From Yersinia proxima (GTDB taxonomy: Bacteria; Pseudomonadota; Gammaproteobacteria; Enterobacterales; Enterobacteriaceae), in the NCBI RefSeq assembly GCF_902170785.1, contig NZ_CABHYG010000004.1:620001-684000 (forward strand): a stretch of DNA of 64,000 nucleotides, in the 5' to 3' direction. The notes below the pieces were generated by a model. That model searched no databases. It was not told the origin of the DNA and saw only the letters and a list, made by a program, of their open reading frames with translations. A program made the translations under genes and the position numbers. Shown here piece by piece: positions 1 to 64,000 of this stretch (the first letter of the stretch is position 1; each line of letters opens with the position of its first letter).

Positions 1-1273
<1,273 letters not shown>

Positions 1274-2152
1274 TCATCCATTTTGGCTGACGGCTTGGGT
1301 TGTTTTACGTTTAATGCTTTCTGCCTGAGCCGGATCAGCTTTGACCAGCAAGGCATAAATCAGATCCAGCACGAATAATTGCGCGATTTTGGTGCCAATG
1401 GAGTCCCCTTGCAACTGCCCCTGGCGGTTACCATTAATCAGCACGTAATCCGCCAGTTCAGTAATGGTGGAGCCCATATTGTGCGTCAGTGCCACCGTGG
1501 TGGCCCCGGCTTGCTTCGCCAGCTTTAATGCATGTACCGTCTCAGCTGAGGTTCCCGAATGGCTGATACCAATTGCTACATCACCGGGGCGCATCAAAGA
1601 AGCCTGCATATACATAAAATGATTATTTGTGGCCGCATCGACCCGTAATCCGATACGCATTAATTTACCTTTGGCATCTTCCGCAGTGATACCGGATGAA
1701 CCGACACCAAAAATGCAGATACGATCAGCCGGGCGCAATAGCTTAACCACCTGCTCGACACTCTCGATAGACAACAGATTCAGGGTTTCAGACAACACAT
1801 TATTAATCGCCGATTGCAATTTATTGCCAATCGCCAACGTGTCATCCCCCTCTTGCACATCCGCATCTAACAGACTGTTTTCATTGTTATGGCGGGTTGC
1901 CACCTCAATGGCCAAATCCATTTTGAAATCCTGAAACCCTTTGTAACCCAGTGTGCGACAAAAACGGATAATCGTGGCTTCACCGGCTTGTGTCAGCGCA
2001 GAAAGGTCAGCAATGGAAAGCTGAGTCACTTTAGCGGGTTCTGCCAGAATATAGGCAGCAATACGCTGCGCTGAGCGGGTCAGGCTATTTTGCATCGCAC
2101 CCAAGGCATCAAGAATTTTACCTGGCTTAAAACGGGGGGCACCAGTTTTCAC
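1274..2152 (-). CDS. RpiR/MurR-family regulator, probable sialic acid repressor
   Basis: A 292-residue RpiR-family protein: an N-terminal helix-turn-helix (about residues 10–85, including the RpiR-type segment TQAGEATIIRFCRTLGYKG) followed by a SIS sugar-phosphate-binding domain (about 120–270, IFGVGSSGITAEDAKGKL and ISHSGTSAETVHA). It starts at a GTG with GAGG eight bases upstream. RpiR-type NanR proteins of Vibrio bind N-acetylmannosamine-6-phosphate, and the position between nanT and nanQKEA suggests the same job here. Its target is probably the GGAGT-N3-ACTCC palindrome repeated before the nan units. The ligand is inferred. Confidence 0.85.
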   Translation of the reverse strand: MKTGAPRFKPGKILDALGAMQNSLTRSAQRIAAYILAEPAKVTQLSIADLSALTQAGEATIIRFCRTLGYKGFQDFKMDLAIEVATRHNNENSLLDADVQEGDDTLAIGNKLQSAINNVLSETLNLLSIESVEQVVKLLRPADRICIFGVGSSGITAEDAKGKLMRIGLRVDAATNNHFMYMQASLMRPGDVAIGISHSGTSAETVHALKLAKQAGATTVALTHNMGSTITELADYVLINGNRQGQLQGDSIGTKIAQLFVLDLIYALLVKADPAQAESIKRKTTQAVSQNG

Positions 2153-2266
2153 GCGGACACCTCAAGGGAAAGAGAATTGACGGACAGGAGACAGTTCTGC
2201 GGCGCATCATGACATAACTGGCCCATTTCGTGAAGAAGAATGGCGGTATTGTGCGGGGTGAGATCA

Positions 2267-2291
2267 ATAAAAAAACCCCGGGGGGCCGGGG
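2267..2291 (-). terminator. Terminator of the nanK-nanQ operon
   Basis: On the minus strand CCCCGG and CCGGGG (2276–2281 and 2286–2291) form a six-pair GC stem with a four-base loop, followed by a run of T (A on the plus strand, 2267–2275). It lies just after nanQ and separates it from the regulator gene. Confidence 0.75.
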
Positions 2292-2347
2292 AAGATGTCA
2301 AAGATAACGTGCATTCTTATTATATGAAAATCATAGAGATAGTTTCT

Positions 2348-2839
<492 letters not shown>

Positions 2840-3754
2840 TTATGGCTTCAGTGATGATCTGGCCCATAATGCTGCACCTAACAACCCACTATCCTGCCGG
2901 TGATAAGCTGCTTGTAGCGGCACACGATAGATTGGTGGCAAGGTTTTTTGTGCGCCAATGACCCGCTCTAAATACCCCGGGGCCAACCCGACACTGCCGC
3001 CCAGAATGACCACTTCCAGATCCAGCGCCATTTTCATGTCTGCCAGCATCTGGGCAATGGCGGTCGCGGAGCGGTTAATAATGTTTTCCGCAGGAACATT
3101 GCCAAGTTGTGCTAACTCAAACACTTTGGCGGCAGTCACCGGTTGCTTCCAGCCCAAGGTTTCCGCGCCGATTGCCGTACCGGAAGCCACACTCTCGACA
3201 CACCCCTTACGACCACAACCACACAACAAACCATGAGGATCGGCCAGCGTATGACCTATGTGCCCCGCCAGTCCGTGATTACCGACCAGCAGTTTTTTAT
3301 TCAACACAATGCCGCCGCCCACTCCGGTGGAAACCGTCACAAACATCATATTGTTTATCGAAATCTCATTGTTTATCGATATCAGCTTGTCGCCATCATG
3401 ACTTAATGCCTGATATTCAGCCCAGGCTGCCGCCTGCCCATCATTAAGCAGCACACAAGGTAAATCAGCGATCGATTGGATGCATTCTTGTAACGGAAAA
3501 TCTGCTAAGCCGCCCAAATTGGCGGGATTAAGCGCGGTCAGACGGCCATCACTAATGATACCGGTTGAGGCAACAGCAATAAAATCAACCAGATGTCGAT
3601 AAGGTGTAATCAGCGTTTCCAGCGCTAGCGCCAGTTGTGCTGCCCCGCCACGTGGTGTCGCCACCTGCTGACGGCCAACCAACATACCGCTTTCAGTCAC
3701 CACCGCCGCCGCAATTTTTGTTCCACCGATATCCAGTGCCAACACTTTTCCCAT
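2840..3754 (-). CDS. nanK: N-acetylmannosamine kinase NanK (ROK family)
   Basis: ROK-family kinase that phosphorylates N-acetylmannosamine to its 6-phosphate in the cytosol. The N-terminal phosphate loop [13 protein letters not shown], the VSTGVGGG motif and the zinc-binding [21 protein letters not shown] block are all visible, and the length of 304 residues is normal with small additions. The ATG at 3754 follows GAGGG; a TTG nine bases upstream is less likely. Odd feature: an 18-bp in-frame tandem duplication (3350–3385) repeats ISINN just before the VSTGVGGG motif. Divergent from nanE. Confidence 0.93.
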
Positions 3755-3841
3755 CTGGCGCAACCCTCTTGTACCTGTAATGATGTTGATAGGATGACTA
3801 TGACAATTTTTTAGTCATAACTCCATTATTATTTCAATATT

Positions 3842-3854
3842 GGAGTAATGCTCC
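3842..3854. promoter_or_regulatory. NanR-like operator before nanK
   Basis: GGAGTAATGCTCC, an inverted repeat differing in the centre and one arm from the copy before nanT. A further ACTCC half-site lies at about 3820. Located in the 215-bp nanK–nanE divergent region about 90 bp from the nanK start. Confidence 0.5.
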
Positions 3855-3926
3855 ACAACAAACACTTTTAGACTCGATTTATGAAAGGTGACCATTGCAC
3901 CCTACAGATAAAAGATCTAACATAAC

Positions 3927-3939
3927 GGAGTAAAACTTC
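3927..3939. promoter_or_regulatory. NanR-like operator before nanE
   Basis: GGAGTAAAACTTC matches the nanT-upstream palindrome in 12 of 13 positions. It lies 30 bp before the nanE start, a position where bound protein could block transcription of nanEA. Confidence 0.5.
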
Positions 3940-3969
3940 ATTTAAAATATTCAATCGGAGCTAAAGACC

Positions 3970-4698
3970 GTGAGCAATCTAAACCTAAGCAAAACAAGTC
4001 GTCTCCGCCACCAGCTCCAGAATGGCCTTATCGCCTCGTGCCAACCCGTACCTGGCAGTGCCATGGATACACCAGAAATTGTCGCAGCAATGGCATTGGC
4101 AGCACTGGCAGGCGGCGCAGTAGGTCTGCGTGTTGAGGGCATTAGTAATATTGAAGCGGTACGTCGGGTTACTGATGCGCCAATTATCGGCATTATTAAA
4201 CGCGATCTACCCGATTCTGAAGTCAGAATTACGCCATGGCTGGAAGATGTCGATGCGTTAAGTGCTGCCGGAGCCGATATTATCGCTTTTGACGTCACCA
4301 GCCGCCCACGCCCGGTTTCAGTGGAAGATTTATTCCAGCGGGTACAGGCAACGGGCTGCCTGGCGATGGCGGATGCATCTAATATTGAAGATGGCCTGTT
4401 GGCATACCGCTTAGGTATCGACTTTATCGGCACTACATTATCCGGCTATACCCAAACCCCCGTTCCTACTGAACCGGACTTAGAACTGGTAAAACAGTTA
4501 TCCCAAGCGGGCTGTAGGGTGATTGCTGAAGGCCGATACAACTCGCCAGCACTGGCGGCGGCGGCAATATCTGCCGGTGCTTATGCCGTAACCGTCGGCT
4601 CTGCCATCACGCGTATAGAACATATTTGCGGTTGGTTCTGTGAAGCGATTCAACATGCGCCACAAGAACACGAAGCAGCAAAACTAACGAGTCGCTGA
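3970..4698 (+). CDS. nanE: N-acetylmannosamine-6-phosphate 2-epimerase NanE
   Basis: A 242-residue TIM-barrel epimerase converting ManNAc-6-phosphate to GlcNAc-6-phosphate. Typical segments are [56 protein letters not shown] and [13 protein letters not shown] followed by [16 protein letters not shown]. The start is GTG with GGAG nine bases upstream. The N-terminus has about ten residues more than the E. coli enzyme. It is followed by nanA about 80 bp later on the same strand, giving a nanEA unit divergent from nanKQ. Confidence 0.93.
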
Positions 4699-4779
4699 TG
4701 GCACAACAAGATGTCGCTGGTACTCAAAACTATTTTGGCTAACCATGCCCCCACTCTCTCTGATTTATTAAGGATGCGT

Positions 4780-5670
4780 ATGAAAAAGTTAACCGGCCTG
4801 ATCGCAGCTCCGCACACTCCCTTTGATGAGCAGGGTGAAGTCAATTATCCCGTCATCGACCAAATTGCCGAGCATCTGGTGAATGATGGTGTGAAAGGGG
4901 TCTATGTGTGTGGCACCACGGGTGAAGGTATTCATTGCTCGGTAGAAGAGCGCAAAAAAATTGCCGAGCGCTGGGTAAAAGCCGCACAGGGTAAACTGAG
5001 CATTACCTTACACACTGGCGCACTGAGCATTAAAGATGCGGTCGATCTTTCGCGTCATGCCGAAACACTGGATATTTTCGCGACCTCAGCCATCGGCCCT
5101 TGTTTCTTTAAACCAGGTAATCTTGATGATTTAATTGCTTATTGTCAGGCAATCGCCGCCGCCGCACCATCAAAAGGCTTCTATTACTATCACTCCGGAA
5201 TGTCTGGTGTGAATTTGGATATGGAACAATTCCTCATCAAAGCTGAATCAAAAATCCCAAATTTGTCAGGGATTAAATTCAATAATGCAGATTTGTATGA
5301 ATTCCAACGCTGTCTGCGCGTCAGTGGCGGTAAATTTGATATTCCATTCGGGGTAGATGAACACTTACCGGGTGGCCTGGCTGTGGGCGCTATTGGCGCA
5401 GTCGGTAGTACTTATAATTACGCCGCACCGCTATTCCATAAAATCATTGCTGATTTTAATGCTGGTAATCAGGTTGCCGTTCAGCGCGGAATGGATCAGG
5501 TGATTGCCCTTATTCGTGTTTTGGTTGAATTTGGTGGCGTTGCTGCCGGTAAAGCCGCAATGCAATTACACGGTATTGATGCCGGTAATCCGCGCTTACC
5601 ATTGCGCGCACTGACCAAAGAACAGAAACAGACTGTAGTAAACAGAATGCGTGATGCCATCGCGATTTAA
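4780..5670 (+). CDS. nanA: N-acetylneuraminate lyase NanA
   Basis: A 296-residue class I aldolase of the DHDPS/NAL superfamily, cleaving sialic acid to pyruvate and N-acetylmannosamine. The carboxylate-binding GTTGEG motif, the catalytic tyrosine in FYYYHSGMSG and the Schiff-base lysine in LSGIKFNNADLYEF are all present. The ATG at 4780 (MKKLTGLIAAPHTPF) follows AAGG with six bases of spacing and is preferred to an in-frame ATG 69 bp upstream. It ends just before a strong hairpin and closes the nanEA unit. Confidence 0.95.
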   Translation: MKKLTGLIAAPHTPFDEQGEVNYPVIDQIAEHLVNDGVKGVYVCGTTGEGIHCSVEERKKIAERWVKAAQGKLSITLHTGALSIKDAVDLSRHAETLDIFATSAIGPCFFKPGNLDDLIAYCQAIAAAAPSKGFYYYHSGMSGVNLDMEQFLIKAESKIPNLSGIKFNNADLYEFQRCLRVSGGKFDIPFGVDEHLPGGLAVGAIGAVGSTYNYAAPLFHKIIADFNAGNQVAVQRGMDQVIALIRVLVEFGGVAAGKAAMQLHGIDAGNPRLPLRALTKEQKQTVVNRMRDAIAI

Positions 5671-5696
5671 TTGCAATACATAACTCATCACAAAAA

Positions 5697-5724
5697 AAGA
5701 AAGGCCGGGAAACTGGCCTTTCTT
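5697..5724. terminator. Bidirectional terminator between nanA and yfeX
   Basis: GAAAGGCC (5699–5706) and GGCCTTTC (5715–5722) form a perfect eight-pair stem with an eight-base loop. A-rich bases lie before it and TT after it. It sits between two converging genes and can serve both. Confidence 0.8.
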
Positions 5725-5742
5725 CATTCAGAACAACTGCAC

Positions 5743-6648
5743 TTATAAAGACAATAATTTAGTCAGCGATGGCGCAAAATAATAACTGCCGGTTACTGGC
5801 TTACTAAAACCTAATAACAGATCGTGCTTACCGTCTATTGAACCAAACATGCTCAGTAATTGCTGTTCGATATTGTGCAGCCGTGCGCAATAGGCAATAA
5901 AATATAAGCCATGTTTACCGCTGGCAGTGCCGTAAGGCAAACTTTGGCGCAAGATTTTCAGCCCCTTGCCATTTTCTTTAAGATCGACCCGACTGACGTG
6001 AGAGGTATCGGGGCGTTGATCTGAAGGCAATTCCTCACTGCCATGTTTGGTACGCCCTACAATTTGTTCTTGTTTATGTTCTGGAATACGTTGCCATTTT
6101 TTCAGGTCATGTTCATAGCGCTGAACCAAGACATAACTGCCGCCCGCATCTTCTTCGCCATCAGCAATAACAGCCACTTCCGGTCGTTTTTCACCTTGTG
6201 GATTTTCAGTACCATCAATAAAGCCCGTAAAATCACGCTCTTCAACCCAGCGGAAACCATGAGTCTCTTCTTCAACTGCAATAGCATCACCAAACGCAGC
6301 CACAGCAGCTTGCGCCAAAGTGAAGTTGATATCCTGGCGTAATGACTGAATATGAATTAATAAATCACGTTGGGTGGCAGGAGCAATCATCGGCGCTTTG
6401 CCCAATGCGGTAAAAGGCTTTAACTCTTTCGCGCCCTGACCATTAGACAAGTCATGCCAAATATCTGAACCGAAAGCGATAACTGCGCCTAAATGCTCAT
6501 TGGGGAATTGCTGTTGTAACTCTTGCAATGCCTGACAGAATTTTTTACACCCTTGGCGAATGGCGTCAAATTCGCCCTGCACTTTTGCTTCCATAAAAAT
6601 GGCAAAACGGCAATGCTCCAGCAAAATGCCACTCTGAACTTGAGTCAT
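5743..6648 (-). CDS. yfeX: Dyp-type haem peroxidase YfeX
   Basis: A 301-residue dye-decolourising peroxidase. The hallmark GxxDG motif is seen in [13 protein letters not shown], and the proximal-haem region [20 protein letters not shown] and distal-side RQSLPYG are typical. E. coli YfeX is a cytoplasmic haem peroxidase that acts on porphyrinogens. The ATG follows AGGAAG. In E. coli yfeX is adjacent to yfeY, as here. No signal peptide is present. Confidence 0.93.
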
Positions 6649-6762
6649 GTTACTTCCTCACTAACAGCGAATATTGATTATGCCGAATATCATAGCTGAA
6701 GCGATTAAAATAACCTTGCGTCAACGCAAAATAAAACTGAGCAGGGGTCGAGGGGTTTGAGC

Positions 6763-6798
6763 GAGGAGGATTGTTATTAAGAGGAGGATTGTTATTAA
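6763..6798. repeat. Tandem 18-bp duplication
   Basis: Two exact adjacent copies of GAGGAGGATTGTTATTAA (6763–6780 and 6781–6798) in the yfeY–yfeX interval. Probably a recent slippage duplication. Confidence 0.85.
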
Positions 6799-6825
6799 GG
6801 CGCCAGATATAAGCCGCGCCTTAAT
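6794..6825 (-). terminator. Hairpin after yfeY
   Basis: ATTAAGGCGC (6794–6803) pairs perfectly with GCGCCTTAAT (6816–6825) across a 12-base loop, 20 bp after the yfeY stop. There is no strong T-run on the minus strand, so termination is likely but may be imperfect. Confidence 0.55.
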
Positions 6826-6844
6826 AATAGAAAGAGAATAATAT

Positions 6845-7456
6845 TTATTCGCTTTTAGCGCGCCATATAATCTTACTAACTTTCCAGCTTTGCAGAGTAT
6901 CGTCAGATGGCATTAGGCCTTCCGGACCATGCCAGTCACCATTGAATAAATAGCTAACATGTTGGCTGTCCGGTGCAGCGCATTCTATTTGCGCACTATC
7001 ATCACCCGTACCTTGGCGGCAAACACCAAAGGCTTTTTTATATAAGTGGCTAAATGGCGTGCCGATACTGACACCCCATTGGCTCGGAATATCTTTATAC
7101 ATAACATCAATGCGCTCTACCGTGCCTTTGGGCTGGCCAGAGATAACCAACTTAATTTGGTCATCTTTCATTGCCTGATAGAAAGATACTAATTTGCCAT
7201 CATTAGTTGCCATACCGCTGCGCAGCCGATAATCACCTTTCAGCCCTTCTTTAATCTCATTTTCGCTCAATGGCGTACTGGCCGTGATACCCCCAACACC
7301 GTTATCGGTAACTTGCATACTGCTGCTACTGCCAAACCAATTCAGCGGAGACAAACTTGACCAAGAAAAACCAGAGGTAGCTGAACAACCGGCCAGCAAC
7401 AAAGGGGCCCCCAGCAATAACCAGCGCATCCCAGACAATCGTGGGCGAATATTCAT
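6845..7456 (-). CDS. yfeY: YfeY-type outer-membrane lipoprotein (DUF1131)
   Basis: A 203-residue lipoprotein with a basic N-terminus, a hydrophobic stretch and the lipobox LLLAGC, then a soluble DUF1131-type domain. E. coli YfeY is described as RpoE-regulated, with no defined biochemical role. Its place next to yfeX matches E. coli order. The ATG follows AGGAG. I could not make out a convincing RpoE promoter in the 373-bp upstream region. Confidence 0.82.
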   Translation of the reverse strand: MNIRPRLSGMRWLLLGAPLLLAGCSATSGFSWSSLSPLNWFGSSSSMQVTDNGVGGITASTPLSENEIKEGLKGDYRLRSGMATNDGKLVSFYQAMKDDQIKLVISGQPKGTVERIDVMYKDIPSQWGVSIGTPFSHLYKKAFGVCRQGTGDDSAQIECAAPDSQHVSYLFNGDWHGPEGLMPSDDTLQSWKVSKIIWRAKSE

Positions 7457-7829
7457 CTAAAGCTCCTAAAAAAACCACCGCATCCCATCAGTTTTCCTGC
7501 AAAAAAGACCCTGCACGGAAACAAAAGCATGACAGTTGAAAATGATAACCAGAGATTGGAGTCCGGCCGGCTGAAAAAGTGCCCTCACACTACCGGCTTT
7601 CATCATTCTTTCCCATAATCGGTGTCATCAAACGAATTCACTCACAGAAGAAAATGCCGCCAATCAGCTTGATAAAATAGACTTTATCCCCATTTATACT
7701 CAACAGTCAGTCATTTTTCGCAATGTATTAATCACTTATTAGGCAAATTCTAACGTCATTTTGGTCTAGTATTGGGTAGCGAGGCTAACAACGCCTCTGC
7801 AATAATTCATTCATTGAAGGAGCAATAAA
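7457..7829. other. Divergent intergenic region yfeY / ygiW-like gene
   Basis: Gene-free. It must contain the promoters of both flanking genes. A good ribosome-binding site (GAAGGAG) is visible before the right-hand gene; nothing else was identified with confidence. Confidence 0.5.
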
Positions 7830-8243
7830 ATGAAGAAACTAACCTTAGCTGCAACCTTGGTTATGTTATGCAGCACACCATTCCTGGCACAAAGTGCGTC
7901 AACCGCAGCGCAAGGTGGTTTTGACGGCCCGGCCATAACGCAGACTCAGCCTGCCGCTCAAGGTGGGTTCTCAGGGCCCAATGCCAGCAACACCACGGTA
8001 GATAAAGTGAAAACCATGCGTGATGATGCCCATGTTACCTTGCAAGGGAATATTACCGAGCGCCTGGGCCATGATACTTATACTTTCCGCGATAGCACTG
8101 GCACTATTACTGTCGATATTGATAGCAAACGCTGGAAAGGCCAAACCATCACGCCGCAAGATAAGGTCCAAATCGAAGGGAAAGTGGATAAAGACTGGAA
8201 CTCTGTGGAAGTTGATGTGAAAAATATCACTAAGATTAAATAA
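7830..8243 (+). CDS. YgiW/YdeI-family periplasmic OB-fold protein
   Basis: A 137-residue protein with a clear Sec signal peptide (MKKLTLAATLVMLCSTPFLAQSA) and a C-terminal bacterial OB-fold (BOF) domain, about residues 50–137, containing VTLQGNITERLGHDTYTFRD and GKVDKDWNSVEVDV. YgiW/YdeI proteins are periplasmic stress-tolerance factors linked to peptides, peroxide and cations. Two short GGFxGP repeats (AQGGFDGPA, AQGGFSGPN) lie between signal and domain. The Shine-Dalgarno is GAAGGAG. The gene stands alone between yfeY and the island. Confidence 0.87.
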   Translation: MKKLTLAATLVMLCSTPFLAQSASTAAQGGFDGPAITQTQPAAQGGFSGPNASNTTVDKVKTMRDDAHVTLQGNITERLGHDTYTFRDSTGTITVDIDSKRWKGQTITPQDKVQIEGKVDKDWNSVEVDVKNITKIK

Positions 8244-8258
8244 GCCATCTGAAAGTAA

Positions 8259-8291
8259 GTGGAGTCGCAACCAACCTACTTGCGACTCCAC
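8259..8291 (+). terminator. Long perfect hairpin after the ygiW-like gene
   Basis: GTGGAGTCGCAA (8259–8270) pairs without mismatch with TTGCGACTCCAC (8280–8291) over a nine-base loop, 15 bp after the stop. There is no T-run, so it may terminate poorly or protect the mRNA 3' end. Confidence 0.6.
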
Positions 8292-8388
8292 ATAATAACA
8301 TCACTCACTAATATCATTGGATGCCTGAGCCATTTCAGTCACTACGACTATTGAATAAAAAGTACGGTTTTAAATTAAATTTAATAAT

Positions 8389-8581
8389 CTAAACCCTCAA
8401 TACTCCTGATCCACAATCAGCCGTTTGCCCAACATAATCGTGTCTTGGGTTTCGTAATCCAGCTTTTCATACATGCCGATCACCGCATCATTATCTTCGC
8501 GCACCATGATATTCAGCTTTGGGCAGCCGCGGGCGATGAGTTTCTTTTCCAGACGGCTGATCAGCGCATTGGCAAAGCCAC
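8389..8581. repeat. Left 193-bp direct repeat (attL side of the island)
   Basis: Identical, base for base, to 22585–22777. It includes eight bases beyond the ypeA stop codon and the last 185 bases of ypeA coding sequence. Homology ends abruptly at 8581/22777, which probably marks the island side of the crossover. Confidence 0.93.
8397..8581 (-). pseudogene. ypeA: Stranded 3' fragment of ypeA
   Basis: Encodes the last ~61 residues of YpeA followed by its stop, but no start. The frame is broken upstream by island DNA at 8582. It is most simply the original chromosomal 3' end left on the yfeY side when the island integrated, while the copy at 22593–22777 was supplied by the island. Confidence 0.88.
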
Positions 8582-8695
8582 TTTAAACTCTGGTGCGAAC
8601 TGGGGGTGACACTATATTTTCAATAAAAATCAAAATATTATACAAACAAAGAATTGCAGAACACGAGGTTAAATTGCAGTATTGTGCGTTATAAG

Positions 8696-8712
8696 TGTGG
8701 CAAGATTGTGGC
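8696..8712 (+). promoter_or_regulatory. Left arm-type site candidate
   Basis: TGTGGCAAGATTGTGGC consists of two TGTGGC blocks spaced 11 bp apart. The same motif with one mismatch and the same orientation lies at the right end of the island, beside the integrase gene (22357–22373). Such end-proximal repeats are typical integrase arm sites. Confidence 0.5.
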
Positions 8713-8849
8713 GTAGTAACATCAAGATTTAGTGTAAGATTTTTCCTGTTCCTCTACCGCGATGTCTTTTAATCACTCTGCAAATATTGCACTCATCTGA
8801 AACCCGATGCGATCCAATGCAAGAAGCATGGTCGCAAGATGGAGTGCTT

Positions 8850-9167
8850 ATGCAAGACTTAATGACCGCCGAACAACTTTCTAAAATCATCCATAAAACC
8901 GTGGCCAGTATCCGCAGCGATGCCACACGCAATCCTATTTCATTACCACCTATCTGCCGATTACCCAATACTAAGCGCTTATTGTGGCGCTTGGAAGATG
9001 TAGAACAATGGTTGGCTGGCCATGTGTGTACTCCACAGCAACCTCCCCTACCTAGCTCAATTAATCTTGTTGTTCCTGCCAAACGTGGCCGCCCAACAAA
9101 AGCGGAGCAAATAGCCCGCAACAAAAAAAGATCGGTACTGCCGATAGCTCTTAAAACCGGACGATAA
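8850..9167 (+). CDS. Small HTH protein of the replication module
   Basis: A 105-residue protein with an AlpA/excisionase-like helix-turn-helix (LMTAEQLSKIIHKTVASIRS, then LPNTKRLLWRLEDVEQWL) and a basic tail RGRPTKAEQIARNKK. The ATG at 8850 has GGAG five bases upstream and is preferred to an ATG 63 bp earlier. The stop lies four bases before the start of the Rep gene, so the two are probably translationally coupled. Likely roles are control of replication or of excision; the sequence does not decide between them. Confidence 0.72.
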   Translation: MQDLMTAEQLSKIIHKTVASIRSDATRNPISLPPICRLPNTKRLLWRLEDVEQWLAGHVCTPQQPPLPSSINLVVPAKRGRPTKAEQIARNKKRSVLPIALKTGR

Positions 9168-9171
9168 TCTG

Positions 9172-10059
9172 GTGAGTGATATTGACGTTAAGCCTTCCCT
9201 TCTCACTCGCGTTAGAACGCTGCAAGCCAGCTCGCCAAAGAGAAATAAGGAAAAGACTAACGATAGGCAGTTAATGCCCCCTCATCTCCCAGAAATTGGT
9301 GAGCTTTATCGTACCATGCCAAATCATATAGCTCGCTCAAGCCTTTTTGCACCTATAGGAACCAAGCCGAAGCAGATATATAGCGATGTAACTCTCGTCA
9401 GCCGTCAAGATGCTGTAATTAAGTTCTCAGGTGAACAACTTGATGAATCTCAGGCTGATGTTTGGATGCAGGTAATGTTTGAAGCATCAAAATTCCCTTT
9501 GGGCCACCCTGTAGAAATTAATCGCTCAAAGTTCCTTCAAGCTATCGGTCGCACGACAACCGGAACAAACTACGAGTGGTTGCACAAAAGTATGGAGAAA
9601 TTGGTATTAGCCATACTATCCATTCAGTTCAAATGTAATAGGAGCCAAAGGATACTAACTATCGGGAAAAACTCGGAGTTACATTTGATTAACTCCTTTG
9701 ATTATGATGATAAATCTCAAAAACATATACTTCGTATAGACCCTCGTTGGAGCCTTATGTATAGAAATAATGAATACTCCCTTATTGATTGGAGTAAACG
9801 GCTAAAAATTGGTCATAAACAAGATATGGCCAAATCACTACAACGGCTGATTTCCACATCTAGTGATGAGATTCAATACTATTCTCTTGAATGGCTTAAA
9901 GAGAAGTTTGTTTACACTGGTCGCCTCAGAGATTTCAAACCAGCCATTGTTAAGGCCATGAAAGAATTAACTCGCCTTAAAATCATAACGGAAGCCCGGA
10001 TCGAGAAAAGTAAAAAAGGCAATATTCAGACTGTGTGGCGCAGGCTAAAAAATTCGTAA
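9172..10059 (+). CDS. TrfA-like plasmid replication initiator
   Basis: A 295-residue protein resembling IncP TrfA: LPEIGELYRTMPNHIARSSL and LFAPIGTKPKQIYSDVTL near the N-terminus, DESQADVWMQVMFEASKFPL, GRTTTGTNYEWLHKSMEKL, and the C-terminal LKEKFVYTGRLRDFKPAIVK winged-helix region. TrfA binds iterons and opens the plasmid origin. It starts at GTG directly after the HTH gene. A second in-frame ATG at 9274 follows an AGG, reminiscent of the two TrfA forms. Four 21–22-bp repeats lie just downstream and are the probable binding sites. Confidence 0.82.
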   Translation: MSDIDVKPSLLTRVRTLQASSPKRNKEKTNDRQLMPPHLPEIGELYRTMPNHIARSSLFAPIGTKPKQIYSDVTLVSRQDAVIKFSGEQLDESQADVWMQVMFEASKFPLGHPVEINRSKFLQAIGRTTTGTNYEWLHKSMEKLVLAILSIQFKCNRSQRILTIGKNSELHLINSFDYDDKSQKHILRIDPRWSLMYRNNEYSLIDWSKRLKIGHKQDMAKSLQRLISTSSDEIQYYSLEWLKEKFVYTGRLRDFKPAIVKAMKELTRLKIITEARIEKSKKGNIQTVWRRLKNS

Positions 10060-10066
10060 TTATGGC

Positions 10067-10151
10067 TCGCTGTTGCGTCGCGGTTTTATCGCTGTTGCGT
10101 CGCGCTTTGTCGCTGTTGCATCGCGCTTTATCGCTGCTGCGTCGCGCCGAA
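10067..10151. repeat. Four iteron-like 21–22-bp tandem repeats (candidate oriV)
   Basis: Units begin at 10067, 10089, 10110 and 10131 and share TCGCTGTTGCGTCGCG with one or two changes, followed by a short T-rich part. The spacing of two helical turns, the position seven bases after a TrfA-like Rep gene and the AT-rich DNA further right are those of an iteron origin. The rest of 10152–10366 shows no gene. Confidence 0.72.
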
Positions 10152-10366
10152 TTCTCCGCAGCCCGCATGTAGCCTGCTTTCCAGAGCAGCGAAATTCCCT
10201 CTACCTTATTTCTACCAATAACTACCCTGACTTAGAGAAAAATCAGAGATAACAAACGCAGGTTTGAGAGTGAGAGTGGCGACTAAAATCCCGTTTCAAG
10301 ACGTTTTACGCCAGAGAAAGGCGCTATGATGAAGCTAACGCGAATCCCCACAGTAGGTTGATCAAG

Positions 10367-10636
10367 ATGAAACAGACGATATCAGTCAAGATCGCCCCAG
10401 AAATGAAAGACAGACTGGCGCAGCTTGCTCTCACGAAAGACCGCTCAATACACTGGTTATTGACGCAGGCTATTACGCGCTATGTAGAACAAGAGGAAAG
10501 GCGGGAATCGATCAAGGCTGCATCACTAGATGCCTGGATAAACTTTCAAATGACAGGGGTTGGAGTTCCATCAAAGGATGTTTGTGATTGGCTGTCCGAT
10601 TTAGCACAAGGGAAATATCGAAACCCACCGCTCTGA
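10367..10636 (+). CDS. Ribbon-helix-helix (CopG-like) small protein
   Basis: An 89-residue protein whose N-terminus (MKQTISVKIAPEMKDRLAQL, then TKDRSIHWLLTQAI) fits the beta-strand-helix-helix fold of CopG/RelB/ParD-type DNA binders. Such proteins act as plasmid copy or partition regulators or as antitoxins. No toxin partner is visible on either side. The ATG at 10367 follows AGG at nine bases; a TTG at 10358 is an alternative. The 216 bp after it hold no gene. Confidence 0.68.
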   Translation: MKQTISVKIAPEMKDRLAQLALTKDRSIHWLLTQAITRYVEQEERRESIKAASLDAWINFQMTGVGVPSKDVCDWLSDLAQGKYRNPPL

Positions 10637-10852
10637 GATGATAAATAAAGGAGTCCTCTCTAGTTTAGTTATCAACATACTTCGGCGGAAGAAACCAAAT
10701 TTCGAGAGGACAGGCAGGTATTAACCCACTAACAATTATAGTGCTGAGTTTTTGCAAAGCAATTTCTGTAGCACAGAATGCAATCCAATTTTAAAAGTTA
10801 AAATCAAAGGCAACTTATTAAGGATTTTATTTTGCTATCATAATGCTAAATT

Positions 10853-11572
10853 TTAGCGGCTAAAATTTAAGTTTTGCTGGCAAAATGAATCAATATTAAA
10901 AGATGAGTTATATTTATCATCTTTTCTGCTCTCTAATTCTAATTTATCAATTTCGCTCGTTATAGTGGATAAAAGGTCTAACTCAATAAGTTCTGGAGTT
11001 AATAATTCACTATTTAAGATATTACGAACATTTTTAAAATAGACATCACAGATATAAATACCTACACCTTCAAGTTGAGTTTTTCTGTCTGTTATTAAGT
11101 GAAATCTATAAGCCGCTACAGCTCTGGCTAAATCTGCAATGGTCAATGTCTCTGTATAACCCAAATTTGCCGATATGGTTATTGCCGTTGAAAACTCTTT
11201 TAGTGGTGATGACGCCGATATCATTGGATGCGTTCGCATACAGGCCACCAATTGGCTGGTATGCCCCCACAGAGCCGCCCACAGCCCTCCTGGGCCATAT
11301 TGGTACACTATCTCTATGTCATCAAAGAACATTTTGAGATCAGCTAAGGTCTTCTTTGTTATAGATTGATCGCCTTTAGCTATCGGATACCACTTCTTCG
11401 AAGTTGTTGTTTCAGGAATCTCTTTCCCATCGATTCTCATACTCTCAGTACGCAGATCAAACCATTTGGCGAATTGATTTGGATTGGTTGTATTAGTTCT
11501 TCGCATTAACTCTTGCATCAGAAAAGTAGTACGAACCTTATCCCTTTCGATTAACTCTTTTTTCGAAAACAT
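10853..11572 (-). CDS. Unrecognised 239-residue island protein
   Basis: No family recognised. The N-terminal third (about residues 20–85, ending KWYPIAKGDQSITKKTLADL) has the look of a divergent XRE-type helix-turn-helix; the middle has hydrophobic helices around LARAVAAYRFHLI and the C-terminus is charged. A short inverted repeat AGTGAGTTCACT (11575–11586) overlaps the region just before its ATG and could be an operator. It is transcribed away from the 76-residue gene to its right. Confidence 0.6.
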   Translation of the reverse strand: MFSKKELIERDKVRTTFLMQELMRRTNTTNPNQFAKWFDLRTESMRIDGKEIPETTTSKKWYPIAKGDQSITKKTLADLKMFFDDIEIVYQYGPGGLWAALWGHTSQLVACMRTHPMISASSPLKEFSTAITISANLGYTETLTIADLARAVAAYRFHLITDRKTQLEGVGIYICDVYFKNVRNILNSELLTPELIELDLLSTITSEIDKLELESRKDDKYNSSFNIDSFCQQNLNFSR

Positions 11573-11677
11573 ATAGTGAGTTCACTCATAAGGTGTAGGA
11601 ATTTTAAATAATACTACCATGCAAACTAACCAAGTCCAGATAATAATAAATCATCCAATGTTAATTGAGCCAAGTTT

Positions 11678-11908
11678 ATGAAAAGTAATTTCGATATATT
11701 GATTGAAACACATGGAGCAGTGATAACACTGGAGCAACTCGCGGCCATTTTAAGTAGAAAACCAGAAGGTCTAAGAATGGCGTTATTGCAACCCAAAGAG
11801 CCTTGGGCCAAGAAGTTAAATGACAAGAAATTTTATGTCGGTAGAAGAATGTATTTCCCAACAGAAACAGTTTCAGAGGTAATTTCAGGCGACTTTCTAT
11901 CACCATGA
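11678..11908 (+). CDS. Small predicted HTH protein upstream of the trb genes
   Basis: A 76-residue protein (LIETHGAVITLEQLAAILSR, then GRRMYFPTETVSEVISGDF) with an AlpA- or MerR-like helix-turn-helix pattern and a short winged end. Small proteins of this type occur next to conjugation genes in plasmids, but I do not recognise the family. It precedes the 11-bp repeat array that leads into trbJ, so it is a candidate for the protein that binds there. Confidence 0.6.
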   Translation: MKSNFDILIETHGAVITLEQLAAILSRKPEGLRMALLQPKEPWAKKLNDKKFYVGRRMYFPTETVSEVISGDFLSP

Positions 11909-11958
11909 AAAGTTAAATTACGATATATCGTTTGCTCATATTTATATCTTATTTAATT

Positions 11959-12046
11959 TTCTTGGATATATCTTGGATTAATCTTCATTTCATCTTGGTT
12001 CTATCTCGGTTTTATCTTGCTCGAATCTTGGTTTTATCTTGATTGA
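11959..12046 (+). repeat. Eight helically phased 11-bp repeats before trbJ
   Basis: Units start at 11959, 11970, 11981, 11992, 12003, 12014, 12025 and 12036, each beginning with ATCTTG or a one-base variant (TTCTTG, ATCTTC, ATCTCG), followed by five looser bases, often GTTTT. The strict 11-bp period puts every unit on the same face of the DNA. It ends about 190 bp before trbJ and is the likely operator or partition site of the trb operon. Confidence 0.85.
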
Positions 12047-12238
12047 GAAATATGTCTTGAAAACAAACTGGCAGATACGAGGGCAAGATAGGTGAAGTTA
12101 GCTAACCAGCAAGCTGGTTATCAATCTTCACTCTCCCTTATTCGCACCTTCGGCGCTCAACGGGGATCTTGCTCTGCGAGGCAAAAGTATTGGGCCTGTT
12201 ATCTCCCGACACATGCCCTCATCACAGCGGAGAAAAAT

Positions 12239-13018
12239 ATGCATTGCACTAAGTTAGCGATAGCAACCAAGTTCACATTGGCCATCTTCATGGCGTCAAC
12301 TGCCGTTTTCCCTGTTTCAGAGATTCAAGCGGCGGGTATCCCAGTGATGGATGCCACCAACCTCTCGCAAAACATCATGACCGCGATGGAAAGCGTGGCT
12401 CAAACACTAAAACAAATTGAGCAATATAAAACCCAATTACAGCAGTACGAAAACATGCTGCAAAACACCGCAGCACCTGCGGCATATATCTGGGATCAGG
12501 CCAACAGCACCATCAATCAACTGATGGGCGCAATTGATACTCTGAGTTACTACAAACAGCAGGTCGGCAACATTGATGCTTACTTGGCTAAATACCAGAA
12601 CATCAATTTTTACCGGACATCCCCCTGCTTCAGCAGCAATAGCTGCACACCCGAACAGATGCAAATCATGCTGAATTCGCAAACCTATGGCTCAGAAGCA
12701 CAAAAGAGGGCCAATGATGCGGTGCTTCGTGGTGTAGATCAGCAACAAACCGCCTTACAAAATGATGCACGCCAATTAGTCCACTTACAGCAACAAGCTC
12801 AGGGCGCGACTGGACAGATGGCTGCAATCCAGTACGCCAATCAGTTAGCCAGTGCCCAAACTAATCAATTACTGCAAATCAGGGGGCTGTTAGTCGCCCA
12901 ACAAAATGCTGATGCCACCCGTTCCGCAGTTATTACCGATAGGGAAGCCCAGCAAGCAGCAGCTTCCCTTCATCTACGCAGAGGCTCATTTAAGAAAAGC
13001 CCCCCTGGAAGCTGGTGA
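12239..13018 (+). CDS. trbJ: TrbJ-like P-type conjugation protein (VirB5-related)
   Basis: A 259-residue protein with a Sec signal peptide ending SEIQA and a mature part rich in coiled-coil helices (MESVAQTLKQIEQYKTQLQQ, QQTALQNDARQLVHLQQQAQ). TrbJ is a periplasmic/surface component of P-type secretion systems. The ATG at 12239 has GGAG six bases upstream; an in-frame start 147 bp earlier would add an unlikely leader. The C-terminus FKKSPPGSW is nearly repeated in the next gene product. First gene of a trbJ-trbK-trbL-unknown operon. Confidence 0.83.
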   Translation: MHCTKLAIATKFTLAIFMASTAVFPVSEIQAAGIPVMDATNLSQNIMTAMESVAQTLKQIEQYKTQLQQYENMLQNTAAPAAYIWDQANSTINQLMGAIDTLSYYKQQVGNIDAYLAKYQNINFYRTSPCFSSNSCTPEQMQIMLNSQTYGSEAQKRANDAVLRGVDQQQTALQNDARQLVHLQQQAQGATGQMAAIQYANQLASAQTNQLLQIRGLLVAQQNADATRSAVITDREAQQAAASLHLRRGSFKKSPPGSW

Positions 13019-13028
13019 GGACAACACG

Positions 13029-13208
13029 ATGATCATAAAAATCGGTTTTGCAGTTGCGATATTAGTCCTTAGCGGATGCGATAACTCAAAAAACAATCAG
13101 TCATGCAGTGTTGTGCGCCACATGGAGGACTCCCCCCAACGTCGGGAGCTAGCTTCCAAATGTCTTCGTAAGGGCGAATTCAAGAAAAGCCCTTCCCAAA
13201 GTTGGTAA
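13029..13208 (+). CDS. trbK: TrbK/Eex-like entry-exclusion lipoprotein
   Basis: A 59-residue protein with signal sequence and lipobox LVLSGC, two further cysteines and the tail LRKGEFKKSPSQSW. Small lipoproteins between trbJ and trbL are entry-exclusion factors in IncP-like systems. The ATG at 13029 is preceded by GAGG in the trbJ stop region. The tail is shared with TrbJ, hinting that both meet the same partner or were shaped by local duplication. Function is inferred from position and form. Confidence 0.75.
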   Translation: MIIKIGFAVAILVLSGCDNSKNNQSCSVVRHMEDSPQRRELASKCLRKGEFKKSPSQSW

Positions 13209-13221
13209 TGGAGCAAATAAA

Positions 13222-14622
13222 ATGAAAGTGAAAATATGTTCTAAATGGATGTTAGCGTTAGCCAGTTTCCTCATGTGGTATTCCGTTAACGCCACAGCAG
13301 CAATTGATAACTCAGGGATAATGAATACGGTATTAGACCGCTTTCAGAGCGCCGCCAGTGGTTGGGGGGCTGTCATGGTTCAATACGCTTCATGGTTATT
13401 CTGGGAAATGGCTTTATTAAGTATGGTTTGGACTTTTGGCATGATGGCATTAAGAAAAGCAGATATTCAGGAGTTCTTCGCAGAAGCATTACGTTTTCTG
13501 TCTGCCACTGGCTTCTTTTTCTGGATATTGGTTAATGCCCCTTCAATAGCAATGTCGATCATTAAATCGACTCAAATGATCGGAGCTGAAGCCGCTGGCT
13601 TAGGTAGCCAACTACAGCCCTACGATATTGTTGATATGGGGTTTGATATTCTCTTTCGTGCGTTTGATCAGTCAACTTTTTGGGCACCAGTCGATGCAAC
13701 CTGCGCCATTCTTTTCTCGCTAGCGACATTACTGATTTTAACGCTAATAGGTGTACAAATGCTGCTACTGCTCGTGACCAGTTGGATACTTGCATACGCC
13801 GGTATTTTTCTACTGGGTTTCGGTGGTAGTCGGTGGACATCAGACATCGCAATTAACTACTACAAAACAGTAGTGGGAGTCGGAATACAGCTAATGATGA
13901 TGATTTTGCTGGTTGGTATTGGCAAAACATTTCTGGATGAATATTACTCAAAGTTGAGTGATACCATCAGTTTGAAAGAAATGGCTGTAATGCTAGTTGT
14001 CACAGTCATTTTATATGCTCTCATCAACAAAATTCCAACGCTACTGGCAGGTATAGTCGGCTCTGGGTCGATACAAAGTGGTATCGGCACTTTTGGGGCT
14101 GGGGCTGTAATGGGTGCTGCAAGCATGGCCGGTACCGCAGTTGCTACAGCTGCATCAGGAGCAATATCGGCAGCAACCAGTGCCGCAGGTGGCACATCAG
14201 CGCTTCAGGCAGCATTTGAATCAGCGCAACAAAGCATTGACGCTGGTAGTAGCCCAAGTGGTGAAGGACGTAGCTCGTCAGGAGGTGACTTTTCAGAAGC
14301 AATGGGAAGAGCAGGAGGTTTTGCTAAATCTATGGGGTCTAATCTAGCTGATGCGGCTCGTGATACCATGCAAGAGAAAGCCAGTTCAATAAGAGATTCA
14401 GTGCAGCATGAAGTTTCAGGAACCACTGGCGGTAAAATTGCTTCTTCTATTCGTGAAAGCACGCAATCAAGAATGAATGCTGGAACATCTCAAGATACTT
14501 TCGAGAATGACAGCCTTGGTGCGGGGAAAAGCACTGCGACTGAACGCCCCAATGTAGAAAGCCTTAGTGAACAAGAAATGATCGATAACTTCGTTAATAA
14601 AACGCCAAGGGATGATAGCTAA
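13222..14622 (+). CDS. trbL: TrbL-like inner-membrane conjugation protein (VirB6-related)
   Basis: A 466-residue polytopic protein with a signal-like first helix (ends ATAAID), six or so further membrane segments between about residues 45 and 290, and a soluble Ala/Gly/Ser-rich C-terminal tail. The central stretch ILTLIGVQMLLLLVTSWILA and GFGGSRWTSDIAINYY is typical TrbL. TrbL forms part of the inner-membrane channel and in related systems is the target of exclusion. The start follows GGAG, and the stop overlaps the next start (TAATG). Confidence 0.88.
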   Translation: MKVKICSKWMLALASFLMWYSVNATAAIDNSGIMNTVLDRFQSAASGWGAVMVQYASWLFWEMALLSMVWTFGMMALRKADIQEFFAEALRFLSATGFFFWILVNAPSIAMSIIKSTQMIGAEAAGLGSQLQPYDIVDMGFDILFRAFDQSTFWAPVDATCAILFSLATLLILTLIGVQMLLLLVTSWILAYAGIFLLGFGGSRWTSDIAINYYKTVVGVGIQLMMMILLVGIGKTFLDEYYSKLSDTISLKEMAVMLVVTVILYALINKIPTLLAGIVGSGSIQSGIGTFGAGAVMGAASMAGTAVATAASGAISAATSAAGGTSALQAAFESAQQSIDAGSSPSGEGRSSSGGDFSEAMGRAGGFAKSMGSNLADAARDTMQEKASSIRDSVQHEVSGTTGGKIASSIRESTQSRMNAGTSQDTFENDSLGAGKSTATERPNVESLSEQEMIDNFVNKTPRDDS

Positions 14623-14858
14623 TGGACAATTCACAACCAATCAAGCAGGTTGAAAATTTCATACCCTTTTTAAATGAGTTAATAACAATTATCGCTACAC
14701 CAGCTGAAAATACTCAGCCACAAAGCCAAGCCATAGCTTTTGCAGACCTACTGGTTGATATCAGTGTTATGTTGCACTGCCACCTTAGCGGTGGCCCTGT
14801 GATATCAGCACTACAAATTGACGCGCTAAAAGCTGATGCCAGGAAAATTATAAGATAG
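14622..14858 (+). CDS. Small unrecognised protein at the end of the trb operon
   Basis: A 78-residue acidic-to-neutral protein with no signal peptide or membrane helix; MLHCHLSGGPVISALQIDAL is its most structured part. It overlaps the trbL stop by one base, so it is translationally coupled, and a terminator follows 27 bp later. I do not recognise the family. Confidence 0.6.
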   Translation: MDNSQPIKQVENFIPFLNELITIIATPAENTQPQSQAIAFADLLVDISVMLHCHLSGGPVISALQIDALKADARKIIR

Positions 14859-14884
14859 CCGAGTAAAAAGATTATTCAGCAAAT

Positions 14885-14915
14885 CCAGCGTAGCAATCAG
14901 ACGCTGGTTTTTTTA
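14885..14915 (+). terminator. Terminator of the trb operon
   Basis: CCAGCG (14885–14890) pairs with CGCTGG (14902–14907) and is followed by seven T. Its right arm lies inside the end of the converging HigA-like gene. Confidence 0.75.
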
Positions 14916-15166
14916 TTTCGTAATACCCACCGCTCATGATTATCCTGGACGTTAAACCAAAACTCGGGATTAGTATCGAAGAATGCTGCTAGCAGAGATA
15001 TTTCCTTAGCATTTATCCGATCAGTTCCTTCACAGATCGCCCTAACCCGCTCAATAGAAAGCCCAAGCTCTTCCGCAAGCATAGGCTGACTAATATTGGC
15101 TGGATTAATAAACTCCTCAACCAGCATGACAGCTACAGTTGTAGGCTCTCGTGAAATAGTATCCAT
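14897..15166 (-). CDS. HigA-like XRE antitoxin/regulator without a HigB
   Basis: An 89-residue protein of the HigA type: FINPANISQPMLAEELGLSI followed by ERVRAICEGTDRINAKEISL is the helix-turn-helix, and FFDTNPEFWFNVQDNHE is the conserved HigA segment. The ATG has AGGAG five bases upstream. In higBA loci the toxin gene lies directly upstream; here that place is taken by the promoter region and a divergent 58-codon gene, so the toxin is missing or replaced. It may also be a stand-alone regulator. Confidence 0.78.
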   Translation of the reverse strand: MDTISREPTTVAVMLVEEFINPANISQPMLAEELGLSIERVRAICEGTDRINAKEISLLAAFFDTNPEFWFNVQDNHERWVLRNKKTSV

Positions 15167-15239
15167 ATCACTCCTATCGGCTTGTATTTATACTAAACAG
15201 TGCTAGGTTAGTATCTATTAACCTTCAGGGGAGAAGAAT

Positions 15240-15416
15240 ATGGCAAAGTCTATTATCGACCTAATTGGTAGAGAAGAAGCCAACAGGCTGATGGCCGCAG
15301 CTGTAGCCAAAGCAGCTCAAGAGAATAGAGATCTTGGATTGCCGGAACCAGTGAAGGTTAATGGGGTGTGGGTTAAATCATTTACGCAAAAAGAGCCATT
15401 AATAAACAAAAAATAA
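15240..15416 (+). CDS. Short 58-residue protein divergent from the HigA-like gene
   Basis: An open frame of 58 codons starting MAKSIIDLIGREEANRLM and containing the compact motif LGLPEPVKVNGVWVKSF. It has a strong ribosome-binding site (GGGGAGAAG, seven bases from ATG). The Gly-Leu-Pro…Asn-Gly-Val-Trp-Val pattern suggests a small folded protein. It shares a 73-bp divergent promoter region with the HigA-like gene, so the two may be functionally linked. Family not recognised. Confidence 0.6.
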   Translation: MAKSIIDLIGREEANRLMAAAVAKAAQENRDLGLPEPVKVNGVWVKSFTQKEPLINKK

Positions 15417-15505
15417 ACGCGTTGTATGTCATCTTTAAAAATATGTTTTATCTTTGTCTGAACCTATCTAGCTTAAGCCATTTTAGCCGTAAAAACTCTT
15501 TGACT

Positions 15506-15521
15506 CACATAAATTTATGTG
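15506..15521. promoter_or_regulatory. Perfect 16-bp palindrome before the controller-like gene
   Basis: CACATAAATTTATGTG is a perfect inverted repeat directly after a TTGACT (15500–15505) that could be a -35 box, and 54 bp before the HTH gene. This is where a C-box operator would be expected. A second promoter element TATAAT lies at 15551–15556. Confidence 0.6.
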
Positions 15522-15574
15522 TAAAAATCGCATAAATCCAACCCTATGTCTATAATTTATTTTAGGGAACAACA

Positions 15575-15880
15575 ATGACCTACGAAAAATTTATTGAAGA
15601 ACTAGATAAAGCGGGTCTTAGTGTTAGAGCTTTCGCAGACCTCATTGGCATGAATAGAAATTCAGTTTCTAACTATGCAAGTAGTGGTGTAGTTCCACAT
15701 CACTTAGCTTTGATTGCTGTATTATTAAGCGAAATGAAAGCCGAGAGAATTGATTTTTCAGCAGTCATTCATAAAGTTAGCACTACACGCAAAAAACCGC
15801 GAGGTAAAGCACAGCACGGTCGTTTTGGTGGGAAAGATATAGCCTTAAATGGAAATAATTCGAGGGTAACTCCTATATGA
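15575..15880 (+). CDS. XRE-family regulator, controller-like
   Basis: A 101-residue protein with an N-terminal helix-turn-helix (EELDKAGLSVRAFADLIGMN followed by RNSVSNYASSGVVP) and a basic C-terminus (TTRKKPRGKAQHGRFGGKD). It lies 78 bp before the methyltransferase gene, as C proteins of restriction-modification systems do, and a perfect palindrome precedes it. It probably times expression of the methyltransferase and the genes behind it. The start follows TTAGGG. Confidence 0.75.
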   Translation: MTYEKFIEELDKAGLSVRAFADLIGMNRNSVSNYASSGVVPHHLALIAVLLSEMKAERIDFSAVIHKVSTTRKKPRGKAQHGRFGGKDIALNGNNSRVTPI

Positions 15881-15958
15881 TAATTAGTTTTCAAAAGTAA
15901 ATACTTTCATATCTATACACAATGTGTTTTAGCTTAAAAAATGAAGATATCATAAATA

Positions 15959-17317
15959 ATGACAAATATTAAAAAAACAAATAAGAATATTTACAACAAG
16001 AAAATAAATTCATTTTTTTCCGGTATTGGTGGGTTTGATCTAGCATTTGAAAAAAATGGTTTTGTTCCAACATTTTTTTGTGAAAATAATGCTTTTTGTC
16101 GAAATGTTTTAGAAAAAAACTGGCAAGGCATTAAAATATCTAAAGATATTAGCCAATTAAATGTTAGTGAAATCCCTGAGGCGGGCATATGGACCGCTGG
16201 TTTTCCTTGCCAAGACCTATCGCTTGCAAGAACTCCACATGGAACTAGGAATGGCTTAAAAGGTAGCCAGTCAGGGTTGTTTTTTACATTTTTAGATTTA
16301 GTTTCACAGCATCTTCCTCAAGTCGTTCTATTAGAAAATGTTGCTGGATTGCTTAACTCCCATAAAGGTGCTGATTTCAATACTCTCATAAAATCACTTA
16401 CTAGATTAGGTTATGCCGTTGCATGGAGAGTATTAAATGCCCGTTATTTTGGTGCTCCGCAATCTAGACCAAGAGTTTTTATTTGTGCTTGGAAAGGATC
16501 ACCATCAAATGCGATAGAAACATTATTTGAAAATGAAATAGTGCCAATACCTAAGCAAGAAAGAAAAGGATTCTTAACTGAATCTAAATGTCCTGTATCA
16601 GGCATATCCGTGGCACAACTTTCTTACTGTATTTCAGCTACTTCTGGCCGTCATACAGGGCTAGACTGGGCAAGGACTTATGTTACATACCCAAGAGCAG
16701 TACGTAGATTAACTCCCTTGGAATGCGAACGTTTACAGGGTTTCCCCGATAACTGGACAATACCTAATATTAATGGTGTTACTTCAATGCGCAGCTTTGA
16801 AAGTAACCGATATCATGCTATAGGTAATGCAGTTTGTGTTCCTGTTGTTGAATGGATCGCAAAGCGGATTTCAAAAATACTTGATAACAAAAGCTCTCAG
16901 CTCAAAAATATTGATGAAAACTGCATAGAAGAACATTTAAAAAGTTTAGTTGGTACGCATATATCAGCACAAAATGAAATTAGAAATTTTTCAGATAAAG
17001 AAATTGATCTTAAATGGAAGTCAGGTGGTCTTGCATTCGGTGATTTTTTTGCCACAATGCCAGTATCATCAGCGCCCCAAAAGGCTATTACATCCATGCT
17101 AATTGACGTGATAGATAAAAATATCACAGATGATATTTATTTCTTAAGTCCCAATGCCATACAAGGTATTCTAAGGCGAGTCGATAAACTCGGAAGAAAT
17201 CTATTTCCTCCATTAGATTCAGTATTAAGAAAAATTTATCAGCAGCATAATACGGATAGTGAAAAATTTATCAGATCCGAGACAACAGTTACACCTATTA
17301 AACAAATAGCCATATAG
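15959..17317 (+). CDS. DNA (cytosine-5) methyltransferase
   Basis: A 452-residue C5-methyltransferase with motifs in normal order: I FFSGIGGFDLAF, IV with catalytic Cys GFPCQDLSLA, VI LLENVAGLL, VIII APQSRPRVFI, IX RRLTPLECERLQGFPDNWT and X YHAIGNAVCVPVVEWIA. A further ~130 residues include the GGLAFGDFF and LSPNAIQGILRRVDKLGR segments seen in many bacterial members. Target sequence unknown. AT-rich compared with the chromosome. It begins the defence cassette, and the next gene starts 11 bp after its stop. Confidence 0.93.
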   Translation: MTNIKKTNKNIYNKKINSFFSGIGGFDLAFEKNGFVPTFFCENNAFCRNVLEKNWQGIKISKDISQLNVSEIPEAGIWTAGFPCQDLSLARTPHGTRNGLKGSQSGLFFTFLDLVSQHLPQVVLLENVAGLLNSHKGADFNTLIKSLTRLGYAVAWRVLNARYFGAPQSRPRVFICAWKGSPSNAIETLFENEIVPIPKQERKGFLTESKCPVSGISVAQLSYCISATSGRHTGLDWARTYVTYPRAVRRLTPLECERLQGFPDNWTIPNINGVTSMRSFESNRYHAIGNAVCVPVVEWIAKRISKILDNKSSQLKNIDENCIEEHLKSLVGTHISAQNEIRNFSDKEIDLKWKSGGLAFGDFFATMPVSSAPQKAITSMLIDVIDKNITDDIYFLSPNAIQGILRRVDKLGRNLFPPLDSVLRKIYQQHNTDSEKFIRSETTVTPIKQIAI

Positions 17318-17328
17318 AAGCCTAAACC

Positions 17329-19035
17329 GTGACTAATTACTTTATAATGAGACTAGGTATTGATAGCGAAGATGTCATCAAAAAAATTGATGCATGTCAC
17401 AGCTATTCTTCACTGCCATTCTATATTTCGGTGAAATGTAAGCAAGTACCTAAGGATATCGGACTAAACGATATTTCTATCATTTGGCTTGGAACTAATA
17501 ACAAGAAAGGGGGAAAAACTCCTTGGACTCAAGGTATTAGGGCTCTAGGTAAGATTTTAGACATTTCTGGAGGCGTGGAATATAGTGATACGAAAACAGT
17601 TCATGTAGAAATTGGAGTAACACTGCCTCGTTCAATTACAAAAATGGATATCGTTACACAACAAAGCAAGTTATATTCAGAAATTGCGGCCATGCCAGTC
17701 TTAGGTGTTAATAATTACAGTAGCCAAGTGATTCAAAAAATAAATTCACTTGATGAAAGTCAAAGTATTTCCTCATTATTTTCTGCACTTGAAGATATAT
17801 CTCCAGGTTTCAAATCGGCGGCGTTAGATTTTGAACCAAGACTTTATGATAATTTTATAAATCCTTCTCATCTGAAATATAAAATGATGCATTCTGAAAT
17901 AGATGCAGATGGTTTAGAGCCGGATGGGGATAGAGATTCTGATACTCATATTGAGGTACCATTTAATCCTAGTAAGATTGATATTATTGCAAAGGCAATG
18001 ACTATTAGTTCATTAGAAGACAGGTTAGAAAATTATGAACTAGACTTAACACCAGATTTCCAGAGGCAAGCCAATATCTGGGATAATAAGAGAAAATCTA
18101 GACTAATAGAATCAATTCTATTAAACATTCCTTTGCCATCATTCTATTTTAGTGAAGATAGAAATGGAGGATACGCAGTTGTTGATGGCTTACAACGGTT
18201 GTGTGCTATATTCCATTTCAAAAATGTGAAAATATTGAATTTTGCTACTGGTACAGAATACCCTCCCCTAAAGCTAGTCGGGTTACAATATCTTAAAGAT
18301 ATTGAAGAATGCACCTTCCAAGAACTTGATAGAAAATTCCAGAGAAGAATTTCAGAACTAGAAATTTCTACAAATATAATTCGAGCTAACACTCCCGCAG
18401 CTGTTAAATTTAATGTTTTCGCTAGATTAAACCAGGGCGGAATGCCACTAAATGCTCAAGAAATAAGGAATGCCATATTCCCTGGACATTGGAGAGATAT
18501 ATTAAGAAATCTTGCTGATAGTAAAGAATTTAGAACAGCTACAGAAGATAAAATACAAAGACTCAGACAGCAAGATATGGAATTAGTACTCAGATTTATT
18601 TGTCTTTGGCAATTAGATGCACCTTACAATAGGCCAAGTGGTCAAACTTTAGATGAGTTCCTTAACTATACTGTCGAAAAAATATTAAGCCAATGGGATG
18701 ATAGTCAGTGGGAAGAGGCTAGGAATGCTTTTTTTCATGCTATTGATGCTACATATAAAGTTTTTGGAAAACATTCATTCCGAAAAAGTATTGGGGATCA
18801 ACAACGAAAACCAATAAACAGAGGACTATTTGAAGCAGAATTAATAGTATTTGGTTCTCTTAACGAAAAAAATCTATCAAAAATAATATCTAACAAAGTA
18901 TTTTTTGAAAAATACTTTAAGGAAGCTCTTGATTTTGATACTGCTTTCGTACAATCCTTGCTTTATGGAACGGGTTCAGCTGAATCTTCAAATGCTAGGA
19001 TCAATGCTTTAAAACGAATTTGCAACGAGGTTTAA
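17329..19035 (+). CDS. DUF262 (ParB/GmrS-like) protein with a large N-terminal extension
   Basis: A 568-residue protein. From about residue 225 it is a DUF262 domain: LDLTPDFQRQANIWDNKRKS, LIESILLNIPLPSFYF and VVDGLQRL, in which the usual DGQQR becomes DGLQR. DUF262 domains bind nucleotides and act in GmrSD, SspE and BREX-associated restriction. The first ~200 residues (including IIWLGTNNKKGGKTPWTQG) do not match anything I know and may recognise DNA or regulate. GTG start at 17329, with an in-frame ATG at 17347. Its stop is one base before the ATPase gene. Confidence 0.82.
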   Translation: MTNYFIMRLGIDSEDVIKKIDACHSYSSLPFYISVKCKQVPKDIGLNDISIIWLGTNNKKGGKTPWTQGIRALGKILDISGGVEYSDTKTVHVEIGVTLPRSITKMDIVTQQSKLYSEIAAMPVLGVNNYSSQVIQKINSLDESQSISSLFSALEDISPGFKSAALDFEPRLYDNFINPSHLKYKMMHSEIDADGLEPDGDRDSDTHIEVPFNPSKIDIIAKAMTISSLEDRLENYELDLTPDFQRQANIWDNKRKSRLIESILLNIPLPSFYFSEDRNGGYAVVDGLQRLCAIFHFKNVKILNFATGTEYPPLKLVGLQYLKDIEECTFQELDRKFQRRISELEISTNIIRANTPAAVKFNVFARLNQGGMPLNAQEIRNAIFPGHWRDILRNLADSKEFRTATEDKIQRLRQQDMELVLRFICLWQLDAPYNRPSGQTLDEFLNYTVEKILSQWDDSQWEEARNAFFHAIDATYKVFGKHSFRKSIGDQQRKPINRGLFEAELIVFGSLNEKNLSKIISNKVFFEKYFKEALDFDTAFVQSLLYGTGSAESSNARINALKRICNEV

Positions 19036-19036
19036 A

Positions 19037-20173
19037 ATGTTCGATAAAATTGAATTGCATAATTTCAAATCTGCCCGACAATTATCTATACAATTGTCTC
19101 CATTAACAGTTTTAACTGGTCTTAACGGCTCGGGAAAAAGCTCTATATTACAAGCCTTGGCTTTGCTAAAACAAAGCTTAAAACAGGATAAGACGAACCA
19201 AAATCTTATCCTCCGTGGAGAGTTGATTAAATTAGGGAAAAGCGAAGATGTACGATTCGAAAATGCTGATGATGATACAATTTCTTTAACTTTATTAATG
19301 GATTCTGGTACAGTTAAATTTTCTGCTATTGCACTACCTGATGCCGATACATTATCCCTGACAACAGAAGGGGATGTCGGAAGTATCATCGATGCATTTT
19401 CAAATGGCTTTCAATTTATACAAGCGGATAGAATAACTCCAGCAACTCAGTATGATCAAGCAAGTACGCCAGAACAAATTGAAGGTTGGCTTGGATGCAA
19501 TGGTCAATACACTATTGACTATTTGCTAAGAAATGGCACAAATAAAATATCCACTTCTCGTTTATTCCCTAAAGAACACCCAAGCTTATCATCAGAGTTT
19601 TTAGCTCAAATAGCTCCTACTGAAAGCTTACTTGATCAAACTACAGGTTGGCTCCAACTTTTGAGCCCAGGCGTTCGCCCACGCGCTGTAGCGTTGGAAT
19701 TAGCAGATGCAACATCTCTACGGTTTTCTTATACTGGTTCTTCTGTAGATTCCACAAGTAGAGAGCATAGACCATCAAATGTAGGTTTTGGTTTAACATA
19801 TTCACTTCCTATAATTGTTGCTTGCTTGTCTGCAAAAAAAAATAGCTTATTACTACTCGAAAATCCTGAGGCTCATCTCCATCCTCGTGGTCAGTTTGCC
19901 TTAGGTACATTATTAGCCTGTTGTGCTGCTGATGATGTACAAATTATTGTTGAAACTCATAGCGACCATTTATTAAATGGAATAAGAGTAGCAACAAAAA
20001 ACAATCTAATTAACAATGAAAATGTTTCCGTTCACTTCTTCTCTCGTGATATAGAGGGTGGTGAAACATCTATTATTTCACCGGTTTTATATTCCAATGG
20101 GCGGTTCAGTGAATGGCCTGAGGGTTTCTTTGACGAATGGAGCAAAGCTCTTGATGAGCTTCTTGATATATAG
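19037..20173 (+). CDS. DUF3696-type AAA/ABC ATPase
   Basis: A 378-residue SMC/OLD-like ATPase: the N-terminal FDKIELHNFKSARQLSI and Walker A LTGLNGSGKSSILQALALL, then LLLENPEAHLHPRGQFALG (Walker B with the preceding signature region) and the His-switch IVETHSDHLLNGIRVA. The C-terminal GRFSEWPEGFFDEWSKALDE is the DUF3696 signature. Such ATPases are common sensors or motors in anti-phage systems. GAGG lies six bases before the ATG, within the end of the DUF262 gene, so expression is coupled. Confidence 0.87.
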   Translation: MFDKIELHNFKSARQLSIQLSPLTVLTGLNGSGKSSILQALALLKQSLKQDKTNQNLILRGELIKLGKSEDVRFENADDDTISLTLLMDSGTVKFSAIALPDADTLSLTTEGDVGSIIDAFSNGFQFIQADRITPATQYDQASTPEQIEGWLGCNGQYTIDYLLRNGTNKISTSRLFPKEHPSLSSEFLAQIAPTESLLDQTTGWLQLLSPGVRPRAVALELADATSLRFSYTGSSVDSTSREHRPSNVGFGLTYSLPIIVACLSAKKNSLLLLENPEAHLHPRGQFALGTLLACCAADDVQIIVETHSDHLLNGIRVATKNNLINNENVSVHFFSRDIEGGETSIISPVLYSNGRFSEWPEGFFDEWSKALDELLDI

Positions 20174-20175
20174 AT

Positions 20176-21126
20176 ATGAATATGTCCGTTTTATTTCTAG
20201 ATGATGCATCACGTTTTTATGAAGAAACCTCATTCAATGATGCAGAAATTGCTGCGCTTGAGTTAATTAATGTATTGAAAGGCATTAGAAAGATAAATAA
20301 GAAAATAGCCATAAATACAGCCACACCTATTCATCTGTATTTAGTTTCTAATAATTATTCTCTACAACAAATATTACGTGGCAATAATTACACTGAAGAG
20401 TGGGCCTTTATCCGTATGCTTAATGATTATTCGCCATTCTCTGTTGAAGTAGAAAAATATTTAGAAGAAGTAATTTGCTCAGAACTCCGTACCGAGGGAA
20501 ATGGTATACAGTCAAGTGCTCTAGCATGGGCTATGGTATTAGATACTGCAGTGGTTAGCTTTAATTTCAATAATGATTGGAGTAGATCCTGGGTAAAAGT
20601 TATTTACTCTACCCTAGATGATAATGGCGAGATAATTAGTCATAATAGTAGAGTAAAAAATGCTTGTAACGAAAATCACTTAGAAGAACATACACAATGG
20701 TTGAGAAATTTGGGGTTAGGTAGTGTCCCGGATGTTGAAAAAATTTGGTCTGAGAGAGCTAGTTTATACCCAAAACTACGCTTTCTTCCTAGAGTAAAAA
20801 AAGATCTTAAGAGTTTAGAAAACAGTGGATTACCATTTACTAATGCTATTTTGGCTTTAGAAATCTTATCTAAAGATGCGATTAATTGGACAGTTCCAAG
20901 TTTATGGCCTGTATTTTCAACAAAAGAAAGTCCTGAGGGAGAAACAAGGAAAAGATTATGTTGGGTTTTCGATGAAGATACATCTTCTGAAGAATTATTT
21001 GACTGGCATATTCGCTTTACGGGTAATGTTGCAGGGCGTATACATTTTAGAGTAGATCAAAGAAATCATAATATTGTTGTGGCGTATATTGGGGCAAAAA
21101 CCATGAAGAAAATATGTGATGCTTAG
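20176..21126 (+). CDS. Unrecognised third component of the DUF262–ATPase operon
   Basis: A 316-residue soluble protein with no signal peptide, membrane helix or motif I recognise. The N-terminal 60 residues (SVLFLDDASRFYEETSFNDA, then AALELINVLKGIRKI) look like an alpha/beta start, and a C-terminal region reads ELFDWHIRFTGNVAGRIHFR. It starts two bases after the ATPase stop, and the next gene is on the other strand, so it is the last gene of a tightly coupled set and probably works with its neighbours. Confidence 0.7.
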   Translation: MNMSVLFLDDASRFYEETSFNDAEIAALELINVLKGIRKINKKIAINTATPIHLYLVSNNYSLQQILRGNNYTEEWAFIRMLNDYSPFSVEVEKYLEEVICSELRTEGNGIQSSALAWAMVLDTAVVSFNFNNDWSRSWVKVIYSTLDDNGEIISHNSRVKNACNENHLEEHTQWLRNLGLGSVPDVEKIWSERASLYPKLRFLPRVKKDLKSLENSGLPFTNAILALEILSKDAINWTVPSLWPVFSTKESPEGETRKRLCWVFDEDTSSEELFDWHIRFTGNVAGRIHFRVDQRNHNIVVAYIGAKTMKKICDA

Positions 21127-21215
21127 GCCAAGAAAAAAGCTAATCATCGAAAAAATTGATTTTTATATTTTGACTTGGCAATATTCTGCTCTTATTGCAA
21201 TAACATACGATTTTT

Positions 21216-22334
21216 TTACATTAACTTCTTCGCCAAATCCTCTGCCCTAGGATGATAGTATCTCATCAACATTCTAGGGTCTTTGTGGCCAGTTATTTTT
21301 GTGAGTTCGTGCATGGGAAAGATTTCAGCCAGACGTGATGTGGCTTCATGGCGTAAATCGTGGAATCGCAAATCCAGTAAATAATCTGAGTTGGCTTTCT
21401 TTCCTGAAGCAGCACATTCTTGCTCATACAGTTTACGAGCACGCTTTCTGGCTCTATCGAATGCACAGCTTATTGCGTCAACTCGGGCTTTAAATACCCG
21501 ATCATCAGTTGAATTCTCGTCCTCTTCCCTGGCCTCCGCGATAACCTTTAACTTTTCTAATGCGGCCACCGCTTTTGAAGAAAGCGGCACATCACGCGAA
21601 TCGCCATTTTTCGTCTTAGGCAGATGAGCGACACGCAGCTTTAAATCGACATATTTCCAGCGTAACCCAACAATTTCACCACGTCGCATAGCCGTTTCTA
21701 ACGCCAGGCAAACCGCTGATGGCAATATCGGAGATTGAGTATTGGTAATAATCCGCTCGATTTCGTCCTGAGCGGTGTTTCTTGGCGTTTTGAGCTTATT
21801 ATCTGATTCGTCTATGGCTTGCACAGCCTCAACCGCTATACGCCGTGTACGGGCATTATCCGGCTGGGGTTTACGGATCAGGTCAACAGGATTAATCAGG
21901 CTTTCCATTCCCCACTCTTTGCGGGAAATATTAAATAAGTGGGAAAGCAGAGATAAGCGACGTAGCACCGTAGCCGGCGCATAGTCTTTTAGCCATTCGT
22001 CTCTTAATTTGGCGACATCGGCACTACGAATACTGGCCATATAACATCTGGCTAATGGTTGCCGTTTAAAGATGCGGATAATAGACCTATCTTGCACCGC
22101 TCCCTTTTTGTTGACGACAATTTCATTTTCATAACGCACAAGCGAGTCATATAGCGTTGTCGATTCCGATTCGCTACGACTAAGCCACACGCCACGAGCC
22201 ATTTCTGACTCAACCATTTTTGCCCAGGCATCAGCCTCAGCTTTGGTATTAAACGTTTTAGTTTGTGACGGGAAGCCACGTTTACGGATTTGAGTTTCCC
22301 ATTGATAGGCACCACGCTTGCGGATCGTCGCCAT
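21216..22334 (-). CDS. int: Tyrosine site-specific integrase of the island
   Basis: A 372-residue phage-type integrase. The N-terminal arm-binding domain starts MATIRKRGAYQWETQIRKRG; the catalytic domain shows the first Arg in LETAMRRGEIVGLRW, the HxxR in RFHDLRHEATSRL, the second His in ITGHKDPRM and the nucleophilic Tyr in LMRYYHPRAEDLAKK. All catalytic residues are present. It lies at the right end, next to ypeA, with its promoter facing the attachment repeat, as usual. The ATG at 22334 matches typical family starts; a start ten codons upstream is possible. Confidence 0.92.
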   Translation of the reverse strand: MATIRKRGAYQWETQIRKRGFPSQTKTFNTKAEADAWAKMVESEMARGVWLSRSESESTTLYDSLVRYENEIVVNKKGAVQDRSIIRIFKRQPLARCYMASIRSADVAKLRDEWLKDYAPATVLRRLSLLSHLFNISRKEWGMESLINPVDLIRKPQPDNARTRRIAVEAVQAIDESDNKLKTPRNTAQDEIERIITNTQSPILPSAVCLALETAMRRGEIVGLRWKYVDLKLRVAHLPKTKNGDSRDVPLSSKAVAALEKLKVIAEAREEDENSTDDRVFKARVDAISCAFDRARKRARKLYEQECAASGKKANSDYLLDLRFHDLRHEATSRLAEIFPMHELTKITGHKDPRMLMRYYHPRAEDLAKKLM

Positions 22335-22356
22335 TCTGCACTCTTTTATTTCCAAC

Positions 22357-22373
22357 TGTGGCAAGAGTGTGGC
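22357..22373 (+). promoter_or_regulatory. Right arm-type site candidate
   Basis: TGTGGCAAGAGTGTGGC, 16 of 17 identical to 8696–8712 and in the same orientation, 23 bp upstream of the integrase start. It overlaps the likely int promoter, so the integrase might repress itself. Confidence 0.5.
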
Positions 22374-22584
22374 AAAAAAGATTTTATTTATCTATGCGCA
22401 TGGATAAGTTATGGCAAATAAGGTCGATTTGAGGAGAGAGAAACAGCAGAAAACATAAAAATTGGCGGTTAAAATTTTTGAGATAAAGGCCAAAATCACC
22501 TTATCTATTGCTCGGTCATTTCGGCCAGTGGTGCTATTGAATCAGAAGTGAATTAAAAATTAAATATCTTTTAAATTCAACCAA

Positions 22585-22777
22585 CTAAACCCTCAATACT
22601 CCTGATCCACAATCAGCCGTTTGCCCAACATAATCGTGTCTTGGGTTTCGTAATCCAGCTTTTCATACATGCCGATCACCGCATCATTATCTTCGCGCAC
22701 CATGATATTCAGCTTTGGGCAGCCGCGGGCGATGAGTTTCTTTTCCAGACGGCTGATCAGCGCATTGGCAAAGCCAC
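22585..22777. repeat. Right 193-bp direct repeat (attR side)
   Basis: Exact copy of 8389–8581. Here it continues in frame into the 5' part of ypeA, so the gene is intact. Sequences beyond the stop codon are only loosely similar between the copies, which fits an island that carries its own ypeA 3' end from another strain. Confidence 0.93.
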
Positions 22778-23018
22778 GTCCCCGGAAATCAGGATGAACG
22801 CCCAGATAATAAGCCGAACCTCGGTGGCCATCATAACCGCCCATTACCGAGCCAACAATCGCGCCACTGACTTCCGCCACCAGAAACAATTCGGGATCAT
22901 GATTTAGTTTACGTTCAATATCCATTTCCGGATCATTCCAGGGCCGCAGCAAGTCGCAATGCTCCCACAGCAGAATCACTTCTTCAAAATCACTTTGCTG
23001 AAATACACGGATTTCCAT
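22593..23018 (-). CDS. ypeA: YpeA GNAT-family acetyltransferase (hybrid 3' end)
   Basis: A 141-residue GNAT N-acetyltransferase, the same length as E. coli YpeA. The acetyl-CoA loop is seen in [20 protein letters not shown], preceded by [14 protein letters not shown]. Substrate unknown. The ATG at 23018 ([11 protein letters not shown]) is the family start. The last ~61 codons lie in the repeat supplied by the island, so integration rebuilt rather than destroyed the gene. Chromosomal neighbour hemF is as in E. coli, with amiA absent between them. Confidence 0.9.
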
Positions 23019-23122
23019 GGATATTCGCACCCTTGAGTCAAATGGATATGCTGTTCATTACACAAAATTATATCACGCAATAATAAAGTGATATTTCCCA
23101 TAGTGATAGTACGTAATGATAG

Positions 23123-24174
<1,052 letters not shown>

Positions 24175-24175
<1 letters not shown>

Positions 24176-24633
24176 TGCAAATTTGGGTTGATGCGGACGC
24201 TTGTCCAAATGTTATTAAAGAAGTTTTATTTCGTGCCGCAGACCGAACCGGCATGATGTTAACGCTGGTGGCGAATCAACCACTAAAAACCCCGCCGTCA
24301 AAGTTTATTCGCACACTACAAGTTGCTTCTGGCTTTGATGTTGCTGATAACGAAATCGTGCAGCGCGTCGAAAAAAATGATCTGGTCATCACTGCAGATA
24401 TTCCGTTGGCGGCCGAGGTGATTGAGAAAGGAGGAGTTGCTTTAAATCCGCGCGGTGAACGCTATACTCCAGATACTATCCGTGAGCGGTTGAATATGCG
24501 CGACTTTATGGACACCATGCGCGCCAGTGGTATTCAAACTGGAGGCCCTAATACCTTAAATCAGCGCGATCGCCAGCAATTTGCCAACGAGCTGGATAAA
24601 TGGTTACAGCAAGCCATTAAAGCGCGAGTCTAA
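24175..24633 (+). CDS. yaiI: YaiI/YqxD-family protein (UPF0178, DUF188)
   Basis: A 152-residue member of the UPF0178 family, starting [20 protein letters not shown] with conserved aspartates typical of PIN-like nucleases, then [19 protein letters not shown] and [18 protein letters not shown]. Biochemical role not established. Translationally coupled to hemF by a one-base overlap. Normal length. Confidence 0.9.
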
Positions 24634-24670
24634 ATATCGATAACTAAAAATTTAGCGCTATCTCTGCCCC

Positions 24671-24742
24671 TGCCAGCCCAAAATGAATAATTTGGTTTTA
24701 TCGTGCTATATACTTTATATAAACCTTCAATGCGGGCTGGCA
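24671..24742 (+). promoter_or_regulatory. Inverted repeat spanning the lysR leader
   Basis: TGCCAGCCC (24671–24679) is the exact reverse complement of GGGCTGGCA (24734–24742). The right arm ends one base before the LysR-family ATG and covers the only G-rich bases that could serve as ribosome-binding site, so a hairpin or looped DNA could control this gene. Confidence 0.45.
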
Positions 24743-24743
24743 T

Positions 24744-25649
24744 ATGAAAAAATTTGATTACAATCTGGTAAAATTGCTGCAATGCCTGATTGAGTTTCGT
24801 AGTGTTACCCGCACAGCAGAAGAGCTGGATGTCGCAATTTCAACGGTTAGCCACGGTCTTGCTCGTTTAAGACGTGAATTCAATGACCGGATTGTCATTA
24901 ATACCAAAGACGGTTTGGTTCCGACCACACTTGCAATAACACTTAACAGTCATTTTTCATCTGCCGCAGATCTGATTGATAATGCCATTGCTGCCGGGAA
25001 GAATAGTGATTCAGCCCAAAGCTCACTGACAATCAGTGCCAACCCATTAATTCAACATTGGTTGAGTTGTCAAATATACAAACTCTCACAGGACGGCGAT
25101 ATTAGTGAGAGTTTCACTATCAAATATGTTGATAGCTACTATAGCAGCGAACAGCGAGTATCACGGTTAAGAAATAGTGAAGTAGATATCGACATTGGCT
25201 CTATTTTGAATATTGATCGGTCATTAGTCAGTTATCATTTGGGATCATTTCCACTTGGAATTTTGTTAAGTAATTCCCATAGCCGAATTTCTGGTGACGT
25301 AAGCAAAGATGATTGGTTGCAGGAACAACGCTTAATTTGGAATCTCAATATGCAAGGGGCTTTATTTGCTCCGGGGCGCTCGTTTAAAGATATTCACGTC
25401 AATAATAATAATGCTAAAATTCAAACAACCAACTCGCTCAATGCGGTAACCTTAATCGCCAATACAGACTACTTAGCGATTTTTCCTTTCATGATGCAGT
25501 CATTCTTAGCACAGCAATTCAATGTACGCATGTCCCCTCTCCCCTTCTCAAATGATGGTTTAGTATCGTTTTATGCCTATATCCACAAAAAATCCGACTC
25601 AAATGATCTGATAAAAAAATGTCTTAAAATCATATCAAGTCTTAATTAA
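24744..25649 (+). CDS. LysR-family transcriptional regulator
   Basis: A 301-residue LysR-type regulator. The N-terminal winged helix-turn-helix (FDYNLVKLLQCLIEFRSVTR, then TAEELDVAISTVSHGLARLR) starts with the FDYNLL-like form seen in the LeuO/NahR branch. The C-terminal co-inducer domain is normal in length but low in GC. It is not in the E. coli block, and the next gene, a LuxR-type regulator, converges on it with six bases between stops. Target unknown. Confidence 0.88.
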   Translation: MKKFDYNLVKLLQCLIEFRSVTRTAEELDVAISTVSHGLARLRREFNDRIVINTKDGLVPTTLAITLNSHFSSAADLIDNAIAAGKNSDSAQSSLTISANPLIQHWLSCQIYKLSQDGDISESFTIKYVDSYYSSEQRVSRLRNSEVDIDIGSILNIDRSLVSYHLGSFPLGILLSNSHSRISGDVSKDDWLQEQRLIWNLNMQGALFAPGRSFKDIHVNNNNAKIQTTNSLNAVTLIANTDYLAIFPFMMQSFLAQQFNVRMSPLPFSNDGLVSFYAYIHKKSDSNDLIKKCLKIISSLN

Positions 25650-25655
25650 CGGAGA

Positions 25656-26300
25656 CTAGCAACACACAGCCTGATTAAGCAATTTATTATAAAGTTGCCC
25701 TACCGATTTAACTTTTAGTTTAATATAAATACTGTGTCTATGACCACTCACCGTTTTTTCACTAATATCCAACTTCTGTGAAATACGTTTATTATTGTCA
25801 CCCAATAAAATCAGACTAAGTATTGTATATTCTCTTTGCGTAATTTTGAATTTTCTCAAATAATAAATATAGAGAATATCATCAATGTTGATGTTATTAT
25901 TACTTCGTCCTTTAATGGTTGTACTATCAGAAAGGACTAACTCTAACCCTTGAATACTATTGTATAAATCAAAAGATAGATAAGAGGTTTGTTTAATAAC
26001 AATGTGTTCTATTTCAAGAATTTTCTCGCCAATAATACTGACTATTTTAAAAGGATGATATCTCATCCGTTCTTTCAATGAAATTATCATATTCAACCAG
26101 TTTTCACCTGGCCAGGTATAATCTACTATTAAGAAGTCGACGCTATGCGTCTCAACATAATCACAGGCCTCAGCGATATCAGTAAAATTATTTAGCGATA
26201 TTAAATGATTAGATTTTCTGAGTGGCATGACATCCGAGACTATATAGTCTAATCCTGCACCAAAAAATGATGACTGACTTAAAGATACAACTGAAATCAT
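25656..26300 (-). CDS. LuxR/FixJ-type regulator (RcsA-like form)
   Basis: A 214-residue protein with an N-terminal receiver-like domain and a C-terminal LuxR helix-turn-helix (FKITQREYTILSLILLGDNN, then KRISQKLDISEKTVSGHR). The receiver keeps VDFLIVDYTWPG with the Asp, but the rest of the acidic pocket is poor, so phosphorylation is doubtful; the form recalls RcsA. The ATG at 26300 has AAGGG seven bases upstream, and an ATG 57 bp earlier lacks one. AT-rich; it ends in Cys-Cys. Confidence 0.8.
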   Translation of the reverse strand: MISVVSLSQSSFFGAGLDYIVSDVMPLRKSNHLISLNNFTDIAEACDYVETHSVDFLIVDYTWPGENWLNMIISLKERMRYHPFKIVSIIGEKILEIEHIVIKQTSYLSFDLYNSIQGLELVLSDSTTIKGRSNNNINIDDILYIYYLRKFKITQREYTILSLILLGDNNKRISQKLDISEKTVSGHRHSIYIKLKVKSVGQLYNKLLNQAVCC

Positions 26301-26805
26301 TGGATTACCCTTGAGATTAAACAAACGAACACAGCGCATCAATCTATTGATAATCATGTTATCAATACCAATAGATAAAGTAATTCAGACACACCTTGTC
26401 GTGCTGGGAATAATCCTATGATGTAAAAGCAGACCACAACAGATCTTAAAGTGAAAAGACATTTAGCAAAAACAGAATGACATTTAAAATCATTATGTTA
26501 CATTAAAAAAAACCTTTTAAAAAAAGATAAAAATGAGAAATTAATTGCTATTAAAATTTATCAAAGTTGAACGCTATCCTAAAAAAACAAGACATATCTT
26601 ATTAAATAGTCACTAGCAAGATTCAATATTCTGAATTAATTATAAAAGCAACCGATAATAGATCTATTTTTATCGTATAAAGTCGATTTTATTTATTCAT
26701 ATAATTTACGAATAAGAGGCCAACGTGCATCCGCTATTTTTCAATTCAGTCTAGCAGGGGGAACTAATATAGTTCCCCCGCTTCGCCTGGTTATAACACC
26801 AGAAA
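26301..26805. other. AT-rich intergenic region, LuxR-type gene to maeB
   Basis: No gene seen. A perfect inverted repeat GGGGGAACT/AGTTCCCCC (26757–26765 and 26771–26779) lies 27 bp after the maeB stop and probably ends that transcript, although there is no T-run. The rest is A/T-rich promoter-like DNA upstream of the LuxR-type gene. Confidence 0.55.
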
Positions 26806-29085
26806 CTACAATGGCTGGGTTTGCGCTTCTACTACCGCTAACGCCACCATATTTACGATTCGGCGCACAGAAGCAATCGGCGTTAGAATATGAACCGGTT
26901 TTGCCACCCCCATCAGCACCGGCCCAACGGTTACGCCCTCAGAAGTGGTCACTCGCAACAAGTTATAACTGATTCGCGCCGCTTCCATATTCGGCATAAT
27001 CAGTACGTTAGCAGATCCCTTCAATGGACTATCCGGCATCAGGTTATGGCGGATACTTTCCACCAGCGCGGCGTCACCGTGCATTTCACCGTCAATCTCC
27101 AGTTCAGGTGCCATCTGATTCACCAACTCGAGTGTACGGCGCATTTTGCGCGCGGCCGGGCAATCCGATGTACCAAAACTCGAGTGAGATAACAGTGCCA
27201 CTTTGGGCTCAATACCAAAACGGCGTACCGTTTCAGCCGCCATCAAAGTAATCTCAGCCAATTGCTCCGGTGTCGGGTCATCATTGACGTAAGTGTCGGC
27301 GATAAACGTATTGCCAGTTGGCAGCAACAGCGCATTCATCGCGCCCGCTACATGCGCCCCTTCTCGGAAACCAAAGACTTTCTCAACCACATCATAATGC
27401 TCATGATAAGTGCCAATGGTGCCGCAAATCATCGCATCGGCTTCCCCCCGATGAACCATAATGGAGCCAATCAGGGTCGGGTTGCCAATCACTGCACGAC
27501 GCGCCTGTTCCTGTGAGACACCACGGCGCTTCATGATTTGATAGTATTCATGCCAATATTCATTAAAGCGTGGGTCAGACTCATTATTGACCACTTCGAA
27601 GTCTTTCCCCGCCGTAATTTGCAGGCCTAACTTCTTCAGCCGAGTCTCAATCACGCTTGGGCGGCCAATCAAGATAGGATAGGCCAATCCTTGAGAAACA
27701 AGTTCTTGAGTCGCATGCAATACTCGCTCTTCTTCCCCTTCTGCCAAGACTACCCGCTTTATCTCTTTTTTCGCTTGCGAGAAAATCGGCTTCATAAACA
27801 GATTGGTTTTGTAGACAAATTCCGTCAGTTTTTCGATATAAGCACTAAAGTCAGTGATTGGACGGGTTGCCACACCGGAATCCATTGCCGCTTTCGCCAC
27901 CGCCGGTGCTATTTTCACAATCAAACGCGGGTCGAATGGTTTAGGAATAATGTATTCAGGGCCAAAGGAAAGGTCTTGTTCACCGTAGGCTGATGCCACC
28001 ACATCGCTCTGTTCAGCCAGTGCCAGGTCAGCAATCGCGTGTACACAAGCCAGTTTCATCTCTTCATTAATGGTGGTCGCGCCCACATCTAATGCGCCAC
28101 GGAAAATGAACGGGAAGCACAGCACGTTATTCACTTGATTCGGGTAGTCCGAACGGCCGGTGCAGATAATCGCATCAGGGCGCACGGCTTTTGCCAGTGG
28201 CGGCAGGATTTCAGGTTCGGGGTTCGCCAGCGCCAAAATCAGCGGGCTGGGGGCCATGGTTTTCACCATATCTTGCGTGAGGACACCGGGGCCGGAGCAG
28301 CCGAGGAAGATATCCGCATTAGGAATGGCATCACCTAGCGTGCGCTGCCCGTTATCTTCAATCGCGTAAGCCGCTTTAGTTCCTTCCATGTTGGCTTCGC
28401 GGCCTTTATAAATCACACCTTTGGAATCACATACCGTAATGTTGTGATGCTTTAATCCCAGTGCAACAAGCAAGTTCAGACAGGCTATGGATGCAGCACC
28501 AGCCCCAGAAACCACCAGCTTCACATCGCTGATATCTTTTTTCACGACACGCAAGCCGTTGAGCACCGCTGCGGTACAGATAATCGCAGTGCCATGTTGG
28601 TCATCATGGAACACTGGGATCTTCATGCGCGCACGCAATTTCTGCTCAATATAAAAACACTCAGGTGCTTTGATATCTTCCAGATTAATGCCGCCAAATG
28701 TCGGCTCTAGTGAAGCAATAATGTCGATCAGTTTATCGGGATCGTGTTCATCTACTTCAATATCAAACACATCAATGCCGGAGAATTTCTTAAACAGAAC
28801 CCCCTTCCCCTCCATGACCGGTTTACCCGCTAATGCGCCAATATTGCCCAACCCCAGCACCGCAGTGCCGTTTGAAATAACGGCGACCAGGTTGCCGCGC
28901 GCCGTATATTTATAGGCAGCCAGTGGATCAGCCGCAATTTCCAGACACGGAGCAGCAACACCTGGAGAATAAGCCAGTGCCAAATCCCGTTGGGTCGCCA
29001 GCGGTTTGGTCGGTGATACCTGAATTTTCCCCGGAGTAGGATATTGGTGAAAATCAAGCGCACTCTGTTTCAATTGTTCGTCCAT
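26806..29085 (-). CDS. maeB: NADP-dependent malic enzyme MaeB
   Basis: A 759-residue two-domain enzyme: an N-terminal malic enzyme (about 1–430; [56 protein letters not shown]) that oxidatively decarboxylates malate to pyruvate with NADP, and a C-terminal phosphotransacetylase-like regulatory domain (from ~430; [35 protein letters not shown]). In E. coli acetyl-CoA inhibits through the second domain. Full length, no defects. Confidence 0.96.
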
Positions 29086-29204
29086 TGTAGGTTCCCTTTG
29101 CTTTTATTCTTTGAGGTGGTAGGGAACCAGTATAGTGAGTGAATTATCACAATCTATGAAGCAGGACATACTCTGCATAACATTTTTATATCAACAGCAT
29201 AATT

Positions 29205-29359
29205 TATACCCTAGATAATTCGAGTTGCAGGAAGGCGGCAATTGAGTAAATCCCGATGAGTTGACGCCAGTCAATGATTCGGGTGAGCGAAAGCAGCCAA
29301 CGCACATGCAGTTTGAAGTATGAAGTATGAAGTATGAAGTATGAAGTATGACGGGTATA
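29205..29359 (+). repeat. ERIC element with a heptamer expansion
   Basis: Begins TATACCC and ends GGGTATA with typical ERIC body (AATTCGAGTTGCAGGAAGGC, ATTCGGGTGAGCGAAAGCAG). The heptamer GAAGTAT, single in the other copies here, occurs five times in tandem at 29315–29349. Length is 155 bp; without the four extra units it is exactly 127 bp. Confidence 0.88.
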
Positions 29360-29452
29360 CTGATCAATCAGCGGGGAATAATTAACAATTGGGGAGTTAA
29401 GTGCCGCGAAATCACGGCAATAAAAATAGATCTGAACGCTGAAAAAGGAATA

Positions 29453-30028
29453 CTAACCTAATAAATTGTGGATTTGTGCATATTGTAACAGCATGATGGT
29501 CTTACCATCTTTAATTCGGCCATCCGCGATCATGGCAATGGCTTCAGTGAAAGGTAACTCAACCACCTCGATAACTTCATCTTCAACGCCGACATCATCA
29601 GTCACTTTTTGAGCCACATGATATTCCGCAGCAAAGAAATGGATAACTTCAGTTACGCCCCCCGGTGACATATAGGCTTCAAATAGCTTCTGTACGTTAT
29701 CAACCCGATAACCGGTTTCCTCCATGGCTTCACGGCGAATACACTCTTCCGGCGAGTCGTTATCCAGCAAACCGGCACAAGTTTCCAGCAACATGCCGTC
29801 GGTATTGCCGTTGACATAGGTGGGCATTCGAAATTGGTTAATCAGCAAGACGGTGCCATTGGAGCGGTTATACAACAAAATAGTCGCGCCATTTCCTCGG
29901 TCATACACTTCACGAATCTGTTGTACTGACGTTCCATTATCATCTATTAAATCAAAGGTGTACTTGTGGAGCTTGAACCAGTTTTTAGATAACAATTCAC
30001 TGCGAATATTTTCAATTTTGACTGACAT
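29453..30028 (-). CDS. nudK: GDP-mannose pyrophosphatase NudK (Nudix)
   Basis: A 191-residue Nudix hydrolase cleaving GDP-mannose. The Nudix box is seen from [20 protein letters not shown] through GYRVDNV, and the N-terminus [16 protein letters not shown] matches NudK. The ATG at 30028 is preceded by AAGAAGG; an ATG seven codons earlier is less likely. Adjacent to the nap operon, close to its place in E. coli. Confidence 0.93.
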
Positions 30029-30117
30029 AAGACCTTCTTTAATCCCCAAAACATCCTAGAATTTTATTTAATTAGCTAACGCTAGTCTTTGTTCATTTGC
30101 AATAGGAACAGGCGCAA

Positions 30118-30144
30118 TAAAAATGCCCCGATAACGGAGCATTT
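30118..30144 (-). terminator. Terminator after napC
   Basis: AAATGCCCCG and CGGAGCATTT (30121–30130 and 30135–30144) pair with one mismatch around the loop ATAA. On the minus strand the stem is followed by a T-run. It ends the napFDABC transcript. Confidence 0.75.
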
Positions 30145-30170
30145 AAGATGAGATATTGGGAACGTTGCTA

Positions 30171-30770
30171 TCAGAAACCAGTAGGCACATCCTTCATATC
30201 CGGCAACTTATGGGCGATACCTTTGTGGCAATCAATACAGGTTTTGCCTTCTTCAATCGCTTTACTGTGCATTTTCGCCGCCACCGTTTTCTGAGCAGTA
30301 AAGTCCATATTATCGAAATTATGGCAGTTGCGGCACTCTTGCGAACCATTGGCTTTCATCCGCGCCCACTCGTTTTCCGCCATCGTCAAGCGATGAGCCT
30401 CAAACTTCTGTGGCGTATCAATCAAACCAAAGGTCTTGGCATACAGCTCTTTACTGGCTTTGATTTTACGCAACATTTTCGGTCCCCACTCATGGGGTAC
30501 ATGGCAATCCGGGCAGGTTGCCTTCACACCACTGCGGTTGCTGTAGTGGATGGTTCCCATATATTCCTGATAAACGTTGTCTTTCATTTCATGGCAGCTA
30601 ATACAGAATTTTTCAGTATTCGCCATTTCCATGCCGGTATTAAAACCGCCCCAGAAAATGATGCCACTGACAAAGCCAATTAGCAGTAACGTGCCAAGCG
30701 CCAGCCGGCTTGGCCGACGCCACCATTGCCATATTCGTTTGATCATGCCGGGCTTTTTAGTTTCATTCAT
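30171..30770 (-). CDS. napC: Tetrahaem cytochrome c NapC
   Basis: A 199-residue membrane-anchored NapC/NirT-family quinol dehydrogenase. One N-terminal helix (LALGTLLLIGFVSGIIFWGG) anchors a periplasmic domain with four haem sites: CISCH, CPDCH, CRNCH and CIDCH. It passes electrons from quinol to NapB-NapA. Last gene of napFDABC, 27 bp after napB, and followed by a terminator. Confidence 0.96.
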   Translation of the reverse strand: MNETKKPGMIKRIWQWWRRPSRLALGTLLLIGFVSGIIFWGGFNTGMEMANTEKFCISCHEMKDNVYQEYMGTIHYSNRSGVKATCPDCHVPHEWGPKMLRKIKASKELYAKTFGLIDTPQKFEAHRLTMAENEWARMKANGSQECRNCHNFDNMDFTAQKTVAAKMHSKAIEEGKTCIDCHKGIAHKLPDMKDVPTGF

Positions 30771-30797
30771 TGTTTATTCTCACAATAGCCATCTCGC

Positions 30798-31265
30798 TTA
30801 TTGACCAAAGCCAGGTGCTGGCTGGAAGCTATTACCGACAATCGGTGCTGCATCAGTTTGTGGCACATGGCATTGCAAGCAGAAGTAGCGACGTGGGGAT
30901 ACTTCACTCGATACCTTGCCATCGCGGTCAATAAAGTGGGTTGGGCTAACACGCGGCGCACCCGTAGTACGATAATGTTCAACGCCATGACATTGCAGGC
31001 AACGGTTGGTGTTTTTGCTGATTTGATAGCCATCTACACTATGTGGGATCAGCGGTGGTTGGTTAACATAGTTCAGCGCCATCCGCTGTTGCTGTTTGGG
31101 CATTTTCACCTTACCTTCTGCCGTAGCAGAGACTTCAGGTGATTGACTTAAATCCATCTCGACATTGCTGGCAGCATTGACGACACCGGCTATCAGCAAT
31201 ACCGCCAGTAGCGATATCACTGATATTACCCGGCGATTGAATGCGTGAAACATCGTGTTATTCAT
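30798..31265 (-). CDS. napB: Dihaem cytochrome c NapB
   Basis: A 155-residue periplasmic electron-transfer subunit of nitrate reductase. A Sec signal (VISLLAVLLIAGVVNAAS) precedes two haem motifs, CLQCH and CLQCH, with VSPTHFIDRDG between them. Takes electrons from NapC to NapA. Operon member. Confidence 0.95.
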   Translation of the reverse strand: MNNTMFHAFNRRVISVISLLAVLLIAGVVNAASNVEMDLSQSPEVSATAEGKVKMPKQQQRMALNYVNQPPLIPHSVDGYQISKNTNRCLQCHGVEHYRTTGAPRVSPTHFIDRDGKVSSEVSPRRYFCLQCHVPQTDAAPIVGNSFQPAPGFGQ

Positions 31266-31292
31266 TATTTTCTCCTGAGAACACCGCTCTTC

Positions 31293-34083
<2,791 letters not shown>

Positions 34084-34100
<17 letters not shown>

Positions 34101-34587
34101 TCCGGGTAAGGGTTACTGCCTGGACGGGGCAACTGGGTACACAGGCACCACAGCCGGTACAAGCAGGAAGGTCTAGTTCGGGCTGAGCAATGCCGTTCAG
34201 ACGCGGACGGAATTTTATCGCCCGCGTTTCACAACTATCCTGACAACTGCGACATTCAATATTGTGAAAAGGTAAACAGCGGTCTGATATGTTGATTTTC
34301 AATGACCACGGAGGCAGTTCCGTTGAGGTAAAAACCCCCACTTCACACGCCAGCACACAGGCCTGACAGAAACTGCACTCGGCACGCTGAAAATCTATTT
34401 CGGGGAATCCGCCACTGCCAGCAACCAATACGCCAGTTTCACAAGCGGCAACACAGTTTTGGCAACGGGTGCAACCAGCAATAAAATCACTTTCGCTAAC
34501 CGACCAAGGTGGCCGAATAGCCGAGGGCTGCTGTTTACCTGTTTGCCAAAAACCAGTCAGCAATTTACGCCGTGATAAATCAGCCAT
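34084..34587 (-). CDS. napF: Ferredoxin-type protein NapF
   Basis: A 167-residue cytoplasmic iron-sulfur protein with several 4Fe-4S cysteine clusters (CTRCQNCVAAC, CSFCQACVLAC, CTGCGACVPSC). NapF interacts with NapA during maturation. First gene of the operon. Starts MADLSRRKLLTGF and is preceded by a 500-bp regulatory region shared with narP. Confidence 0.94.
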
Positions 34588-34673
34588 ACTGATATCCTTA
34601 ACATCTACTGGCGCGCCCGCGTGTACTTATGGGAGAGTGTTCATTTAAAGCTCGGTGAGTCACACCAAAGCAA

Positions 34674-34688
34674 TGATAATAATTCTTA
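34674..34688. promoter_or_regulatory. Fur-box-like 7-1-7 site before napF
   Basis: TGATAATAATTCTTA matches the Fur 7-1-7 consensus TGATAATnATTATCA in 12 of 14 defined positions. It is 87 bp before the napF start. Confidence 0.4.
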
Positions 34689-34783
34689 TTTGTATTATTA
34701 GAGAATTCCCCAGTGTCTAGGTATTAAATACAGAATTATGAGTAATAAAATAATTACTCTTTAGAGTTAATCGTTGGTAGATA

Positions 34784-34797
34784 TTGAGCAAGATCAA
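34784..34797. promoter_or_regulatory. FNR-like site before napF
   Basis: TTGAGCAAGATCAA matches TTGAT-N4-ATCAA at nine of ten fixed bases. FNR activates nap in E. coli. Its distance of ~200 bp from napF implies a long leader or an upstream promoter. Confidence 0.5.
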
Positions 34798-35092
34798 TTA
34801 ATTTAGTGGTTATTTACGTGGTTTCTCACTGTTAAATCTATTTGCGTTATTACTTTTTTTATATAACGATTTGTTTAATGAGAATAGCTATCAAAAAGAA
34901 ATGATAATTTGGTCATTATTCTTTAGATAAACTGCCGCTGTTAAATGAATTTGGCCGAAGTTTTGAGGTACACTTAACGCGTGGTTCAACTAACTATGAT
35001 GGATAACATGGTCGGCCAAATTAATGCCGCCAAATAATCCACGTTCAACAGCCAGACATTTAATGCTATCGGTTACAGGGACATTACTTATC

Positions 35093-35722
35093 ATGACTAA
35101 AAGTCACACCATTATGATCGTTGACGATCATCCCCTCATGCGCCGTGGGATCAAACAGTTACTTGAGCTGGATAGCAGCTTTGATGTGGTTGCCGAAGCC
35201 AATTGCGGCAGTGATGCCATTACCGAAGCGATCCGCTGTCAGCCGGATGTTATTTTGCTCGACCTGAATATGAAAGGCATGTCTGGACTGGATACATTAC
35301 AAGCATTACGTAACGAAGGCATTGATGCTCGAATTATTGTTCTGACCGTGTCTGATGCACGTAGTGATGTGTACGCCATGATTGATGCCGGTGCGGATGG
35401 CTATCTGCTCAAAGACAGCGAACCTGAAGTATTGTTAGAAAATATCCGCCTGGCATCAAAAGGTGAAAAAGTATTCAGTGATGAGGTTGCTCAGTATTTA
35501 TCTTCCCGACACGAACAAGTTAATCCATTTTCTGAATTAACCGAGCGTGAATTAGATGTTCTACAAGAAGTCGCGCGTGGAATGTCCAATAAACAAGTCG
35601 CGTTTGAGCTACACATTTCAGAAGAAACCGTGAAAGTGCATATCCGCAATTTATTACGTAAGCTAAATGTTCGCTCGCGTGTCGCAGCAACTATAATGTT
35701 TTTAGAAAATAAAAAATATTAA
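35093..35722 (+). CDS. narP: Nitrate/nitrite response regulator NarP
   Basis: A 209-residue NarL-family response regulator. Receiver domain MIVDDHPLMRRGIKQLLEL with phospho-acceptor Asp in DVILLDLNMKGMSGLDTL; C-terminal LuxR helix-turn-helix LTERELDVLQEVARGMSNKQ to VKVHIRNLLRKLNVRSRVAA. It regulates nap in E. coli and here is divergent from that operon. The start at 35093 fits the family; an ATG at 35063 remains possible. No narQ sensor nearby. Confidence 0.93.
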   Translation: MTKSHTIMIVDDHPLMRRGIKQLLELDSSFDVVAEANCGSDAITEAIRCQPDVILLDLNMKGMSGLDTLQALRNEGIDARIIVLTVSDARSDVYAMIDAGADGYLLKDSEPEVLLENIRLASKGEKVFSDEVAQYLSSRHEQVNPFSELTERELDVLQEVARGMSNKQVAFELHISEETVKVHIRNLLRKLNVRSRVAATIMFLENKKY

Positions 35723-35759
35723 CTATCGCCTTATTATTTATATGGTAGCTGGCATTATT

Positions 35760-36038
35760 TCATTCAATGGCAGCTAAAATAGAATCATGGTTTTCGTCTA
35801 TCCATTTTTTATTCAGTGGCCCCCAGCTATCTAGCCTGTAATACCCCGCATTATTGCGTACCCCATCCTGTACAAACGTCAGGGTGACACCCAAACCGGG
35901 CAGCGCTTTTAAGACATCTTGTAATGTCCGTCGCGGCCAACCGGTCAATTCCATCAGACGCGGCACATTCAACGATTCTCCCCGACTTATCAACCAGCAA
36001 AGGTAGAGACGGCGTGCAAAAACTGGATTAAGTTCCAT
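35760..36038 (-). CDS. Winged helix-turn-helix protein
   Basis: A 92-residue protein with a helix-turn-helix (LNVPRLMELTGWPRRTLQDV) and a wing (VTLTFVQDGVRNNAGYYRL). Conserved in enterobacteria as far as I recall, function unknown. The ATG at 36038 has an ideal AGGAGG six bases upstream; a longer frame would run into the ERIC element and is rejected. Confidence 0.75.
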   Translation of the reverse strand: MELNPVFARRLYLCWLISRGESLNVPRLMELTGWPRRTLQDVLKALPGLGVTLTFVQDGVRNNAGYYRLDSWGPLNKKWIDENHDSILAAIE

Positions 36039-36100
36039 AACATCCTCCTGGGTTCGATTGCTACTCAATAGTCTACCTGATACCAGAAAAAACACCTGTT

Positions 36101-36227
36101 TATACCTGTCATACTTCAAGCTGCATGTGCGTTGGCTCCCTTCGTTCACCCCGGTCACTTACTCATGTAAGCTCCCGGGGACTCGCTCAGTTGCCGCCTT
36201 CCTACAACTCGAATTATTTAGGGTATA
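36101..36227 (-). repeat. Full-length 127-bp ERIC element
   Basis: Bounded by TATACC and GGGTATA, on the minus strand relative to the others. The core CTTACTCATGTAAGCTCCCG fits the ERIC centre. Between the wHTH gene and acrD. Confidence 0.9.
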
Positions 36228-36374
36228 TGACTATTTTCGCCATCAAGGTGAATTAACTCGATTTTTACGATGTTTTTTACAGCTTCTCCTTATTTTCTTC
36301 ACGTTTTCTTAAGCATTCCCGCGTAAAGTGCAGCGTGGATTCTGCTGTAGTTAACTTTGAGAGGCTGGCACTGC

Positions 36375-39300
36375 ATGGCTAATTTTTTCATCGACCGCCC
36401 GATATTTGCTTGGGTATTGGCGATAATTTTGTGTCTGACTGGCGCATTGGCAATCTCAACACTGCCGGTTGAGCAGTACCCAAATTTGGCACCGCCCAAT
36501 GTGCGCATCAGTGCATCCTACCCCGGAGCCTCGGCACAAACACTGGAAAATACGGTCACGCAGGTCATAGAACAAAGTATGACCGGTCTGGATAATCTGC
36601 TGTATATGTCATCGCAAAGTAGTAACTCCGGCAGTGCATCAATAACCCTAACTTTCCAGGCGGGAACCAATCCTAACGAAGCGATGCAGCAGGTACAAAA
36701 CCAGTTGCAGTCCGCCATCAAAAAACTACCACAAGATGTACAGCAGCAAGGCGTTTCAGTGTCTAAATCAGGGGATAATACCCTGATGATGGTGGCATTT
36801 GTTTCCACTGATGGCAGCATGGATAAACAAGATATTGCCGACTATGTTGCCAGCAATCTGCAAGATCCTCTAAGCCGCATTGAAGGGGTAGGCAGCATTG
36901 ATGCTTTCGGCTCCCAATATGCGATGCGTATTTGGCTTGATCCTAATAAACTCAATAATTATCAGCTTACTACCCAGGACATTGTGACTGCAATTCAGTC
37001 ACAAAACAGCCAGATAGCCGTTGGGCAATTGGGGGGAACACCTTCGGTCGATAATCAGGCACTCAATGCCACGATTAATGCCCAATCCCAGTTACAAACC
37101 CCAGAACAATTCAGGGAAATCACGCTGCGAGTCAATCAAGATGGCTCACTGGTGACACTGGGCGATGTAGCAAAAATTGAGATGGGTGCCGAAAAATATG
37201 ATTACCTGAGCCGTTTTAATGGTCAGCCCGCCTCGGGGATGAGCATCAAACTGGCATCAGGCGCTAATGAACTGCAAACGGATGAATTAGTCAAAGCCCG
37301 TATCGCAGAACTGACCCCATTCTTCCCGCACGGCCTGGAAGCGAAAATTGCTTATGAAACCACCCCCTTTGTGAAAGCCTCCATCAAAGACGTGGTCAAA
37401 ACACTGCTGGAAGCCATTTTACTGGTTTTCCTGGTGATGTATTTGTTCTTACAAAATTTCCGCGCCACGCTGATTCCAACGATTGCCGTCCCAGTGGTGC
37501 TATTAGGCACCTTCGCGATACTGTCAGCATTCGGATTCAGTATTAATACCTTAACCATGTTTGCCATCGTGCTAGCCATCGGTTTACTCGTCGATGATGC
37601 CATTGTCGTGGTGGAAAACGTGGAGCGCGTGATGAGTGAGGAAGGGCTTGATCCACGAGAAGCCACGCGCAAATCCATGAGCCAAATTCAGGGCGCGCTG
37701 GTGGGGATTGCTCTGGTGCTGTCGGCGGTATTTATTCCGATGGCTTTCTTCGGTGGCACCACTGGGGCTATTTACCGCCAGTTCTCCATTACTATCGTAT
37801 CGGCGATGGTGCTTTCAGTGCTGGTGGCGCTGATTTTGACTCCGGCACTTTGCGCCACCATGCTCAAGCCAATCAAACCGGGGCATCATCATGCCAAACG
37901 CGGCTTCTTTGGCTGGTTTAACCGTATGTTTGATCGCAATGCTCACCGCTATGAGCGCGGTGTAGCGCGGGTTTTACATCACAGCGTGCGTTATATGCTG
38001 CTGTATTTATTGCTTTTGGGTGGGCTGGCGCTGCTGTTTATCAAGTTGCCGACCTCATTTCTGCCACTGGAAGACCGTGGCGTGTTTATGGCTCAGGTGC
38101 AACTTCCGGTCGGTTCAACTCAGCAGCAGACACTCAAAGTGGTTGAGAAAGTCGAGAATTACTTCCTGACGGCAGAGAAAAATAATGTGCTGTCGGTGTT
38201 CTCCACCGTGGGGTCAGGCCCCGGTGGTAATGGCCAAAACGTCGCGCGCCTGTTCATCAGACTGTCTGACTGGGAACAGCGCAAAGACAGTAATGATTCG
38301 TCATTTGCCATCATTGAACGCGCCACTAAAGTATTTAACAAAATCGCTGAGGCCAAAGTCTCCGTCAGCAGCCCTCCGGCCATTTCCGGTTTAGGCGGTT
38401 CGTCAGGTTTTGATATGGAATTACAAGATCACGGCGGTTTAGGCCACGACAAACTGATGGCAGCTCGCGACCAATTATTACAGATGGCATCTCAGGATCC
38501 TGCGCTAACACGCGTGCGTCATAACGGGCTGGATGATAGCCCGCAATTGCAGATAGATATTGATCAGCGCAAAGCACAAGCACTGGGTGTGTCCTTAGAT
38601 GATATTAACAACACGCTAAAAACGGCGTGGGGCTCGACTTACGTTAACGACTTTGTTGATCGCGGACGGGTGAAGAAAGTCTATGTTCAATCTGAAGCCA
38701 CGGCGCGTATGTTGCCGGAAGACGTTAACAAATGGTATGTGCGTAATAATAGCGGTGGCATGGTGCCTTTCTCCGCCTTTGCCACCACTCGCTGGGAGTA
38801 TGGCTCGCCACGATTGGAGCGCTATAACGGCTATTCAGCTTTAGAAATCGTTGGTGAAGCGGCTCCGGGCGTCAGTACCGGTACGGCGATGGATGTAATG
38901 GAGGGGTTAGTTAAACAATTGCCTAATGGATTTGGCCTCGAATGGACGGGAATGTCCTATCAGGAACGGCTATCCGGTTCACAAGCCCCTGCCCTCTATG
39001 CCATTTCACTGTTGGTGGTGTTCTTGTGTCTGGCGGCGTTATATGAAAGCTGGTCAATACCCTTCTCGGTGATGTTGGTGGTGCCGCTCGGGGTGATTGG
39101 AGCGGTTGCGGCAACCTGGATGCGGGGCTTGGAAAATGACGTCTATTTCCAGGTCGGATTACTGACTATCATTGGGCTATCAGCCAAAAATGCCATTTTG
39201 ATTGTCGAATTTGCCAGTGAATTGAACAATAAAGGCAAAGATTTGGTGGAAGCGACACTTGAAGCCTCACGTCTACGGCTGCGACCCATTCTAATGACAT

Positions 39301-39506
39301 CACTGGCATTTATCTTTGGGGTACTGCCTATGGCAATCAGTCAAGGAGCAGGCTCTGGCAGTCAGCATGCAGTAGGTACTGGCGTGATGGGCGGGATGAT
39401 TTCAGCTACCGTGCTGGCTATTTTCTTTGTTCCGCTGTTCTTTGTTTTGGTGCGCCGCCGCTTCCCTGGCAGGCCACCACGCGCAAAAAATAGTGATATT
39501 CAGTAA
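36375..39506 (+). CDS. acrD: RND multidrug efflux pump AcrD
   Basis: A 1043-residue inner-membrane RND transporter close to E. coli AcrD throughout ([46 protein letters not shown]-like docking region, [14 protein letters not shown]). The proton-relay Asp pair is in [18 protein letters not shown]. AcrD exports aminoglycosides and other amphiphiles with AcrA and TolC. The ATG at 36375 is preferred over one six codons earlier. A perfect terminator follows. narQ, its E. coli neighbour, is not here. Confidence 0.95.
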
Positions 39507-39522
39507 AACTGCGGCAATACGT

Positions 39523-39557
39523 AAAAAGGTGACATGCGTAATTAATGTCACCTTTTT
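39523..39557 (+). terminator. Terminator after acrD
   Basis: AAAAAGGTGACAT (39523–39535) and ATGTCACCTTTTT (39545–39557) give a perfect 13-pair stem with a nine-base loop and a T-run. It isolates the next two genes from acrD. Confidence 0.92.
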
Positions 39558-39699
39558 ATTTAAAGTAAACCAAAGAATAATAAGCCACTATATTAATTAT
39601 ATTTTAATCACTAATTAAAAATAAAATAAAGAAAAAAGACAGTTGAGATATATTTAATCCATATCTTGACCAATTTAAAATAATCATCCATATTTATTT

Positions 39700-39719
39700 T
39701 TCCCGTTATATTACGGGAA
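39700..39719. promoter_or_regulatory. Inverted repeat upstream of the 37-residue gene
   Basis: TTCCCGT and ACGGGAA (39700–39706 and 39713–39719) flank TATATT, 48 bp before the ATG. A possible promoter TTGACC (39666) – 17 bp – CATATT (39689) lies just upstream. The palindrome is a candidate operator. Confidence 0.4.
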
Positions 39720-39767
39720 TAAAAACACAGCATAACATTAACCTCAAGACAGTCAGGAGATATAACT

Positions 39768-39881
39768 ATGGGTATTCTCGGCTTATTGCCAAACAAAGTG
39801 GATGAGGATGAATCTATCGAAAATAATGAACACCTTACTTGTTTAACAGAAAAGGAGTTGGCTGAACTGGAAAGTGAATAG
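39768..39881 (+). CDS. 37-residue peptide gene, candidate RiPP precursor
   Basis: Open frame of 37 codons with AGGAGA seven bases before the ATG. The first part is MGILGLLPNK, hydrophobic and starting Gly after Met, so Met would normally be removed. The rest is acidic and ends LTCLTEKELAELESE, a helix-prone stretch with one Cys. Order and composition recall the bottromycin precursor, whose core is N-terminal and whose follower is C-terminal (NNAELSALEMEELES). A YcaO-family gene follows 57 bp later behind a hairpin. No homologue could be checked. Confidence 0.62.
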   Translation: MGILGLLPNKVDEDESIENNEHLTCLTEKELAELESE

Positions 39882-39887
39882 CAGCAT

Positions 39888-39915
39888 AATTAAGGAGGCT
39901 TAGGCCTCCTTAATT
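39888..39915 (+). terminator. Hairpin between the peptide gene and ycaO-like gene
   Basis: AATTAAGGAGGC (39888–39899) and GCCTCCTTAATT (39904–39915), perfect 12-pair stem, TTAG loop, no true T-run. It starts seven bases after the peptide stop and could cause partial termination or 3'-end protection, so that more peptide than enzyme is made. Confidence 0.7.
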
Positions 39916-39938
39916 AATTATTAACAGGAGATATATTA

Positions 39939-41153
39939 ATGGGACTACCTTATGAGCGTGAAATTACATTAGCCGAAGCAAAAAAACGAATCCTGGCTGA
40001 ATTTCAGAATAACGCCATCACTCCTCACATAGAAAACCTTGGTCTACATATCATTACGACCAAATGTGATATTTATGATCAAAATAATAATTTACTCAGC
40101 CAAGGGGTGGGTAAAGGTATTGATGGTGCGGCACTAACCGGTGCTTTTTATGAAGCATTTGAACACTATATTTCAACTAATTACCAAAAATTTGGTGATA
40201 TGACATTATGTAAAACCAATAAACTGCAACATACATTGAGTGGTACTGATTTCGTTAGAGATCTGCTAGAAACTCAACCCAATACAAAAATTGCTTGTCG
40301 CCATTACAGCAATATTACCGGCGATATGTCGATTTATTACCCAGTTGCTTTTTCAACGCCAGATTACGCAGACTCCCCCCTTGAAGGAGACAGTTTCGAT
40401 TATCAGGTATTACGTCGCTATTCCAGTAACAGTGGTACAGCTATTGGTTCTTCTTTTCAGGAGGCAGCGCTACATGCCGCCAATGAAAGTATTGAACGTG
40501 AAGACTTATCACAATTTTTGATTAATTACTTTTATCAAGATAACAACCGCTCATTACGCCTGGTTAACCCTGATTCGCTACAAGAAGAGCTTCACTCCTT
40601 ATGGTTAAATGCTGAAGCAGAAATAGCAGATCACATTACAGTACTCGAAATCAGCCAATCTACAGGTTGCCGAACATTCATCGCCTTCGGTAATAGGCTC
40701 TGTCAGGCGGTACATTTATTTGGTGCAGGAACTTCCCTCTCACCTTATTACGCCATATCACGGGCAATAACAGAACTGATCCAGTTTCATTCTATCGTCG
40801 CCCGATTTCCTTACCTCATTGAGACACAAAAACATTACTTACGGCGATTAGCACAGTGGCCAAAACTACGCCGCAGTTGTGAAGCCTATCTGCCCGGATT
40901 ATTGACGGATAGAACATTGCATAGTGTCGATATTCCAGAAGATGGCCCCACTGCACCAGTCATTGAGCAATTATTACAAGTGGAACGGGAGTTAAACATG
41001 CGGGGTTACCAACTGTTGGTTAATATTCTCTATCAAAGTGCTTCCGGTTGCACTGTCGTTAATGTGTTGATCCCCGGCTTTGAGCGTTTTTTTCTTATTA
41101 ATAGCGGCAACATTGTGGTGCCTTGGATGGGTTATCAATATCAAAACAGCTAG
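39939..41153 (+). CDS. Stand-alone YcaO-family protein
   Basis: A 404-residue YcaO-type enzyme. Two family blocks are visible: GVGKGIDGAALTGAFYEAFE, and GTAIGSSFQEAALHAANESI followed by EREDLSQF, supplying the Glu/Arg residues that hold Mg-ATP. YcaO enzymes activate peptide amides with ATP to form azolines, thioamides or amidines. No cyclodehydratase partner, TfuA or dehydrogenase is nearby, and the Pro-rich C-terminus of azoline-forming members is missing (ends VPWMGYQYQNS). The Shine-Dalgarno is AGGAGA. Lower GC than acrD. The reaction and substrate are inferred. Confidence 0.82.
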   Translation: MGLPYEREITLAEAKKRILAEFQNNAITPHIENLGLHIITTKCDIYDQNNNLLSQGVGKGIDGAALTGAFYEAFEHYISTNYQKFGDMTLCKTNKLQHTLSGTDFVRDLLETQPNTKIACRHYSNITGDMSIYYPVAFSTPDYADSPLEGDSFDYQVLRRYSSNSGTAIGSSFQEAALHAANESIEREDLSQFLINYFYQDNNRSLRLVNPDSLQEELHSLWLNAEAEIADHITVLEISQSTGCRTFIAFGNRLCQAVHLFGAGTSLSPYYAISRAITELIQFHSIVARFPYLIETQKHYLRRLAQWPKLRRSCEAYLPGLLTDRTLHSVDIPEDGPTAPVIEQLLQVERELNMRGYQLLVNILYQSASGCTVVNVLIPGFERFFLINSGNIVVPWMGYQYQNS

Positions 41154-41193
41154 CGATAATGGGCTAAGAGTAAAGCGACAGATAACCAATAAA

Positions 41194-41223
41194 AAAGGCA
41201 GGAACGATGACGTTTCTGCCTTT
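41194..41223 (+). terminator. Terminator after the ycaO-like gene
   Basis: AAAGGCAGGAACG and CGTTTCTGCCTTT (41194–41206 and 41211–41223) form a 13-pair stem with one G-U pair, loop ATGA. An A-run before and T-run after suit both strands, so ypfM may share it. Confidence 0.85.
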
Positions 41224-41301
41224 CTGCGGACGATAACCCGCCCCTGGTTATATATCAATAAAACAATAAAAGATAACAACTCCGACTACTGGTTTATTCG
41301 C

Positions 41302-41364
41302 TTATGCCTTACGCAGCATCGCATCGATAAACTCTTTCCACGTACCTAACTCAAAATCAACCAT
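41302..41364 (-). CDS. ypfM: Small protein YpfM (20 residues)
   Basis: Minus-strand frame of 20 codons, MVDFELGTWKEFIDAMLRKA, clearly similar to the 19-residue E. coli YpfM (MIERELGNWKDFIEVMLRK as I remember it). The ribosome-binding site is GAGAGGAAG. In E. coli ypfM also lies between acrD and yffB. Function unknown. It shows that the peptide/YcaO pair is inserted into an otherwise conserved interval. Confidence 0.85.
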   Translation of the reverse strand: MVDFELGTWKEFIDAMLRKA

Positions 41365-41613
41365 AACTTCCTCTCTAATTATCGCGAACAATTATACGCC
41401 TGTTTTTTGAACAGTCAAAATTGCGATACACTTAAATTAGTGTGGAAATGAGATCTGCTTCAGAGATATGGTATTTGATCTTTTGACTATGTTTCTCTGG
41501 CGGTGAGCGCTTTACTTGCCTGTTGGGTGATTCCGGAGTAGCGTGCTCAGATATATAGGGGTAAATGCCGTTTTCGACACAACCCATTATTGGCAATAAT
41601 GCAGAGTAAAACC
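41365..41613. other. Intergenic region ypfM to TPR gene
   Basis: About 250 bp without a gene. It must contain divergent promoters for ypfM and the TPR-protein gene; no site stands out. Confidence 0.4.
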
Positions 41614-42087
41614 ATGAAACACTCTATTGATTCGCTGAAAGAGTTGGGCCGTTACGATGATGCAGTGGCAATGGCGCAAAAATTACTGCGCAGCGACCCA
41701 GACAACGCCATCCTGCTGTATAAGATTGCCTCTCTTTATGATGTGCAAGGGCTAGAGTTGCAAGCGATCCCCTTCTATCGTGCGGCTATCGAGCATGATT
41801 TGGCGGGAAAAGAGCTACAGGAAGCCTATCTTGGACTAGGTAGCACTTACCGGGCGCTGGGGCTATATCAGGAATCATTAAATACATTTGACGCGGCGTT
41901 GGTTCGTTTTCCACAAGCAAAAGAGATAACCTTGTTTCGTGCCATGACACTGTACAATTTGGGTGAAACCAAAGAAGCGGTCGCAGCATTATTGATATTG
42001 CTGGCTGAAACCTCAAACCATCAGGATATCAGCCTCTACCAAAAAGCCATTCGCCAATATGCCGCTGACCTTGACCGAATTGGCTAA
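41614..42087 (+). CDS. Tetratricopeptide-repeat protein
   Basis: A 157-residue soluble protein made of about four TPR units (KELGRYDDAVAMAQKLLRSD, AILLYKIASLYDVQGLELQA, EAYLGLGSTYRALGLYQESL, TLFRAMTLYNLGETKEAVAA). No signal peptide, so cytoplasmic; a protein-protein scaffold of unknown partner. Start uncertain: 41614, 41599 (ATG) and 41590 (TTG) are in frame. Not in the E. coli version of this block. Confidence 0.8.
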   Translation: MKHSIDSLKELGRYDDAVAMAQKLLRSDPDNAILLYKIASLYDVQGLELQAIPFYRAAIEHDLAGKELQEAYLGLGSTYRALGLYQESLNTFDAALVRFPQAKEITLFRAMTLYNLGETKEAVAALLILLAETSNHQDISLYQKAIRQYAADLDRIG

Positions 42088-42248
42088 ATCCCTCGACTGA
42101 CGTGCGTATTACGCGCTAAACACCCCATAGCCATCTGGATTCCAACCCCATTTTCCCGCATTATGGGCAAACCAGGCAGCCATATCCGTGGCTAGTCTTA
42201 TATTTATCCTGCATATTCGCGCCATTCTAGTCGAGGTATTATTTTTCC

Positions 42249-42671
42249 ATGTCAGATAACCCAGCAACTTCATTATTGCGCCTTTATGGCATTAAAAATT
42301 GTGACACCATAAAAAAGGCTCGCCGCTGGTTGGAAGAACAAAACATTGCCTATCAGTTTCACGATTATCGCGTGGATGGATTGAGTGACGAACGTCTGCA
42401 AGGCTTTATCGATAAACTGGGTTGGGAGCCGTTGCTGAACACTCGTGGGACAACCTGGCGTAAATTGCCCCCCGCTCAGCGCGATGCCATTACTGATGCA
42501 CAATCAGCTAAAATGCTGATGTTAGAACAACCTGCCATTATCAAACGCCCACTGTTGGAAGCGGCCAATGGCGAGCTGCTGTTGGGCTTCAAGATTGAAA
42601 TTTATCAACAATTTATTCAGCAACATCTTCAAAAAGTAACCCATAACCCAAACGCTATTGAGGTGCAATAA
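42249..42671 (+). CDS. yffB: YffB, ArsC/Spx-family protein
   Basis: A 140-residue thioredoxin-fold ArsC-like protein with [20 protein letters not shown] carrying the single redox Cys, and [13 protein letters not shown]. coli YffB interacts with glutathione but lacks proven arsenate reductase activity. Starts 22 residues longer than some homologues at the N-terminus. dapE begins one base after the stop, as in E. coli. Confidence 0.9.
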
Positions 42672-42672
42672 C

Positions 42673-43800
42673 ATGATCTGTCCGGTAATCGACCTGGCCC
42701 AACAATTGATTAAACGCCCGTCGCTCAGCCCTAATGATGCGGGTTGCCAGGAGATCATGATTCAGCGCTTAGAAGCTATCGGTTTTACTGTCGAACCGAT
42801 GAATTTTGGCGACACTCTCAACTTCTGGGCCTGGCGTGGCGAAGGCGAGACACTGGCGTTTGCCGGTCATACCGATGTGGTTCCTACCGGCGATGAAAGC
42901 CACTGGAGCAGCCCGCCGTTTGAGCCAACCATTCGTGATGGCATGCTATATGGCCGTGGTGCTGCCGACATGAAAGGTTCGCTGGCGGCGATGGTGGTTG
43001 CAGCGGAGCGCTTTGTGGCCACACATCCTAATCATAAAGGTCGCCTGGCATTTATGATTACCTCCGATGAAGAAGCCAAAGCTATTAATGGCACCGTTAA
43101 AGTGGTTAATGCCCTGATGGCGCGTCATGAGCGGCTGGATTACTGCCTGGTGGGTGAACCATCCAGCACCGAGCGCGTCGGCGATGTGGTGAAAAATGGC
43201 CGCCGGGGTTCTATCACCGCTAACTTGCACATCCACGGTATCCAAGGGCATGTAGCTTATCCTCATCTGGCTGATAACCCCGTTCACCGTGCGATACCCG
43301 CGCTGAATGAACTGGTGGCGACACAATGGGACAAAGGCAATGAATTCTTCCCCGCCACCAGTATGCAAATCGCTAATTTGCATGCCGGCACTGGCAGCAA
43401 TAACGTGATTCCCGGTGAGTTCTATGTGCAGTTCAATTTCCGCTTCAGCACTGAACTGACTGATAGCATGATTAAGCAGCGGGTTGAGGCATTGCTGGAA
43501 CGTCATCAACTCAATTACACCCTGGAATGGGTTCTATCTGGTCAGCCATTCCTGACTGCGCGTGGCGCATTGGTTGATGCTGTGGTTAATGCCGTTGAAC
43601 ATTACGCTGAAATAACACCGCAACTGTTGACCACTGGTGGCACCTCTGATGGTCGGTTTATTGCTTTAATGGGCGCACAAGTGGTTGAACTGGGGCCTGT
43701 TAATGCCACAATCCATAAAGTGAATGAATGTGTTCACGCTGCGGATTTACAGCTGCTAAGCCGGATGTATCAGAGAATCATGGAGCAACTTATCGCATGA
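42673..43800 (+). CDS. dapE: Succinyl-diaminopimelate desuccinylase DapE
   Basis: A 375-residue M20 metallopeptidase-family enzyme of lysine and cell-wall synthesis. Metal ligands are in [37 protein letters not shown] and VGEPSS; the C-terminal [17 protein letters not shown] is typical. The ATG at 42673 has GAGG nine bases upstream. The next gene overlaps the stop by four bases. Confidence 0.96.
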
Positions 43801-44501
43801 CAGCTAATACATTGACCCCACAGATGATTACCGGCCGTTCAACGGAGCATTTAGTGGTGTTAACCGGTAACCACCGCATGCAGCCACAGGCTGTTGATGC
43901 CTTTTTCGCTATGCAGCAAGCAGCTAAAAAGGCAGGTTTTGACTTGCAACCAGCCAGCACTTTTCGCGATTTTGACCGCCAATTGGCTATCTGGAATGGC
44001 AAATTTCGCGGTGAGCGACCAGTATTAGATAAAGACAGCCAACCGATAGACATTTCCCAGCTTGATGCCGCCAGCCGTTGTGAAGCTATTTTGCGTTGGT
44101 CCGCCTTGCCGGGGGCCAGCCGTCACCATTGGGGCAGTGATTTGGATATTTACGATCCATCACTGTTACCCTTGAAGACAAAATTGCAACTGGAGCCGTG
44201 GGAATACCAACTGGGTGGGTATTTTTATCCGCTAACTGAATGGCTTGATGCGCATATGGCTGAGTTTGGTTTTTACCGGCCTTTTAGTGAAGACACTGGC
44301 GGCGTTGCCGCTGAACCTTGGCACCTGAGTTACCGCCCTCTGGCGACAACTGCGGAGCATTTACTGACACCCGCCATCTTGCTGGAAGCCTGGCAATCAC
44401 AAGATGTGGCGGGAAGTGAGTGGCTTACCAGCCATTTACCCATGATTTTTTCACGATTTATAACGATACCTGATAGATTTCAAGATGTAGCTAACACATA
44501 G
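43797..44501 (+). CDS. M15-family D,D-carboxypeptidase-like protein
   Basis: A 234-residue VanY-type (M15B) zinc peptidase domain: [20 protein letters not shown], the zinc site [13 protein letters not shown] (His, Asp), the catalytic Glu and last ligand His in [10 protein letters not shown]. It would cut D-Ala-D-Ala of peptidoglycan precursors, but no signal peptide is visible, so its site of action is unclear. Overlaps dapE by ATGA, so it is translationally coupled. Confidence 0.85.
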
Positions 44502-44535
44502 CAATTTGAAAGATGACAGGTAAAGGAATTTAACC

Positions 44536-44730
44536 ATGCATTGGCTCGCAGATTACTGGTGGGTAGTTCTCATCATACTTGTCGGCATGATCTTAAACGG
44601 TATCAAAGAGTTACGCCGCCTTGATCATAAGAAATTTTTGAGCAATAAGCCGGAGATCCCGCCCCATCGCGACAATAATGCGCAGTGGGATGATGATGAC
44701 GACTGGCCGGATAAAGACAAGAAAAAGTAA
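44536..44730 (+). CDS. ypfN: YpfN small membrane protein (UPF0370)
   Basis: A 64-residue protein with one N-terminal membrane helix ([16 protein letters not shown]), then [20 protein letters not shown] and an acidic/basic tail of Asp and Lys. Matches the UPF0370 family; function unknown. Follows the M15 gene by 34 bp, with AAAGGAA as ribosome-binding site. Confidence 0.92.
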
Positions 44731-44757
44731 TATGGGAGGGAGCGCGGCTCCCCCTGA

Positions 44758-45393
44758 TTAATTGCCCGCAAGATCGTGGCGCAAATGAGCAATCGCTCGC
44801 ACCAACATGGGTTGATTAATGCCATGTCCGGTATTGGCATCCAGATCTAATGTCACCGAGCATCCCAACGCCGTTAAGCTATTCGCTGCAGCTTTGGCCT
44901 GCTCTACCGAGATAACGCCATCCTGTTCCCCATGAATCAGATGAATGCTGACGTCAGCAATGGGTTGCTGTGGCAACGTAGCGAAACGCCCACTGAATCC
45001 GACGACCTGCCCAGCCAACTGCGGCTGCGCTTTCACCCCTTCCAATGACATAATAGTGCCCTGTGAGAATCCCACTAATGTCGTCTGCGCTGCGCTAAGC
45101 CCACTTTGTTGCTGCCAGTGACGCACCGTGGCAATAAATTCGGGCATCACTTCATCAATACGCCCTTGCCGCCCCTGCTCGGTGATCCCCTGAACGGAAA
45201 ACCACTGCCGCCCATTACCCATGCTGCTGGCAAATGGCCCATCAATACTAACCACCAATGCCTGTAGAAATGCTTGAGCAAAATGGCTACCGACCGGTGC
45301 CATCCCCGCAGCACTGTCGCCAACACCATGAAATAACAAAATTAATTGCTCAGGTTGAGCCGGTTGCTGCACCACAATGTGTTTCTGATTCAT
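44758..45393 (-). CDS. ypfH: YpfH esterase (alpha/beta hydrolase)
   Basis: A 211-residue carboxylesterase of the phospholipase/carboxylesterase family. The oxyanion region LLFHGVGDSAAGMAPVG, the nucleophile elbow LVGFSQGTIMSLEG, and the acid/His pair in HGEQDGVISVE and DLDANTGHGIN are seen. The ATG at 45393 follows AAGG. Converges on ypfN. Confidence 0.9.
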   Translation of the reverse strand: MNQKHIVVQQPAQPEQLILLFHGVGDSAAGMAPVGSHFAQAFLQALVVSIDGPFASSMGNGRQWFSVQGITEQGRQGRIDEVMPEFIATVRHWQQQSGLSAAQTTLVGFSQGTIMSLEGVKAQPQLAGQVVGFSGRFATLPQQPIADVSIHLIHGEQDGVISVEQAKAAANSLTALGCSVTLDLDANTGHGINQPMLVRAIAHLRHDLAGN

Positions 45394-45476
45394 CGCGAGA
45401 CCTTTAGTATCCAAATAATAATAGGATTAACTATAGGCTGCTGGTTTAAAAAGGATATTGGGTTTTATTGAGGGAG

Positions 45477-47540
45477 TTATTGGAAATTATTGATGTTAAC
45501 TAAAAAATTGCCCACCGGTTTTAGCTCCGCCATCGCTTCGGCAGCCTCTTGACGCCACTTGCTCACCAATGCTTTGCGCCCTGAAAGGCCCAGATTTTTA
45601 ACAATTTCCGCTGTCGTGCGCCCCTGCTGTAAATATTGTCGTAATGCGGGAAGAGAGGCTTTTATTTGCAACGCTTTATCTTGCAACAACAGCCGCTGCA
45701 ATGCAGGTAAACTCGCCTCTAATGAGCGCAAAGCAAACGCAAACCCGGCAAGTTCACGCCAGTCATCATCATTTAAGGTGATATCAGGTTGCTCAGGCGG
45801 GAGTAACGATACGGGCGTCTCAAGACCAATCCATTGCTGCAACCAATACCAATCCCGCACTAATTGCTGGCGTGCCGCCTCACAGAGCATTTTCCCGGCG
45901 CGACTCAGAGGTAACACAGCCATTGCCGCGTAACAACCGCTGCTGGCTTCTTTATGACTCCCAATACGCACCAGATGAAAGCCGCAAGCATGCCAAAAAC
46001 ACGCTAATTCTGCCGTATAGCCAAAACTGACCGAAAGAAAGTCCAGCCCTTCGCGCTGCGCCCGAGCTTGTTCGGCGGCAATCATCTGCCGGGCAATCCC
46101 TTGCTGTCGCCATAATGGTGCTACCGCGACTCGACTAATTCGTCTGGATAATAAGATTGGCGCTTGCCATTGCCCGCTGTGGGCCGCCAGTGATTGCGCC
46201 ACCAAACTGCCTTTTGGCCGCCGTTGACCGGCCCAAACCGCATGAGCTAATGCGCTGTCCAACCCGCCTTCATCCACCAGCCACAAAGCACCAACCACTG
46301 AATCGGCCACCTTTGCGGCTGAAAAATGCATACCGGTCGCATCCATCAAACGCCGCAAATCAAGTGGTGTGGTGCGGTAATGAGCACTAGAAAGCAAACC
46401 ATAAAAGTGCCGCAATAACTCAGAGTTGCTCAGCCAATCAGATTGTTCACAGACAGTAATATCGATGGGTGCCGTGGCTGATTCTGTCGGCGACAATTTA
46501 TCATTTATCCGGTCATCATCGAACAGCATAATATCGTCGATAATCTGCTCCAGCGGATCATGGCTGGCCCAGCGAATAGGGTCTGTTAGTGTTAAATGAT
46601 GCCAGTCACTTAAGGTCGCGCAAAACTTCAATAAGAAGCCACGTCCCGTGCCTTCATAGCCCTGTACCGTCGTGGTTAATAAGGCCCGAGGAAAATGAGC
46701 CAAAAGCGCCGATAGCAACGCCGTTGGGATAGCTGCTGCCTCATCAATCAATAACCAGTCAACATCACTGACATCATGTTGCTGGCAATACTCCAGCAGT
46801 GCATCTGGCGCCCAAAAACGCGCACGACCCCCTGCTCGCTGGCTTAATACTAGAGTAGCGGCCTTGCCCGGCCCAGTGACCCAACAACGGCCCGCAGACT
46901 GCGCCACCAGCATACCGGCAAGTGTCGACTTACCTCGTCCGCGTGCTGCTGTTAGCACCCAAACACCCTGCCTGGCCTGCATCAAACGTTGAAGAATCGC
47001 CTGCTGTTCTGTGGTAGGGGTGCCGTCCGGCGGCTGCCAGTTTGGGTGAGCATCAAACTGCGGTACAGGCGGCAACTGACCCTGCTGCCACAAAAACACA
47101 TCGGGAGAGGCCAGAAGTTGGCGCTGCACATGGCGAATAAAATTCGGCGTCGTGATAGGGGCACTCTGTTCACTCCAGCGCAGGCTGTCGCTATCTGGTA
47201 ACAGTGCCCAGTCATCCCACGCGGGGACTAACAACAGTAGCCAACTTCCGGCCCGTAATACCCCTGCTAACACTGCCAGCGCTTCAGTATTCAGGCCATC
47301 GGTGGCATCGAATACACCGTGTAACCCCTCCTGCCCCAATAAGGTTTTGGCCGCCGTCGGCCGAACACCATTGGCACCTGAGGGAAAATGATCCCCGACC
47401 CACAGCCAATCGCCAGGTAGTTGTTCACTCAGATTTATCGCCTGCTGCCGCGCCCAATCAGCATCGCCACTGAGCACCAGCAAGCGCCGATGCCCCTGCT
47501 GTGCCATCAATGCCTGACTGGCGATAATTCCGCTGATCAC
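45477..47540 (-). CDS. tmcA: tRNA(Met) cytidine acetyltransferase TmcA
   Basis: Makes N4-acetylcytidine at the elongator tRNA-Met wobble base using ATP and acetyl-CoA. Domains: an N-terminal DUF1726-like part, a RecD-like helicase domain with Walker [16 protein letters not shown] and Walker [15 protein letters not shown], a GNAT domain ([20 protein letters not shown]) and a tRNA-binding tail. GTG at 47540 directly after the stop of the upstream gene gives 687 residues; TTG at 47582 or ATG at 47507 are alternatives. The residue count fits E. coli (~671). Confidence 0.9.
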
Positions 47541-47541
47541 G

Positions 47542-48006
<465 letters not shown>

Positions 48007-48039
48007 TTATCATAAGAGTTATTCTACCTTGCAATAAAA

Positions 48040-48062
48040 TGCCGGCGGCGAATGCACCGGCA
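48040..48062 (-). terminator. Terminator after ypfJ
   Basis: TGCCGG and CCGGCA (48040–48045 and 48057–48062) pair over an 11-base loop. On the minus strand TTTTATT follows. Confidence 0.65.
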
Positions 48063-48109
48063 AACAGTACGCTTATGATAGTCTCTGCTTACTTGAGGTT
48101 CTAGCGCTA

Positions 48110-48979
48110 TTAGCGGGTGGCAAAAGTATTGCAGCTATTCGGGTCGCCACTGTCGAATCCACGTTTAAACCATGTATAACGTTGCGCCGAAGTGCCATGA
48201 GTGAAACTATCTGGTACTACGCGCCCCTGGCGCTGCTGCTGCAATCTGTCATCACCAATGGCCTGTGCAGCATTCAGTGCTTCCTGTAAATCGCCGACCT
48301 CTAATACATTTTGCTGCTCCATGGCTTTGCCCCAGACACCGGCAAAACAGTCCGCCTGCAATTCCATTTTGACCGATAAGCGATTAGCTTCCGCCTCAGA
48401 TGCGCCTTGCTGCTGTTGCCGTACTTTAGTATCGATACCCATCAAATGCTGTACATGGTGCCCAACTTCATGAGCGATCACATAGGCTTGAGCAAAGTCG
48501 CCGTCAGCACCCAGTTTATTTTTCATATCTTCATAGAAAGACAAATCGATATAAACCGTGCTGTCCGCCGGGCAATAAAACGGCCCCATTACCGACTGGC
48601 CAGTGCCACAACCGGTGCGCGTTGCGCCCCGATACATCACTAATTTAGGCTCTTGGTAGCTGCGACCCATTTTTTGAAAAATAGGTTTCCAGGTGTCTTC
48701 AGTATCGGCCAGAACCACCGAGGTAAACTTGGCATATTGGTAATCTTTGGCGCTGACAGAACCTTGTGGGCGTGGTTGAGTCTGGGTTTGAGACATAGGA
48801 TCACTGCCGTTTAACAGCGGCGTCAGATCAACCCCGTAGTAACCTGCGACCAGCACCACAATCAAGATGACCAGGCCCCCTTTGCCACCAATAGGAGGCC
48901 GGAATCCGCCACCACCGCCAGATGAATCCCCCCGCCGGTCTTCTACATTGTCACTTTCGCGACGACCTTGCCAACGCAT
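48110..48979 (-). CDS. ypfJ: YpfJ neutral zinc metallopeptidase family protein
   Basis: A 289-residue inner-membrane-anchored protein: a short Gly-rich basic N-terminus, one membrane helix ([18 protein letters not shown]) and a periplasmic metallopeptidase domain with the zinc motif [15 protein letters not shown] and [13 protein letters not shown]. Family (PF04228) members lack a proven substrate. Starts with [18 protein letters not shown], standard for the family. Confidence 0.92.
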
Positions 48980-49089
48980 AGCTTTGCTCCCAGATATATT
49001 CCTTACGTATTATCGTAGGAAATCTGCCAAGCAAATACCATCAAAAGCAAAAATGATTAATGTCATGGGGGAAAATAAAAAGATATGAG

Positions 49090-49112
49090 GGGGAGACATA
49101 GGCTATCTCCCC
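49090..49112 (-). terminator. Hairpin after purC
   Basis: GGGGAGA and TCTCCCC (49090–49096 and 49106–49112) form a seven-pair stem. On the minus strand a T-rich stretch follows after about eight bases. Confidence 0.55.
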
Positions 49113-49153
49113 TTAAAACGGTTACGTCAGAGAAAACGTAATCGATTGCGTGG

Positions 49154-49867
49154 TTAGTCTAATTTTACGCCAATACGGTGTGCAACTTCTTCGTAGGCTT
49201 CAATCAAACCACCCAGGCTTTGACGGTAACGGTCTTTATCCATTTTGTTCAGGGTTTTCTTATCCCACAAACGGCTGCCATCAGGCGAGAACTCATCGCC
49301 CAACACCACTTCACCGTTGAACAGGCCGAATTCCAACTTGAAATCCACCAGGATTAAACCTGCATCATCAAACAGTTTACTCAACACGTCATTGGCCAAA
49401 TAGCTCAGTTCTTTCATTCGCGCTAATTGTGCTTCTGTCGCCCAGCCAAATGTTTTGCAGTAAGACTCATTGACCATCGGATCATGCATAGCATCATTTT
49501 TCAAGAACAAGTCAAACAGCGGAGGATTCAGCTCCAGACCTTCCTCAATCCCCAAACGCTTAACCAAAGAACCCGCTGCGCGGTTACGAATAACACACTC
49601 AACCGGGATCATTTCCAGTTTTTTCACCAACACTTCGGTGTCTGATAGCAAGCGTTCCATTTGGGTGGGAATACCGGCCTCTTCCAATTTAGCCATGATG
49701 AAATGGTTAAATTTGTTGTTTACCATGCCCTTACGATCGAACTGCTCAATGCGCTGACCATCCAGTGCTGATGTATCGTTACGGAACTCCAATACCAATA
49801 GGTCAGGATTTTCGGTGGTATAGACGGTTTTCGCCTTGCCACGATACAACTCAGCTAGCTTTTGCAT
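49154..49867 (-). CDS. purC: SAICAR synthetase PurC
   Basis: A 237-residue enzyme of purine synthesis joining CAIR and aspartate with ATP. Signature segments: [53 protein letters not shown] and [16 protein letters not shown]. The ATG at 49867 has GGAG eight bases upstream; the longer frame would add a Cys-rich leader not seen in the family. I find no good PurR box between it and bamC. Confidence 0.96.
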
Positions 49868-49966
49868 CTTAATTACTCCAGTAATGTGACAATCTTTGAT
49901 ATACCCTTGGCACTTGAAGCCACAGTGATATTTACTGCAACAACAAGCTCTTTGGGTAGAAATAAA

Positions 49967-49988
49967 CAAAGGGGCCGAAGCCCCTTTG
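49967..49988 (-). terminator. Terminator after bamC with UUCG loop
   Basis: CAAAGGGGC and GCCCCTTTG (49967–49975 and 49980–49988) form a nine-pair stem. On the minus strand the loop is TTCG and TTTATTT follows, a very stable terminator. Confidence 0.88.
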
Positions 49989-49991
49989 GTT

Positions 49992-51050
49992 TTATTGAGT
50001 ACTTATAGCACTAGTCTGGCTAAGCGCAGCCTGGAACACCGCGACCAGCGCATCATTCTGCGACTGAGTCAGCGTTTGCCCTTTAGGCCCGATGAACTGT
50101 AAGCTGCTGCGGTTATCAAGGTCACCGACTTGCAACTTATAATCACCGGTTGGTAATTCTGGGTCTTTGGCACCCAAGGCATCCCAACTACTGCTGCTCA
50201 TCGATTTAACTGTGACATTAATCGTACCCAGTGGACGGCTGCGATCCGTAACTTTCATGCCCACTTTTTCAAGTGCATTTGGCAGACGTTCCCACAACAC
50301 CGCATACGGCGCACGTACAATCAATTGTGGTAAACCGGTATCATCGCTGCCACTCTGGACATCAAGAGCACCAGCTGTACGTGCCGCCTGATTGTTTTCG
50401 CTATCAGAACGCACCTTATCCAGACCTTCAATAATGGCATTCAGCATGGCGCCATTGTAGCGCTGGATTTCGGTATAGCTGGTAACCGGCTTGCCACCTT
50501 GTTGTAACTCAAGGGATTTCACCACCAGAGCCAACTGATAACCTTGCTCCTGCACACTTATCTGATAACGCCCTTCAAACTGGACGTCTTCATCTGCACG
50601 ATTCCATTTAACCCAGTCAGTTGTCAGGGTTTGGCTGGCATCCTGGCGGCTGGCGATTGCCCAGTTTTTATCCTGTAGCACGCGGGTGACTTGCGCCCAC
50701 AGATTACGATTTTGCGGGCTATTTTCTAACAATAGCTTGCTGGTATCGTTAGCATTTTCAGCGCGAGAACCGCTTAACAATGCCAGTGGCTGAACTGGAG
50801 GACGGATGTCCAACTGTTTGCCCACAGCGCCTTGAGTGTTGACGGAGCGGACATCATACTCACCATTTTGCACTGGCAGAATCATCCCTGCTGGCGAATT
50901 CAGTGGCTTCAAGCCCGGAGCTTCAAGATAAGACTCGTCACCGCCAACCTGGCGTTTGTAGCGTTGGTCAGTGGTACAGCCTGCCAGCAACATCGCCAGC
51001 GAAACCCCCACAACCGTTACCACTGTCGACTTTTGCAATGTTATTGCCAT
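49992..51050 (-). CDS. bamC: BamC outer-membrane assembly lipoprotein
   Basis: A 352-residue lipoprotein of the BAM complex, which inserts beta-barrel proteins in the outer membrane. The signal ends in the lipobox MLLAGC, followed by the unstructured stretch that binds BamD (including [20 protein letters not shown]) and two helix-grip domains. ATG at 51050; a TTG one codon upstream is unlikely. It lies 16 bp after dapA, as in E. coli. Confidence 0.95.
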
Positions 51051-51066
51051 CAAATTTCCCTAAGAG

Positions 51067-51948
51067 TTACAGCAAACCTGCGCTTTTCAGCGCGTCTTCC
51101 ACAATCCGTTTAGCTGGATCAGTCAACGGGGTCATTGGCAGACGCATAGTGTCATTCGCCATTAATCCCAGTTTCTTCGCGGCCCATTTCACCGGAATTG
51201 GGTTTGCTTCTACAAATAAATGCTGATGCAATGGCATCAAGCGCTGATTCAAACGGCGAGCTTCGGCAAAGTTACCCTGTGCAGCCAATGCACAAAGTTC
51301 AGCCATTTCGCGTGCAGCAATGTTTGCTGTCACCGAAATAACCCCTTTACCGCCCAGTTGCATAAAGTCCAGACCGCTCGCATCGTCACCACTGAGCAGG
51401 ATGAAATCTTCATCATCAACCAGCACTTGGATCTGACTTACACGACTTAAGTTCCCTGTTGCTTCTTTAACAGCAACAATATTTTTAATTTTGGCTAAGC
51501 GGGCAATGGTCGGCGGCAACATATCGCAACCGGTACGCGAAGGCACATTATAGAGAATTTGTGGCAAATCGGTACTTTCAGCGATCGCTTTAAAGTGCTG
51601 ATACAAACCTTCCTGCATCGGACGGTTATAATATGGCGTCACCGTCAGGCAACCCACCACACCGGTATCTTTAAATCTATCCGTGAGTGAAATGGCTTCG
51701 GCGGTGGCATTAGCACCGGTTCCGGCAATCACAGGAATACGGCCATCGGCCAGTTCGAGCGTCTGCAAGACAACATCAACATGTTCGTCATGGTTCAACG
51801 TGGCAGATTCACCCGTTGTGCCCACAGAGACAATCGCCGCAGTTCCACTGGCTACATGATAATCGATAAGTTTCTTAAGACTCGCACGATCGACATTACC
51901 TTTGTCGTCCATCGGCGTTATCAGCGCAACTATGCTTCCTGTAAACAT
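51067..51948 (-). CDS. dapA: 4-hydroxy-tetrahydrodipicolinate synthase DapA
   Basis: A 293-residue aldolase-type enzyme that condenses pyruvate with aspartate semialdehyde, the first step to diaminopimelate and lysine. Motifs: [35 protein letters not shown] with the catalytic Tyr, and the Schiff-base lysine in [15 protein letters not shown]. The ATG at 51948 has GGGAAG upstream. Shares an operon with bamC; gcvR is divergent. Confidence 0.96.
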
Positions 51949-52067
51949 CGTACTTCCCGTTAACATTGCCCACCCCCACCTTAAACAAGTTCCTCATGGT
52001 ACTTTTGACCTCTATCCAAAAGCAAGCAAACAACTGTGTTGTAAGCGCTTGGCAGCAGGTTTTTTTT

Positions 52068-52682
52068 ATGTTTACCATGGTAACCCCAAAGAGCATGACA
52101 GGAAGAGCGATTTTGCCGCAGCTTGATGAACATTATCTGGTCATTACCGCACTCGGTGCTGACCGCCCTGGAATCGTGAATACCATCACCCGCCATGTCA
52201 GTAGCTGCGGTTGTAATATTGAAGATAGCCGGCTGGCCATGTTTGGTGAGGAGTTCACATTTATTATGCTGCTTTCCGGCAGTTGGAACGCGATAACCCT
52301 ACTGGAATCGACCTTGCCGCAAAAAGGCGCAGAGCTTGATTTACTGATTGTGATGAAACGCACCAATGCACAAAATCAGAAAGCCATGCCTGCCACCGTC
52401 TGGGTGAAAGTCGAGGTGAATGACTCCCCCCATATTATTGAACGGTTTACCAATCTGTTCCATTGCCACAATATGAATATCGCTGAGTTGGTTTCCAAGA
52501 CTCAACCGGCTGAAGGTGACATTCCTCCTCGCTTGCATATTCAGATAAGTGCACACAGTCCTGCCAGCCAAAACAGTTCAATAATCGAACATGCTTTTTA
52601 TCAGCTATGTACAGAACTCAACGCACAAGGCAGTATTAGCGTTGTGAACTATCCACAGCATGACTCACGAATGGAGAGTTAG
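52068..52682 (+). CDS. gcvR: GcvR, glycine cleavage regulator
   Basis: A 204-residue protein with two ACT domains (HYLVITALGADRPGIVNTIT, then ELDLLIVMKRTN; second from about 110). GcvR represses gcv genes by binding GcvA. The ATG at 52068 has AGG eight bases upstream; ATG codons at 52077 and 52098 are in frame, so the first 10 residues are uncertain. bcp starts two bases after its stop. Confidence 0.9.
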   Translation: MFTMVTPKSMTGRAILPQLDEHYLVITALGADRPGIVNTITRHVSSCGCNIEDSRLAMFGEEFTFIMLLSGSWNAITLLESTLPQKGAELDLLIVMKRTNAQNQKAMPATVWVKVEVNDSPHIIERFTNLFHCHNMNIAELVSKTQPAEGDIPPRLHIQISAHSPASQNSSIIEHAFYQLCTELNAQGSISVVNYPQHDSRMES

Positions 52683-52684
52683 TA

Positions 52685-53155
52685 ATGAGCCCATTGAAAG
52701 CCGGTGATATTGCGCCGAAGTTTAGTTTGCCCGACCAAGATGGCGAGCAAATTAGTTTGGCCGACTTCCAGGGACAACGTGTCTTGGTCTATTTCTATCC
52801 TAAAGCCATGACACCTGGCTGTACCGTTCAGGCCTGTGGTCTGCGCGATAATATGGATGAATTGAAAAAAGCAGGTGTTGAAGTGCTGGGTATTAGCACC
52901 GACAAACCTGAAAAGCTGTCACGTTTCGCCGAAAAAGAGTTACTGAATTTCACTTTACTGTCTGATGAGAATCATGAAGTTGCAGAGCAATTTGGTGTCT
53001 GGGGCGAGAAAAGTTTTATGGGAAAAACCTACGACGGTATCCATCGTATCAGCTTCTTGATTGGTGCGGATGGCAAGGTGGAGCATGTATTTGATAATTT
53101 CAAAACCACCAACCACCACGAAATCGTTATGAACTATTTGCACCAAAGTGCTTGA
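52685..53155 (+). CDS. bcp: Thioredoxin-dependent peroxiredoxin Bcp
   Basis: A 156-residue peroxiredoxin that reduces hydroperoxides. The peroxidatic Cys is in YPKAMTPGCTVQACGLRDN, with the resolving Cys five residues later as in PrxQ/BCP types. Ends just before a strong terminator. Coupled to gcvR. Confidence 0.95.
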   Translation: MSPLKAGDIAPKFSLPDQDGEQISLADFQGQRVLVYFYPKAMTPGCTVQACGLRDNMDELKKAGVEVLGISTDKPEKLSRFAEKELLNFTLLSDENHEVAEQFGVWGEKSFMGKTYDGIHRISFLIGADGKVEHVFDNFKTTNHHEIVMNYLHQSA

Positions 53156-53188
53156 GTCATAACACATCAGCCCTGACCGATACATGGC

Positions 53189-53216
53189 AAAAAAGAGCGC
53201 TCAGACGCTCTTTTTT
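53189..53216 (+). terminator. Terminator after bcp
   Basis: AAAAAAGAGCG and CGCTCTTTTTT (53189–53199 and 53206–53216), perfect 11-pair stem, six-base loop, T-run. Confidence 0.92.
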
Positions 53217-53248
53217 ATTGGCAATAAATCGAATGATCCCCAAAGCCA

Positions 53249-53345
53249 TTGCTGTTGCAGCAAGGCAGCCAGCGAACTCATCCCGATGAGCTGACTCCGC
53301 TCAGTGATTCGGGTGAGTGAGTGCAGCTAACACCGCTGCGGCATC
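53249..53345 (+). repeat. Degenerate ERIC-like element
   Basis: The body GTTGCAGCAAGGCAGCCAGC…TCCCGATGAGCTGA…GATTCGGGTGAGTGAGTGCA corresponds to ERIC, but the ends have lost TATACCC/GGGTATA. Between converging bcp and perM. Confidence 0.7.
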
Positions 53346-53362
53346 AAGGGCACAGGGGATAG

Positions 53363-54427
53363 TTAATCGGCGTCTGGGATAAACTCCTCCGGCCACGCAT
53401 GGATAACGGCTTTCACCAATGTTGCCAGTGGAATGGCAAAGAACACGCCCCAAAAACCCCACATCCCACCAAAAATGATCACGGACAGGATAATCACCAG
53501 CGGGTGTAGATTCACCGCTTCAGAGAACAGCACGGGAACCAGCAAGTTGCCATCCAACCCCTGTACGACCAAATAGGCGACAAAAAGTGTCCAAAAATCC
53601 GCGCCAATCCCCCATTGGAATAGAGCCACCAGCACCACCGGAATGGTAACAATCACCGCGCCAATATAGGGAATCAAAACAGAAAAACCGACCAATACCG
53701 CCAGTAACAGGGCGTAATTCATCCCCATCACGAAAAACACCAGATAAGTGGCGATGCCGACCACCACCATTTCCAACACTTTTCCACGAAGATAGTTGGT
53801 AATCTGTTGGTTCATTTCCAACCAAACCTGACCAGCTAAACCACGATTGCGCGGCAGAATACGGCGCACCGCATTTAGCATCTGCTCTTTATCTTTCAGC
53901 AAGAAGAACAACATCAGTGGCACCAGAATCAAATAGATAGCCAATGTCAGTAAGCCAATTAAGGAGGCCAGCGAGATTTTCACCACTGATTCCCCCATAC
54001 CGGAGAGCTTACTGCGCAGGTTTTCTGCCATCATATCGACAATGCCAGCGTCCACTAATGCGGGGTAGCGAGCAGGTAATGTCTGAGCGAATGCATTGAA
54101 TTTATTCAGCATTTTCGGCATATCTGAAATCAGATGATTACCTTGCTGCCAGACTGTCGGGGCAACAACAAACACCGCCAGCAGTGTAATGCCACCAAAA
54201 ACAACTAACACAATACTGGCCGCCCAAGGGCGCGAACAGCCAATTCGTTGTAATCGGGCCGTTGGCCACTCTAACAGGTACGCCAGAACAATAGCCGCCA
54301 ATAACGGGGCCAAAATACCGCTGAAGAAGTAGAGAATACAGAATCCTGCCAACAGAATAACCAGTAAAGCGATAACCTGTGGGTCGGTAAAACGACGGCG
54401 ATACCATTGTAACAACAGCTCTAGCAT
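53363..54427 (-). CDS. perM: PerM, AI-2E-family membrane protein
   Basis: A 354-residue multi-spanning permease-like protein of the AI-2 exporter (AI-2E/YdiK) superfamily with eight or so membrane helices, for example VIALLVILLAGFCILYFFSG and YLVFFVMGMNYALLLAVLVG. The C-terminal block NLHPLVIILSVIIFGGMWGF is typical. Adjacent to bcp and bepA as in E. coli. Substrate unknown. Confidence 0.92.
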   Translation of the reverse strand: MLELLLQWYRRRFTDPQVIALLVILLAGFCILYFFSGILAPLLAAIVLAYLLEWPTARLQRIGCSRPWAASIVLVVFGGITLLAVFVVAPTVWQQGNHLISDMPKMLNKFNAFAQTLPARYPALVDAGIVDMMAENLRSKLSGMGESVVKISLASLIGLLTLAIYLILVPLMLFFLLKDKEQMLNAVRRILPRNRGLAGQVWLEMNQQITNYLRGKVLEMVVVGIATYLVFFVMGMNYALLLAVLVGFSVLIPYIGAVIVTIPVVLVALFQWGIGADFWTLFVAYLVVQGLDGNLLVPVLFSEAVNLHPLVIILSVIIFGGMWGFWGVFFAIPLATLVKAVIHAWPEEFIPDAD

Positions 54428-54778
54428 CCGAAATTGCTCCTTAAGTACTATGAGGAACCCGCACGTCAGCGAATTCCTTTAACAGCCCCATGATGCAGAG
54501 GCATAATCCGAAGATCCGTTGATGCTTCAGCCATTTTTTTATCGCCGTTGCCTTAATCACCATTACTTTATATAACTATTTCTTTATATCTATAGGCTGA
54601 CTAAGATAGTTGCGAGTCTCAGTAATGGATGATGAGCTTAACCTTTGACCTATTTAATACTTTTTTTGTGATCAAACTCGCTTTCGTGATGATTGTACTG
54701 GAGAGCAGGGCAAGGAAGAAGAACTCTTACACATCTCGGAGTCTAATTGTCATTACATCAGTAGGGGCAACCTCGTTT

Positions 54779-56287
54779 ATGACATATCGATTAAACAAAA
54801 CAGGTCGGTTAAACAAAACAGACCGGGTAAGTAAGACGGTGATAGCCACATTGCTAGGGAGTTTACTACTCACCGGCCCCATACCTGTCAATGCTGAGAC
54901 ACAGACACAAGACCTGCTGCCCGATATCGGCACCTCAGCGGGAGCAACTTTGAGTATTGATCAGGAAAAAGCCATGGGGGACTTCTATGTCCGCCAAATG
55001 CGAGCCAGTGCCCCACTGATTTATGACCCATTATTGACACAATACATCAATTCGCTGGGTAATCGCTTAGTCGCAAATGCTTACTCGGTACGCACACCAT
55101 TTCATTTCTATTTAGTCAATAACGATCAGATTAACGCCTTTGCTTTCTTTGGCGGCAATGTGGTACTCCACTCAGCCCTATTCCGCTATACAGAAAACGA
55201 AAGCGAACTGGCCTCCGTATTAGCCCATGAAATATCTCATGTGACTCAACGTCACCTGGCACGAGCGATGGAAGAGCAGCAACGTATGGCTCCCCTGACG
55301 TGGGTGGGTGTGCTAGGGTCTATCCTGCTGACAATGGCCAGTCCGCAAGCAGGGATGGCGGGCTTAAGTGGCACACTGGCAGGAGCTCAGCAAGGCGTCA
55401 TCAGCTTTACACAGGGTAATGAGCAGGAAGCCGACCGAATTGGCATTCAAGTACTGCAGCGGTCAGGGTTTGATCCACAAGCCATGCCTAATTTCCTGCA
55501 AAAACTGGCCGATCAGTCGCGATATGCATCCAAACCACCGGAAATGCTACTGACCCACCCATTACCCGATAGTCGTCTATCTGATGCGCGTAACCGTGCT
55601 AATCAGATGAAGCCGCACCCGATTGCCTCGTCGCAAGATTACTTGTTCGCTAAAGTTCGTATTCTGGGTATGTATGGTTCAACCGAAAACAGCCTGACGC
55701 CCGATCTGCTTGAGACGTTGAGCAAAGGCACGACACGCGAACAACTGGCCGCCAAATACGGTCAGGCGATTGTATTGTATCAAGCCAAAAAATACGATGA
55801 AGCCCGCAATCAGCTACAACCACTGTTAACACAACAGCCAGGCAATGTGTGGTTCCTCGATTTGATGACAGATATCGATTTGGGGCAAAACAAAGCGGCC
55901 AGTGCCATTAGCCGCCTGCAAGCCGCAACCGCTAAACAAAATAATGATCCAGTGTTACTGCTGAATTTGGCCAACGCCTATGTTCAGGGCGGGCAACCTG
56001 CAGCGGCCATCAAGATATTGCGTAACTACACATTCCGCTATCCGAATGATCCTAACGGCTGGGATTTACTGGCTCAAGCTGCTGCGGCACTGGGCCTGCG
56101 CGATCAGGAACTGGCCGCGCGAGCAGAAAGCCTGGCATTGAGTGGCAAATTAACTCAAGCCATCGGATTACTCAGTGATGCCAGTGCGCGGGTGAAACTC
56201 GGCAGCCTGGAACAGGCTCGCTATGATGCCCGAATTGACCAGTTGCGCCAATTGAATGAGCGCTTCCGCAAATACCAGAAGTCCTAA
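54779..56287 (+). CDS. bepA: BepA, periplasmic metalloprotease/chaperone
   Basis: A 502-residue protein that assists or degrades outer-membrane proteins such as LptD. After a signal peptide ending VNA, it has an M48 peptidase domain with the zinc motif [12 protein letters not shown], the third ligand in [18 protein letters not shown], and a C-terminal TPR domain ([20 protein letters not shown]). Start is uncertain: the ATG at 54779 lacks a good ribosome-binding site. The N-terminus contains three near copies of a six-residue unit ([17 protein letters not shown]). Confidence 0.92.
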
Positions 56288-56298
56288 GGAAGATTACT

Positions 56299-56652
56299 AT
56301 GAAAGACGTCACGATTTATCACAATCCGCGTTGCTCCAAAAGCCGGGAAACACTCGCGTTAGTTGAACAGCAGGGCATTAAACCACAGGTGGTATTGTAT
56401 TTAGATACCCCACCCTCTGTGTCCACACTAAAAGAGTTGCTGCAACAGTTGGGGTTCAGTGACGCACGGCAATTAATGCGCACCAAAGAAGAGCTTTATA
56501 AGGAGTTGAATCTGGCGGATAAAGCGCTGACGCAAGAGCAACTGCTGCAAGCCATGAATGATAATCCCAAGCTGATCGAGCGCCCTATCGTGGTTTATAA
56601 AGGTAAAGCGCGTATTGGAAGGCCGCCAGAGCAGGTGCTGGAGATTTTGTAG
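56299..56652 (+). CDS. yfgD: ArsC-type arsenate reductase family (YfgD)
   Basis: A 117-residue glutaredoxin-dependent arsenate reductase-like protein with the catalytic Cys in HNPRCSKSRETLALVE and the Arg-rich LIERPIVVYKGKARIGRPPE. In E. coli yfgD is next to bepA and hda and is not in an ars operon, so its true role is uncertain. Starts 11 bp after bepA. Confidence 0.93.
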   Translation: MKDVTIYHNPRCSKSRETLALVEQQGIKPQVVLYLDTPPSVSTLKELLQQLGFSDARQLMRTKEELYKELNLADKALTQEQLLQAMNDNPKLIERPIVVYKGKARIGRPPEQVLEIL

Positions 56653-56698
56653 TCATTGCCTGAATGAATCATGCCCTGCATCATAAGAACGCGGGGTA

Positions 56699-57400
56699 TT
56701 AAAGGCTGAGGATCTCTTTCACAAAGGGGATAGTCAGTTTGCGCTGTGCAGTAATAGAAGCACGATCAAGCTGATCCAATGTCATAAATAAAGTACGCAT
56801 TTCTCGATCGAGGCGTTTTAGCAGAAAACGGCCCACATCTTCCGGTAATTCAAAACCGCGTAATTTGGCGCGTAATTGCAAAGCCTGCAATTTTTCATCA
56901 TCTGACAAGGGCTGCAATTTATAGATTTGCCCCCAATCAAGTCGGGAAGCCAAATCAGGCAAACCAAGATTCAACTGCCGTGGTGGACGATCGCCGGTGA
57001 TCAATAAACGGGTGCGGCCGGTTTCCACAATGCGGTTATAGAGATTAAACATCGCCATTTCCCACTGTTCGTCGCCCGCAATACACTCGATATTATCAAT
57101 ACAAACCAGAGCCAATTGCTCCATGCCATCCAACACTTCCGGCACGAAATAAGCACGTTTATCCAGCGGGACATACCCTACCGCCTCACCTTTTTGTGAT
57201 AACTCGGCACAAGCTGCATGTAGCAGGTGGCTGCGGCCACCACCTTCGCGCGACCAAAAATAGATATAACTGCCATGAGACTGATGAACCGCGGACTGGA
57301 TCGCCGCTAATAGGGACGGGTTCTCCCCCGGATAAAAACTGGCAAAAGTTTCATCATCGGGAAGATAGAGTGGCAGTGAAAGCTGTGCCGGCGTATTCAG
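56699..57400 (-). CDS. hda: Hda, DnaA-inactivating AAA protein (CUG start)
   Basis: A 233-residue DnaA-domain-III homologue that, with the loaded sliding clamp, hydrolyses DnaA-bound ATP after initiation. The N-terminal clamp-binding motif QLSLPL, Walker-like [18 protein letters not shown] and [15 protein letters not shown] are visible. E. coli Hda starts at a non-standard CUG; here CTG AAT ACG CCG at 57400 sits in the same place, after GAGGTG, and gives the same 233-residue length. A TTG at 57418 in frame is less likely. Confidence 0.93.
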
Positions 57401-57479
57401 AAGCACCTCAACCAACAAAACGGGCGGGAAAACATGGCAAGTTTACCACAAAAAACCACAACAGCATAAAAACCTGGCC

Positions 57480-57683
<204 letters not shown>

Positions 57684-57733
57684 AGGCGAAAAACTGGCCG
57701 AACCGGCAAGTGCAGTTCGACCAGATAGCACTT

Positions 57734-59023
57734 TTATTTAAGCGCAGGCTCGTCTTCCGTTGCCTCAATAATTTCTTCTTCGGTGCGGATCAAGCTGATC
57801 ACTTTGAACAGCAGGCTCAGACCGATACCTACCACTGTTGCCAATGCCATGCCTTTCAGCTCAGTTGCACCAATGTTCACTTTCGCGCCGCTCACTCCAA
57901 TTATCAGGATGACGGAGGTTAAAATCAGGTTTTGTGCTTTGTTATAATCAACTTTTGACTCGATTAACACACGAATACCTGACGCCGCAATAACCCCGTA
58001 CAGCAGCAGTGATACGCCCCCCATAACAGGAACCGGCACCGCCTGAATTGCAGCGGCCAACTTACCGACACAAGAGAGCATAATCGCCAGAATCGCCGCA
58101 CCACCGATAACCCAGGTACTGTAAACACGGGTGATCGCCATAACGCCAATATTTTCACCATAAGTGGTATTCGGCGTGGAACCGAAGAAGCCGGAGATTA
58201 CGGTCGAAATACCATTAGCAAACATCGAGCGATGCAGGCCTGGGTCACGAATCAAATCTTTTTTCACAATATTCGCTGTGACCACTAAATGCCCAATATG
58301 CTCGGCAATCACTACCAATGCTGCAGGCAAGATGGTCAGAATGGCAAACCACTCAAAACGTGGGGTATAGAATGTCGGCAAAGCAAACCAATGCGCTTCA
58401 CGAATAGGAGTCAAATCAACCACACCCATCACGAATGACAAGGCATAACCGACCAGCACGCCAATCAGAATAGGGATAATGGCAAAGAAACCACGGAATA
58501 ACACTGACCCCAGAATGGTTACCCCTAAGGTCACCATTGAAATGATGATGGTAGTGGAATCGACTGTCACCCCTTCGGCAGGCAACAACCCCGCCATTCC
58601 CGCAGCCACGCCAGCCAATTCAAGGCCGATAACCGCAACAATCGCCCCCATTGCCGCGGGCGGGAACAGCACATTCAACCAACCGGTGCCGGCTTTTTTT
58701 ACAATCAACGCCACCAGACAGAACAACACACCGCACATGATAAAACCGCCCAAGGCGACTTCGTAACCCAATGGCAGCAATAGCAATACTGGTGAAATAA
58801 AGGCAAAACTGGAACCCAGATAAGCAGGGATTTTCCCCTTACAAATGAATAAGTAAAGCAGGGTTCCGATACCGTTAAACAGCAGCACCGTCGCCGGGTT
58901 AATTTTAAACAGAATAGGAACTAAAACAGTGGCACCAAACATTGCGAACAAATGTTGGAAACTCAGGGGGATCGTCTGGAGCAGCGGTGGGCGCTCGCTG
59001 ACGCCAATGGTGCGACGGCTCAT
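57734..59023 (-). CDS. uraA: Uracil permease UraA
   Basis: A 429-residue NCS2-family uracil:proton symporter with 14 expected helices; LLFNGIGTLLYLFICKGKIP, GSSFAFISPVLLLLPLGYE, VVIAEHIGHLVVTANIVKKD and FFGSTPNTTYGENIGVMAIT are characteristic, the last two supplying substrate-contacting residues. Acts with Upp, encoded upstream on the same strand. Confidence 0.95.
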   Translation of the reverse strand: MSRRTIGVSERPPLLQTIPLSFQHLFAMFGATVLVPILFKINPATVLLFNGIGTLLYLFICKGKIPAYLGSSFAFISPVLLLLPLGYEVALGGFIMCGVLFCLVALIVKKAGTGWLNVLFPPAAMGAIVAVIGLELAGVAAGMAGLLPAEGVTVDSTTIIISMVTLGVTILGSVLFRGFFAIIPILIGVLVGYALSFVMGVVDLTPIREAHWFALPTFYTPRFEWFAILTILPAALVVIAEHIGHLVVTANIVKKDLIRDPGLHRSMFANGISTVISGFFGSTPNTTYGENIGVMAITRVYSTWVIGGAAILAIMLSCVGKLAAAIQAVPVPVMGGVSLLLYGVIAASGIRVLIESKVDYNKAQNLILTSVILIIGVSGAKVNIGATELKGMALATVVGIGLSLLFKVISLIRTEEEIIEATEDEPALK

Positions 59024-59080
59024 TTTCTCTATCCTCTAATGAAAGTTATATGGTGTGGTGTTGAATGCTGAAAATTATTC

Positions 59081-59107
59081 AAAAAAAAGCCGACTATCGA
59101 GTCGGCT
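59081..59107 (-). terminator. Terminator between upp and uraA
   Basis: AGCCGACT and AGTCGGCT (59088–59095 and 59100–59107), loop ATCG; on the minus strand seven or more T follow. It lies 58 bp before the uraA start, so uraA transcription depends on read-through or its own promoter. Confidence 0.82.
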
Positions 59108-59259
59108 ATCTACTAAAGGTTATTCCAGTATGCGGTAATGAGCACAGGCAGTTTGGACACGGACAGCGCACAGAAACCGGAGCGTACACGCAGTACGTGA
59201 GGATTTCGAGCACTGCCCTGGTTCAAAATGGCAAGCGAATAGCATAATGGGGTGACCTT

Positions 59260-59886
59260 TTATTTGGTTCCGAAAATCTTATCGCCGGCATCACCCAATC
59301 CAGGGATAATGTAGCCGTGTTCGTTCAGGCCTTGATCGATGGAAGCAGTGTACAGCTCGACATCTGGGTGAGCGGCTTCCAGCGCTTTGATACCTTCAGG
59401 AGCAGCGACCAATACCAATACCTTAATACTCTTACAACCCGCTTTCTTGAGCAGATCAATGGTGGCAATCATCGAACCACCGGTTGCCAGCATCGGGTCA
59501 ACCACCAGCGCCATACGCTCATCGATATTTGATACCAGCTTCTGGAAGTAAGGGACTGGTTTTAGAGTTTCTTCATCACGATAGACGCCTACCACACTGA
59601 TGCGCGCGCTAGGTACATTTTCCAATACCCCTTCCATCATGCCCAAACCAGCACGCAGAATCGGTACTACGGTAATTTTCTTACCTTTAATCTGTTCAAT
59701 CTCAACCGGCCCGTTCCAACCTTCGATGGTCACTTTTTCAGTTTCCAGATCGGCGGTTGCCACGTAAGTCAGTAAACTCCCCACTTCAGACGCTAACTCG
59801 CGAAAACGCTTTGTACTGATATCATTCTCACGCATCAAACCAAGTTTATGTTTTACTAGCGGGTGTTTCACCTCAACGATCTTCAT
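59260..59886 (-). CDS. upp: Uracil phosphoribosyltransferase Upp
   Basis: A 208-residue enzyme making UMP from uracil and PRPP in pyrimidine salvage. The PRPP motif [20 protein letters not shown] and uracil-binding [17 protein letters not shown] are present. The ATG at 59886 has AGGAG eight bases upstream. Divergent from purM. Confidence 0.96.
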
Positions 59887-60040
59887 TATTTTTCTCCTGG
59901 TTAGGCGACTGGCGGCCAAAAAAATCGCGAGATTATACCGCCTTTTTTTTTGAACACCACAATGAATAGCCTGATTCAGATCAATAGAAAATCATTATTA
60001 AGTCAAGAAAGCTAAAAATCGGCGTGATATCACAAGCCAC

Positions 60041-60056
60041 TCGCAAACGTTTGCCT
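60041..60056. promoter_or_regulatory. PurR operator before purM
   Basis: TCGCAAACGTTTGCCT agrees closely with the PurR consensus and has the perfect core GCAAACGTTTGC (60043–60054). It lies 58 bp before the purM start; E. coli purMN is also PurR-controlled. Confidence 0.85.
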
Positions 60057-60113
60057 GCGCTGTTAGAATTGCCGCGTTTTCTTTAAACCGCCAACCGCCG
60101 TGGGGACCTCGCA

Positions 60114-61157
60114 GTGACCAACAAAACCTCTCTCAGCTATAAAGACGCAGGTGTAGATATTGATGCCGGCAATGACCTTGTTGATCGCATAAAAGGTGTG
60201 GTTAAACAGACTCGTCGCCCAGAAGTGATGGGTGGATTGGGCGGCTTCGGTGCCCTCTGCGCTTTGCCACAAAAATACCGTGAACCTATTCTGGTTTCAG
60301 GCACCGACGGCGTCGGCACCAAGCTGCGTCTGGCAATGGACCTGAAACGTCACGATACCATCGGTATCGATTTAGTCGCCATGTGTGTCAACGACCTGGT
60401 GGTTCAAGGCGCAGAACCATTGTTCTTCCTTGACTACTTTGCTACCGGTAAACTGGATGTGGAGACTGCCGCCAGTGTGATTACCGGGATTGCCGAAGGG
60501 TGCAAACAATCAGGTTGTGCGCTGGTCGGTGGTGAAACTGCCGAAATGCCGGGGATGTACCACGGTGAAGATTACGACGTTGCCGGTTTCTGTGTTGGCG
60601 TGGTCGAAAAATCTGAAATTATCGACGGCAGTAAAGTGGCACCAGGTGATGCACTGGTGGCGTTAGGGGCCAGTGGCCCGCACTCTAACGGCTACTCTTT
60701 GGTGCGCAAAATTCTGGAAGTCAGTCAAACCAATCCAGAGCAGACCCAATTGGATGGCAAATCTCTGGCTGACCATCTGCTGGAACCGACCAAAATTTAC
60801 GTAAAATCAATTCTTAGCTTGATTGAACAACTTGATATCCATGCTATTGCTCACCTGACCGGTGGTGGCTTCTGGGAGAATATCCCACGCGTGTTGCCAC
60901 AAGGGACTCAGGCAGTGATTGATGAAACTAGCTGGCAGTGGCCTGCGGTGTTTAGCTGGTTGCAAGAGACGGGTAATGTCAGCCGCCACGAAATGTACCG
61001 TACCTTTAACTGCGGCGTCGGCATGGTTGTTGCGCTCCCCGCTGAACTGGCAGACAAAGCAGTTGAATTGCTAACCGCATCCGGTGAAAAAGCCTGGAAA
61101 ATCGGTGTTATCGCTGCGGCGACGGAGGGTGCAGAGCAAGTCATTATCAATCCGTAA
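60114..61157 (+). CDS. purM: AIR synthetase PurM
   Basis: A 347-residue enzyme that closes FGAM to aminoimidazole ribotide with ATP. Motifs: [47 protein letters not shown] and [18 protein letters not shown]-like ([17 protein letters not shown]). GTG start with GGGGA eight bases upstream, as in E. coli. Followed by purN, but separated by an ERIC element. Confidence 0.96.
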
Positions 61158-61169
61158 TATTGATAATTC

Positions 61170-61193
61170 CCCCTGCAACTTCAAGTACGAGGG
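61170..61193 (+). repeat. Extra copy of an ERIC terminal segment
   Basis: The bases CCCCTGCAACTTCAAGTACG and following GAGGG repeat 61369–61393 (right end of the ERIC before purN), in the same orientation on the other flank of that element. Confidence 0.7.
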
Positions 61194-61197
61194 ATCT

Positions 61198-61395
61198 TAC
61201 CCAAAGTAATTGGTGTTGCAGGTAGGCGGCAAGCAAGAGAACCCCGATGAGCTTACACAAGTAAGTGATTCGGGTGACAAATCGGTCAGGAACCGATTTG
61301 AACGCTGTTTGCAGCGGCCTCGCAGAGGCGAGGCCCATGGACGGGCCGAGTAACGCGCGCAGCCAACACCCCTGCAACTTCAAGTACGAAGGGTA
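61198..61395 (+). repeat. Long ERIC element between purM and purN
   Basis: 198 bp, slightly diverged ends TACCC/GGGTA, with a 76-bp insert (61278–61353) homologous to that at 57564–57639. It lies within the purMN operon, and its right end AAGGGTATT overlaps the ribosome-binding site of purN. Confidence 0.85.
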
Positions 61396-61397
61396 TT

Positions 61398-62036
61398 ATG
61401 AAAAAGATAGTGGTATTGGTCTCCGGCCAAGGCAGTAATTTACAGGCACTGATAGACGCCCAACAACAAGGGCGCATTTCAGGCGAGATTAGTGCTGTTT
61501 TCAGTAATAATCCTGATGCTTATGGGCTGGAGCGAGCTGAACTGGCAGGTATTGCTCATCACTCCCTGGATGCCAAGGCTTATGCCGATCGTGCCAGTTT
61601 TGATTTAGCATTAGCGCAAGCCATTGATCAGTATCAACCTGATTTGCTGGTGCTAGCGGGTTATATGCGCATTCTCAGTCCGGAATTTGTTCAGCATTAT
61701 GCTGGCCGGATGTTGAATATTCATCCTTCCTTACTGCCGAAATATCCCGGCTTGCATACCCATCGTCAAGCATTGGAAAACGGCGACCAGGAACACGGTA
61801 CTTCGGTACATTTTGTGACTGAAGAACTGGATGGCGGCCCGGTCATCCTGCAAGCCAAAGTCCCTATTTTCAGTGATGATAACGAAGCGGATGTGATTTT
61901 GAGAGTGCAAACTCAAGAGCACAGCATTTACCCGTTAGTGGTCGGCTGGTTTACTGATGGCCGTCTGGCAATGCGTGATAATGCTGCCTGGCTGGATGAT
62001 AAACGCTTACCCGCACAAGGTTATGCAGCTGAGTGA
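61398..62036 (+). CDS. purN: GAR transformylase PurN
   Basis: A 212-residue formyltransferase of purine synthesis. The start VVLVSGQGSNLQALIDA, the catalytic block MLNIHPSLLPKYPGLHTHRQ with Asn/His, and GTSVHFVTEELDGGPVI are present. The only AAGGG before the ATG lies in the ERIC end. A strong terminator follows. Confidence 0.95.
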   Translation: MKKIVVLVSGQGSNLQALIDAQQQGRISGEISAVFSNNPDAYGLERAELAGIAHHSLDAKAYADRASFDLALAQAIDQYQPDLLVLAGYMRILSPEFVQHYAGRMLNIHPSLLPKYPGLHTHRQALENGDQEHGTSVHFVTEELDGGPVILQAKVPIFSDDNEADVILRVQTQEHSIYPLVVGWFTDGRLAMRDNAAWLDDKRLPAQGYAAE

Positions 62037-62058
62037 AACAAGTTAATGAATATTGATT

Positions 62059-62093
62059 AAAGGCGCTGCCATTTTAAGGTGAGCGCCTTTTTT
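62059..62093 (+). terminator. Terminator after purN
   Basis: AAAGGCGCT and AGCGCCTTT (62059–62067 and 62082–62090) pair over a 14-base loop, followed by T. Confidence 0.82.
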
Positions 62094-62170
62094 ATTTCCT
62101 CTGTGCGAACACCTCAACTCAATAGTATAATTTTTACGGCAGCAGCCGCTGTCCTATATGAGGAATAAGC

Positions 62171-62716
62171 ATGTCCAGCACTAGCAGCGTCCGGTTACGC
62201 CCATTGGAACGGGATGATCTGCCGTTTGTCCATCAGTTAGATAATAATGCCAGCGTGATGCGCTACTGGTTTGAAGAGCCTTATGAGGCCTTTGTCGAAC
62301 TGTCTGATCTGTATGATAAACATATCCATGATCAGAGCGAGCGCCGCTTTATTATAGAAAGCCAGGGCACCAAAGTAGGTCTGGTTGAGCTAGTCGAAAT
62401 TAATCATATTCACCGTCGTGCTGAGTTTCAGATTATTATCGACCCGGCCCATCAAGGTAAAGGTTTTGCCGGTTCGGCTGCGCGACTGGCAATGGAATAC
62501 GGTTTTTCTGTCCTGAATCTGTACAAACTGTATTTGATTGTGGATAAAGAAAATGAGAAAGCCATTCATATTTATACAAAGTTAGGCTTTGAAATCGAAG
62601 GTGAATTAAAACAGGAGTTCTTTATCAATGGTGAATATCGCACAGTGATCCGTATGTGTATTTTCCAGCCGCAATATTTGGCGAAATATAAGACACCATC
62701 GATAAAGAGTGCTTAA
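62171..62716 (+). CDS. speG: Spermidine N-acetyltransferase SpeG
   Basis: A 181-residue GNAT enzyme acetylating spermidine to relieve polyamine stress. Starts [20 protein letters not shown]; acetyl-CoA loop [19 protein letters not shown] and C-terminal [20 protein letters not shown] are as in E. coli SpeG. Own promoter likely, since a terminator separates it from purN. Confidence 0.94.
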
Positions 62717-62783
62717 CCGATAATCAGGTCATTGGCGCTGCAGCAATCCAAACCGCTTCAGCGTCAATTTAATCCAAATGCCA

Positions 62784-63596
62784 TCAACCATAGCGGCCGG
62801 TAATATAATCTTCCGTACGTCGTTGATGCGGTGAGGTGAACAATGCATCGGTAGCGTTATATTCCACCAGTGTCCCCTGATGGATAAATGCGGTGTAATC
62901 TGAAACCCTGGCCGCCTGCTGCATATTATGTGTCACTAACACCACGGTATACTGCTGTTTTAATTCGGTAATTAACTCTTCGATAGTTAATGTAGAAATA
63001 GGATCTAACGCCGAGGTTGGCTCATCGAGCAATAGCACTTCCGGCTCAATCGCAATAGCCCGGGCTATCACTAAGCGCTGCTGTTGACCACTGGAGAGAC
63101 GAAAGGCATTTTCGCGCAACCGGTCTTTAACTTCATGCCACAAAGCAGCAGCGCGTAATGAGCGCTCGACGGCATCATCCAGCACCCTTCTGTCACGAAT
63201 TCCCTGCAAACGCAGGCCATAAACCACATTCTCATAAATAGATTTTGGGAAGGGATTCGGCCGTTGGAAGACCATGCCGACCCGCCGACGCAATGCCGCC
63301 ACATCGGTGGTTTTCTCGGTAATGATTTGGTTACCCAAACAAATTTGGCCCTCAAGGCGGCAGTTATCCAACAAATCATTCATGCGATTAAAGCAGCGCA
63401 ATAAGGTTGATTTGCCACAACCGGAGGGGCCAATTAGCGCAGTAACACGGTGCCTGGGGATATGAAAGGAAATATCATGCAGCACCTGTTTATCGCCATA
63501 AAATAAATTGAGCTTTTCGACCGCTAATGCAGTTTGCTCGGGGGTCAATTGCTGCACATCCAATAGCGGCAGCGAATCCGGCATCAAAAGTCCCAT
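62784..63596 (-). CDS. pstB: Phosphate ABC transporter ATPase PstB
   Basis: A 270-residue ABC ATPase for high-affinity phosphate uptake. Walker [21 protein letters not shown]-loop [15 protein letters not shown], signature [16 protein letters not shown] and Walker [15 protein letters not shown]. The N-terminus has about ten extra residues compared with E. coli. AGGA precedes the ATG. Follows pstA by 28 bp; phoU does not follow, so this is probably a second pst cluster. Confidence 0.94.
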
Positions 63597-63624
63597 ATCT
63601 CATCCTGCGGGTTAAAAAGTTCAG

Positions 63625-64000
63625 TCACAGCATTAAACCACGGTATTTTTCGCGCAGATGATGGCGAATACCAATAGCCGCTAAATTAAGGCCTACCACA
63701 ATAATCACCAGCAGTAGCGCAGTGGCAAAGACTAATGGCCGGGCAGATTCTACATTGGGGCTTTGGAATGCCATATCGTATATCTGGAAACTTAAATGCA
63801 TAAATTTACGTTCTAAATGCAGGAATGGGAAAACACCGTCTACTGGTAATAGTGGCGCTGATTTCACCACCCCCACCAACATCAATGGTGCCGTTTCCCC
63901 TGCGGCCCGTGCTACCGCTAAAATCAGCCCGGTTATCATCGCGGGAGCAGCCATTGGTAACACAATATGCCACAGCGTCTCAGCTTTACTCGCCCCCAGT
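63625..64000 (-). CDS. pstA: Phosphate permease PstA (partial, 5' end outside window)
   Basis: C-terminal ~124 residues of a PstA-type permease. The segment GASKAETLWHIVLPMAAPAM is the EAA-type loop that contacts the ATPase, followed by two membrane helices (LVFATALLLVIIVVGLNLAA). Ends IRHHLREKYRGLML. Upstream of pstB on the same strand. Confidence 0.9.
   Translation of the reverse strand, partial: LGASKAETLWHIVLPMAAPAMITGLILAVARAAGETAPLMLVGVVKSAPLLPVDGVFPFLHLERKFMHLSFQIYDMAFQSPNVESARPLVFATALLLVIIVVGLNLAAIGIRHHLREKYRGLML

Follow-up and report, generated by a model that had tools for sequence, protein, structure and literature searches.

Genetic organization of the locus in Yersinia proxima

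The window, that is, the whole stretch of 64,000 nucleotides of Yersinia proxima DNA under analysis, carries a short gene and a gene for a stand-alone YcaO enzyme, which follow one another between acrD and a gene on the opposite strand that we take, from its sequence, to be ypfM (Table 1). The product of the short gene reads MGILGLLPNKVDEDESIENNEHLTCLTEKELAELESE, and a gap of 57 bp separates this gene from ycaO. The enzyme matches the profile PF02624 with 88.1 bits over residues 58-382 (cut-off 25.7), and its matches to the YcaO models of NCBIfam all fall below their cut-offs. Taken together, the open reading frames, the AGGAG located 8 nt from the ATG and the profile match bear out the starting point of the preliminary description, namely a short gene with a ribosome-binding site ahead of a stand-alone YcaO. 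An AlphaFold2 model of the enzyme, for which three relatives entered the alignment, reached a pLDDT of 31 and a pTM of 0.23 and was set aside.

Table 1. Features of the peptide gene-ycaO locus, in window coordinates.
Feature	Position	Strand	Basis
Inverted repeat flanked by runs of A and T, immediately 3' of acrD; terminator-like by eye	39523..39562	+	Sequence
Ribosome-binding site of the peptide gene, AGGAG, 8 nt 5' of ATG	39755..39759	+	Sequence; score 5 in 6/6 Yersinia A copies
Precursor peptide gene, 37 codons	39768..39881	+	ORF reading; conservation; dN/dS about 0.05
Proposed core region MGILGLLPNK (Met1 removed)	39768..39797	+	Identical in 6/6 copies; Met-Gly across lineages
Proposed follower recognition motif LTEKELAEL	39843..39869	+	Motif comparison
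Hairpin between peptide gene and ycaO, 13-bp stem, 4-nt loop; proposed attenuator	39887..39916	+	Stem paired in 6/6
Ribosome-binding site of ycaO, AGGAG	39926..39930	+	Sequence
Stand-alone YcaO enzyme, 404 aa	39939..41153	+	PF02624; family alignment
Inverted repeat 3' of ycaO	41191..41224	+	Like the repeat directly after acrD in the empty site of G006

The upstream neighbour was recognized as acrD by the model NF007842 (2204 bits). The window and four of the five other carriers of a close relative of the enzyme have acrD on one side of the pair and ypfM on the other; in G002, G005, G007 and G023 the two genes lie 1798-1929 bp apart with the pair inside, and in the carrier G004 the contig ends before acrD and comprises the ypfM side only. 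In 12 of the 19 Yersinia genomes devoid of the pair (the stretches fetched from the other seven held neither gene), acrD and ypfM are only 160-461 bp apart, in agreement with the earlier proposal that the pair is inserted between them. The insert has a G+C content of 38%, compared with 50% for acrD. In the pair-less genome G006 the order is acrD, inverted repeat, ypfM, and a like repeat follows ycaO in the window; hence the pair, judged from this comparison, seems to have its insertion point between acrD and the downstream repeat. None of the three named repeats (after acrD, intergenic, after ycaO) was among the sites of a promoter and terminator scan, which returned four promoter-like sites (6.3 in shuffles) and two terminator-like sites (1.4 in shuffles), and the labels 'terminator-like' and 'attenuator' are our reading of the repeats. 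In G005, ABC-transporter-like genes (by eye) lie between ypfM and a TPR gene (L057, 5656-9683); they are absent from the window, and thus the stretch past ypfM varies among Yersinia species. AcrD had also been considered as exporter of the product, a guess from adjacency that was dropped because no acrD adjoins the pair in the Yersinia B stretch or in the other opened loci described below.

Conservation of the pair within Yersinia

A search for the enzyme in 25 Yersinia genomes yielded eight matches, six of them close (78-100% identity, hereafter Yersinia A; close relatives occur in the named species Y. artesiana, Y. thracica and Y. aleksiciae) and two distant (Yersinia B). The peptide gene is present in all six genomes with a close YcaO, at 92-100% identity, and in none of the 19 others. 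Compared with the window copy, the other five carriers encode peptides that are 92-100% identical and enzymes that are 78-94% identical. Across the 15 pairs of Yersinia A peptide genes, dN amounts to 0-0.07 and dS to 0.10-0.82, resulting in a dN/dS of 0-0.16 (about 0.05), and the enzyme shows a dN/dS of 0.07-0.14. The first ten peptide residues are identical in all six copies, and the pair of Y. aleksiciae (L013) has this MGILGLLPNK core; at residue 24, the Thr of the window peptide is replaced by Asn in G005. The preliminary description had asked whether this YcaO occurs in other genomes without the small gene and whether the peptide drifts freely while the enzyme is conserved, and within this group the occurrence in six of six carriers and in none of 19 non-carriers contradicts the former, as the peptide identity and the low dN/dS contradict the latter. 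Since occurrence is so strictly linked and the peptide dN/dS is low in spite of the dS reached, it is well supported that the small gene does not lie beside ycaO by chance and that the two genes form a genuine unit, inherited together.

In Yersinia B (G009 and G017) a YcaO of 36-37% identity is encoded at another locus, preceded by a gene for the peptide MGYMVSFNANPVN...HLTHSETEALKDDE, which contains no Cys. A methyltransferase gene is situated 3' of ycaO in the stretch of G009, and G017 possesses one that is 91% identical.

From folding of the native sequences, an intergenic hairpin is predicted in five lineages, i.e., Yersinia A, Yersinia B, Pantoea, G1122 (a member of another enterobacterial genus) and Streptomyces. 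No hairpin of note was predicted in the gaps of Vibrio and Mycobacteroides, and the Nonomuraea locus has no gap. The 13-bp stem of Yersinia A is paired in all six copies, both partners of one base pair having changed, and a 5-bp outer extension of the stem is broken in some copies. Attenuators 3' of precursor genes have been described for RiPP operons (PMC7113386).

Relatives in other genera

A tblastn search for plasmids with a family YcaO retrieved 11 records, six of which were opened (Pantoea, Nonomuraea, Streptomyces, two Vibrio and Mycobacteroides); H1, H3 (scores as H2), H7 (97% identical to H6), H10 and H11 (59% coverage) were left out. A short open reading frame starting with Met-Gly lies just 5' of ycaO in all six opened loci, including that of Nonomuraea, which is without gene annotation and in which the peptide frame overlaps ycaO by 14 nt. 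In G1122, the enzyme is 30% identical and the upstream frame reads MGYMNCMYTNDYEENEVVSEEKTTEGVIESKLSQDEIDAINA; two shorter in-frame starts are also present there, and the longest start has GGAG ahead. A more divergent relative in G474 is 30% identical over 268 of 404 residues.

Among the broad genome samples, which overlap one another, the order sample contained the enzyme in one of 394 genomes (the window genome itself; E 1e-10) and the class sample in two of 369 (the window genome and G474; E 1e-15). At least one of 398 genomes of the phylum sample (the window genome; profile search, E 1e-25) and at least four of 392 of the family sample (the window genome, G005, G017 and G1122; E 1e-10) had it, and relatives may have been missed in these two samples, as only four candidates were scored for many of their genomes. 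Viral contigs and phages yielded no YcaO relative. One of the plasmid records left out, CP060162.1 (H3), is labelled Acinetobacter venetianus, and its YcaO (264329-265510) has scores equal to those of two Pantoea plasmids, pointing either to plasmid sharing or to a mislabelled record.

In a tree of 17 rows made up of the family, G474, TfuA-type and E. coli-type enzymes, with the bottromycin and streptamidine YcaOs outside the set, the family and G474 lie together on one side of a branch (support 95/92) that separates them from the rows of the TfuA type and of the E. coli type. The tree gives no firm order within the family and long branches make placements unsure; with G474 placed inside, the Met-Gly rows alone do not form one clade (two changes, compared with one change in 4% of the bootstrap trees). 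A profile of the family matched five distinct sequences in the PDB, namely MJ1094 (E 5.9e-19), MusD (E 1.1e-10), TruD, LynD and a chain named YcaO.

Architecture of the precursor peptides

The feature common to nearly all of these loci is the Met-Gly start, found in the open reading frame upstream of ycaO at 15 of 16 family loci. Fourteen of these belong to the 15 loci tallied first (six Yersinia A, two Yersinia B, six plasmid loci and G474), G1122 having been added later, and the exception is G474. There, the divergent YcaO gene (L061, 1608-2792, minus strand) lacks a Met-Gly peptide, the frame overlapping its start reads MSLSITPFDF..., and the gene lies between two similar histidine-kinase-like genes (by eye; 249-1586 and 3026-4342). 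At four other YcaO loci, i.e., three TfuA-type loci (opened out of 172 records) and the second YcaO of the window genome, no Met-Gly frame was found. In 13 of 14 loci of Yersinia A, Yersinia B and the plasmids, the Met-Gly frame has the best ribosome-binding score upstream; in Streptomyces this score was tied and the nearer, annotated Met-Gly frame was chosen. As background, 231 of 3509 ATG frames of 25-75 aa (6.6%), and 66 of the 457 with a good site, start with Met-Gly, counts that are inflated by family copies and nested starts.

A second recurring element is situated towards the C-terminus. The motif L-[TS]-x-x-E-x-x-x-[LI] and the Met-Gly start had both been recorded before the G1122 locus was opened, and this later case possesses both. 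In the slightly looser form [LIV][TS]..E...[LIVMF], the motif occurs in five of the first eight peptides (the two Vibrio peptides taken separately), with a shuffle P of 1.4e-6 obtained post hoc on the same set; with G1122 included and Vibrio counted once, six of eight lineages have it. The peptides of Vibrio, which are not acidic, and of Mycobacteroides lack the motif. The follower of bottromycin contains the stretch LSALEMEEL, which fits L-[ST]-x-x-E-x-x-x-L, and the pattern is similar to that of a helix capping box, so that convergence is possible. Of the C-terminal resemblance to bottromycin noted at the outset, this shared pattern is what remains, and it could have arisen independently.

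On the contrary, the part that follows Met-Gly differs between most lineages. It does not appear free to vary everywhere, given that MGY is common to Yersinia B, Pantoea and G1122 and MGxKRSEIN to the two Vibrio peptides. At position 6, five of eight lineages have Ser, Thr or Cys (P 0.0035 for column 6, 0.043 for any column), and the window peptide contains none of these residues before position 16. A variable stretch behind a persisting Met-Gly, combined with a mostly persisting C-terminal motif, is what a precursor with its core N-terminal and its recognition follower C-terminal would be expected to show, and this arrangement is probable judging by the peptides compared.

Comparison with known YcaO-dependent systems

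With bottromycin the Yersinia pair shares the Met-Gly start and a stand-alone YcaO, and its putative N-terminal core and C-terminal follower, placed by sequence, would agree with the bottromycin layout as well. It differs in that a single YcaO adjoins the peptide gene instead of two stand-alone enzymes in the bottromycin cluster, and in that radical-SAM methyltransferases, an amidohydrolase, a P450 and an M17 peptidase are all absent between acrD and ypfM. The bottromycin precursor model NF033414 found no match at E up to 10 in the window genome (G000), G007, G002 and G1122; its one match in G009 (13.8 bits, cut-off 40) lies at another place than the pair. Moreover, in a search of nine family peptides against NCBIfam, eight matched no family and the Streptomyces peptide gave one unrelated weak match. 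The layout suggested in the preliminary description recurs in unrelated genera, with Met-Gly first, a variable N-terminal part and a C-terminal motif resembling a helix start. Membership in the bottromycin family is not supported: the pair may be called bottromycin-like for its layout, but not a bottromycin.

Streptamidine (ami) is likewise a small YcaO-dependent RiPP with an amidine formed by the N-terminal amine and with precursors that are not rich in Ser, Thr or Cys, but its core lies inside the precursor, with a leader and a follower on either side, whereas the Yersinia peptide starts at the proposed core; it also depends on AmiB, on a hydrolase and a dehydrogenase, and on fec-like genes, and no partner gene is located beside the Yersinia pair. 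The family is reported from Actinobacteria and Firmicutes (for all points on streptamidine, see PMC8442711). Klebsazolicin (klp) provides a YcaO-made N-terminal amidine in an enterobacterium, but is distinguished by its leader peptide, the partners klpC and klpB, azoles and an exporter (PMC7136475).

In the case of TfuA-associated thioamidation, a small gene 5' of ycaO is a common trait; the differences are the TfuA neighbour, upstream genes that start with MS, MK and MA at the three loci opened, and the position on another branch of the tree. A search of the window genome for TfuA gave no match. The E. coli YcaO, which thioamidates uL16, shares the YcaO domain and the absence of TfuA; the window genome has a separate and better PF02624 match (249 bits) about 470 kb from the pair, which is taken as the E. 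coli type, has no small open reading frame of peptide size upstream and is the only other YcaO of that genome. As far as its available part shows, a survey of enterobacterial clusters with Yersinia genomes (PMC9125672) mentions YcaO only for E. coli-type clusters. In the literature within scope, to which most subscription journals do not belong, no description of the Yersinia pair or of a Met-Gly YcaO family was found, a comparison that leaves out the PMC8442711 data sets, among which some actinobacterial members could be present.

Proposed modification and alternative readings

The small gene and the YcaO very probably represent a RiPP precursor and its enzyme. As the best explanation we propose that the two genes amount to a minimal RiPP system, one whose precursor carries the core at its N-terminus and the follower at its C-terminus and whose YcaO forms an N-terminal amidine via the Gly amine; we hold this proposal to be evenly poised between right and wrong. 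Gene pairing and peptide layout are well supported; Met removal, follower recognition, amidine formation, cleavage, export and function we infer as follows. The small gene would encode a precursor whose core is N-terminal and whose acidic C-terminal part serves as a follower recognized by YcaO. Host methionine aminopeptidase, which acts where the second residue is small, would take off Met1 and leave a free Gly amine. Subsequently, YcaO with ATP would activate a backbone amide of the core, and attack by the Gly amine would yield the N-terminal amidine, or a macroamidine if, as in bottromycin, the attacked amide is some residues away from the N-terminus. The intergenic hairpin may keep the level of the enzyme below that of the precursor, and the follower would be removed by host proteases; for the role of the putative product, an exported or signalling peptide is our tentative preference.

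For bottromycin, a YcaO is proposed to activate the Val4-Val5 amide for attack by the Gly1 amine (PMC5103208), and the amidines of bottromycin, klebsazolicin and streptamidine all use the N-terminal amine (PMC8442711, PMC5103208, PMC7136475); YcaOs that draw the amine from elsewhere than the N-terminus are known as well (PMC12338566). The MGP start of bottromycin needs a special Met peptidase (PMC5103208), and because residue 3 is never Pro in the family peptides read, a peptidase of this type would not be required here. The bottromycin amidine enzyme is described as working with an amidohydrolase (PMC5103208) or alone (PMC8442711, PMC7136475), and no amidohydrolase lies beside the Yersinia pair.

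The lack of Ser, Thr and Cys before residue 16 means that an azoline cannot form in the window core, which leaves an amidine or a thioamide as likely there; for the amidine as product of the window pair the balance is about even. That YcaO instead thioamidates the backbone of the N-terminal core, with no help from TfuA, is unlikely. Such a reaction does not require Ser, Thr or Cys either, uL16 is thioamidated by the YcaO of E. coli, which has no TfuA (PMC13063428), MJ1094 is the best of the five PDB matches, and methan_mark_1 of NCBIfam matches far below its cut-off; the window genome, for its part, is without TfuA, though E. coli manages without, the family is set off in the tree from both the TfuA-type and the E. 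coli-type enzymes, albeit on long branches, and a thioamide gives no reason for the near-universal Met-Gly. A similarly low probability attaches to azolines, formed at residue 6 in other lineages and at Thr24, Cys25, Thr27 (or Ser16) in the window peptide. In those other lineages, the frequency of Ser, Thr or Cys at residue 6 and the SagB/ThcOx-type oxidase that the Streptomyces locus adds make azoline chemistry possible, and the SagD profile matches below its cut-off. Apart from the composition of the window core, the missing Cys in Yersinia B, the exchange of Thr24 in G005 and the lack of an E1-like partner beside the gene speak against it. The proline-rich PxPxP end that marks azoline-forming YcaOs (PMC8442711, PMC12338566) is found in the last 35 residues of none of 11 aligned family enzymes, which weighs little, since the amidine enzyme AmiD is proline-rich as well (PMC8442711). 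Furthermore, an azoline at residue 6 would use the carbonyl of residue 5, as a bottromycin-like ring would, so that the azoline and amidine readings are close.

Two further readings are far less probable. The short frame could be a regulatory leader, with translation and hairpin controlling ycaO and the enzyme acting on another substrate, as the predicted hairpin behind it in five lineages might suggest; this is highly improbable in view of the strong purifying selection on the peptide residues, the absence of a run of one codon and the recurrence of Met-Gly and the C-terminal motif in other genera. It is equally hard to credit that YcaO, either as its sole activity or in addition to cyclization, cleaves the peptide by a hydrolysis that depends on ATP: MusD, a YcaO that cuts in this way (PMC10885120), is the second PDB match and the pair includes no protease gene, but the match to MusD spans the common fold only and offers no residue-level support.

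Going beyond the window, the amidine reading may tentatively be extended to a separate class of YcaO RiPPs in Pseudomonadota and Actinomycetota with a minimum of two genes, in which YcaO alone would cyclize a Met-Gly precursor whose core precedes its follower. The Gly amine would attack the amide before residue 6 to give an N-terminal macroamidine, either directly, as in the window, or via an azoline at Ser, Thr or Cys6, as in other lineages, with an extra methyltransferase, oxidase or transporter depending on the lineage.

Significance

From its sequence, the Yersinia cassette appears to make a chemically modified peptide. RiPPs with a YcaO-made amidine ring are few, two having been characterized before PMC8442711 (2021), which adds one. 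If the amidine reading is true, the two-gene system would be smaller than the three known amidine RiPP systems and enterobacterial, and a single short peptide would make it possible to test how one enzyme fold selects among amidine, azoline and thioamide. The occurrence of relatives in two phyla strengthens the layout, and the same type of pair with a Met-Gly start in such distant bacteria suggests that a family of peptide natural products has gone unnoticed. The signature of Met-Gly plus follower constitutes a search rule for stand-alone YcaO clusters with unannotated tiny precursor genes.

Neighbouring genes at the related loci

Where they can be aligned, the methyltransferases found in Yersinia B, Pantoea and G1122 share 34-40% identity, and a search of the six Yersinia A genomes gave no match to them. 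The Vibrio locus adds an ABC transporter. In Mycobacteroides, a gene overlapping the end of ycaO (L025, 7139-8128) has no Pfam match at E up to 0.01 and is followed by a gene for an MFS transporter. Two genes 3' of the ycaO of Pantoea eucrina, a gene for a FeeM-type N-acyl amino acid synthase (L020, 8247-9035; PF21926, 92.6 bits) is possibly part of the cluster.
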